Assembly (NCBI RefSeq): GCF_014359565.1
Contig: NZ_JACIZD010000021.1
Span: 1-40,574 of the forward strand
Length of the DNA stretch: 40,574 nucleotides
Source of the DNA: Immundisolibacter sp.
Lineage (GTDB): Bacteria; Pseudomonadota; Gammaproteobacteria; Immundisolibacterales; Immundisolibacteraceae
Reading direction: 5' to 3'
Translations under genes and position numbers: made by a program
Part shown: piece after piece, positions 1-40,574 of the stretch
Layout: each line of letters begins with the position of its first letter
How positions within the stretch are numbered: the stretch's first letter is position 1
The notes under the pieces: model-generated
The model's input: the letters and a program-made list of their open reading frames with translations, nothing else
Told to the model about the DNA's origin: nothing
The model's database searches: none

Positions 1-147
1 CTGTCCGAGCTCAGCCAGACCGCGCTCAACGACATCGCCCGGCTTCTGAACGGCCGTCCTCGAAAAACCTTGGACTGGAGAACACCGGACGAAGCCATGG
101 CCGAAGAAATCGCCAATTTCTCAAATCGTGTTGCACTTGATTCTTGA
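1..147 (+). CDS. IS30-family transposase, C-terminal fragment
   Basis: An open frame from the first base to TGA at 145-147 gives the last 48 residues. They contain LNGRPRKTLDWRTPDEA, the conserved C-terminal signature of the IS30 DDE transposase family (family form: LN-RPRKTLGW-TP-EA). The family cuts and joins DNA at the element's terminal inverted repeats. The N-terminal helix-turn-helix and most of the DDE core are beyond the window edge. The fragment is complete at its C-terminus and shows no frameshift, so it may be the tail of an intact gene. Confidence 0.85.
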   Translation: MSELSQTALNDIARLLNGRPRKTLDWRTPDEAMAEEIANFSNRVALDS

Positions 148-154
148 ATCCAAG
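1..154 (+). mobile_element. IS30-family insertion sequence, right end (partial)
   Basis: This is the terminal part of an insertion sequence. It encodes the end of an IS30-type transposase and then a few bases of terminal repeat. Bases 30-154 are the exact reverse complement of 40450-40574, so a second copy lies at the other end of the window in inverted orientation. That match also fixes the inner boundary of the element at about base 154. The rest of the element lies outside the window. Confidence 0.85.
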
Positions 155-341
155 AGGTCCAATTTGCGTTGCCGACGCTAGGGATTTGATTTGCTTCTCC
201 GGGGTGATCACGCTCTCGGCCGAGGGCTGACGCACACACCAAATGAGTTTTTAACAGCGATAGCGTTCAGCAAAACCCGGCCTTGTTCTGCTTTGATGGG
301 CCTGAAAACGACGGCCGACTCCCCGGTGTCCTGTCCCCAAG
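155..341. other. Intergenic flank between IS30 end and recombinase remnant
   Basis: I see no convincing gene here. Short open frames exist on both strands but none resembles a known family. The sequence is the flank into which the left IS30 copy inserted. Confidence 0.4.
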
Positions 342-578
342 CGGCTCGATCAGCTTCGCGATCGTATCCGGCTGAATCACTACAGTGCGTACCGAACGTG
401 CGTACGCTGGGTGGGTAAAAAGATACATTCATTTTCACGGAAAGCGCCACCCGGCGGAGCTGGTCCAGGAGGCGGTCGATGCGTTTCTGAGGTCGCTGGC
501 GGTGGAACGCAACGTGGCGGCTCCAGCCTGACATGGGCGTTAACCGCGTTGTAGTTTTTGTACGCGGCCGCGTCGTGC
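342..578 (+). pseudogene. Decayed tyrosine recombinase (integron-integrase type), N-terminal remnant
   Basis: Three consecutive frames together spell the N-terminal SAM-like domain of an IntI-type or phage-like tyrosine recombinase. The first part reads RLDQLRDRIRLNHYS. After a frame change near 418 comes FHGKRHPAELV, then DAFLRSLAVERNVAA. After another shift and an in-frame TAG come residues matching the ALNALLFLY stretch of the family. The catalytic domain is absent. At least two frameshifts and one stop make it non-functional. It lies just inside the IS30 end and may be what remains of an older mobile element. Assignment to the IntI branch rather than another tyrosine recombinase is an inference from the FHGKRHPAE and LAVERNVA motifs. 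Confidence 0.7.
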
Positions 579-589
579 GAACCGGCCCC

Positions 590-1381
590 TTACCACTTAT
601 TGCGCAGCTCCCGCAGCCGGAGGAATACGTCCTTGGGCGAGGGCTGATCCGGCAGGTCCGGGAAAGCCTCGCGCAGGCGGGCGATGACGGTCGGGTTGTT
701 CAGGCGAAAGAAGGTGTTGACTTCTTTTTCCTCGCCCAGCGTGGTCAAGCGAGCGGCATGCGGGTCCTGTTGTTCCACCTGTGCCAGCAATGCACCGGCG
801 CGTGGGTTGGTCGGTTCGCGGTCCAGGGTGAACTTGAGGTTGTTGGCGATGTAGTCGTGGCCGGGGTAGACCACGGTCGCGTCCGGCAATTTGGCCAGTT
901 GTTCGGCGAAGGTGCGGTACAGGTACTCCGGGTGGCCGCCACCGTGGCAGTTGCCGGCGCCGGCGTTGAACAGCGTGTCGCCGCTGATCAGGCCCGGCCG
1001 GTCGCCGCGACAGAACAGGCACACGTGGCTCATGGTGTGGCCGGGGGTGTCGAGCACTTCCAGTTCGCCGGTCTTGCCGATGACGATGACGTCGCCGGCG
1101 TGCAGACCGCGGTCGATGCCGGGGATGCGATCCTTCGCGCCGGCATGGGCCAGCAGCTTGGCGCCGGTGGCGGCGATGATTTTTTCGTTGCCGCCGATGT
1201 GGTCCGGGTGCTCATGGGTGTTCAGCACCTGCGTGATGCGCCAGCCTTTCTCGGCGGCCCTGGCCAGCACCAGGTCGACTTCCAGGGGGTCCACGGCCAG
1301 CGCCTCGCCGGTGTCGGGGCAGCCGATCAGGTAGTGGAAGTTGCGGTAGCGGTTATCGGAATAGATTTGTTCGATGACCAT
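590..1381 (-). CDS. Hydroxyacylglutathione hydrolase-like metallo-beta-lactamase fold protein
   Basis: A 263-residue protein with the binuclear metal site of glyoxalase II. THEHPDH supplies His56, His58, Asp60 and His61; DTPGHT gives His115, SGDTLF gives Asp135 and YPGHDY gives His175. Glyoxalase II hydrolyses S-lactoylglutathione to lactate and glutathione in the cytoplasm. The segment NAGAGNCHGGGHPEYLY departs from classical GloB, so a related thioester hydrolase is possible. The ATG at 1381 is chosen because the fold starts right there with MVIEQIY and a GCGAG sequence lies upstream; the frame stays open further but that stretch has no domain character. It is transcribed divergently from the antitoxin gene at 1565. 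Confidence 0.8.
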   Translation of the reverse strand: MVIEQIYSDNRYRNFHYLIGCPDTGEALAVDPLEVDLVLARAAEKGWRITQVLNTHEHPDHIGGNEKIIAATGAKLLAHAGAKDRIPGIDRGLHAGDVIVIGKTGELEVLDTPGHTMSHVCLFCRGDRPGLISGDTLFNAGAGNCHGGGHPEYLYRTFAEQLAKLPDATVVYPGHDYIANNLKFTLDREPTNPRAGALLAQVEQQDPHAARLTTLGEEKEVNTFFRLNNPTVIARLREAFPDLPDQPSPKDVFLRLRELRNKW

Positions 1382-1520
1382 GGTGATGTCTCGCGTTGTG
1401 CAGTGTCGGGGTGAGGAACATGGCCCTTGCGTAGGTTCGGCGCCGGGCGGGCGTACAGCCATTTTCGGATCAAGCTTATCGCGGCACGTCGTGGCAGGGG
1501 GTGATGCCGTGGGCATGTTG

Positions 1521-1547
1521 TTGAACTGGACTAACTGAACGTAAATT
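1521..1547 (+). promoter_or_regulatory. Possible promoter of the antitoxin gene
   Basis: TTGAAC (1521-1526) and TAAATT (1542-1547) resemble -35 and -10 boxes, but the 15-base spacer is short. They sit 18 bases before the GTG start at 1565. This is a weak prediction. Phd-type antitoxins usually bind their own promoter, but I see no clear palindromic operator. Confidence 0.25.
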
Positions 1548-1564
1548 CATACTCGAGGTTTGCC

Positions 1565-1810
1565 GTGCGCACAATAAACATTCGCGAAGCCAAGACCCAT
1601 CTGTCGAAACTGATCGACCAGGCGGTGCGTGGGCAAGCGTTTGTCATCGCCAAGGCTGGCAAGCCACTGGTCAAGGTCTGTCGGCTGGACGCTGCGGACG
1701 AAACGCCGCGCCAGCGTCTCGGGTTTCTGGCCGGGCAGATCGAGGTGCCGGACGACTTCGACCGCATGGGCGAAGCGCACATCGCGCAGTTATTTGGCGC
1801 AGACGAATGA
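1565..1810 (+). CDS. Phd/YefM-family antitoxin (paired toxin broken)
   Basis: An 81-residue protein. The N-terminal MRTINIREAKTHLSKLIDQA is typical of Phd/YefM antitoxins, which bind DNA with this end and neutralise a PIN or RelE toxin with the other. AGKPLVKVCRLD completes the N-terminal fold, and DDFDRM is the kind of C-terminal toxin-binding segment seen with PIN-domain partners. The start is GTG with GAGG about 7 bases upstream. It overlaps by four bases (ATGA, 1807-1810) the start of a toxin gene that is frameshifted and truncated. It therefore looks like an orphan antitoxin, possibly kept as a remnant or to neutralise a related toxin elsewhere. Confidence 0.8.
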   Translation: MRTINIREAKTHLSKLIDQAVRGQAFVIAKAGKPLVKVCRLDAADETPRQRLGFLAGQIEVPDDFDRMGEAHIAQLFGADE

Positions 1811-1910
1811 AGCTGCTGCTCGTACCCACCTGCTGCTGTGGGCCGCGGGAACGCCCCAGCGCCTGTCGGGGCAAACGATCGCCCGGGCCAGGTTTCAAGG
1901 TCCGGCTTAG
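1807..1910 (+). pseudogene. PIN-domain (VapC-like) toxin remnant, frameshifted and truncated
   Basis: The frame opens with ATG overlapping the antitoxin stop and reads MKLLL. The expected continuation, THLLLWAAGTPQRLS, appears only in another frame from about 1823. PIN toxins of this kind start MKLLLDTHLLLWA, with the Asp as a catalytic metal ligand. Here the Asp codon region is damaged (GTACCCAC where GACACCCAC is expected), so the first catalytic residue is lost. The second frame ends at TAG 1908-1910 after about 30 residues, far short of the roughly 125 expected. It cannot encode an active toxin. Confidence 0.75.
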
Positions 1911-1926
1911 GTCACGGCGGCAGGGC

Positions 1927-2565
1927 TCAAGCCTGCATCAGCGCCCGTTCCTGCGTCAGGCAATCGGCAAAACTCGGCCGCGCCAGCGTGCGCGCCAGAA
2001 ACTGCGTGAGTTTCGGAAAAGCCGCCGCGTCCACCTGTTCGCCGGCGTATTGCAGGTTCACGAACTGTGTCGCGACCGCTATGTCGCCCAGCGTCAGCGT
2101 CTTGCCACCCAGGGCACCGGTGGTGATCTGCTGTTCGAGGTAGCCGCACACCGCCGGCAGTTCGTGCAGGGCGGCGGCGACCTTGGCCTCGTCCACCGGC
2201 AGGCCGCGCAGCTTGCTCTTGACGATGCGCTCGAAGAACACACCCTCGGTGCAGACATGGAACAGCTTGCTGTCGGCGTACTCCTCCAGCCACAGTGCGG
2301 TGGCGTAGGCGGCCGGGTCGGCCGGCAGCAGGGCCGGCGTCGGGTAGCGTTTCTCGATGTAGGCGCAGATCACGCTCGAATCGGCCAGGCCGACGTGCTC
2401 GTCGCGAAAGGCCGGCACCTTGCCGAACGGGCTCAGGGCCCGGAACTCGGGGTCGTCGCTGCCTGGGAACACCGGATTCAGCTCGTACGGGATGTTCTTT
2501 TCCGCCAGCGCGACGCGCACCTTGCGCACGAACGGGGAAATCGGGGCACCGAATACGACGGTCAT
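1927..2565 (-). CDS. Glutathione S-transferase family protein
   Basis: A 212-residue cytosolic GST. The N-terminal thioredoxin-like half includes VFGAPISPFVRKVRVALAEK, the SPF-R-V glutathione-site region, then GKVPAF with the cis-proline and the LADSSVICAYIE segment whose Asp-Ser contacts the gamma-glutamyl group. The C-terminal helical half contains TLTLGDIAVATQ, the conserved N-capping/hydrophobic-staple region. GSTs conjugate or transfer glutathione, and the substrate here is unknown. The ATG at 2565 has GAGGAG about 12 bases upstream. It lies 52 bases downstream of the MFS gene on the same strand and could be cotranscribed with it. Confidence 0.85.
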   Translation of the reverse strand: MTVVFGAPISPFVRKVRVALAEKNIPYELNPVFPGSDDPEFRALSPFGKVPAFRDEHVGLADSSVICAYIEKRYPTPALLPADPAAYATALWLEEYADSKLFHVCTEGVFFERIVKSKLRGLPVDEAKVAAALHELPAVCGYLEQQITTGALGGKTLTLGDIAVATQFVNLQYAGEQVDAAAFPKLTQFLARTLARPSFADCLTQERALMQA

Positions 2566-2617
2566 GACAAGGCTCTCCTCGGGTGGGTGAATGGCGCCGC
2601 CGTGTTGCGTGCGGCGA

Positions 2618-3823
2618 TCAATCGTACGTGAGGCGACTGCGGCGCAGGTAGGCGTAGGTGCCGGCCAGGCCCGCCAGCAGCAGCGCGCCGGTGGCCAGAA
2701 ACGCGCCCTTCAGGCCCAGCCCGTGCACCAGCCCGCCCAGCAGCACCGGCACGGCGAAGTAGCCCAGCCGGTTGAACAGCGTGCGCAGGCCGATTACCAG
2801 CCCGCGCTGGCTGGGGGCGGTCTGACGGCCGATGGCGGCCAGCAGCGTCGGCAGGCTGAGGCCCAGGCCCAGGCCATGCAGGGCGCTCAGCAGCCCGACC
2901 GCGAGCGGGGCGGTTACGAGCGGTACCGCGCTGATGGACAAGGTGGCCAGCACGATGGACCCGAACAGTACCGCGGTCATGGAACTGCGCCGGATGAGCT
3001 GTGCGGCCATGAGCGAACCGACCGAAACCGCCCCATTGATGCAGGCAAACATGAAGCCGATGCGCGCCGCCGAGAAGCCGATCTGGTCCAGGTGCACCGG
3101 GTAGAACGACGCATTGACGGCGGCTGACGACAGCCGCAGCAGGGTGAGCAGCATGACGATCAGCAGCGGCGCCTGCCACAGCAGCGGCAAGGCCTGTCGA
3201 TAGGCGCCGCCGGTCACCTGCCACAGCGTGCCGACGCGCTCGTGTTCGCGGATGTCGGGCAGGGGCAGGGCCACCAGCGTCAGCAGTCCGCCCCACATGG
3301 CCATCAGCAGGAAACCGGCGCCCAAGCCCTGCCAGCTGACCAGCGCGCCGGCCGCCAGCGGCGCCAGCAACATGCCGATGCTGCCGGCAAAGGAAAATCG
3401 GCCCATGAAGCTGTTGCGCTCGCCGGTTGGCGTGGCGCGGATGGCGTAGGACTGCGCCGACAGCCAGCTCATGCTGCGCGCCAGTCCGCCCAGCAACTGC
3501 AGGCCACAGGCGCTCAGGAAGCCGCCGGCCAGCGGATACAGGGCCGCCGTCAGGCCGGCGCCGAGACCCGCCCACAGCATGATTCGCCGGTCGCCGTAGC
3601 GGTCGCACAGCGCGCCCGCCGGCACCGCCAGCAGCAGCGGGCTGAGCGAGGCCAGCGCCACCGCAATGCCCAGTTGTGCCGGTGGCAGGCCGCGGTCGAG
3701 TGCCCACAGCGGCAGCAGCATGCCGATCAGCGACTCGGTGGTGATGCCGAAAAACGCGCTGGCGTAGACCAGGGCGCGTTGCAGCGGGCGCAGTGGGGCG
3801 CCGGCCGGGAGGGTCGGGCTCAC
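2618..3823 (-). CDS. MFS transporter, 12 membrane segments
   Basis: A 401-residue integral membrane protein of the major facilitator superfamily. About twelve hydrophobic segments run from [20 protein letters not shown] to [18 protein letters not shown]. The loop between segments 2 and 3 has the signature [14 protein letters not shown] (family form G-hydrophobic-x-D-R-x-G-x-R). Such proteins often export drugs or metabolites; the substrate cannot be read from the sequence. I chose the GTG at 3823 because its GTGA overlaps the uvrA stop codon by four bases, which implies translational coupling. Longer readings would run back through the uvrA coding region. Confidence 0.8.
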
Positions 3824-6699
3824 GCGCTGCGTTTGCCTCGTTGGGATGTTTTGGCCTGCCGCGCCAGCAGCGGCGCCAGAAAGCGCCCGGTGTGCGAGTG
3901 CGGTTCCAGCGCCAGGTCTTCCGGTGTGCCGCAGGCCAGGATCTGGCCGCCGCCGCTGCCGCCCTCGGGGCCAAGATCGATCAGCCAGTCGGCGGTCTTG
4001 ATCACGTCCAGGTTGTGCTCGATCACCACCAGCGTGTTGCCGTCGTCGCGCAGGCGCGTGAGCACGCCCAGCAGCAGCTCGATGTCCTGGAAGTGCAGGC
4101 CGGTGGTCGGTTCGTCCAGGATGTACAGAGTGCGACCGGTGTCGCGCTTGGATAGTTCGCGCGACAGCTTGACGCGCTGCGCCTCGCCGCCGGACAGGGT
4201 GGTGGCGGCCTGACCCAGACGCACGTAACCCAGGCCGACGGCGCTGAGCGTGTCGAGCTTGCGCTTGACGATGGGCACGGCGCTGAAGAACTCGCCCGCC
4301 TGTTCGATGGTCATGTCCAGAATCTGGTGGATGTTCCTGCCCTTGTATTGAATCTCCAGAGTCTCGCGGTTGTAGCGCTGGCCGTGACATATGTCACACG
4401 GCACGTAAATGTCGGCCAGGAAGTGCATCTCGACCTTGAGCATGCCGTCGCCCTGGCAGGCCTCGCAGCGGCCACCGGCCACGTTGAAGCTGAAACGCCC
4501 CGGCCCGTAGGCGCGGGCGCGCGCCTCCGGCGTGCCGGCCATCAGTTCGCGGATCGGCGTGAAAAGTCCGGTGTAAGTGGCCGGATTCGAACGGGGTGTT
4601 CTGCCGATCGGGCTTTGGTCGATGTTGACCACCTTGTCGATCTGTTCCAGGCCGTGGATGGCCTGATACGGGGCCGGCTCGTCGCGCGCCTGGTTCAGCT
4701 TCTGCGCCACCGCCTTGTACAGCGTCTCGTTGATCAGCGTGGACTTGCCGGAGCCGGACACGCCGGTGATGCAGGTCAGCAGGCCGAGCGGGATTTCCAC
4801 CGTCACGTCCCGCAGGTTGTTGCCGCTGGCGCCCTCGATGCGCAGAACCCGCTGCGGGTCGGGCGGCGTGCGCGTGGCCGGCAGGGCAATGGCGCGCTTG
4901 CCGGACAGGTACTGGCCGGTGACCGAATCCGGGTTGGCGATGATCTGGGCCGGCGTGCCCTCGGCAATGATGTAGCCGCCGTGCACGCCGGCGCCGGGGC
5001 CGATGTCGACCAGGTGGTCGGCCAGGCGCATGGCATCCTCGTCATGCTCGATCACGATCACCGTGTTGCCCAGATCGCGAAGGTAGGTGAGCGTGGACAG
5101 CAGGCGCTGGTTGTCGCGCTGGTGCAGGCCGATGGACGGCTCGTCCAGCACGTACAGCACGCCGACCAGGCCGGCGCCGATCTGGCTGGCCAGGCGGATG
5201 CGCTGCGCTTCGCCGCCGGACAGGGTGTCGGCCGAGCGGGCCAGGGTCAGGTAGTCGAGGCCGACGTTGACCAGAAAGCCCAGCCGGGCCTCGATCTCGC
5301 GCAGGATCTTCTGGGCGATGGTGCCGCGTGCGCCGGGCAGTTCCAGCGTGCTGAAAAACGCCCGCGCCTGGCCCACCGGCAGCACCACCAGCTCCGGCAG
5401 CGGCCGGCCGGCGATGTAGACGTGGCGCGCCTCGCGCCGCAGCCGGCTGCCGCCACAGGCGGTGCACAGCCGGTTGCCCAGAAAGCGCGACAGGTGCTCG
5501 CGCACGGCATTCGAGTCGGTCTCGCGGTAGCGACGGGCAAAGTTGTTGACGATGCCTTCGAAGGCGTGCCGCTTGCGCTTGCCGCGCCCGTCCGGGCCGG
5601 CGTAGGTGAAGTTGATTTGCTCCTCGCCGCTGCCGAACAGGATCGCCTGCTGGTGCAGCTGCGCCAGTTCCTCGAACGGCGTTTCGATGTCGAAGCCGTA
5701 GTGCCGGGCCAGGCCCTGCAGGATGTGCATGTAATAGGCATTGCGCCGGTCCCAGCCGGGAATGGCGCCGGCGGCCAGGCTGAGGCTCGGATCGGCGACG
5801 ATGCGCTGCGGGTCGAAGAACTGCGCCACCCCCAGGCCGTCGCACTCCGGACAGGCGCCGGCCGGGTTGTTGAACGAGAACAGGCGCGGTTCGAGCTCCG
5901 CCAGCGAGTAGCCGCAGTGCGGGCAGGCAAAGCGGGCCGAGAACAGCAGCTCGGCCGTGTCCTGGTCCAGAAACGCCACCTTGACGATGCCGTCGCCGAG
6001 CGCCAGCGCCGCTTCCAGCGAATCGGCCAGGCGGCTTTGCGCGTCCGGGCGCAGGCGCAGCCGGTCGACCACCACCTCCACGTTGTGCTTGCGCTTGCCA
6101 TCCAGCGGCGGCGCCTGGTCGAGTTCCACCAGCTCGCCGTCGATGCGCGCCCGCACGTAGCCGCGCCCGCGCAGGCCCTCGATCAACTGCGCGTGCTCGC
6201 CCTTGCGCCCGGCGACCACCGGCGCCAGCAGCATGACGCGCGTTTCCTCGGGCAGCGCCAGCAGCGTGTCGACCATCTGGCTGACCGTCTGCGCGCGCAG
6301 CACCACGCCGTGCTCCGGGCACTGCGGCTCGCCGACGCGGGCGTACAGCAGGCGCAGGTAGTCGTAAATCTCGGTGATGGTGCCGACCGTCGAGCGCGGG
6401 TTGTGGGAGGTCGATTTCTGCTCGATCGAGATGGCCGGCGACAGGCCCTCGATGTGATCGACGTCCGGCTTTTCCATCACCGACAGGAACTGGCGCGCGT
6501 AGGCGGACAACGATTCCACGTAGCGGCGCTGGCCCTCCGCGTACAGCGTGTCGAAGGCCAGCGAGGACTTGCCGGACCCCGACGGGCCGGTGATGACCGT
6601 CAGCTTGTCGCGTGGCAGATCGAGGTCGATGTTCTTCAGGTTGTGGGTGCGCGCGCCGCGGATGCGGATGGCGGGCTGGCCTTCGGGAATGCTGCTCAT
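3820..6699 (-). CDS. uvrA: Excinuclease ABC subunit A
   Basis: A 959-residue UvrA, the damage-recognition ATPase of nucleotide excision repair, which loads UvrB on DNA. It has two ABC ATPase modules: Walker [10 protein letters not shown] near residue 38 and GVSGSGKST in the second half, each with an LSGGEAQR signature ([30 protein letters not shown]). Zinc-finger cysteines are in [15 protein letters not shown] and in [15 protein letters not shown]. Length fits the family. The start at 6699 puts [26 protein letters not shown] at the N-terminus, as in other UvrA proteins; the upstream open stretch lacks any similarity. I see no classical LexA box in the upstream region to 6927. Confidence 0.97.
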
Positions 6700-6775
6700 G
6701 ATGTGGGCTTGCGACGGGCGGCGGCTGCAAACCGGCCATGGTACGGGGCGTGCGAAGCACGGCGCAAAGTACGAA

Positions 6776-6864
6776 GCATCGCGCAGCACAGCTGCGCTCC
6801 TGCACTGCTTTTCACCGCTGCCGGGCGCCGCGAACTCCGGGATGGATTTGTTCCGCGCTTCCCC
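6776..6864 (+). repeat. Dispersed ~88-bp repeat, copy A
   Basis: This stretch between uvrA and the glcF-like gene is similar to the reverse complement of 32427-32512. Shared blocks are CATCGCGCAGC followed by CAGCTGCGCTCCT, then GGGCG, then GATGGATTT with a final CTTCC. The copies are diverged (roughly three quarters identical by eye). The first block can fold because CAGCTG lies inside GCGCAG..CTGCGC. It is a non-coding repeat. Confidence 0.55.
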
Positions 6865-6926
6865 CTAAGGTTCGCGGCTACGCGCCGTCGGGCCTTCTGG
6901 CGGCGCCAGACTCAGCGGGGGATTCC

Positions 6927-8144
6927 ATGCAGACGCAATTTCCGCACCACGTGCGTACCACCGCCGAGGGCGCCGCCGTCGAGCGCATCGTGCGCAAGTG
7001 CGTGCACTGCGGCTTCTGCAACGTCACCTGCCCGACGTTTCAGATTCGCCGCGACGAGCTCGACGGCCCGCGCGGTCGCATCTACCAGATCAAGGACGCC
7101 ATCGAGACCGGCGTGGTCGCGCCCAGCCTGCGCACGCACCTTGATCGCTGCCTGAGCTGCCGCGCCTGCGAGACCACCTGCCCGGCGGGCGTGGAGTACG
7201 GCCGCGTGTTGGACTACGGCCGCGAAGTCGCCGAACAGGCGGCGCCGCGCCGCCCCGGCGAGCGCCTTGTGCGCTGGGGTCTGCGCCTGGTTTTGCCGCA
7301 CGCCGGCCGCTTTGCGGCCGTGCTGGGACTCGGCAGACTGGCGCGCCCGCTGTTGCCGGCCAGCCTGAAAGCCCTTATTCCGCCGGCCCGCGCAGCCGGG
7401 CCACGGCCGACCAGCCGCCACGCGCGGCGCATGCTGCTGCTGGCCGGCTGCGTGCAGGACGCGCTCGACCCGCGCATCAACGCCGCCACCGCGCGCGTGC
7501 TGGATCGGCTCGGCATTCAACTGGATGTCATCGCCAGCAGCGGCTGCTGCGGCGCGCTCAGCCACCACCTGACCGCCACCGACGAGGCGCGGGATTTCAT
7601 GCGCCGCAACATCGACGCCTGGTGGCCGCAGCTGCAAGCCGGCGCGGAAGCCATCGTGGTCACCGCCAGCGGCTGCGCGGTGCAGGTCAAGGACTACGGC
7701 CGCCTGCTGGCCGATGATCCGGCTTACGCCGAGCGTGCGCAGAAAATTGCCGACTGCGCGCGGGACCTGTCGCAAGTGCTCGCCGCCGAAGACCTATCGC
7801 TCCTCACGCCGGCCCCCGGCGCGCCGCGGCGCATCGCCTTCCAGAGCCCCTGCACGCTGCAACACGGCCAGCGCCTGGGCGGCGTGGTGGAGGGCCTGCT
7901 GCGCCGGGCAGGCTTCGAACTGCAGCCGGTGGCAGACGGGCACATCTGCTGCGGGGCGGCCGGCACCTATGCGCTGCTGCAGCCTGAGCTGTCGCACGAA
8001 CTGCGTGGCCGCAAACTGGCCAACCTGGCTGCCGGCGCGCCGCAGCTGATCGTCACCGCCAACATCGGCTGCCTGAGCCATCTGCAGGGCAGGGCGCCGG
8101 TGTCGGTGCGCCACTGGATCGAGCTGTTCGATCCGGCGGACTGA
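6927..8144 (+). CDS. glcF: Glycolate oxidase iron-sulfur subunit (GlcF-like)
   Basis: A 405-residue protein with two N-terminal 4Fe-4S motifs: Cys25, 28, 31, 35 in CVHCGFCNVTCP and Cys75, 78, 81, 85 in CLSCRACETTCP. Two CCG domains follow, seen as SSGCCGALSHH and HICCGAAGTY. GlcF passes electrons from the flavoprotein GlcD/GlcE to the respiratory chain during glycolate oxidation. Related lactate or glycerol-3-phosphate enzymes share this fold, but the spacing and GVEYGRVLDYGRE fit GlcF best. The ATG at 6927 follows GGGGA at the usual spacing. glcD and glcE are not adjacent; uvrA is divergent upstream. Confidence 0.88.
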   Translation: MQTQFPHHVRTTAEGAAVERIVRKCVHCGFCNVTCPTFQIRRDELDGPRGRIYQIKDAIETGVVAPSLRTHLDRCLSCRACETTCPAGVEYGRVLDYGREVAEQAAPRRPGERLVRWGLRLVLPHAGRFAAVLGLGRLARPLLPASLKALIPPARAAGPRPTSRHARRMLLLAGCVQDALDPRINAATARVLDRLGIQLDVIASSGCCGALSHHLTATDEARDFMRRNIDAWWPQLQAGAEAIVVTASGCAVQVKDYGRLLADDPAYAERAQKIADCARDLSQVLAAEDLSLLTPAPGAPRRIAFQSPCTLQHGQRLGGVVEGLLRRAGFELQPVADGHICCGAAGTYALLQPELSHELRGRKLANLAAGAPQLIVTANIGCLSHLQGRAPVSVRHWIELFDPAD

Positions 8145-8241
8145 TCGAACAAATCGCGCGTTGCTGGCTTGATGAACCTTTCCGGAATTGTGGCCGGGAC
8201 ACGGAGGGCGCCGCCCCGAGTGGGCCTGCACGATGGAACGG

Positions 8242-8541
8242 CTAGGCGGTATCTCTCAAAACCCACAGTACAAAAAGAATGCCGCCCGTAGCGACTTGAA
8301 GCCAGAAGGCAAGCTTCGTACTCGTGGCAAGAAAGGCGCCCAGCGAAGATAGCGTGCGAAGGACAAGGCCCACGGCCAAGCCCAGTACAAAGAGCCCGAC
8401 CCATGCCAACCAAGCAACACCAACGCCAGTGCAACCAAACCCCTCGCACCGGAGCTGCCAGATATCAACGGCCCAAGCGATGAGTCCGCCAACGAAGGTA
8501 ATGTACGCAACGGCCAAAACCTTGCTTATAGGGTTCTTCAT
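8242..8541 (-). CDS. Small membrane protein of unknown function
   Basis: A 99-residue protein that I do not recognise. It shows three hydrophobic segments suited to membrane helices: SKVLAVAYITFVGGLIAWAV, GVAWLAWVGLFVLGLAVGLVL and WLQVATGGILFVLWVL. Two cysteines lie in a short loop (RCEGFGC). The ATG at 8541 is preferred over one ten codons upstream because AGGA lies just before it. It is the leftmost gene of the minus-strand accessory block and its start is 34 bases from a 190-bp repeat. That placement suggests it was acquired with the block. Confidence 0.6.
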   Translation of the reverse strand: MKNPISKVLAVAYITFVGGLIAWAVDIWQLRCEGFGCTGVGVAWLAWVGLFVLGLAVGLVLRTLSSLGAFLATSTKLAFWLQVATGGILFVLWVLRDTA

Positions 8542-8575
8542 GATTCCTGACGCCTGACATACGGAGTTCATATAG

Positions 8576-8765
8576 GTTGCGCTGACGCAGGAAGCGCAAC
8601 GGATTCAACCCTAATCCGAAAGACGCGCTTCAGAAGCCTGCGCGTTTTGCATCCCACCCAAGCATCTCGCACAGATAGGGCTCCGTCTGGTAAGTTGCTG
8701 CTGGCAACCCTTGTGCTCCGGTATTCTCGGTGTGAACGATGTTGGGCTTGCTGCGTCAGCCCTCA
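8576..8765 (-). repeat. 190-bp structured repeat, copy 1 (directly behind hicA)
   Basis: This is one of two copies of a 190-bp element, the other being 9509-9698. Its left end is a 25-base hairpin, GTTGCGCT...AGCGCAAC (8576-8600). Its right end is the inverted counterpart GTTGGGCTTGCTGCGTCAGC (8741-8760), whose last three bases are replaced by TCA, the stop codon of the restored hicA frame. Internal short stems (ACGCG/CGCGT and CAGA/TCTG) are shared with the other copy. In copy 1 the left hairpin has G-to-C and C-to-G at paired positions relative to copy 2, so the pair is kept. No protein is encoded. Confidence 0.75.
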
Positions 8766-8979
8766 AAGCTTGGCGATAAAGTCATCCGGAGATACTTCGG
8801 CCTGCCGAAGAAGCCCTGCAAAGAGTCCCAATCTTGATTTCTCGATGAAACGGCACCACGCACCCGGTGTGACCTTTCTTCATGACAACGTGACTTCCTC
8901 GTTGCCGTACGTTTTCAAATCCAAGCTTTTCAAGCGCTCGAATGACTTCAGCGCCGGAAAGTATCGGCAGTTTAGGCAT
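8763..8979 (-). pseudogene. hicA: HicA-type mRNA interferase toxin, frameshifted near the C-terminus
   Basis: HicA is a small double-stranded-RNA-binding-fold RNase that cleaves mRNA. The frame from ATG at 8979 gives MPKLPILSGAEVIRALEKLG then RQRGSHVVMKK, where the His of the GSH motif is catalytic, and VPFHREIKIGTL. After codon TTG/CTT near 8817 the frame turns to CRASSAGRSISG and stops at 8782. Removing one T restores the usual ending AGLLRQAEVSPDDFIAKL with TGA at 8763-8765. As read, the 65-residue product keeps the catalytic His but loses the conserved C-terminal helix. ATG overlaps the hicB stop by 8 bases. A sequencing error is possible. Confidence 0.75.
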
Positions 8980-9184
8980 GCTCAGGAATAGTGAACATGG
9001 TCACGACGGGGTGACCTTTCAGGGTTTTAGGGAATTCTTCGAGGTAAAGGGCGGTCGCTTCACGTAAATTTGCGATCGCATCCTCGATTGTTTCGCCCTG
9101 GGTCGTGGTTCCGGTTTCCGGGTTCAAAGCGACAAATCCACCTTCATCCGCCGGTGTCAGTACAGCCGTGAGTTCCATTTTCAA
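8972..9184 (-). CDS. hicB: HicB-family antitoxin
   Basis: A 70-residue partial RNase-H-like protein of the HicB family. The diagnostic segments are LTPADEGGFVALNPETGTTTQGETIEDAIANL and EATALYLEEF. HicB proteins bind and block HicA toxins; this short form lacks the extra C-terminal DNA-binding domain found in longer members. The ATG at 9184 has GAGG six bases upstream. It is the first gene of the pair, overlapping hicA by 8 bases, which is the antitoxin-first order seen in many hicBA loci. Chromosomal integron cassettes often carry such pairs. Confidence 0.85.
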   Translation of the reverse strand: MKMELTAVLTPADEGGFVALNPETGTTTQGETIEDAIANLREATALYLEEFPKTLKGHPVVTMFTIPEHA

Positions 9185-9330
9185 CCTCGGTGTGCTTTGA
9201 TTTCAGAATAATACCATCGGCTCGTCAGGTTTTGCGAAGCGTGCAGCGAGCCGTAGTGAATGACAGCGCAATGCGCTGCACTTATTGCGCCTTATGCGCT
9301 AACCCGATCTGTTCCAGGCTCGATTTCTTG

Positions 9331-9437
9331 TGTAGGAGCGGCCCATGGCCGCGACCGCAGAGCCGGCCCCCTGCGCCACACCGCACCGGCACCACAACCT
9401 GAAATGTTGCGGTCGCGGGCATGGCCCGCTCCTACAG
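9331..9437. repeat. REP-like inverted repeat
   Basis: TGTAGGAGCGGCCCATGGCC (from 9331, continuing GCGACCG) and its near-complement ending at 9437 (GGTCGCGGGCATGGCCCGCT then CCTACA) form a long stem around a roughly 50-base loop. This GTAGGAGCGGCCATGGCCGCGACC type of palindrome is a common dispersed extragenic repeat of gammaproteobacteria such as pseudomonads and xanthomonads. It lies between hicB and the second 190-bp repeat and encodes nothing. Confidence 0.75.
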
Positions 9438-9508
9438 GCAACCGATTTTTTTTCGGGAAAGTGGAGCCGGTTTTGCGCAGGGTGGGAGAGTTCATGTCGT
9501 TCATGCAG

Positions 9509-9698
9509 GTTGGGCTGACGCAGGAAGCCCAACAGATTCAACCGTCGTCCGAAAAACACGCGTGCGAAGCCCGCGCGTTTTGTATCCCACCCAGGCATCA
9601 CGCACAGAAAGCGCTCTGTCGGGCAGCTTGCAGCCGGCAACCTTTGTGCTCCGGTATTCTCGGTGTAAACGATGTTGGGCTTCCTGCGTCAGCCCAAC
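9509..9698 (-). repeat. 190-bp structured repeat, copy 2 (directly behind the AlbA_2 gene)
   Basis: The copy is bounded by perfect 25-base inverted repeats, 9509-9533 (GTTGGGCT...AGCCCAAC) and 9674-9698, and each arm can itself fold. The interior shares long identical blocks with copy 1, such as TTGTGCTCCGGTATTCTCGG and GCGCGTTTTG. On either strand the inner edges read GCCCAAC (9527-9533) and GTTGGGC (9674-9680), which fit the RYYYAAC and GTTRRRY boxes of integron attC sites. Just inside them TTCAACCG and CGGTGTAA are partly complementary. It begins 12 bases downstream of the stop of the gene ending at 9711. It may be a MITE or a long attC-like site. Confidence 0.75.
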
Positions 9699-9710
9699 TT
9701 ACTGGGCTCT

Positions 9711-11099
9711 TCACTTGCGTGCCCGCACGTTTCGGCGATGCTGAACGTCTATGGCTCGACGCCCTGCCTGCTGAAGAGCTTCGTGATATGCCGCGACGGG
9801 TTTGTCCTCCTCCCACGTCGGGACCCCATATAAAAGGGCTAATGGCCAGAACATGGCGACAGCCTGAGAGAAGACTCTGCCCACACTGCTCTCGACTTCC
9901 GGGTGACGAAAAATCTCCAGGTAGTCTTCAGGACCGGGGAGACGCGGGAATGCGGCAACCGAATCTAAGCACATCGGCGGTCCGTACGTTTCGAATCGAT
10001 CCAGCACGTCGGCAACATCAATGTATGGAATCGTTCGCCAGCAATTAAGGAGTTTGACCTTCAGATGATAGCTCTCGCTCCACCCGGCCAGCTTGCACAG
10101 TCTCTCCTGAATCTCGGCCACGCCTATCAGCACGCTGAAAACGTAGTTCAGGTCAACTATCCGCAGCGCATTGGTGTTGTACCTCCCAAGAAGGTCGATG
10201 AAGCGCTGAGTGTGCATATAACCGTCTAAGTCCTGCGCGAGCAATGCTCGGTGATCTGGCTGAAACAGTGGCAGTGGAATGAACACATCGCTTACTAGAC
10301 TTCTGCGGAGACGCCAAGTAAGCGTCAAGTTCTGAGGGTCGTTTCCTTTTAGTTGCCTTCCGATAAAGCCATCGCTTGATGTGTGGACAGTATCAAAGGG
10401 AATGCCAATGACTTCGCCGGGCTCGCCGAGCGCCGCGCGCACTTGGTCATCATGAACATCGATCCAGAGGCCGCGCTCCGCCCAGCGGTCTGCGATGAGC
10501 ATCAACCGGACATAAGGTTGTGACTTCTCTTGCGTAGAGAACTCCGGGTCGCGGTCGTACCAATCCTTGTGTGTGTGTTTGATGTCATCGCCGCGGCGCC
10601 ATAGTTGGTCCAAGACAAAACGATCATTCTCGGCCTTTGGCTCAGATGCATCGGATACGCGTCGGTAGATCTGTCCCGTTCTGTGGATATGCGGCGCAGA
10701 ACTACTCTGTGGAATCCAAGCACAAATTACCGCACGCCCCTCGGCGAGCCCAACCTCTGAGTCGGGTCCCCAGAGAACCTTCGTTTCAAAGTGTGGAGTG
10801 GGATTCAAGTGATCGACTGCAGACTTTCGTAGCCGCTGTAGCGATGAGTCGACTTCATCCCGTGGCAAGCCCGGAAACTCGCCCGCTACGGGATTCACTT
10901 TAGATTCTTCCTGTACCCCCAAAAAGAGCCAGCCTCCGTACGTATTGGCAAATGCCGACAGAGATTTTGCAATGGCGACCGCATTCGGAGTTTCGCGCTT
11001 GTACTCGATATACCAGCCTTCAGATGCTTGCTTCAAAGCCTTTAGATCAGCGCTCTGAAGGTCTCGAAGCGGTTTGTCGAAAGGGGAATATCCTTGCAT
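9711..11099 (-). CDS. AlbA_2 (Schlafen-type) domain protein with unknown C-terminal half
   Basis: A 462-residue protein. Residues about 20-150 match the AlbA_2 domain, with EGWYIEYKRE, AIAKSLSAFANTYGGWLFLGV and later PHIHRTGQIYRRV. This domain occurs in putative DNA- or RNA-binding regulators and in some phage-defence proteins. The remaining ~300 residues have no motif I recognise; they look globular and soluble. Base composition is poorer in GC than the core genes around it. The stop is 12 bases from a 190-bp repeat, and the start is 69 bases beyond the attC site, the spacing expected for a cassette gene. Function is not assignable; accessory or defence roles are guesses from context. Confidence 0.7.
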   Translation of the reverse strand: MQGYSPFDKPLRDLQSADLKALKQASEGWYIEYKRETPNAVAIAKSLSAFANTYGGWLFLGVQEESKVNPVAGEFPGLPRDEVDSSLQRLRKSAVDHLNPTPHFETKVLWGPDSEVGLAEGRAVICAWIPQSSSAPHIHRTGQIYRRVSDASEPKAENDRFVLDQLWRRGDDIKHTHKDWYDRDPEFSTQEKSQPYVRLMLIADRWAERGLWIDVHDDQVRAALGEPGEVIGIPFDTVHTSSDGFIGRQLKGNDPQNLTLTWRLRRSLVSDVFIPLPLFQPDHRALLAQDLDGYMHTQRFIDLLGRYNTNALRIVDLNYVFSVLIGVAEIQERLCKLAGWSESYHLKVKLLNCWRTIPYIDVADVLDRFETYGPPMCLDSVAAFPRLPGPEDYLEIFRHPEVESSVGRVFSQAVAMFWPLALLYGVPTWEEDKPVAAYHEALQQAGRRAIDVQHRRNVRARK

Positions 11100-11167
11100 C
11101 GAGGGTCACTCGGTTTTCGGTTGCCGCTGCGGTTTAGTGGCGATGTGGCGCGGTGTCGGTCTGCGAC

Positions 11168-11233
11168 GCCTAACGCCTAGGTTAACGTGCGGGCTGCCTT
11201 TATGGCCCGTCGCGTTGAACCGCTGGTTAGAGC
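11168..11233 (-). other. Integron attC recombination site
   Basis: The 66-bp sequence has the layout of an attC site read on the minus strand: an R'' box CTCTAAC, an L'' region GGTTCAACG, a short central stem (GGGCC/GGCAGCCC), an L' region CGTTAAC and a canonical R' box GTTAGGC at 11174-11168. Integron integrases cut within GTT of R' on the folded bottom strand. It starts one base after the TAA stop of the DUF4145 gene, exactly where a cassette's attC should be. No integrase gene or attI is next to it, so this is an orphan site. Confidence 0.8.
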
Positions 11234-11234
11234 C

Positions 11235-11786
11235 TTACGGTCCGACGTTTGGCACACGGCTTGGAAACTCATATACAAACTTTAGGAGCATTTCAGCAAA
11301 TGCCAATAGTTCAGTCGCGTCTACTTGCGTCATTAGCGCTATTTCATGGGTTGCTTCATTTCCCTTTTTCCTAATGTGGTCAACCCAACCCTTGCCATTA
11401 GGCGGCACATACCCCGAGCTAGAAAGATATTCAACGTACTGAATAAACGGTAGGTCGACTGCAGCACCTTGGGCCACTGCTATATTCATAAGCAACTTTC
11501 TGCAAATGAGCACTGCGGCCGTATAGCAGCTTGCACTGCAACAGTCTCGCGATTCTTTGTACAAGGCTTTAACATCGGGAGGGAGATGCATTACTTCTTC
11601 ACCGGGGCTGACTCCCGGAACTTGTCCGCCGTTCTGGAACAGCGTCGGAGACTCGCAGTTAGGACAAATGCAAATGTGTCTTCCAGCCGCACTGCTGGGG
11701 TAGCCAGTGACCGAAGCTACGATGCTTCCGCACCAGCCACATTTGAATCTAACTGAATTGATGCGCTGCGTATTTCCCCAAGACAT
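11235..11786 (-). CDS. DUF4145-domain protein (gene-cassette gene)
   Basis: A 183-residue protein. The N-terminal part has a zinc-ribbon pattern (FKCGWCG and CICPNCESP). The rest matches DUF4145, with LPPDVKALYKESRDCC, AAVLICRKLLMNIAVAQGA and WVDHIRKKGNEATHE. This domain is found in many poorly characterised accessory proteins, sometimes beside restriction or defence genes; no reaction is known to me. The ATG at 11786 follows a strong GGGGGAAG ribosome site. The TAA stop abuts the attC site, and the gene is visibly AT-richer than the flanking core genes. Both features indicate acquisition as an integron cassette. Confidence 0.82.
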   Translation of the reverse strand: MSWGNTQRINSVRFKCGWCGSIVASVTGYPSSAAGRHICICPNCESPTLFQNGGQVPGVSPGEEVMHLPPDVKALYKESRDCCSASCYTAAVLICRKLLMNIAVAQGAAVDLPFIQYVEYLSSSGYVPPNGKGWVDHIRKKGNEATHEIALMTQVDATELLAFAEMLLKFVYEFPSRVPNVGP

Positions 11787-11935
11787 ACTTCCCCCTTGAT
11801 TTTGGCTCTAATGTGATATGTACACCAAGTGGCATATACCCTTGGATGGCGAGGCTGGTGTTTCGTTTGCAAATCAACCGGTTGGGTCGGTACGCCTGAT
11901 TGTCCAGCATCGCTGCCTCACAACGCCACGCCTGA

Positions 11936-13030
11936 TCACCCAAACACAATCACCCCCCGCGCATTGCGCCCGGCTTCCAGGTCTGCGAACGCCTGGCCGG
12001 CCTCGTCGATGGTGTAGGTGCGGGTCACCATGTGGTCGAGGTCGAGTTTGCCGGCCTTGTAGAGGTCGAGCAACATCGGGAAGTCGACCTTGAAGTTGGC
12101 GCTGCCGTACATGGAGCCTTTCACGGTCTTGGCGGTGAACGGCAGGATCAGGGCGTTGAAGGAGTAGCGGTCGTCCTTGCTGCCGACGCCGACCACCACG
12201 GTCATGCCGCCGCGGCGGGTGGCCTTGAAGGCGGTTTCGACCAGTTTGCCGATGCCGACCACCTCGAAGGCGTAGTCGGCGCCGATGCCGCCGGTCAGGC
12301 CCATGATTTCCTTGACCGGGTCGCTGCCCGGTTCCACGGTGTGCGTGGCGCCAAAGCCCTTGGCCATTTCCAGCTTTTCGCGCGACAGATCGACCGCAAT
12401 CACCATGCGCGCGCCGGCGATGCGCGCGCCCTGAATCACCGACAGACCCACGCCGCCGCAGCCGAACACGGCCACGGTGCTGCCGGGCTGCACCTGCGCA
12501 GTGTTGATGACGGCGCCGACGCCGGTGGTGACGCCGCAGCCGACCAGCGCGGCGGCCCGGAACGGCACGCTCTTGTCCACGGACACGACGCAGGCTTCCG
12601 GCACCACGGCGTACTCGGCCATGTTGCCCAGGAAGGACATGGTGTAGAAGCGCTTGCCGTCCTGGTGGATGCGGCTGGTGCCGTCGAACAGGGTGCCGTC
12701 GGGCGGGCTGACGGTGCACAGGAACGGCTGGTCGTGCAGGCAGTGGAAGCACTCGCCGCAGCGCGGCACGAAGGACATCACCACGTGATCGCCGGGCTTG
12801 ACGGTGCGCACGCCCTCGCCGATTTGCTCGACGATGCCGGCGCCCTCGTGGCCGATGACGGCCGGGAACGGCTGCGGGATGGTGCCGTTGATGATGGAAA
12901 TGTCCGAGTGGCACACCCCGCAGGCCTTGATGCGCACCAGCACCTCGCCGGTCTTGGGCGGGTCCAGGTTCACGGTCTCGACGGCGTACTGGTTATGGTC
13001 GCGCACGACGACGGCTTTCATCGACAGCAT
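11936..13030 (-). CDS. Zinc-dependent alcohol dehydrogenase (MDR family)
   Basis: A 364-residue NAD-type medium-chain alcohol dehydrogenase. Catalytic zinc ligands are in ACGVCHSD and GHEGAG and the later VGCGVTTG; the structural-zinc loop is RCGECFHCLHDQPFLC. The nucleotide site is FGCGGVGLSVIQGA followed by Asp in AVDLS, which favours NAD over NADP. It oxidises an alcohol or reduces an aldehyde; similarity is to class III and aryl/benzyl alcohol dehydrogenases, so a role in aromatic or formaldehyde metabolism is plausible but unproven. ATG at 13030 has GGAGGAG at 7 bases; a second ATG at 13021 is possible. It is a single gene, divergent from pepA. Confidence 0.88.
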   Translation of the reverse strand: MLSMKAVVVRDHNQYAVETVNLDPPKTGEVLVRIKACGVCHSDISIINGTIPQPFPAVIGHEGAGIVEQIGEGVRTVKPGDHVVMSFVPRCGECFHCLHDQPFLCTVSPPDGTLFDGTSRIHQDGKRFYTMSFLGNMAEYAVVPEACVVSVDKSVPFRAAALVGCGVTTGVGAVINTAQVQPGSTVAVFGCGGVGLSVIQGARIAGARMVIAVDLSREKLEMAKGFGATHTVEPGSDPVKEIMGLTGGIGADYAFEVVGIGKLVETAFKATRRGGMTVVVGVGSKDDRYSFNALILPFTAKTVKGSMYGSANFKVDFPMLLDLYKAGKLDLDHMVTRTYTIDEAGQAFADLEAGRNARGVIVFG

Positions 13031-13360
13031 GGCTTGGCTCCTCCACTTACGCCGCGGCCGGATGCCGGCGGCTGTTGGCGGCATTGTCGGCGGCGCCGCA
13101 CAGCCGGTCCAGCGGCGCGACCGAACGATCGTTACGGCGCTGGCATCATGCCGAAAAAGGCTGCGACAGGTACGCCCGGACTCGCAGGTATGAGGCGAGA
13201 TTGCCCGGACGGCGACCTGAACCTCACCGGCGACGCCGTGCCCTGCGCATTGCAAGCGGCTCTTCGCTGAATCACTCGGACGCGCCCCGCGCCGTCGCCC
13301 GCAGAGCCTCCGCGGTGGCCTGTTAGAATGCCGCAAACCCAATAGCGGAGCGCCTTTTCA
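13031..13360. other. Divergent intergenic region, alcohol dehydrogenase / pepA
   Basis: I see no gene in this region. AACGATCGTT (13124-13133) is a perfect 10-base palindrome that could be an operator half, and TAGAAT at 13324-13329 resembles a -10 box for pepA without a good -35. Neither is strong evidence. Confidence 0.3.
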
Positions 13361-14842
13361 ATGCAATTCGAGCTCACCCGTCTGCCCGTCACCGATCAGC
13401 CGGGCGGCTGCGTGGTGGCCGGCGTGTTCGCCTCGCGCGCCCTGACGCCGTCGGCCAAGCTGCTCGACAAGGCCACCGATGGCGCCATCAGCGCGGCGGT
13501 CAAGGCCGGTGACATCGGCGGCAAGCCGGGCGATACGCTGCTGCTGCGCGGCCTTTCCGGTATCAAGGCCGAACGCGTGCTGCTGGTCGGCTGCGGCAAG
13601 GCCGGCGAGCTGAACGAAGGCGCCTACCAGCGCATCGTCGCCGCGGCGGCCGCAGCCGTGGGCCGGCTGCACTGCGCCGATGCGGCTCTTTACCTTGCGG
13701 AACTTGCCGTCGCCGGACACGACGAGGCCTGGCGCGTGCGCACGGCCGTCGCCGCCGCCGATCACGCGCTGTACCGCTTCACCGAGTACAAGCGCGAACC
13801 GGGCAAGCAGCACCTGAAGACACTCGCCATCGGCTGCGGCGCGCGCCAGGCCAAGACCCTCGACGCGGCGCTGCGTCAGGGCCAGGCCATCGCCGCCGGC
13901 GTAACGCTTGCGCGCAATCTGGGCAACCAGCCGGCCAATGTGTGCACGCCGAGCTATCTGGCCGAGCAGGCGCAGGCCCTGGCCAAGGCGCACGACCTGC
14001 ATATCGAAGTGCTCGAAGAGGCGCAGATGCGCGAGCTGGGCATGGGCGCCCTGCTGGCGGTGGCGCAGGGCAGTCGCCAGCCGCCCAAGCTGATCGTGCT
14101 CAAGCACCTGCGCGGCAAGTCCAAGGCGGCGCCGCTGGTGCTGGTCGGCAAGGGCGTGACCTTCGATTCGGGCGGCATCTCCATCAAGCCCGGCGCCGGC
14201 ATGGACGAGATGAAATTCGACATGTGCGGCGCCGCCTCGGTGCTGGGCACGCTCAAGGCCGCGGCGCTGCTGGAGCTGCCGGTGAACCTGATCGGCGTGA
14301 TCCCAGCCAGCGAGAACCTGCCCGACGGCCAGGCCGTCAAGCCGGGCGACATCGTCAAAACCATGGCCGGCAAGACGGTCGAGATTCTGAACACCGACGC
14401 CGAAGGCCGCCTGCTGCTGTGCGATGCGCTGACCTACGTGGAGCGCTTCAAGCCGGACGCCGTCATCGACATCGCCACGCTCACCGGCGCCTGCGTGGTC
14501 GCGCTCGGCAACCACGCCCACGGCCTGCTGGGCAACGATCAGAAGCTGATCGACGCGCTGCTCGCCGCCGGCCGTACGGCGCACGACCGCGCCTGGCAGT
14601 TGCCGCTGTGGGATGACTACAAGGAGCAGCTCAAAAGCCCGTTCGCCGACCTGCCGAACGTGGCCGGGCGCGAGGCCGGCACCATCACCGCCGCGGCCTT
14701 CCTGGCGGCCTTCACGGAAAAACTGCGCTGGGCGCACCTGGACATTGCCGGCACCGCCTGGAAGTCCGGCAAGGACAAGAACTCCACCGGCCGCCCGGTG
14801 GGCCTGCTGGTGCAGTACCTGCTGGATCGCGTCGCCGGCTGA
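13361..14842 (+). CDS. pepA: Leucyl aminopeptidase (M17)
   Basis: A 493-residue cytosolic aminopeptidase that removes N-terminal residues, and in Escherichia coli also acts in ColE1/pSC101 dimer resolution as a DNA-binding accessory. The C-terminal catalytic domain shows the metal/active-site segments VGKGVTFDSGGISIKP (catalytic Lys, Asp ligands), KFDMCGAASVLG and the family signature NTDAEGRLLLCDAL. Length is normal for bacterial PepA. The ATG at 13361 follows GGAG at about 10 bases. Its TGA overlaps the ATG of holC by one base (TGATG), so the two are translationally coupled. Confidence 0.96.
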   Translation: MQFELTRLPVTDQPGGCVVAGVFASRALTPSAKLLDKATDGAISAAVKAGDIGGKPGDTLLLRGLSGIKAERVLLVGCGKAGELNEGAYQRIVAAAAAAVGRLHCADAALYLAELAVAGHDEAWRVRTAVAAADHALYRFTEYKREPGKQHLKTLAIGCGARQAKTLDAALRQGQAIAAGVTLARNLGNQPANVCTPSYLAEQAQALAKAHDLHIEVLEEAQMRELGMGALLAVAQGSRQPPKLIVLKHLRGKSKAAPLVLVGKGVTFDSGGISIKPGAGMDEMKFDMCGAASVLGTLKAAALLELPVNLIGVIPASENLPDGQAVKPGDIVKTMAGKTVEILNTDAEGRLLLCDALTYVERFKPDAVIDIATLTGACVVALGNHAHGLLGNDQKLIDALLAAGRTAHDRAWQLPLWDDYKEQLKSPFADLPNVAGREAGTITAAAFLAAFTEKLRWAHLDIAGTAWKSGKDKNSTGRPVGLLVQYLLDRVAG

Positions 14843-15270
14843 TGGCGGAGGTCGATTTCTACGTGCTGGAGGGCGATCCGCCGCCCGACCCGCAGCAGTT
14901 CGTCTGCCGCCTGCTGGACACGGTCCACCGGCGCGGCGGCGAGGTGCATGTGCACGTCGCGGACGAGGCGGCCGCCCACGCGCTCGACGCCCGGCTGTGG
15001 AGTTTCAGCGCCGGTTCCTTCGTGCCGCACCGCCTGGTGGGCACGCCGGGCCGGGCGCCGGTGTGGATCGGCTGGCAGCCGCCGGCGCAGCCGGGCGAGG
15101 TACTGCTGAACCTGGCCGACGAGGTGCCGCATTTCTTCAGCGGCTTTCGGCGCGTGCTGGAGCTGGTGCCGGCCGATCCGCCGGGCCGCGACCGTGCCCG
15201 GGCACGTTACCGTTTTTACCGCGAGCGCGGCTACCCGCTGCGTAAACACACGCTCGGAGGTGGCGCATGA
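14842..15270 (+). CDS. holC: DNA polymerase III chi subunit
   Basis: A 142-residue chi subunit of the clamp-loader-associated chi-psi pair, which links the replisome to single-strand-binding protein. The start VDFYVLEGD, the LLDTVHRRGGEVHVHVADE region, the LWSFSAGSFVPH motif and WIGWQPP/LLNLADEVPHFFSGF are all typical of HolC. It sits between pepA and valS, the usual order in gammaproteobacteria. It overlaps pepA by one base and the next gene by four (ATGA). Confidence 0.93.
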   Translation: MAEVDFYVLEGDPPPDPQQFVCRLLDTVHRRGGEVHVHVADEAAAHALDARLWSFSAGSFVPHRLVGTPGRAPVWIGWQPPAQPGEVLLNLADEVPHFFSGFRRVLELVPADPPGRDRARARYRFYRERGYPLRKHTLGGGA

Positions 15271-15833
15271 ACGGCGAAATCCGCGACCCGGAACTGCCGG
15301 ACGACGACGACATCCCGACCCTGACCGATATCGTCGTGCCCGGTCGCCTGCGTGCCGATCCGTCGGCCGGCGAGGGGGCAGGGCAGGCAACGCCCGAGTT
15401 CGTGTTCGACATCGACTTCACGCCCAAGCCCACGCCTGGCGAGCAGGTCTACGACTTTCGTGCCCCGCCACCGCCAACCGAGCCGGTGCCGGATGCGCCC
15501 GCCGTCGCGGCGCCGCCGCTGCAGGAGGACGAGCTGCCGCTGCCCTGGGTTGACGGGAGCGCGCCCGAACAGGTCGAGACAGAAAGCACCTCGCCGCCGC
15601 CGCCAGCCGACGCAACCCAGCCGCTGAGCCCCCCGCCCGTGGCCGCGGTCGAGCCGCCCGACCCGGACGCACAGGCCCTGCTGCGCGCGCTGCTGGCCGA
15701 AATCGGCAATGGCCTGGAGCAACGCCTGGCGCACGAGCTGGCCCTGACCGAACAGCGCCTGCGTGCCGCCGTGCGCGAGGAGCTCGATACCCGCCTGTGC
15801 GAACTGCTGGCCGGCACCCCACCCACCGCCTGA
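15267..15833 (+). CDS. Acidic, proline-rich protein between holC and valS, unknown function
   Basis: A 188-residue protein that I do not recognise. The first 30 residues are acidic ([16 protein letters not shown]). Residues about 65-130 are low-complexity Pro/Ala-rich and probably disordered. The last 55 form an amphipathic, charge-rich helix ending in [18 protein letters not shown], which could be a coiled coil. There is no signal peptide or membrane segment. ATGA overlap with holC and a 26-base gap to valS put it in the pepA-holC-valS operon. Its position suggests a replication or translation accessory protein, but nothing in the sequence proves it. Confidence 0.75.
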
Positions 15834-15859
15834 TCCCGCGCCGCTGCCGGCGCCGCCCC

Positions 15860-18676
15860 ATGGACAAGAACTACGACCCCGCAGCCATCGAACAGCGCTG
15901 GTACGACCAGTGGGAACGTGCCGGCCACTTCAAGCCATCCGGCACCGGCAAGGACCCCTTCTGCATCGTCATCCCGCCGCCGAACGTCACCGGCAGCCTG
16001 CACATGGGGCATGCCTTCAACAATACGGTGATGGACCTGCTGATCCGCCACGCGCGCATGTGCGGCCGGGACACGCTGTGGCAGGTCGGCACCGACCACG
16101 CCGGCATCGCCACGCAGATGGTGGTCGAGCGCCAGCTCGCTGCTGAAGGCAAATCCCGTCACGACCTGGGCCGCGAGGCGTTCCTGGAGCGCGTGTGGCA
16201 GTGGAAGGCCGAATCCGGTGGCGCCATCACGCGCCAGCTGCGGCGGCTGGGCGCCTCCTGCGACTGGTCGCGCGAGCGTTTCACCATGGACGCCGGCCTG
16301 TCCAAGGCCGTGTCCGAAGTGTTCGTGCGCCTGCACGAGCAGGGCCTGATCTACCGCGGCAAGCGGCTGGTCAACTGGGACCCGGTGCTGCAAACGGCCA
16401 TCTCGGACCTGGAGGTGGTCAGCGAGGAAGAACAGGGCCACCTGTGGCACATCCGCTATCCGCTTGCGGATAGCGACGGGCACCTGACCGTCGCCACCAC
16501 GCGCCCGGAGACGCTGCTCGGCGACACCGCCGTGGCCGTGCACCCGGACGACGAACGCTACCGGCACCTGATCGGCCGAATGGTCAAGCTGCCGCTGTGC
16601 GACCGGCAGATTCCGGTCATCGCGGACGACTACGTGGACCCGGCCTTTGGCACCGGGTGCCTGAAGATCACCCCGGCGCACGATTTCAACGACTACGCCG
16701 TCGGCGAGCGCCACGGCCTGCCCAGGATCAACGTGTTAACGCCCGACGCCCGCATCAACGACGCCGCGCCGGCCGCCTATCAGGGTCTGGACCGCTACCA
16801 GGCCCGCAAGCGCGTCGTGGCCGATCTGGAAGCCGCCGGCCTGCTGGAATCGGTCAAGGACCACACGCTGATGGTGCCGCGCGGCGATCGCACCGGCGCC
16901 GCGGTCGAGCCGTACCTGACCGACCAGTGGTACGTGGACCTGACGCGCGAGACGCAGCCGGACGGTCGCCCCGGCGGCCTCGCCGCCATCACCCGGCCGG
17001 CGCTGGAAGCCGTGCGCTCCGGCAGCATCAAGCTGATTCCGGACAACTGGGAAAAGACCTACGCGCAGTGGCTGGAGAACATCGAGGACTGGTGCATCAG
17101 CCGGCAGATATGGTGGGGGCACCGCATCCCGGTCTGGTACGGCCCGGACGGCAAGGATTATTCCGGTCACGACGAGGCCGACGTGCGCGCTCGCCACGCC
17201 CTGCCGGCCGACCTGCCGCTGCGCCAGGACGAGGACGTGCTCGACACCTGGTTCAGCTCCGCGCTGTGGCCGTTCTCGACCCTGGGCTGGCCGGAGCCGA
17301 CGCCGGAACTCAAGCGCTATTACCCGACCGACGTGCTGGTCACCGGCTTCGACATCATCTTCTTCTGGGTCGCCCGCATGGTGATGATGGGCCTGCCGTT
17401 CGCGGGCGAGGTGCCGTTTCGCACGGTCTACGTGCATGGCCTGGTGCGTGACCACGAAGGCCAGAAGATGAGCAAGTCCAAGGGCAACGTGCTGGACCCG
17501 CTGGACATCATCGACGGCGTGGACCTGGACACCCTGATCGCCAAGCGCACCGCCGGCCTGATGCAGCCGCAGATGGCGAAAAAGATCGAGCAGGCCACGC
17601 GCAAGCAGTTCCCGCAGGGCATCCCGGCCTACGGCACCGATGCGCTGCGCTTCACCTTCGCCTCGCAGGCAACGCTGGGCAGGGATATCAAGTTCGATCT
17701 GGCCCGCTGCGAGGGCTACCGCAACTTCTGCACCAAGCTGTGGAACGCCGCCCGCTTCGTGCTGATGAACACCGAGGGCATGCCGTCGCTGCCCGCCGAA
17801 CCGGTGCGCTACGGGCCAGCGGAACGGTGGATTCGCCGCTGTCTTGCCGAGACGATCACCAAGGTGGACGCGGCGATCGCCGAGTACCGGCTCGATTACG
17901 TGGCCAGTGCGCTGTACGAGTTCGCCTGGGGCGAGTACTGCGACTGGTACATCGAACTGGCCAAGCCGGTGTTGCAGGAGCCGGATGCCGATCCGGCGCA
18001 TACGCTCGGTGTGCGCCGGACCCTGGTCGAAGTGCTGGAAGCCCTGCTGCGCCTGGCGCACCCGCTGATCCCCTTCATCACCGAGGAGATCTGGCAGCAG
18101 GTAGCGCCGCGCGCCGGCAGGGGCGGCGACACGATCATGCTGGCCGCCTGGCCATCGGCCCTGGACTTCGATCAGGACGCGCAAGAAACCGCCGAAGCCG
18201 TCGCGCAGATCAGCTTGTTGGTCGAGGTGGTGCGCGCCGTGCGTAACCTGCGCGCGGAACTGAACCTGCCGCCGGGGCAGGCGGTGCCGGTGCTGCTCAG
18301 TGGCGACGGCGACCTGCGCACGCGCCTGGAACGCAACGAACACCTGCTGCGCCGCCTGGCCCGCGTGGCCAGCGTCGAGTGGGTGAGCGATGCCGCCGCG
18401 CCGCAGGCGGCCACGGCGCTGGTCGGCGATCTGACCGTGCGCCTGCCGCTGCACGGATTGGTGGACGCCAGCGCCGAAATGGACCGCCTGGGCCGGGAAA
18501 TCGCCAAGCTCGAGCAGGCCATCAGCCGTGCCGAGGCCAGACTCGCCAACCCGGCCTTCGTGGACAAGGCGCCGCCGGAGGTCGTCGACACCGAGCGGGC
18601 GCGTCTTGCGGAATTCGCCGATCAGCGCGCGACGCTGGCCGCGCAGCGCGAGCGGATGGCGACGCTGGCGGGCTGA
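15860..18676 (+). CDS. valS: Valyl-tRNA synthetase
   Basis: A 938-residue class Ia synthetase that charges tRNA-Val with valine. The HIGH motif appears as [14 protein letters not shown] and the KMSKS loop as [10 protein letters not shown]. The CP1 editing domain includes [20 protein letters not shown], and [17 protein letters not shown] is the conserved region before the CP core. The C-terminal valine-specific coiled-coil arm is seen in [34 protein letters not shown]. Size fits the family. The ATG at 15860 gives [18 protein letters not shown], the usual N-terminus; an upstream extension would overlap the preceding gene. Confidence 0.97.
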
Positions 18677-19023
18677 CCGGCCGCGGCGGCGTGAGCGGAG
18701 CACGCTGCCGCGGGTGTATCCACCGCTGTACGGGCCTGGGTGAGCACGCGAAGCTTCGCAGCGAGGGCGCCGCCCCACAGGGAAGCACCCCCACCTGTGG
18801 GAGGCCCGCCTCGGGCCGAATCTTCGAACCACAGCGATCGCGCTTGGGATTCGCGCCGGGGCGGCGCTCCCACAGGGCCGTGCTCCCACAGGACAAGCCC
18901 GTGGGAGGCCCGCCCTCGGGCCGAATCTTCGGGTTACAGCGATCGCGCTTGGGATTCGCGCCGGGGGCGGCGCTCCCACGGCGCCTCGATCGCCAGCGGC
19001 AGTCTGGGTTTGTCGGCGGGTCG
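18677..19023. repeat. Intergenic block with tandem REP-like units
   Basis: This gap between convergent valS and the BepA-like gene has no gene. It holds two closely similar units, 18797-18873 (77 bp) and 18901-18979 (79 bp). Each runs from GTGGGAGGCCCGCC to GGCGGCGCTCCCAC, so its ends can pair, and each carries CAGCGATCGCGCTTGGGATT inside. The upstream stretch GCGCCGCCCCACAGGG (18767 on) looks like a partial third unit. GTGGGAGC..GCTCCCAC palindromes are a known type of extragenic repeat; here they may also act as a transcription barrier between converging genes. Confidence 0.75.
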
Positions 19024-20487
19024 TCAGTTCAGGGTCAGCGCGCGGCGGCCGAAGAACTGACGCTCGAATTCCAGGTCGTCCTGCAGCTGGCGCAGGCGTG
19101 CCTCGATGGTGGCCAGCTGCGCAAACGCAATCGGTTGCAGCTTGCTGGCCCGGCGCAGTTGCTCCATGGCCAGCTCCAGACGACCGTTCTGGACATGGTA
19201 TTCGGCCCGCATCTGGAAGGCCTCGATCTTGTCGCCGCGCTGGTCGGCGGCCCGCGCCAGCAGCTCCAGAACCTGCGGCGCGGGGTCTGCCTGGTGTGCC
19301 TGGTCGCTGAGCAGGGCGCGCGTGACGGCCGGATGGCCCGAGCGCAGTTCCGCCTCGGCAAGCAGGATCAGCAGGGCCTGACTGTCCGGGTAGAGCTTCA
19401 GGTCGGCACGTGCCAGCGCGCTGGCGGCCGCCGGTTGATTGGCGGTCAGGGCCAGCTCCACCTGCGCCACCTGGTACGGCAGGAAGTCGGGCGCTTCGGT
19501 GCGCAGGGCGATCAGCCGTTCGCCCGCCGCCGGGATACGGCCGGCGCGCATCAGCGCCAGCGCCTCGCCATAGCGCCACGCTCGTGCCGCCTGCGCCTCA
19601 CCGGGCATGGCGTTCTGTTCGTAGTAGCGCAGCGCCTCGGCTGGCCCGCTGGCGGTCAGCACCCGCACGCGCTCGCGCATGTGCAGAAACAGGCCGCTGT
19701 CCGGCAGGCGGCGGCCGGGCATGCGCTGCGCCCGGTCCCGGGACTCGGCGACGCGATCCAGGGTCACCGGGTGGGTGCGCAGGAAGGCCGGCAACTGTTC
19801 GCCGGCCGAGAACCGCGATGCCTGATGCATGCGTCCGAAGAAATCGGCCATGGCACGGGCGTCGAAGCCGGCGGCTGCCAGGGTCTGGATGCCGATGCGG
19901 TCGGCTTCGGACTCGTTCTGACGGGTGAAGTCGATCTGGTTCTGCACCGCGCCGGCCTGCACGGCGGTGATGGCCGCCACGCCGGCATCGCCGCCGCCGT
20001 AGGCGCCCAGGATGATGGCGCCCAGCATGGCGGCGATGGTCGGCATGGTCATGCGCTGCTGATGTTCGAAGGCGCGCGGCAGGTGGCGCTGGGTGACGTG
20101 CGCGATTTCGTGGCCAAGCACGGAGGCCAGCTCGTCTTCGCTCTCGGTGGTCAGAATCAGGCCGCTGTGTACGCCGATATGGCCGCCCGGGCCGGCGAAG
20201 GCGTTCAGCGTGGGGTCGACCACCACGAAAAATCCAAAGGGATTGCGCGCATCGTCGGCACTGCGGGTGAGGCGCTGGCCGATGCTGTCGACGTAGCCGG
20301 CGACCAGCGGATCGTCCAGCACCGGCAGACCCTGGCGCACCTGGCGCATGAAGGCGACGCCGATGCGCTGTTCCAGCTGCGCTGACAGCAGCCCGCCGGC
20401 GGCGTCGCCGATTTCGGGCAAGGCAATTTCCGCCTGCGCAGCCGGCAGACACAGGCACAGGACAAGGCAGACGAGGCGACGCAGCAT
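19024..20487 (-). CDS. bepA: Periplasmic M48 metalloprotease with TPR domain (BepA-like)
   Basis: A 487-residue exported protein. It has a signal peptide (LRRLVCLVLCLCLPAAQA, cleavage after AQA) and then an M48 protease domain with the zinc motif HEIAH at 126-130 and the third ligand in NESEADRIG. The C-terminal ~200 residues are helical TPR repeats. BepA (YfgC) in Escherichia coli assembles or degrades LptD and other outer-membrane proteins. The order of domains and the length match it. ATG at 20487 was chosen over an upstream TTG because the signal peptide then starts normally. The downstream end converges on valS across the repeat block. Confidence 0.88.
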   Translation of the reverse strand: MLRRLVCLVLCLCLPAAQAEIALPEIGDAAGGLLSAQLEQRIGVAFMRQVRQGLPVLDDPLVAGYVDSIGQRLTRSADDARNPFGFFVVVDPTLNAFAGPGGHIGVHSGLILTTESEDELASVLGHEIAHVTQRHLPRAFEHQQRMTMPTIAAMLGAIILGAYGGGDAGVAAITAVQAGAVQNQIDFTRQNESEADRIGIQTLAAAGFDARAMADFFGRMHQASRFSAGEQLPAFLRTHPVTLDRVAESRDRAQRMPGRRLPDSGLFLHMRERVRVLTASGPAEALRYYEQNAMPGEAQAARAWRYGEALALMRAGRIPAAGERLIALRTEAPDFLPYQVAQVELALTANQPAAASALARADLKLYPDSQALLILLAEAELRSGHPAVTRALLSDQAHQADPAPQVLELLARAADQRGDKIEAFQMRAEYHVQNGRLELAMEQLRRASKLQPIAFAQLATIEARLRQLQDDLEFERQFFGRRALTLN

Positions 20488-20566
20488 GGATGGGCGCAAG
20501 GGCAGGGCGAACGGTATCGGCTAAGACAGTATGCTTTAGCTGGAGTTACGCCACTGCACCGCCGCC

Positions 20567-20803
20567 ATGACTGAATCGACCATTACCCAGGAACTCGACA
20601 CCAGCGGCCTGCTGTGCCCCTTGCCGGTGCTCAAGGCACGCCGGGCGCTCAACACCATGCAGTCCGGGCAGTGTCTGCGGGTGATTGCCACCGACAGCAA
20701 GGCGCCGGGCGACTTCGCCGCCTATTGCGAACAGTCCGGAGACGTCCTGCGTCAGGTGACGCAGGACGGCGAGCGTCATCTGATCGTGCTGCAGAAGCGC
20801 TGA
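20567..20803 (+). CDS. TusA-family sulfurtransferase
   Basis: A 78-residue SirA/TusA-fold protein. LDTSGLLCPLPVLKARRAL contains the CPxP motif; its Cys carries persulfide sulfur in TusA, which relays sulfur for tRNA 2-thiouridine and other pathways. This may be TusA itself or one of the related carriers in sulfur oxidation; no dsr, hdr or rhodanese genes are nearby to decide. It starts 80 bases from the divergent BepA-like gene, and a TATGCT at 20530 could be its -10 box. Its stop codon lies inside a hairpin shared with the converging DUF389 gene. Confidence 0.88.
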   Translation: MTESTITQELDTSGLLCPLPVLKARRALNTMQSGQCLRVIATDSKAPGDFAAYCEQSGDVLRQVTQDGERHLIVLQKR

Positions 20804-20820
20804 ACGGCCGGCCCGTTCAG
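20800..20820. terminator. Hairpin between converging genes
   Basis: CTGAACGG (20800-20807) and CCGTTCAG (20813-20820) are perfectly complementary with a 5-base loop. The TusA-like stop TGA lies in the left arm and the stop of the DUF389 gene (TCA on this strand) in the right arm. There is no T-run, so a bidirectional terminator or mRNA-end stabiliser is only likely, not certain. Confidence 0.5.
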
Positions 20821-21800
20821 CCGAGCAGCGTCTGGCGTAGGTAGATCAGCAGCATCAGCAGCAGCAGCGTGACGACCCACGTCAGGGCGTAGATCAGGGT
20901 TGCACGCCTGGCGCGCTGGCGTTCGAACCAGGTGCGCGGGGACACGCCCTTGATCAGAAAGACCACGTTGCAGGCTAGGTTCACGCACACCAGATTCACG
21001 GCCAGCAGCAGCCCGGCGCCCGCCGCCAGCGACCACTGGCCGCCGCCGAGCATCACGCCCAAGACCACCGCCGGCGGCAGCAGCGCCACCGCCACCATGA
21101 CCCCCACCAGCACGCTGGACAGACCCGTGGTCAACGACAGCACCGCCGCGGCCCCGGCCGCCAGGGCCAGCACTGCCGAGTCCACGCCCACCTCGGTGCG
21201 GGCCAGCAGTTCGGTGCCGGACGTCTCGAACAGCCGCAGCGCACCGATGCCGGCGGCCAGGACCACCACCAGGCCGATGCCGACCAGGTTGATCAGCGCT
21301 GCCTTGCGCATCAGGGCGGTATCGCCGAGCGCCGTGCCGAGTCCGAAGGCCAGGTTCGGGCCCAGCAGCGGGGCGATCACCATGGCGCCGATCACCACCG
21401 CCACGTCGTCTTTGAGCAGGCCGATGGCGGCCACCGCCGTCGACAGCAGCACCAGCACCAGATAGTTGGCGCCCAGGCGAGTGTTTTTCTCCACCTCGGC
21501 ATACAGCGCCTCGCGCGCCGCCGAGGCGGAGTCTTCCTGTTCGCGTTCCTCGCGGGCCGCTGCGGGCAGGGCGATTTCCACCGGCAGCACCGTGATGTGG
21601 GTGGTCGGCTGGCTGCCGAGCAGGGTCTGCAGGGCATCCAGAGCCGGCTGCAGCTTGTCGTCGGACACCAGCAGGCGCAGGATCAGAGTGTCGTTGTCGG
21701 CTGCCGGGCCGACGCGGCAGTCGCTCAGCTCCAGTTGCTCGGCCAGGGCAACGACGTTGTCGGCACATCCAGCGTCGCAGACGATTTCGATATATTTCAT
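20817..21800 (-). CDS. TIGR00341/DUF389 family membrane protein
   Basis: A 327-residue protein. The first ~95 residues form a soluble domain (MKYIEIVCDAGCADNVVALAE). Then come about six membrane helices with the DUF389 signature KDDVAVVIGAMVIAPLLGP and GVMVAVALLPPAVVLGVML. The family is widespread in bacteria and archaea, and no transport or enzymatic role is established to my knowledge. The ATG at 21800 has no obvious ribosome site. It converges with the TusA-like gene, sharing a terminal hairpin. Confidence 0.85.
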   Translation of the reverse strand: MKYIEIVCDAGCADNVVALAEQLELSDCRVGPAADNDTLILRLLVSDDKLQPALDALQTLLGSQPTTHITVLPVEIALPAAAREEREQEDSASAAREALYAEVEKNTRLGANYLVLVLLSTAVAAIGLLKDDVAVVIGAMVIAPLLGPNLAFGLGTALGDTALMRKAALINLVGIGLVVVLAAGIGALRLFETSGTELLARTEVGVDSAVLALAAGAAAVLSLTTGLSSVLVGVMVAVALLPPAVVLGVMLGGGQWSLAAGAGLLLAVNLVCVNLACNVVFLIKGVSPRTWFERQRARRATLIYALTWVVTLLLLMLLIYLRQTLLG

Positions 21801-21804
21801 GGAG

Positions 21805-22101
21805 TCAGATTGGTGTTGCCGACAGCCCCGACAATGCCTGGGGCTCCACCGTGAGCGGTCGGTCGGACGGTAAGGCGTCCTGCACTTTGGCCACGCCGTA
21901 CACGTATTGCAATACCGGTACGTCGATGTTCAGTTCCGCCGCCTGGTCCAGGTAAAGGTGTCGCCCGACATCCGGCGTCCGGCGTCCGGCGTCCGCGGTG
22001 CAGGTCCTGGTGCATGTGCCGCTTGACGGCTGTTTTTTTTCGGACATCGCCAGCGCCCCGGTGCGCACAGGCGTTACGGCTGGGTGCTGGGTCGTGCGCA
22101 T
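21805..22101 (-). CDS. Doubtful small ORF with heptamer repeats
   Basis: A possible 98-residue protein just upstream of the DUF389 gene, 4 bases from it. The C-terminal half (YLDQAAELNIDVPVLQYVYG then a Pro-rich tail) looks like real protein and loosely recalls the C-terminal helices of NAD-dependent dehydrogenases such as ketopantoate or glycerol-3-phosphate reductases. The N-terminal half is low complexity and includes three copies of the 7-base unit CCGGCGT (21972-21992). That length is not a multiple of three, so copy-number change would shift the frame. It may be a gene remnant; I cannot assign a function. Confidence 0.3.
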   Translation of the reverse strand: MRTTQHPAVTPVRTGALAMSEKKQPSSGTCTRTCTADAGRRTPDVGRHLYLDQAAELNIDVPVLQYVYGVAKVQDALPSDRPLTVEPQALSGLSATPI

Positions 22102-22209
22102 TGTGCATTCGCCTGCTGGTGGCGAATCGTAATCGGCTCGCCGGCGACGTTAAAATGCCCCGGAATGGCCGGCGACCGACGCGGGCCTGCAACCCGTCAG
22201 GTGCCCGCC

Positions 22210-22602
22210 ATGTCGAGCCAGATGCCCGAATTCAAGCTTGAAGTGAACGACCTCTACAGCGAGGAAACCATCACCGACCGCCGCGTCGGCACGATCCGCC
22301 GCCTGCAGCCGGTAACCGCCGACGGTCAGCCGGATGCCAGCCGCCCGGTGCTGTTCGTCGGCCAGACGCAGATACTGACGCCGATGGGCGCGCTGCCGCT
22401 GAATTTCGAGATTCCCGCCGCCACGCTGCGCGAGGCGCTGGACCGGTTTCCGGCCGAGGCACAAAAGGCGCTCGAAGAAACCGCCCGCGAGCTGCAGGAA
22501 ATGCGCCGCGAGCAGGCCTCGTCGATCGTGGTGCCGGAAACCGGCATGGGCGGGCTGGGTGGCGCCGGTGGACGACCGGGCGGGCGCATCCAGCTGCGCT
22601 GA
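22210..22602 (+). CDS. Conserved 'cytoplasmic protein' of unknown function
   Basis: A 130-residue soluble protein. Segments VNDLYSEETITDRRVGTIR, VLFVGQTQILTPMGALPLNFEI and the C-terminal helix KALEETARELQEMRREQASSIVVP match a family seen in several gammaproteobacteria and annotated only as cytoplasmic protein. It ends in a glycine-rich tail. No catalytic motif is visible. The ATG at 22210 is used; an in-frame GTG three codons upstream is possible. It is transcribed alone, 165 bases ahead of the meta-cleavage operon. Confidence 0.75.
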   Translation: MSSQMPEFKLEVNDLYSEETITDRRVGTIRRLQPVTADGQPDASRPVLFVGQTQILTPMGALPLNFEIPAATLREALDRFPAEAQKALEETARELQEMRREQASSIVVPETGMGGLGGAGGRPGGRIQLR

Positions 22603-22767
22603 GCCGCGTTCCGGTGCCGGCAGCGGTCGCGCTGTCAAAGCTGGCCGCAAAGCTTTAAAGTTGCCGCCGATGTGGCGTCGGCCGGCGCGTCCTGTCAGGG
22701 ACGGCGCGCCGGCTGCATCGCCAGCGATCGATTCTGCGTTTCAACGCTTCAAACAGAGGACTCCCCC

Positions 22768-23691
22768 ATGGCCATGACCGGCATTCTTCGCCCCGGCCAC
22801 GTGCAACTGCGCGTGATGGAACTCGGCCCGGCGCTGCACCACTACAAGGAAATGGTGGGTTTGATCGAGACCGCGCGCGACGCCGAAGGCCGCGTGTACC
22901 TGAAAGCCTGGGACGAGCATGACCTGTTCAGCATCGTGCTGCGCGAGGCCGACCGTCCGGGCATGGATTTCTACGGCTTCAAGGTGCTGGACGCCAAGAC
23001 CCTGGAGCACTACGCCAAGCGCCTGACCGATTACGGTGTCGCAATCGAGCGCATCCCGGCCGGCGAGCTGAAGGGCACCGGCGAGCGGGTGCGCTTCGAG
23101 ACGCCGTCGGGACACCTGATCGAGCTGTATGCCGAGAAACAGCACGTCGGCAACGGCCTGCCGGACGTGAACCCGGACGTGTGGCCGGATGGCCTGAAGG
23201 GCATGCACCCGAGCCGCTTCGACCATGTACTGCTCAACGGCGACAGCATTCCGGAAACCGCCAGGCTGTTCCAGGAGGCGCTGGACTTCGATCTGAGCGA
23301 GCGCATCGTGGGGCCGGACGGCAGCATGGTCGGTGCGTTTCTGTCCTGCTCGGACAAGGCCCACGACGTGGCCTTCATCCACGAGGACTCCAAGGGCCGC
23401 CTGCACCACGTGAGTTTCTACCTGGAATCCTGGGACGAGATCCGCCACGCCGCGGACATCATGTCCAAGAACTACATCCCGGTGGAGTACGGTCCCGGTC
23501 GCCACGGCCTCACGCGCGGCCTGACCATCTACTTCTTCGACCCGTCGGGCAACCGCAACGAGACCTTCCACGGCGGCTACATCCGCTATCCGGATCACCC
23601 GGTCATCACCTGGACCCACGAGGAAGTGCCCAAGGGCATCTTCTACTACGGCCACAAGATGGTCGAGAGCTTCGTCACCGCCAACACCTGA
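22768..23691 (+). CDS. xylE: Catechol 2,3-dioxygenase (extradiol, XylE/DmpB type)
   Basis: A 307-residue enzyme, the same length as Pseudomonas putida XylE. It cleaves catechol or methylcatechols next to the hydroxyls, giving 2-hydroxymuconic semialdehyde. The iron ligands fall at His153 (SRFDHV), His214 (LHHVSF) and Glu265 (GNRNETF), and the active-site residues His246 and Tyr255 are also in place, all at XylE numbering. It has two vicinal-oxygen-chelate domains. The ATG at 22768 follows AGAGGA. It is the first gene of a plus-strand operon with a GlcG-like gene (9-base gap), the semialdehyde dehydrogenase and the hydratase. Confidence 0.95.
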   Translation: MAMTGILRPGHVQLRVMELGPALHHYKEMVGLIETARDAEGRVYLKAWDEHDLFSIVLREADRPGMDFYGFKVLDAKTLEHYAKRLTDYGVAIERIPAGELKGTGERVRFETPSGHLIELYAEKQHVGNGLPDVNPDVWPDGLKGMHPSRFDHVLLNGDSIPETARLFQEALDFDLSERIVGPDGSMVGAFLSCSDKAHDVAFIHEDSKGRLHHVSFYLESWDEIRHAADIMSKNYIPVEYGPGRHGLTRGLTIYFFDPSGNRNETFHGGYIRYPDHPVITWTHEEVPKGIFYYGHKMVESFVTANT

Positions 23692-23700
23692 GGTCGCGTC

Positions 23701-24150
23701 ATGACCAAGACCGTGCAACAGACCACCCTGCACTGGGAAGCAGCGCTCGCCATTGCCCGCGGGGCGCTGGTCAAGGGCCAGGAACTGGGCATTCGCGTGG
23801 CGGTGGCGGTGATGGACCGCGGCGGTAACCTGCTGGCCTTCGCCCGTGACCCGGGCGCGCCGTTTCACTCCAGCAAGATCGCCGAGGACAAGGCCACCAC
23901 CTCCGGCGGCTTCGGGCTGCCGACCAAGCAGTGGTGGCCGGTGCTGGAGGGCATGAACTCGCCGGGTCTGCTGGCCGGCATCGCCGCCGTGCCGCGCATG
24001 GTGGTGTTCGGCGGCGGCGTGCCGGTGTACGTGAACGGCGAGTGCATCGCCGGCGTCGGCGTGTCCGGCGGCAGCGAGGAGGAGGACGAAATCTGTGCCC
24101 GAATCGGCATTGCGGCGGCGGGCCTGTCGGCCGAGCCCGGCCAGGGCTGA
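23701..24150 (+). CDS. GlcG/HbpS family (DUF336) protein in the meta-cleavage operon
   Basis: A 149-residue protein of the GlcG/HbpS family. The typical pieces are RVAVAVMDRGGNLLAFARDPGA, SSKIAEDKATTSGGFGLPT and GGGVPVYVNGECIAGVGVSGGS. Some members bind haem and respond to redox stress; most are uncharacterised. It lies 9 bases after catechol 2,3-dioxygenase and 138 bases before the semialdehyde dehydrogenase. That location suggests a helper role, for example protecting or reactivating the iron-dependent dioxygenase, a role filled by a ferredoxin in the dmp/xyl operons. This role is an inference. There is no signal peptide. Confidence 0.82.
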   Translation: MTKTVQQTTLHWEAALAIARGALVKGQELGIRVAVAVMDRGGNLLAFARDPGAPFHSSKIAEDKATTSGGFGLPTKQWWPVLEGMNSPGLLAGIAAVPRMVVFGGGVPVYVNGECIAGVGVSGGSEEEDEICARIGIAAAGLSAEPGQG

Positions 24151-24288
24151 CAACGACACGGACACCCATGCAGCGCCGGTCGGCCACGCGGCCGTCGCTG
24201 CCGATCACACATCCATGCGGATTTTTCCGCTGCCGACCCGCCCGACCCGGCACGGGCGGCCCCCGAAACCTTCTGCAAGATCCCGACC

Positions 24289-25737
24289 ATGAAAGAAATC
24301 AAGCACTTCATCAACGGTGAATTCGTCGCCTCCGCCAACGGCCGCACCTTCGACGACATCAACCCGGCCACCGGCCAGGTCATCGCCAAGGTCCACGAGG
24401 GCGGCAAGGCGGAAGTCGACCTGGCGGTCGCCGCCGCCCGGGCCGCGCTCAAGGGCCCCTGGGGCAAGATGCCGATGGCCGAGCGCATGGATCTGTTGAT
24501 GAAACTGGCGCACGGCATCCAGGTGCGCGCGGCCGAGTTCGCGGCCGCCGAAGTGGCCGACAACGGCATGCCGATCACGCTGGCCAGCCACGTCAACATC
24601 CCCCGCGGCAGTGCCAACTTCATCCAGTTCGCCGAGCACTTCAAGTACGTCGCCACCGAGTGCTGGGAGATGGAAGGGGCGCTCAACTACGCCCTGCGCC
24701 GACCGCTGGGCGTGGTCGGCATCATCTCGCCGTGGAACTTCCCGCTGCTGCTGACCACCTGGAAAGTCGCCCCGGCGCTGGCCTGCGGCAACACGGTGAT
24801 CATCAAGCCGTCGGAAGAAACCCCGGCCACCACGGCGTTGCTGGCCGACGTGGCCAAGGACATCCTGCCGCCGGGCGTGCTGAACGTGGTGAACGGCTTT
24901 GGCGGCGATTCGGCCGGCTCGGCCCTGACCGAACACCCGGACGTGGACGGCATCACCTTCACCGGCGAGACCACCACCGGGCAGATCATCATGCGCGCGG
25001 CGGCCGGCAGCCTGAAGAAGCTGTCCTTCGAGTTGGGCGGCAAGAACCCGAACCTGATCTTTGCCGATGCCGACCTCGACGCCTGCATCGAAACGACCAT
25101 GCGCTCGTCCTTCGCCAATCAGGGCGAGGTGTGCCTGTGCGGCTCGCGCATCTATGTGCAGCGTCCGCTGTACCAGGCATTCCTGGACAAGCTGGTCGAG
25201 CGCATCAAGAGCACGGTCAAGGTGGGCGATCCGACCGATCCGGCCACCACGCTGGGCGCGCTGATCTCGCGCGAGCACCTGGCGCGCGTGCAGGGCTTCC
25301 TGGACTCGGCCAAGGCCGACGGCGCCACCTTCCTGACCGGCGGCAAGCGTCCGGACGGCCTGCCGGCGCATCTGGCAGACGGCGCGTTCCTGGAGCCGAC
25401 CGTGATCGTGGGCCTGGGTCGCGACTGCAAGGCCCAGCGTCAGGAAATCTTCGGCCCGGTGGTGACGGTGACGCCGTTCGACACCGAGGAAGAGGTGCTG
25501 GAACTGGCCAACGACACCAACTACGGTCTGTCGGCGACGGTCTGGAGCACGGACCTGGCCCGCGCGCACCGCGTCGCGGCGCAGCTGGAAGCCGGCATCG
25601 TGTGGGTCAACACCTGGTTCCTGCGCGATCTGCGCTCGGCCTTCGGCGGCATGAAGTACTCCGGCATCGGCCGCGAGGGCGGCGTGCACTCGCTGGAGTT
25701 CTATACGGAACTGAAGAACATCTGCATCAAGCTGTAA
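24289..25737 (+). CDS. dmpC: 2-Hydroxymuconic semialdehyde dehydrogenase
   Basis: A 482-residue NAD-dependent aldehyde dehydrogenase that oxidises the ring-cleavage product to 2-hydroxymuconate (4-oxalocrotonate branch). Catalytic residues are Cys282 (NQGEVCLCGSRIYV), Glu248 (LSFELGGKNPN) and Asn150 (SPWNFPLLL). The cysteine context NQGEVCLC is characteristic of the XylG/DmpC group. Together with the dioxygenase and hydratase, it defines a meta-cleavage pathway. No Shine-Dalgarno is clear before ATG 24289; the 138-base gap in front has no gene. An 11-base gap separates it from the hydratase. Confidence 0.92.
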   Translation: MKEIKHFINGEFVASANGRTFDDINPATGQVIAKVHEGGKAEVDLAVAAARAALKGPWGKMPMAERMDLLMKLAHGIQVRAAEFAAAEVADNGMPITLASHVNIPRGSANFIQFAEHFKYVATECWEMEGALNYALRRPLGVVGIISPWNFPLLLTTWKVAPALACGNTVIIKPSEETPATTALLADVAKDILPPGVLNVVNGFGGDSAGSALTEHPDVDGITFTGETTTGQIIMRAAAGSLKKLSFELGGKNPNLIFADADLDACIETTMRSSFANQGEVCLCGSRIYVQRPLYQAFLDKLVERIKSTVKVGDPTDPATTLGALISREHLARVQGFLDSAKADGATFLTGGKRPDGLPAHLADGAFLEPTVIVGLGRDCKAQRQEIFGPVVTVTPFDTEEEVLELANDTNYGLSATVWSTDLARAHRVAAQLEAGIVWVNTWFLRDLRSAFGGMKYSGIGREGGVHSLEFYTELKNICIKL

Positions 25738-25748
25738 GGACCCTCGCG

Positions 25749-26537
25749 ATGGACAAGACCCGGATCGACCACTACAGCGAGGAGCTGTACCAGGCCCTGC
25801 GCGGCGCGCAATCGGTGGACCCGCTGACCGCCCGCGAGGCGGACATCAGCATCGAGGATGCCTACCAGATTCAGCTGGGCATCATCCAGCGGCGCATGCA
25901 GCGCGACGGCGAGACCATCATCGGCAAGAAGATCGGCGCCACCAGCAAGGCGGTGCAGAGCATGCTGGGCGTGGACCAGCCGGACTTCGGGCACCTGATG
26001 TCGGGCATGGCCTACAACGACGGCGACGTGGTGCCGATCGAGGGCCTGCTGATGCAGACCCGCATGGAAGGCGAGATCGCGTTCATCCTCAAGCGCGACC
26101 TGCTCGGCCCGGGCATCACCAATGCCGCCGTGCTGGCCGCCACCGAGTGCGTGATGCCGTGCTTCGAGATCTGCGACTCGCGCATCCGCGACTGGAAGAT
26201 CAAGATTCAGGACACGGTGGCGGACAACGCCTCGGCCGGGCTGTTCCTGCTCGGTGAGCGCGCGGTCGACCCGCGCAAGGTGGACCTGAAAACCTGCGGC
26301 ATGATCCTGGAGAAGAACGGCGAGATCGTCGGCCTGGGCGCCGGTGCCGCGACGCTGGGCCATCCGCTGAACGCGGTCGCCTGGCTGGCCAACACGCTCG
26401 GCCGGCGCGGCATTCCGCTCAAGGCCGGCGAGGTCATCCTGTCCGGTTCCCTGGCCACCATGGTCAGCGCCAAGGCCGGCGATCACATGCGCGTCACCAT
26501 CGGCGGCATGGGCTCGGCGTCGGTCACCTTCGCCTAA
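25749..26537 (+). CDS. dmpE: 2-Oxopent-4-enoate hydratase
   Basis: A 262-residue member of the fumarylacetoacetase-like hydratase/decarboxylase family. It adds water to 2-hydroxypenta-2,4-dienoate to give 4-hydroxy-2-oxovalerate. The sequence follows the DmpE/MhpD branch closely: GKKIGATSKAVQSMLGV, PDFGHLMSGM, EGEIAFILKRDL, ATECVMPCFEICDSRI, KIKIQDTVADNAS. The related 4-oxalocrotonate decarboxylase (DmpH) has different residues at these points, so I favour the hydratase. The start MDKTRIDHYSEELYQA matches the family. The usual next genes (acetaldehyde dehydrogenase, aldolase, decarboxylase, tautomerase) are missing; glnE converges 34 bases downstream. Confidence 0.92.
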   Translation: MDKTRIDHYSEELYQALRGAQSVDPLTAREADISIEDAYQIQLGIIQRRMQRDGETIIGKKIGATSKAVQSMLGVDQPDFGHLMSGMAYNDGDVVPIEGLLMQTRMEGEIAFILKRDLLGPGITNAAVLAATECVMPCFEICDSRIRDWKIKIQDTVADNASAGLFLLGERAVDPRKVDLKTCGMILEKNGEIVGLGAGAATLGHPLNAVAWLANTLGRRGIPLKAGEVILSGSLATMVSAKAGDHMRVTIGGMGSASVTFA

Positions 26538-26571
26538 GAAATGCTGGCGCCTCCCTAAGACGGGGGCTGGC

Positions 26572-29436
26572 TCAGGCGCCGAATATCTGCTCCCAGGCGT
26601 CGCGGACGGTCTGCGTCAGCGGCGCCGCGCGCTCGGCCTCGATGACGCCGCCGGCGCCGCTGAGCGTCTGCTGGCGCTCGATTGCGCACAGTTCGACAAA
26701 GGCCGCGGCCAAAGCCTGGCCGACGCCCGCTTCGAGCAGCTGCAAGCTTTCGGCCAGCGCCAGGATCGGCGCGCTGCCGCGCGGCACGGCCAGTTGCGGA
26801 TGCGTGTGGCTGTGTGCCAGCACCAGGTACTGGGCGATGAATTCGACATCGACCCGGCCGCCGGGGCTCAGCTTCAGGTCGAAGCCGTCCTTTGGCAGCG
26901 GCTTTTCCTGGCGGATGCGCGCCCGCATGTCGGCGATTTCCTGACGCAGCTTGGCCGGATCGCGCGGTTGGCACAGCACGCGCTGGCGCACGGCCTCGAA
27001 GGCGGCACCAAGGTCCGCGTCGCCGGCCACCGGGCGGGCGCGCACCAGTGCCTGATGCTCCCAGGTCCAGGCCTCCGAGAGCTGGTAGGTCTCGAAGCCA
27101 CTCAAGGTGGTGACCAGCGGTCCGGCGTTACCCGACGGGCGCAGGCGAACGTCGATCTCGTATAGCCGCCCGGCCGGGGTGCGCGTGGTCAGGATGTGCG
27201 TCAGGCGCTGCACCACGCGGGCAAACCAGGTCTCGTTGGCGAGCGGCGCCGGACCGTCGCTGTTGCCGCCGGCACCGTCGTGCAGGAACACCAGGTCGAG
27301 GTCGGATTCGTAGCCGAGCTCAGCGCTGCCCAGGCGTCCGTAGCCGATCACCAGCAGCGGCGCTTCGCGGCCGGGGTCGGTGGCGTCACGCGGGCGGCCG
27401 TGGCGGTGTTCCAGCTGCGCGCGGGCCAGCAGCAGGGCGCGGCGCAGCAGCACCTCGGCCAGTTCGGTCAGCGCCTGCGGCGGTTCGGCCGGGTCCAGCA
27501 GGCCGCCGATCTCGGCTGCCGCCACGTGTAGTGCGGCGGCGTGGCGGTGCTCGCGCAGGGCGTTCATGGCGGTTTCGAGGTCGTCCGGACTCACGCCCGA
27601 CAGCGCCTGATCGAGGTCCCGTTCGATGTCCGGCGCATGTTGCGGCTGGTAAAGGGTGCGCGCATCCAGCAGCTCGTCGAGTACCACCGGGTGGGTGGTG
27701 ATCCAGTCGGTGATCCAGGTGCTGGCGCCCATCAGGCGGGCCAGGTGCTCCTGCGCCGCCGGGTGCTCGACCAGCATGGCCAGGTACACCGAGCGCGTGG
27801 CCACTGCCTCCAGCAGCGTGCACAGGCGCCCGAGCGTCAGCTCCGGGTTGGCCGTGCCGCCGGCGGCGCGCAGCAGGCCGGGCAGCAGGGCGGTCAGGCG
27901 CTGGCGGGCGGTGGGGGAGGCGACGCGGCAGGCACGCCCATCGCGCAGCGCAGTCAGATGGGCAAGGGCCTGCGCCGGGTCGGTGTAGCCGAGTGCGGCC
28001 AGCTCCGCCTCGGCGCCGGGCTGGTCCAGCCGATCCGGCCACAGCGGCTGCGCGGGTGCGGCATCCTGCGAATCACCGAGCAACGACCGGAAGTGGCCAT
28101 GCACGCGGTCGCGCCAGGCGTCCAGAGCGGCTCCGCAGGTATCCCAATCGGGGTAACCCATGGCCAGCGCCAGGCGCGCGCGGTCCAGCGGGTCGGTCGG
28201 CACCTGGTGGGTCTGCCGGTCCTGCCACATCTGCAGGCGGTTCTCGATGCGACGCAGGAAGGTATAGGCATCCAGCAGTTCATCGACCGCCGACTGCGGC
28301 AACTGGCCGCGCTCGCCGAGCAGGCGAAGCACCTGCCGTATGCCACGGCAGCGCAGGTCCGGTTCCCGTCCGCCGCGGATCAGCTGATGCACCTGGCCGA
28401 TGAACTCGACCTCGCGAATGCCGCCGGCCCCCAGCTTGACGTGATCGTCCAGTCGCTCACGACGCACCTGGTCGACGATCAGCGCCTTCATGGCCCGCAG
28501 CGCGTCGATGGCCCCGAAGTCCAGATAGCGGCGAAACACGAACGGCCGCAGTCGCGCCAACAGCCGTTCGCCGGCCGCGATGTCGCCGGCCACCGGGCGC
28601 GCCTTGATCAGGGCATAGCGTTCCCAGTCGCGGCCGTGGTTCTGGTAATAGTCCTCCATGGCGTCGAAGGACACCGCCAGCGGCCCGCTGCTGCCGAAGG
28701 GGCGCAGACGCACATCCACGCGGAACACGCGCCCATTGGCGTCGGCCTCGTCCAGCACGCCGACCAGGCGGCGCGCAAGGCGCAGGAAGAACTCCTCATT
28801 GTCGAGCGCGCGCGGCCCGTCACACACACCGGCGCGCTCGAAGGCGAACATCAGATCGACGTCGGACGAGAAATTGAGCTCGTTGCCGCCCAGCTTGCCC
28901 ATGCCCAGCACCACCAGCCCGACCGGCTGGCCCTGCGCGTCGCGCGGCTGGCCGAGCTGCTCCACCTGCCAGCGGTGCAAATACGCCAGAGCACTGTCGA
29001 TGCAGGCGTCGGCCAGCGTCGACAGTGCCGTGAGCGTCTCGTCCAGATCCGCCCAGCCGGCCAGGTCGCGCCAGGCGATGCGCAGCATCTCGCGCTGGCG
29101 CAGCCGCCGCAGCGCCTGGCGCAGGTCTGCCTCATCCTTCAGGTCAGCCAGGTCGGCGCGGATCTGGGCACTCAGGGCCGGCGCGTCTTCGGCCGCCTGC
29201 AGGCGGCCGCTGTCGATCAGCCCGGCCAGGATCTGTGGCTGCGCCTGGCACAGGTCGGCGACGAAGTCGCTGGTTGCCAGCACGCGCGGGGCCGCCTGCA
29301 GCCACCCCGCCTGTGCGCTGCTTGCGGCCAGCGCCGGGTGTCGCAGCAGGTCGGCAAGCACCCGCTGCGCGGATTCGCGCAGCAACGGCGGCAGATCGGC
29401 GCATGCCGCGAGGCGAGGATCGGCTTGGTCGGTCAC
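26572..29436 (-). CDS. glnE: Bifunctional glutamine synthetase adenylyltransferase/deadenylase
   Basis: A 954-residue GlnE that adenylylates glutamine synthetase when nitrogen is plentiful and removes AMP when nitrogen is scarce. Two nucleotidyltransferase domains are visible. The N-terminal one has GMGKLGGNELNFSSDVDLMF near residue 178 (deadenylase) and the C-terminal one GYGRLGSAELGYESDLDLVF near 695 (adenylylase). The regulatory linkers and the C-terminal GGRVDVEFIAQYLVL motif are present. Length is normal. The ATG at 29436 has no obvious strong ribosome site. It stands alone, converging with the meta-cleavage operon. Confidence 0.95.
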   Translation of the reverse strand: MTDQADPRLAACADLPPLLRESAQRVLADLLRHPALAASSAQAGWLQAAPRVLATSDFVADLCQAQPQILAGLIDSGRLQAAEDAPALSAQIRADLADLKDEADLRQALRRLRQREMLRIAWRDLAGWADLDETLTALSTLADACIDSALAYLHRWQVEQLGQPRDAQGQPVGLVVLGMGKLGGNELNFSSDVDLMFAFERAGVCDGPRALDNEEFFLRLARRLVGVLDEADANGRVFRVDVRLRPFGSSGPLAVSFDAMEDYYQNHGRDWERYALIKARPVAGDIAAGERLLARLRPFVFRRYLDFGAIDALRAMKALIVDQVRRERLDDHVKLGAGGIREVEFIGQVHQLIRGGREPDLRCRGIRQVLRLLGERGQLPQSAVDELLDAYTFLRRIENRLQMWQDRQTHQVPTDPLDRARLALAMGYPDWDTCGAALDAWRDRVHGHFRSLLGDSQDAAPAQPLWPDRLDQPGAEAELAALGYTDPAQALAHLTALRDGRACRVASPTARQRLTALLPGLLRAAGGTANPELTLGRLCTLLEAVATRSVYLAMLVEHPAAQEHLARLMGASTWITDWITTHPVVLDELLDARTLYQPQHAPDIERDLDQALSGVSPDDLETAMNALREHRHAAALHVAAAEIGGLLDPAEPPQALTELAEVLLRRALLLARAQLEHRHGRPRDATDPGREAPLLVIGYGRLGSAELGYESDLDLVFLHDGAGGNSDGPAPLANETWFARVVQRLTHILTTRTPAGRLYEIDVRLRPSGNAGPLVTTLSGFETYQLSEAWTWEHQALVRARPVAGDADLGAAFEAVRQRVLCQPRDPAKLRQEIADMRARIRQEKPLPKDGFDLKLSPGGRVDVEFIAQYLVLAHSHTHPQLAVPRGSAPILALAESLQLLEAGVGQALAAAFVELCAIERQQTLSGAGGVIEAERAAPLTQTVRDAWEQIFGA

Positions 29437-29509
29437 AGGCAGAGGCTCGACGGGTCCGGTGACGGTGGGGCACAGCGGCGCAGGTCAGGGCATCGCGGCG
29501 CCCAGGTGA

Positions 29510-30067
29510 TTACAGCGGCAGCGCCTGACCGTTGACCACGCGGACCTTCTGGCCCACGCTCAGGCCCGGCGCCTGCGAGTACGGAATGGTGGTCGTCCCA
29601 CCGTTGTCCAGCTGCACCGTGACTTCCCAGCGGGTGTCGGTGTTGCGGCGCTTCTCGATCTCATGCCCGGCCAGGCCACCACCGACCACGCCCGCCACGG
29701 TTGCAATTTTCTTGCCGCTGCCGCCGCCGATCTGGTTGCCGAGCAGTCCGCCGGCCACTGCGCCGACGGCAGCACCGACGCCGCTGGCATCCCCCTTGAC
29801 CTGGTAGCTGCGCACATCGGTGACGGTGCCGCAGTCGGCACATGGCGGCGCCGTGGCCGGTGCTTGCGCCACGGGCACCGCTTCGGCAGGACGAGCGGGT
29901 GTTCGAGTGGCGGGTGCAGGCGCCGGATCGATGGCCTGCGCCGGGGCTGCGGCGGTGTTTTCAGCCGGCGTTTCGGCGGCGCTGTCCTTCTCGTCGCGAC
30001 AAGCTCCCAGGCTCAGCGGCAGGATAAGCGCCAGGCAGGCGATTCGCGCACGACGAGCGTTGTTCAT
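29510..30067 (-). CDS. Glycine-zipper 2TM-domain lipoprotein
   Basis: A 185-residue envelope protein. The N-terminus IACLALILPLSLGAC is a lipoprotein signal with lipobox LGAC. An Ala/Pro-rich linker follows, then VKGDASGVGAAVGAVAGGLLGNQIGGG, a glycine-zipper 2TM domain like that of SlyB/OsmB-type proteins, and a basic-acidic C-terminal domain ending VGQKVRVVNGQALPL. Such proteins sit in the outer membrane and affect envelope stability. The ATG at 30067 follows GGAG at 7 bases. It lies downstream of glnE's start on the same strand. Confidence 0.85.
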   Translation of the reverse strand: MNNARRARIACLALILPLSLGACRDEKDSAAETPAENTAAAPAQAIDPAPAPATRTPARPAEAVPVAQAPATAPPCADCGTVTDVRSYQVKGDASGVGAAVGAVAGGLLGNQIGGGSGKKIATVAGVVGGGLAGHEIEKRRNTDTRWEVTVQLDNGGTTTIPYSQAPGLSVGQKVRVVNGQALPL

Positions 30068-30222
30068 TGACTTTCTCCGAGGTGGAAGGTTGATGTATGT
30101 GCGAGCGCAGGCAGTGCCTTGCGAGGTCTGCTTCTGCCGACCCGCGTCGGTCGTTAATGTACTACCCGGCATCGATGGGCCCGGGCGCAGCCGCCAGCAG
30201 CGTTTGCGACGACCTCAGCCGG

Positions 30223-30468
30223 CTATTTCTGATGGAGTCGTTTCCAGTCTTCGTACGGCATTCCGTACACCGCCTCGCGGGCCTGCGGCTCGCTGAGCGT
30301 CTGGCCGTGTTCGGCGGCCGCGGCGCGGTACCACTTGGCCAGGCAATTGCGACAGAAGCCGGCCAGGTTCATCAGGTCGATGTTCTGGACTTCGGTGTGT
30401 TGCTGCAGGTGCTGGAGCAGTCGGCGGAAAGCTGCCGCTTCGATTTGGGTTTGCAGGTCTGTGTCCAT
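30223..30468 (-). CDS. DUF1244 family protein
   Basis: An 81-residue protein matching DUF1244: FRRLLQHLQQHTEVQNIDLMNLAGFCRNCLAKWY and YGMPYEDWKRLHQ. The conserved FCRNCL-KWY part has two cysteines that could bind metal. The family is common in proteobacteria and its function is unknown to me. The ATG at 30468 has GGAG at 6-9 bases upstream. A terminator for the preceding RRM gene lies between, so it is probably transcribed separately. Confidence 0.85.
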   Translation of the reverse strand: MDTDLQTQIEAAAFRRLLQHLQQHTEVQNIDLMNLAGFCRNCLAKWYRAAAAEHGQTLSEPQAREAVYGMPYEDWKRLHQK

Positions 30469-30490
30469 GGAGCGCTCCGGTTCATCAGAA

Positions 30491-30526
30491 ACACGAAAAC
30501 CCCGCGGCGCTCGCACGCCGCGGGGT
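30491..30526 (-). terminator. Rho-independent terminator of the RRM gene
   Basis: Read on the minus strand, a 10-base-pair GC stem (CCCCGCGGCG / CGCCGCGGGG) with a 6-base loop is followed by TTTTCGTGTTT. It starts 21 bases after the RRM stop codon at 30548. This is the clearest intrinsic terminator in the window. Confidence 0.85.
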
Positions 30527-30547
30527 CCGTTGATCGCGTCGGCGGCT

Positions 30548-30817
30548 TCAGCGCGGACGGCGTGGCGGGCGCGGCGGACGCTCCTGCGCCTCGTTGATGC
30601 GCAGCGCGCGCCCGCCAAAATCGGCGCCATTGAGATGTTGGATGGCCACCGCTGCCGCGCCGGGATCCATCTCGACGAAGCCGAAACCGCGTGGACGGCC
30701 GGTTTCGCGGTCGTTGATCAATTTCACCGAGTGGACGGTACCGTGCTGCTCGAACAGCGCGCGCAGCTCGTCTTCCGATGCGGAAAAAGGCAGGTTGCCT
30801 ACGTAGATCGAAGTCAT
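30548..30817 (-). CDS. RRM-domain RNA-binding protein
   Basis: An 89-residue protein consisting of one RNA-recognition motif. RNP2 is IYVGNL at residues 4-9 and RNP1 is RGFGFVEM, followed by AIQHLNGADFGGRALRINEA. A short Arg/Pro-rich tail (RPPRPPRRPR) replaces the glycine-rich tail seen in cyanobacterial Rbp proteins. Bacterial RRM proteins of this size are RNA chaperones, often cold-induced. The ATG at 30817 places RNP2 at the N-terminus as usual. It has its own terminator and a roughly 350-base divergent upstream region shared with the Rieske gene. Confidence 0.9.
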   Translation of the reverse strand: MTSIYVGNLPFSASEDELRALFEQHGTVHSVKLINDRETGRPRGFGFVEMDPGAAAVAIQHLNGADFGGRALRINEAQERPPRPPRRPR

Positions 30818-31166
30818 GATCGAAAATCGCTTCCGGATAACGGGGCGGATGCGGTTCGGTGCGCCATCATTCTGCCCCGGGGTCATCGAAAACCGCTGTC
30901 CGTCGGCGCTTTCCGAAGTCTCGGAAAAAACAAAATCAGCCGTCGGGCAGCATGTGCCTGAGTCCGCAGTGGCGGACGGATCAGGCCAATTTCCCGCGAG
31001 GAAACAAGCACAAACGCCCGACAATCACGAACGCGCGGAAGCGTACGACAATTCCATGCACCTTACACGCGAGTGCAGCGAAATATTTCCGGGTATCGTT
31101 ATGCGCCATATCGGGGCGCATGGTTCGGCGCCCACGCACAGCAAATACGCACCAGGAGGAGTTCGC
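30818..31166. promoter_or_regulatory. Divergent regulatory region, RRM gene / Rieske oxygenase
   Basis: No gene is supported here. ATGCGCC (31101-31107) and GGCGCAT (31115-31121) form a 7-base-pair inverted repeat with a 7-base spacer ending 45 bases before the Rieske ATG. It could be an operator for an aromatic-responsive regulator or an mRNA hairpin. AGGAGGA at 31154-31160 is a strong ribosome site for the Rieske gene. The part near 30818 would be the leader of the RRM gene. Confidence 0.4.
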
Positions 31167-32426
31167 ATGAACGCACCGCTATCCGTCGACACACCCCTGC
31201 GCTGGCCGGCGGCCGGCGAGACGCGCGCCCCGTACCGCGTGTACCAGGACCAGGCCCTCTACGCCCAGGAACAGGAGCGAATTTTCCGCGGGTCGGTGTG
31301 GAGCTTTCTGGGCCTGGCCGCCGAGGTGCCGGCCGCGGGTGACTACAAGGCCACGTTCGTTGGCGATACGCCGGTCGTGCTGACGCGGGATGCCGCCGGC
31401 GCGCTGCACTGTTGGGTCAACCGCTGCGCGCATCGCGGCGCATTGGTGTGCCGCGAGCTGCGCGGCAACGTCGGCCAGAACGGCACGCATACCTGTGTGT
31501 ACCACCAGTGGGCCTATGACGCCGCTGGCCAGCTGGTCGGCGTTCCCTTCCGCAAGGGCCTGGGCGGCAAGGGCGGTTACCCGGCCGATTTCGACATGGC
31601 CGCTCATGGCCTGCAGCAGCTGCGGGTGGATACGGTCGGTGAGATGATCTTCGGCACCTTCGACGCCGCCACGCCGCCGCTGCGCGAGTACCTGGGCGCC
31701 GAGCACTGCGCCAACATCGAGCGCCTGTTCGGGCGACCGATCACAGTGCTGGGCCACGCCCGCCAGTACTTCAGCGGCAACTGGAAGCTGTACGCCGAGA
31801 ACTCGCGCGACAGCTACCACGGCGGGCTGTTGCACCTGTTCTACCCGACCTTCGGCATCTACCGGCAGGGCCAGCGCGGCTGGGTGCATCTGTCCGACAA
31901 CAAGCTGCACCAGCTGCTGCAGGTGTGCAAACCGGCCGACGACCAGAGCATCGAGCACTACCAGCAGGCCAGCGCGCGCAAGGCCGAATCCGACGCCCAG
32001 CTGGAAGCCCCGGAAATCCTGCGCTGGATGCCGGAGCTGGGCGGCGAGATCTCGCTGACCATCCACTCGATGTTCCCGAACGTCGTCTTGCAGCAGATTT
32101 CGAACACCCTGGCCGTGCGGCAGATTCAGACCAAGGGCATCGAAGGCACCGAGCTGGTCTGGACCTTCTACGGCTTTGCCGATGACAGCCCGGAACTGAC
32201 CGCGCACCGCCTGAAGCAGCACAACATGGTCGGCCCGGCCGGATTCATTTCCATGGAAGACGGCGAGGCGGTCAACATCTGCCAGCAGGGCATTGCCGGC
32301 AGCCTGGATGCCGCCTCGGTCATCGAATGCGGCGGCAGCAGCACCGACAGCATGGAAGTGATGGGCGTGGACGAGAACGGCGTGCGCGCGTTCTGGGCGG
32401 GGTATCGGCGGCTGATGGGGCTCTGA
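31167..32426 (+). CDS. Rieske ring-hydroxylating oxygenase, large subunit (salicylate/anthranilate type)
   Basis: A 419-residue alpha subunit. The Rieske cluster ligands are Cys87, His89, Cys110 and His113 (CAHRGALVC, CVYHQW). The mononuclear iron site is His218 and His223 in DSYHGGLLH, with Asp365 in ISMEDGEA as the third ligand; Asp215 is the residue that bridges to the Rieske site of the neighbouring subunit. Stretches such as HTCVYHQW, LVGVPFRKG, FSGNWKLYAEN and MVGPAGFISMED resemble NagG (salicylate 5-hydroxylase) and AndAc (anthranilate dioxygenase). The substrate is probably an aromatic acid. No small subunit, ferredoxin or reductase gene is adjacent. A transporter gene follows after 211 bases. 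Confidence 0.88.
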   Translation: MNAPLSVDTPLRWPAAGETRAPYRVYQDQALYAQEQERIFRGSVWSFLGLAAEVPAAGDYKATFVGDTPVVLTRDAAGALHCWVNRCAHRGALVCRELRGNVGQNGTHTCVYHQWAYDAAGQLVGVPFRKGLGGKGGYPADFDMAAHGLQQLRVDTVGEMIFGTFDAATPPLREYLGAEHCANIERLFGRPITVLGHARQYFSGNWKLYAENSRDSYHGGLLHLFYPTFGIYRQGQRGWVHLSDNKLHQLLQVCKPADDQSIEHYQQASARKAESDAQLEAPEILRWMPELGGEISLTIHSMFPNVVLQQISNTLAVRQIQTKGIEGTELVWTFYGFADDSPELTAHRLKQHNMVGPAGFISMEDGEAVNICQQGIAGSLDAASVIECGGSSTDSMEVMGVDENGVRAFWAGYRRLMGL

Positions 32427-32512
32427 AGGAAGCTGAATAAATCCATCCTGGATTTCTCAGCGCCCGCCACCAGAAAAACATGATAGGAGCGCAGCTGCGC
32501 TGCGCGATGATC
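32427..32512 (-). repeat. Dispersed ~88-bp repeat, copy B
   Basis: The reverse complement of this stretch is similar to 6776-6864. It begins directly after the Rieske stop codon with AGGAAGCTGAATAAATCCAT and ends in AGGAGCGCAGCTGCGCTGCG then CGATGATC. The CGCAGCTGCG core is self-complementary. It separates the Rieske and transporter genes and may form an mRNA-end hairpin. Confidence 0.55.
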
Positions 32513-32637
32513 GCCCGGCATAGCCGGGCTCCAGTGCAAGCACGCGGCTGGCCGATGGCCGGACAACAGGCGCCTGCGTCGCCGAGTGGCGATTTGGCGC
32601 CAGCATTCATAAAGACAAGCAAGACAGGGGAGGAATC

Positions 32638-33936
32638 ATGGCCGGGTCAGACCAGGCATTCGCCGACGGCGTGCGGCGGCAGATCAGCGTGCGGCTCATT
32701 CCGCTGTTGATCGTGATCTACATCATGGCCCACCTGGATCGGGTCAACGTCAGCTTTGCGGCGCTGACCATGAACCAGGACCTGAATTTCTCGGACGCCG
32801 TCTACGGCCTGGGCGCCGGCCTGTTTTTCTTCGGTTACTTCCTGTTCGAGGTGCCGGCCAATCTGCTGCTCGAGCGCATCGGCGCGCGCCGGCTGATCAG
32901 CAGCATCATGCTGATCTGGGGCACGGTATCGGCGCTCATGGCCGGTGTTGCTACACCGACCCAGTTCTACGTGATGCGGTTCATTCTGGGCGTGGCAGAG
33001 GCGGGCCTGTACCCGGGCATCATCCTGTACCTGACCTACTGGTTCCGCGCGAACGACCGGGCCACTGCGATCGGCCAGTTCGCATTGGCACTGGCCGTGG
33101 CGGGTTTGCTGGGCAGCCCGCTGTCGGGCGCCATCATGGATGGCATGGGGGACGTGCTCGGACTGGCGGGTTGGCAATGGCTGTTCATCGTCGAGGGCAT
33201 CCCGACGGTACTGCTGGGACTGGTCGTACTCATGGTGCTACCTGACAGCCCGGCGCAGGCACGCTGGCTGACCGCCGCCCAGCGCAGCTGGTTGCAGAAC
33301 GCACTGGCCATCGAGCGGGCCGCGGCCGCGCCGGTGGCCCACGGCACCTTGCGCCAGGCGTTGCACCCCACCGTGCTGCTGCTGGCGCTGGCGTACTTCA
33401 TGTTCCTGGGCTCTTTCACGGGCGTGATCTTCTGGAGCCCGAAGCTGGTGCATGCGCTCGATCCGGGCCTCAGCGCCACGGCGGTCGGCTGGGTGGTCGG
33501 CGCACCGTATCTGCTGTTCGGGGCGGCCCTGGTTCTGTGGGGGCGCCACTCGGACCGCACCGGCGAGCGTCACTGGCATGTGTCGGTCGGCGCCCTGACG
33601 GCGGCTGCAGGCTATCTGCTGATGGCCTTTGCCGGCAGCGGCTGGCAGGTATCCGTTGGCATGCTGCTGGCGCTGCTGGGAGCCGGCGCGGCGTTCAGTT
33701 GTTTCTGGGGCCTGGTAACGGCCGCCATACCGCCGGCCATGGCCGCGGTCGGCATCGCCGTGGTCAATTCCTTCGGCGCGCTGGGGGCGTTCATCACGGT
33801 GGCGGCGCTGGGGCGGCTACTGGAAGCCACCCACAGCTACCGGTCCGGCGTGTTGTTGTTCAGCGTTGCGGCGGTACTGGCGGCTGTTGCGGTGCAGTTG
33901 GTGCCGCGGCCGGCCCGCCGGGCCGCCGGTGCCTGA
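32638..33936 (+). CDS. MFS transporter, ACS (anion:cation symporter) family
   Basis: A 432-residue protein with twelve membrane segments. The opening LIPLLIVIYIMAHLDRVNVSFAAL is typical of the ACS family (in the family, the D-R-x-N in helix 1), followed by VPANLLLERIGARRLI and the GVAEAGLYPGIILYLTYWF segment of helix 4. ACS members import organic anions such as phthalate, 4-hydroxyphenylacetate, hexuronates and glucarate by proton symport. Its place behind the aromatic-acid-type Rieske subunit suggests uptake of that enzyme's substrate; this is an inference. The ATG at 32638 follows GGGGAGGA. Confidence 0.88.
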   Translation: MAGSDQAFADGVRRQISVRLIPLLIVIYIMAHLDRVNVSFAALTMNQDLNFSDAVYGLGAGLFFFGYFLFEVPANLLLERIGARRLISSIMLIWGTVSALMAGVATPTQFYVMRFILGVAEAGLYPGIILYLTYWFRANDRATAIGQFALALAVAGLLGSPLSGAIMDGMGDVLGLAGWQWLFIVEGIPTVLLGLVVLMVLPDSPAQARWLTAAQRSWLQNALAIERAAAAPVAHGTLRQALHPTVLLLALAYFMFLGSFTGVIFWSPKLVHALDPGLSATAVGWVVGAPYLLFGAALVLWGRHSDRTGERHWHVSVGALTAAAGYLLMAFAGSGWQVSVGMLLALLGAGAAFSCFWGLVTAAIPPAMAAVGIAVVNSFGALGAFITVAALGRLLEATHSYRSGVLLFSVAAVLAAVAVQLVPRPARRAAGA

Positions 33937-33978
33937 GCGGCGGCCTGTTCGCGCCCGGTCGCCCGAAGCGGTGCGCCG

Positions 33979-33984
<6 letters not shown>
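33931..33984. terminator. Long-range hairpin between converging MFS and uspA genes
   Basis: GCCTGAGCGGCG (33931-33942) can pair with CGCCGTCAGGC (33974-33984): 11 base pairs with a one-base bulge, with a 31-base loop that has further GC complementarity. Each arm contains the stop codon of one of the two converging genes. There is no T-run. A bidirectional terminator is possible. Confidence 0.35.
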
Positions 33985-34434
<450 letters not shown>

Positions 34435-34518
34435 GACGGCAACTCCCGGTCGGCGGTTAAGATGGCAGGCATGGTAGCAAGCCGTTTCGCCGCGGCGCAC
34501 GTCGACGCTTGATTACAA

Positions 34519-34547
34519 TCCACAAGCGCTTGAATCGGCATTAGAAT
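34519..34547 (+). promoter_or_regulatory. Possible ihfB promoter
   Basis: TCCACA (34519-34524) and TAGAAT (34542-34547) with a 17-base spacer match -35 and -10 consensus in four and five of six positions. They precede the GTG start by about 46 bases. The -35 match is moderate. Confidence 0.35.
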
Positions 34548-34593
34548 TTCGCCCGCTGCCGGCCGTCCGTCCAACAATCAAGAGCCATACCGC

Positions 34594-34902
34594 GTGGTCC
34601 GTTCCCAACTCATCGAACTGCTGGCCCAGGAATTCGAAGGCCTGTCCACGAAAGACCTGGAACTGGCGGTCAAGCTGCTGCAGGAGCAGATGATCGACAC
34701 CCTGGGTCACGGCGGGCGCATCGAGATTCGCGGCTTTGGCAGCTTCAGCCTGCATTACCGCCGTCCCAAACTGGCACGCAACCCCAAGACCGGCGAATCG
34801 GTGCCGCTGGGCGAGCGCTACGTGGTGCATTTCAAGCCCGGCAAGGACCTGCGCCAGCTGGTGGACAACGGCCTGCCGCTGCTGGACAACGATCCCGATT
34901 GA
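34594..34902 (+). CDS. ihfB: Integration host factor beta subunit
   Basis: A 102-residue HU/IHF-family DNA-bending protein. [28 protein letters not shown] forms the helical body, and [29 protein letters not shown] the beta arm with the Arg-Asn-Pro-Lys tip that intercalates in DNA. Together with the alpha subunit it makes sharp bends needed for recombination, replication and sigma-54 promoters. The start is GTG at 34594, aligning the N-terminus with other IhfB proteins. rpsA, its common upstream neighbour in gammaproteobacteria, is not here. An alpha/beta hydrolase follows 35 bases later. Confidence 0.92.
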
Positions 34903-34937
34903 AGCTGCGTCCCTGACACATCCCGAGGAGAAAACCG

Positions 34938-35765
34938 ATGGAATATCAATACAACAAGGTCGCCAACTACGCCGACATGGGCAACGGCAACCGCCTTCAT
35001 TACCACGACGTCGGCACGGGCGAGCCGGTCATTTTCCTGCATGGCGGCGGTCAGGGTGCCGGTGGCTGGACCAACTGGCAACGCAACCTGCAGGTGTTCG
35101 CCGACGCCGGTTACCGCGCCATTGCACCGGACGCCTTCGGCTACGGCCTGTCGTCGAAGCCCAGCGACGGCAATTTCGATTTCGAAACCCTGATGGACTG
35201 CCTGATCAAGCTGTTCGATCACCTCAAGCTGGACAAGGTGACCCTGGTCGGCAACTCGATGGGCGGCGCCATGTCCATCCGCTTCGCGCAGGATTTCCCG
35301 CAGCGGGTGAACAAGCTGGTGGTGATGGGCCCCGGTGGCATCGGGCCGATGGAGCGTTACCTGGCCATGCCGGCCATCCAGATGCTCAAGGCGCTCGGTC
35401 AGGAGGAGGGCGGCTTCAGCAAGGACAAGCTGCGTCGCTTCCTGGAATTCATGGCCTACTCCAAGGACGACGTCACCGATCAGCTGGTCAACGAGCGCTA
35501 CGAGGTGGCCGTCACCCAGCCGCCGCGGGTGTTCCAGACATTGTCCATCGGCGACCTGCGCCCGCGCCTGAATATCCTGAAGAACCTGCCGACCATGGTG
35601 CTGTGGGGCCGCGACGACCGCGCCTGTCCGGTCGAGTCGGGCATGGAAATCATGAAGGAGTGCGACAACGCGCGCCTGATCGTGTTCTCGCAGTGCGGCC
35701 ACTGGGTGCAGTACGAGAAGGCGGACCTGTTCAACAAGCTGTGTCTGGATTTTCTGGCGGAATGA
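34938..35765 (+). CDS. Alpha/beta hydrolase, meta-cleavage-product hydrolase type
   Basis: A 275-residue hydrolase. The oxyanion segment is HGGGQGAGGW, the nucleophile Ser107 in GNSMGG, the acid Asp226 or Asp227 in WGRDDRACP and His255 in CGHWVQYE. The GGGQGAGGWTNWQRN opening and the CGHW-QYEKADLFN ending are typical of C-C bond hydrolases that act on ring-cleavage products (MhpC, BphD, DmpD group). It could hydrolyse 2-hydroxymuconic semialdehyde or its methyl forms made by the dioxygenase at 22768, although it lies 8.4 kb from that operon. Ribosome site GAGGAG precedes the ATG at the normal spacing. It may be cotranscribed with ihfB. Confidence 0.85.
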   Translation: MEYQYNKVANYADMGNGNRLHYHDVGTGEPVIFLHGGGQGAGGWTNWQRNLQVFADAGYRAIAPDAFGYGLSSKPSDGNFDFETLMDCLIKLFDHLKLDKVTLVGNSMGGAMSIRFAQDFPQRVNKLVVMGPGGIGPMERYLAMPAIQMLKALGQEEGGFSKDKLRRFLEFMAYSKDDVTDQLVNERYEVAVTQPPRVFQTLSIGDLRPRLNILKNLPTMVLWGRDDRACPVESGMEIMKECDNARLIVFSQCGHWVQYEKADLFNKLCLDFLAE

Positions 35766-35820
35766 TCGTCGGCTGGCCCATGCCCGGCTGCACCGGGCAC
35801 GGGCCAGTGCTCATGCGAGT

Positions 35821-36309
35821 CTAGCCGGCCCGCCGACGCCGAAAAAAGTCGCTCAGCAGCGCGCCGCAGTGCTCGCCCAGCACGCCCTCGGTCACCGCCG
35901 TGCGGTGATTCAGACGCGCCTCGCCGAATACCTGAAACACCGATCCGGCCGCCCCGGCGCGCGGATCGCGGGCGCCGAACACCAACCGCTGCACGCGCGC
36001 CTGCACGATCGCTCCGGCGCACATGGCGCACGGCTCGAGCGTCACATACAGCGTGCTGCCCGGCAGGCGATAGTTGGCCGCTCGGGTGGCTGCCGCGCGC
36101 AGGGCCACGATTTCAGCGTGCGCGGTCGGGTCGCAGCTGCCGATCGGCCGGTTGAAGCCTTCCCCGAGCACCGCCTCGCCGGCCACCAGCACCGCACCGA
36201 CCGGCACCTCGCCCTGCGCCTGCGCGGCGAGCGCCAGTTCGATCGCGCGCCCCATCCAGCGGCGGTCGCGCTCGGCGGCGTTCTCAGTGGGGATTTTCGT
36301 AGAAGACAT
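35821..36309 (-). CDS. tadA: tRNA-specific adenosine deaminase
   Basis: A 162-residue deaminase that converts adenosine 34 of tRNA-Arg(ACG) to inosine. The zinc site is His64 and Glu66 in HAEIVAL with Cys94 and Cys97 in PCAMCAGA. EVPVGAVLV, NRPIGSCDPTAHAE and GSVFQVF are characteristic of TadA rather than other cytidine-deaminase relatives. The ATG at 36309 gives a 26-base overlap with the preceding lipoprotein gene; the Met at 36255 would avoid overlap but removes part of the N-terminal helix. Neither has a clear ribosome site, so translation may depend on the upstream gene. Confidence 0.92.
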   Translation of the reverse strand: MSSTKIPTENAAERDRRWMGRAIELALAAQAQGEVPVGAVLVAGEAVLGEGFNRPIGSCDPTAHAEIVALRAAATRAANYRLPGSTLYVTLEPCAMCAGAIVQARVQRLVFGARDPRAGAAGSVFQVFGEARLNHRTAVTEGVLGEHCGALLSDFFRRRRAG

Positions 36310-36619
36310 ACGGCGTCGAGTAGTCACTGATTTCGAAGTACACCTTCTTCTCGCCCGGATCGCGCTGGCCGTTGAGGTTCTCGTCGAGCACCCCATAGCC
36401 GAAGCGATATGGCCGTGGAAGACCGTCCTTGGTGCCGGTGGCAGTGCTCAGCTTGTCGATTTCGATGAAGCGCTTGATCAGCTGCGGTCCGGCATAGATT
36501 TCGAGCACGCCGTTGGTTCCGGTCCAGTTCTGGACCGCGCGACCGATTTCGTTTTGAGTTTCCTGCGTGCAGGCGGCCAGACCGAGGGCGATGGCGACGA
36601 CCAAGACAGAACGCAACAT
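36284..36619 (-). CDS. Small lipoprotein of unknown function
   Basis: A 111-residue protein that I do not recognise. MLRSVLVVAIALGLAAC is a lipoprotein signal with lipobox LAAC. The mature part is soluble and has the run GYGVLDENLNGQRDPGEKKVYF, in which Asp and Asn side chains could bind calcium in the manner of DxNxDG-type loops (DENLNGQRDPGE). That idea is a guess. The end overlaps tadA by 26 bases, so the two share an mRNA. Confidence 0.7.
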   Translation of the reverse strand: MLRSVLVVAIALGLAACTQETQNEIGRAVQNWTGTNGVLEIYAGPQLIKRFIEIDKLSTATGTKDGLPRPYRFGYGVLDENLNGQRDPGEKKVYFEISDYSTPYVFYENPH

Positions 36620-37041
36620 GGGGTGACTCCGGGAATAGGACAGGTTCCGCCGATTGACGGTGGGAGTGCCCAGTATGCCGCCAGACAGGGCGGATGCCAT
36701 CCGTGGGGCGTGACCTGCCCGCCAAATGCCAGCGATGCCGTTACGAGCCACCCGAGCTGGCGTCGCGCGTCCGCTCGCGCATGAGCCCCTCGATCCCGAT
36801 GCAGGCCAAAGCGCTCACTCGGTGCCGCACGGTCGCCCGATGCGTCGAGCACCCTGCATGCGGTCGCTGCCGATGAATCCGTGGCGCACCTGGCTCCCGA
36901 GCCTTCGTCATTGTGGCTACGTTGAACCCAGGCCGCGTCAGGGGGTTGGACATCCCTGTCTCGGGCACCGATGTGTGGGCTGCCTGGCATACATATCCAC
37001 ACAGTAAAAGAGCGTATGCTGCCGATCGGGAGGGAACTTCT
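36620..37041. other. Intergenic region upstream of the kai operon
   Basis: A 422-base divergent region between the lipoprotein gene and kaiC without a supported gene. The last part holds GGGAGGGA (37028-37035), the kaiC ribosome site. TATGCT at 37015-37020 resembles a -10 box but has no convincing -35. I see no repeat or operator. Confidence 0.35.
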
Positions 37042-38778
37042 ATGAAATCCGTGTCATCCCCTGTCGTGAAGGCGACCGCCAAAGCGCCGACCGGTATCGC
37101 CGGGTTCGACGACATCACCGGCGGCGGTTTGCCATGCGGTCGCACCACGCTGCTGGTGGGCGGACCGGGCTCCGGCAAGACCATACTCGCGCTGCAATTC
37201 CTGGTGCACGGCGCGCAGGCTTGCAAGGAGCCGGGCATCTTTGTCGCTTTCGAGGAGGCTTCCAAACGCATTGAGGCCAACGCCGAGAGTTTCGGCTGGA
37301 AGCTCGATGAACTGCGCCGACGAAAAAAACTGTTCTTCGTGGACGCCCAACCGGTGCCCGACCGGGTGCAGTCGGGGGATTTCGATCTGGGCGGGATGTT
37401 GGCGGCGCTGGAGGCGCAGGCCCGGGAAATGGGGGCGCGGCGCATCGTGTTTGACGCCCTGAATATCGTACTGGCGCTGCTGCCCGACGCGGCGGCAAAA
37501 AGGCGGGAGATCTACCGACTGCATGAATGGTTATTGGCGCGTGAACTGACCGGCCTCATCACCTTGCAAGCGGGCGGGGATGAGGCGGGTGCCGGCAGCC
37601 AGAAGCCATTCGGCTTCATGCAATTCATGGTGGACTGCGCCGTGATCCTCAACCACAGCGTGGTACAGGGCGTGTCGCAGCGCAATCTGCGCGTGCAGAA
37701 GTATCGCGGCTCCAGCTTCGACGAGGATGAAGCGCCGTTCCTGATCGGCAAAAGCGGACTTGAGGTAGCCGTCGCGCGTACACCGGGCCGTGTGGACGCC
37801 AAGGTGAGTCACGAGCGCGTTTCCAGCGGCGTGGAGCGGCTCGATACCATGCTGGGCGGCGGCTACTACCGTGGCGCCAGCGTGCTGATCACCGGCTCCC
37901 CCGGCACCGCCAAAACGACCTTGAGCGGTGCGTTCGCTGAGGCGGCCTGTCGGCGCGGCGAGCGCACCCTGTTCGTCAGTTTCGATTCGGAATATACCGA
38001 GGTGATCCGCAACCTGGCCTCGGTGGGGATCCAGCTGAATCCTTACATGAAGAACGGTTGCCTGCACATGATCCCCGCCCGCACCATCACCGGCAGTGCC
38101 GAGATCTACCTGTGGCGCATCAAGACGCTGGCCAAGGAGCATGGCGCCCGCTGCCTGGTGATCGACCCGGTCTACACCTGGTCAAAATCCGGCAATGAGG
38201 CGACCGCGCACAGCGTGGTGGAACGGTTGATCGACTGGTCGAAGGCCGACGGCATCACGCTGCTGTGCACCAGCCTGCTCGATGAAATGTCCGGCCGCAC
38301 CGAGGGCGGCTCGCCGCTGCAGATCTCGGCGCTTGCGGATACCTGGATTCACCTGAATCATCTGGTGCAGGCCGGGGAGCGCAACCGGGGCATGTCGATC
38401 ATCAAGTCCCGCGGCACGGCGCATTCGAATCAGGTGCGCGAGCTGATCCTGAGCGACGCGGGGGTGACGCTGACCGACACCTACACCGCCGGCGGCGAGG
38501 TGTTGATGGGCACGCTGCGCTGGCAAAAGGAAAGCGCCGACCGGGTCGCCGACGAGGTCGATGAAGTCGCCGAAAAACTCAAGCGCGTCAGGCTCGATGC
38601 CGAGGAGGCCGAGCTTGAGGTGCGAGTGAAGTCACTGCAGGTGGAACTGGAGGCCAAGCAGGCCGAGAAAGCCTTGTTGGTCCGTACCATGGAGAGTCGC
38701 GCCGGGGATTTGTCGCGAGACCGCACTCGGATGGGGGAGTTGCGCGGGGCCGATGCGGCCATTCCGGAGCCCAAGTGA
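37042..38778 (+). CDS. kaiC: KaiC-family double-domain ATPase
   Basis: A 578-residue protein with two RecA-like domains. CI has P-loop GGPGSGKT at 40-47 and the paired Glu in FVAFEEASKR. CII has P-loop GSPGTAKT at 285-292, but the position of the catalytic Glu pair reads FDSEYTE, and the autophosphorylation pair Ser431-Thr432 of the cyanobacterial clock protein corresponds to Ser429-Ala430 (LQISALADTW). After residue ~500 a long charged coiled coil follows (DEVAEKLKRVRLDAEEAELE). In cyanobacteria KaiC keeps circadian time with KaiA and KaiB; in other bacteria related proteins act in stress or signalling. No kaiA is present. kaiB follows after 7 bases. Confidence 0.93.
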   Translation: MKSVSSPVVKATAKAPTGIAGFDDITGGGLPCGRTTLLVGGPGSGKTILALQFLVHGAQACKEPGIFVAFEEASKRIEANAESFGWKLDELRRRKKLFFVDAQPVPDRVQSGDFDLGGMLAALEAQAREMGARRIVFDALNIVLALLPDAAAKRREIYRLHEWLLARELTGLITLQAGGDEAGAGSQKPFGFMQFMVDCAVILNHSVVQGVSQRNLRVQKYRGSSFDEDEAPFLIGKSGLEVAVARTPGRVDAKVSHERVSSGVERLDTMLGGGYYRGASVLITGSPGTAKTTLSGAFAEAACRRGERTLFVSFDSEYTEVIRNLASVGIQLNPYMKNGCLHMIPARTITGSAEIYLWRIKTLAKEHGARCLVIDPVYTWSKSGNEATAHSVVERLIDWSKADGITLLCTSLLDEMSGRTEGGSPLQISALADTWIHLNHLVQAGERNRGMSIIKSRGTAHSNQVRELILSDAGVTLTDTYTAGGEVLMGTLRWQKESADRVADEVDEVAEKLKRVRLDAEEAELEVRVKSLQVELEAKQAEKALLVRTMESRAGDLSRDRTRMGELRGADAAIPEPK

Positions 38779-38785
38779 GCGCGCC

Positions 38786-39076
38786 ATGAAGCGCCCGAAC
38801 CCGTTCAAGTTCCGGCTTTATGTCGCAGGCGACGCGCCGAATTCCGCACAGGCGCTCGCCAACCTTCGCACGCTATGCCGGGTCCACCTGCCGGATCGGC
38901 ACCAGATCGAAGTCGTGGATGTGTTCCGGGAACCGAAACGCGCGCTGGCGGACCGCGTCTTCCTGACACCGACCCTGGTCAAGCTGGCACCGGGCGCCAC
39001 CCAAATAATTGTCGGCACCCTCAGCCACACCCAGACGGTGTTGTGGGCTCTGGGGCTGGAAACCCTCGCCCCATGA
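38786..39076 (+). CDS. kaiB: KaiB-family protein
   Basis: A 96-residue thioredoxin-like KaiB. FKFRLYVAGDAPNSAQALANL, IEVVDVFREPKRALADRVFLTPTLVKLAPG and VGTLSHTQTVLWALGL match the family along its length. KaiB binds the CI ring of KaiC; fold-switching regulates that in cyanobacteria. The ATG at 38786 was chosen because family similarity begins there; an earlier in-frame start overlaps kaiC. Its TGA overlaps the ATG of the following sensor gene by three bases (ATGA), so the two are translationally coupled. Confidence 0.92.
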   Translation: MKRPNPFKFRLYVAGDAPNSAQALANLRTLCRVHLPDRHQIEVVDVFREPKRALADRVFLTPTLVKLAPGATQIIVGTLSHTQTVLWALGLETLAP

Positions 39077-40449
39077 AGTTGGGCAAATCCCCCCCGCCTG
39101 GGGAGCCGACTGAGGAAGTTTCCGCGTTGATCGAGGCGCTGCACGACACCGCGCGGCGCCTGGAGGATCTGACGGCGGGCGAGGTGGATGCGGTAACGAA
39201 CCGGAGTGGCCGGACCATCCTGTTGCGGCGCGCCCAGGACCAGCTGCGACGCCGCGAGACGGCCAAGCAGGCCGCCATCCTCAATGCGCTGCCCGCGCAC
39301 ATCGCCCTGCTCGATACGCAGGGGATCATCGTCACGGTAAACGAGGCCTGGCAACGATTTGGCCGCGCGAATGCGCTTCAGGGCCCAGGTCATGGGGTCG
39401 GCGTCAACTACCTCGAGATCTGCGACAACGCACGTGGAGATGACGCATCCGAGGCCAAGCAGGTTGCCGCCGGCATTCGTTCAGTGCTGGGTGGCGCGCT
39501 GAAGAGCTTCTCGGCCGAGTATCCCTGTCATTCGCCAACGGTGCAGCGCTGGTTCCTGATGACGGTGACGCCCCTGGCGGATGACCGTCCAAATGGCGCC
39601 GTGGTCATGCACATGGACGTGACGGCACGCAGACAGACCGAAGAAAACCTGCATGCCAGCGAGTTGCGCTTTCGGCAGATGGCGGAAAACATTCGCGACG
39701 TGTTCTTCCTGATCGACGCCGACAACGGCCGCACGTTGTATGTCAGTCCCACCTACGCGCAGATATTTGGCCGCAGCTGCGAAAGCGCGTACGCCGATGC
39801 TGAATCGTGGACCCAGGCGATCCGCGCGGATGAGCGGACATCGATCTACGAGAAATACAAGAAAGGGATGTCGGAGGGGAGGTTCGATCTCGAGTACCGG
39901 ATCGTGCGCCCGGATGGATTGATTCGGTGGATCGAGGCCAGAGGCTTTCCGATCCGCGATGCCGCCGGCAGGATTGTACGCGTCGCAGGTCTCGCCGCGG
40001 ACGTCACCGTACGCAAGGAAGCGGATGACCGAATCCGCCGCCTGAACCGGGTGTACGCAGTGCTCAGCGGCATCAATGCGCTGATCGTGCGCGTGCGCGA
40101 CCGGGACGAGCTGTTCCGGGAGGCGTGCCGCATCGCCGTCGAGGATGGCGGGTTTCGCATGGCCTGGATAGGCATCGTCGATCGCAGCGAGATGAAGATT
40201 GTTCCGCTGACCTCGGCGGGTATCAATGCCGGCTTCATGGAGGAGGTGGGAGAGCGGTTGTCGTTGCGCGATGACGCGCCCGCGGGGCATGGCGCACCCG
40301 CGGTGGCGGTCAGGGAGAAGCGGGCGGTGGTCGTAAATGACGTGTATGACCATCCACTCATTCATTACAGCAGCGCGCACATCGAGCGCGGCGTTCGTTC
40401 ACTGGCGCTGCTGCCCCTGTTGATCGCTGATGAACCCGTTGCCGTACTC
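39073..40449 (+). CDS. PAS-PAS-GAF sensor protein, truncated by IS30
   Basis: An open frame of 459 codons runs from an ATG overlapping the kaiB stop to the IS30 junction at 40450. It has a short N-terminal helix (EEVSALIEALHDTARRLEDL) and a PAS domain at ~75-190 (ILNALPAHIALLDTQGIIVTVN). A second PAS with PAC segment sits at ~195-315 (DVFFLIDADNGRTLYVS, WIEARGFPIRDAAGRIVRV). A GAF domain starts at ~325 (VYAVLSGINALIVRVRDRDELFREACRIAVE). The output domain (histidine kinase or GGDEF/EAL) is missing because the insertion sequence interrupts the GAF domain. It is probably the signalling partner of KaiC-KaiB, now inactivated or altered. Confidence 0.85.
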
Positions 40450-40574
40450 CTTGGATTCAAGAATCAAGTGCAACACGATTTGAGAAATTGGCGATTTCTT
40501 CGGCCATGGCTTCGTCCGGTGTTCTCCAGTCCAAGGTTTTTCGAGGACGGCCGTTCAGAAGCCGGGCGATGTCG
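40450..40574 (-). mobile_element. IS30-family insertion sequence, right end (partial, second copy)
   Basis: This is identical to the reverse complement of 30-154. The transposase tail is on the minus strand, with the TGA stop at 40457-40459, and runs off the window. The element inserted into the GAF-domain coding region of the sensor gene; CTTGGATTCAAGAATCAAGT is the inner terminal sequence. The target duplication cannot be seen because the other flank is outside the window. Confidence 0.85.

Follow-up and report, generated by a model that had tools for sequence, protein, structure and literature searches.

The window examined here, a stretch of 40,574 nucleotides of Immundisolibacter sp. DNA taken at its full length, encodes a KaiC in which the kinase site of the second ATPase domain (CII) has been rebuilt. 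On balance, we favor the interpretation that this is a KaiB-dependent coiled-coil KaiC, the CII domain of which has been remodeled and conserved in that remodeled form, and which lacks the canonical two-site phosphorylation cycle. The hallmark of the clade to which it belongs is a set of changes, namely Asp-Ser in place of the catalytic Glu pair, an Ala in the P-loop and a Glu at position 320; the Ala at the second phosphorylation position (A430) is not part of this set. The phosphorylation of KaiC is regarded as central to the bacterial clock. In this clade, the kinase site was rebuilt stepwise, from Glu-Glu (EE) through Asp-Glu (DE) to Asp-Ser (DS) with E320 and the P-loop Ala, after which one acceptor was free to vary, with CI, KaiB and the coil retained. 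The DS clade can hence be viewed as a natural experiment on the purpose of KaiC phosphorylation. The features of the gene are:

37042–38778, + strand: kaiC, an intact open reading frame of 578 aa coding for a double-domain CI–CII protein with a C-terminal coiled coil
37159–37182, + strand: CI Walker A motif GGPGSGKT (residues 40–47), intact
37252–37257, + strand: CI catalytic Glu pair E71-E72, with F-E-E kept
37894–37917, + strand: CII Walker A motif GSPGTAKT (residues 285–292), with Ala290 for the Gly before the Lys
37984–37992, + strand: CII D315-S316-E317 at the catalytic/Mg-binding Glu pair (E318/E319 in S. elongatus, E302/E303 in R. sphaeroides)
37999–38001, + strand: E320, a candidate relocated carboxylate at the S. 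elongatus Q323 position, one helical turn past the lost pair
38164–38166, + strand: CII Walker B Asp375, kept
38326–38331, + strand: S429-A430, aligned with the S431-T432 phosphorylation positions
38341–38343, + strand: T434, a Thr close to the P-site loop and a possible alternative acceptor
38404–38412, + strand: CII trans finger K455-x-R457 (K457/R459 of S. elongatus), kept
38500–38754, + strand: C-terminal helix or coiled coil (residues 487–571; helix prediction and 8dba alignment), corresponding to the dodecamer coil of R. sphaeroides

A ribosome-binding-like GGGAGG lies immediately 5′ of the ATG at 37042. The protein scores 473.6 bits against the KaiC family NF006799 (NCBIfam; curated cut-off 408) and matches PF06745 in two stretches, pointing to two RecA-like ATPase domains, in line with a fold match to KaiC structures; against the circadian KaiC equivalog TIGR02655, it reaches 271.5 bits, below the cut-off of 546. 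Its best PDB match in a phmmer search is the R. sphaeroides KaiC 8dba (E=9e-100, residues 13–552, with the coil within the alignment), and a fold search likewise returned the dodecameric KaiC-RS as the top match over 565 columns. As the AlphaFold model has a pTM of 0.45 and uncertain domain placement, its geometry was left unused. The long-helix C-terminal extension that marks the coiled-coil KaiC group (R. sphaeroides type, KaiC2-like) is present as a predicted helix of 85 residues, close to the coil of about 75 residues noted in an earlier reading of the sequence alone (hereafter the sequence-only reading). The Ser-Ser acceptor pair of that group is replaced by Ser-Ala in the window KaiC and mostly by Ser-Thr in its relatives. 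The same reading had CI retaining its P-loop and catalytic Glu pair, and both GGPGSGKT and F-E-E are indeed present in the alignment.

In CII, residues 313–324 align without gaps across the window protein (SFDSEYTEVIRN), the R. sphaeroides KaiC (SFEEAADQAVRN) and 8zn6 (AYEESRAQLLRN), a designed cyanobacterial-type KaiC. This alignment sets F314-D315-S316-E317 against F-E-E-A in R. sphaeroides and Y-E-E-S in the cyanobacterial type, thereby bearing out the earlier claim that the Glu pair of the latter lies opposite FDSE, with E318/E319 replaced by D315/S316. In the P-site loop (QISALADTW in the window, GLSSLMDGW in R. sphaeroides and HISTITDTI in 8zn6), S429-A430 lies opposite Ser-Ser and Ser-Thr, respectively, as had also been proposed for the phosphorylated pair S431/T432. 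Hence, the window KaiC has neither the CII catalytic Glu pair (D315-S316) nor the adjacent Ser/Thr acceptor pair (S429-A430) of phosphorylation-cycling KaiCs. An alignment artefact as the source of these differences was rejected because the motif region is gap-free against three kinds of KaiC. The sequence-only reading had further recorded a CII P-loop as present; one is, albeit not an ordinary one, as GSPGTAKT has an Ala where Walker A has a Gly. It overlooked two CII changes, the P-loop Gly to Ala and Q323 to Glu320. Given that the P-loop Lys291, the Walker B Asp375 and the Lys455/Arg457 finger are all kept, CII is likely to bind nucleotide.

The consequences can be gauged from characterized KaiCs. 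The catalytic Glu of the S. elongatus KaiC is E318, which activates T432 and S431, and Mg ion A is bound by E319; a third site is T426, which aligns with S424 of the window protein. Rhythm is lost in both E318A and E318D, with a lack of phosphoryl transfer stated for E318A alone (PMC2777353). For the R. sphaeroides KaiC, S414 has been proposed as the first residue to be phosphorylated (PMC10076222); its counterpart in the window protein is A430. Judged by these site roles, the window KaiC thus lacks the acceptor used first as well as the usual base and the usual Mg ligand. It shares with the S. elongatus KaiC of the KaiABC oscillator the CI active site, the CII Walker B Asp, the trans Lys/Arg finger and the S431 position, but differs from it in E318/E319, T432 and the P-loop Gly, all of which are replaced, and in having a long coil for the KaiA-binding tail. 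The Rhodobacter (Cereibacter) sphaeroides KaiC, part of a KaiBC hourglass timer (8DBA/8FWI/8FWJ; PMC10076222), is likewise a double-domain protein with a C-terminal coil of ~85 residues, comes in a kaiC-kaiB-signaling gene order and does not need KaiA. However, it has E302/E303, S413/S414 and a normal GAGK P-loop in CII, is 33–37% identical to the window protein and has an HWE histidine kinase as its output gene. The Rhodopseudomonas palustris KaiC (PMC4794148) also has a long C-terminal tail and a three-gene kaiC operon with kaiB in the absence of KaiA, but, unlike the window protein, it has TSS sites, EE pairs in both domains and a daily phosphorylation rhythm in light–dark cycles.

Poorly kept acceptor pairs have been described before: in the passages considered here of the Ramlibacter genome paper (PMC3164672), a “third group” of proteobacterial KaiCs with SA, SF, AF and other pairs was suggested to be incapable of a timing cycle. 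Those passages give this group a mixed gene context and tie an adjacent kaiB to an ST/SS group, whereas the DS clade has kaiB adjacent; their account of the third group yielded no description of a Glu-pair or P-loop change. A literature search on residue Q323 found nothing. Thus, S-A sites in KaiC are already described, and the conserved set of D-S, E320 and P-loop Ala was not found in the literature examined.

A scan of 84,980 species, with one genome for each, using six peptide patterns, none of which spans position 430 or 315–320, recovered 69 loci, mostly from Betaproteobacteria (Nitrotoga, Sulfuritalea, Rhodoferax and others) with some from Gammaproteobacteria (e.g., Methylomonas), nearly all of whose KaiCs show 58–83% identity. 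The EE and DE comparison sets were drawn from class-wide and phylum-wide searches and plasmid records. Among 65 DS-type KaiCs, position 315 is Asp in 64, position 316 is Ser in 57, Thr in seven and Ala in one, Ala290 of the P-loop is present in every member, and S429 is kept in 64. For D315, the P-loop Ala and E320, conservation to this extent goes beyond chance. Position 430 is Thr in 40, Ala in 14, Lys in five, Ser in four, and Met and Glu in one each, as against Ser/Thr in 44/45 EE-type KaiCs, the exception being a Patescibacteria record (L071). Hence, Ser-Ala, the conservation of which the sequence-only reading had marked for a survey, is a minority state within the clade, and we rejected it as a clade signature. 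The Lys variants, which place a charge where Thr is usually phosphorylated, beside the conserved Ser, occur in Nitrotoga and a related MAG (L006, L008, L012 and L013) and in L003. Mean column identity within the clade is 0.84 for CII, 0.80 for CI and 0.92 for the A-loop/linker; with CII above CI, it is not a decaying or ruined domain. The A-loop region is variable among EE types, and its strong conservation in the DS clade suggests that the connection between CII and the coil is under selection there.

A quick tree of 95 KaiCs, with the motif columns excluded and L071 left out, places the D(E/S) proteins in a clade with support of 100, outside of which lie the EE-type coiled-coil KaiCs, including that of R. 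sphaeroides. Within it, the DE proteins branch first and the 63 DS-type proteins form a single clade with support of 99, implying that the E318-to-Asp change preceded E319-to-Ser. The order of changes is therefore from EE to DE, accompanied by P-loop Gly to Ala/Ser, and then from DE to DS, accompanied by Q323 to Glu. Parsimony on this quick tree counts 12 losses of the second-acceptor hydroxyl (position 430) in DS (tree length 14.9) versus none in EE (19.1), and a single loss of the first acceptor of the pair; by our own arithmetic, under equal rates, the probability of all 12 falling in DS is ~5e-5. Column 430 is one of six, among 109 columns conserved in EE (at most two changes), that change at least 15 times in DS. 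Since several of the remaining five are loop positions, the relaxation of column 430 is a strong tendency rather than a unique signal.

These patterns bear on whether CII is still a kinase. One could propose a relocated active site, wherein D315 would serve as the general base, E320 would replace the Mg-binding Glu, and S429 would be phosphorylated in a single-site clock-like cycle here, with S429 and T430 both being targets in most relatives. We regard this as distinctly less probable than the favored interpretation, though deserving of serious consideration. E320 is present in all 65 DS-type proteins, as against Gln at this position in 43 of the 45 EE-type proteins and a mixture in the DE group; it thus appears together with the loss of the second Glu. 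The near-invariance of S429, the presence of Ser/Thr at position 430 in 44/65 and the high conservation of CII are also in keeping with such an active kinase. On the other hand, position 430 has repeatedly changed to Ala, Lys, Met or Glu in the DS clade, a pattern absent from the EE part of the tree, and E318D by itself abolishes the S. elongatus rhythm. A further point against residue 320 reaching the phosphates is that, in RecA, adenine is contacted by the residue lying four positions past the catalytic Glu.

Phosphorylation on another residue, such as T434 or S424, with two acceptors persisting, appears to us highly improbable. All 65 DS-type proteins have a Thr at position 434, which varies among the EE types, and S424 aligns with the third site of S. 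elongatus (PMC2777353). Yet Thr at position 434 is also common in the EE types (26/45), the characterized members of which use the usual pair, and position 424 is not strictly kept, being Ala, Leu or Gln in 5/65.

Several of these observations temper the favored interpretation of a KaiC without the two-site cycle: an Asp is able to act as a base, and E318D is not among the mutants stated to lack phosphoryl transfer (PMC2777353); E320, which came in as the second Glu was lost, may supply a carboxylate again; and most clade members still have Ser-Thr, which an ancient loss of all phosphorylation would make surprising. The altered-CII reading made from sequence alone is thus to be qualified, in that its Ser-Ala pair does not define the clade, E320 and Asp315 leave room for a remodeled rather than a dead site, and T434 lies nearby.

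The remainder of the locus is directly downstream of kaiC:

38786–39076, + strand: kaiB, 96 aa (PF07689), directly after kaiC
39073–40449, + strand: 5′ part of the output gene (PAS-PAS-GAF), which in relatives continues into GGDEF-like and EAL domains
40450–40574, + strand: terminal part of an IS30-like insertion sequence, present in multiple copies, that interrupts the output gene; identified by repeat matches

The kaiB product scores 74.3 bits against PF07689 (gathering score 27), and falls below the cut-offs of the circadian KaiB equivalogs TIGR02654 (55.6 vs. 145.3) and NF006798 (57 vs. 110). In the DS-clade loci whose DNA extends far enough, kaiC is followed by kaiB, and the operon takes the form kaiC-kaiB-(PAS-PAS-GAF-degenerate GGDEF-EAL), with a receiver sometimes added in relatives; the association of kaiC-kaiB with GGDEF/EAL or kinase genes was noted already in 2011 (PMC3164672). 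Of the 37 complete downstream proteins with an EAL domain, all have intact EAL motifs, but GGDEF survives in only five and mostly reads GADHF (e.g., the degenerate GGDEF next to an intact EAL in L014, L031 and L051). About ten relatives display a histidine-kinase motif instead. A downstream histidine kinase, our first reading of the PAS-PAS-GAF part, was dropped in light of the GGDEF-like and EAL domains in most relatives and on contig C27 of the same genome. Hence, the operon probably acts, as a rule, through a c-di-GMP phosphodiesterase.

In this genome, the output gene is split. Its 3′ half, with GADHF and intact EALIR and DDFGTG motifs, is found on C27 and begins exactly where the window half ends (residue 616 of the homologue in L054). 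The repeat from 40450 occurs at nine places in the assembly, mostly close to contig ends, and has 22/27 terminal inverted repeats with CTC at either side; its translated ends resemble what we take to be an IS30-family transposase. Up to 36591, the window is colinear with the sister genome G001, as is C27 from a point just past the end of the EAL gene (92% on both sides), which shows by a separate route that the two contigs adjoin. As only 224 bases separate these flanks in G001, kaiC-kaiB-output is a presence/absence cassette, present here and absent there; this kaiC was likewise not found in the other searched genomes of the genus and family. With its output gene split by the insertion sequence, the kai module may be disconnected from its usual output in this genome. 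The earlier suggestion of signaling rather than timekeeping thus fits the signaling operon of the relatives, but the usual route may be off in this bacterium. The interrupted gene and the lack of the cassette in the sister genome could also be taken to mean that kaiC itself is drifting here, with T430A as one sign of decay. This we consider improbable: the kaiC and kaiB reading frames are intact with the key residues of the clade kept, relatives whose output genes are whole can have Ala430 too, and D-S, the P-loop Ala and E320 date far back and extend across the clade.

Returning to the favored interpretation of a KaiB-dependent KaiC with a remodeled CII, a mechanism can be sketched. CI would hydrolyze ATP and, in its post-hydrolysis state, bind KaiB, as suggested by its intact residues, their conservation and the adjacent kaiB. 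CII would probably still bind ATP/ADP through the P-loop Lys/Thr, the Walker B Asp and the trans Lys/Arg finger. With the general-base Glu changed to Asp, the Mg-ligand Glu to Ser and the first acceptor (T432/S414) to Ala, the ordered two-site cycle would be gone, and any remaining phosphorylation would be slow and confined to S429. The nucleotide state and the binding of KaiB would then carry the signal onward by way of the strongly conserved A-loop and coil, with the output in relatives being the control of c-di-GMP breakdown by the PAS-PAS-GAF-(degenerate GGDEF)-EAL protein, or a hybrid histidine kinase. This agrees with the earlier proposal of an ATPase/KaiB-binding module, the cycle of which is lost or limited to a single serine, insofar as the CI and KaiB-binding parts are intact, the Glu pair is gone and one usual acceptor position is left. 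More tentatively, and with somewhat less than even confidence, we propose that the whole widespread lineage is without CII autophosphorylation and acts as an ATP/ADP- and KaiB-controlled switch over c-di-GMP breakdown. The DS clade probably links KaiB-KaiC to c-di-GMP in non-photosynthetic bacteria and, were such a phosphorylation-independent switch real, KaiB-KaiC signaling would be able to run without a phosphate clock.

Our searches also uncovered some divergent KaiCs. In L067 (7001–8254; Methylotuvimicrobium buryatense 5G), and also in L075, an in-frame loss of residues 236–395 has removed the CII nucleotide-binding half; the resulting L067 protein of 417 aa has Ser-Ala and joins CI to the P-site loop, A-loop and coil. 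The KaiCs of L094–L096, L100 and L134, for which no kaiB was found nearby, combine a CII D-E with a normal P-loop Gly and a Tyr at the second acceptor; thus, the E-to-D change has also occurred outside the DS/DE clade. Finally, L039 (3474–5183) codes for a second, divergent KaiC directly upstream of its DS-type kaiC operon.
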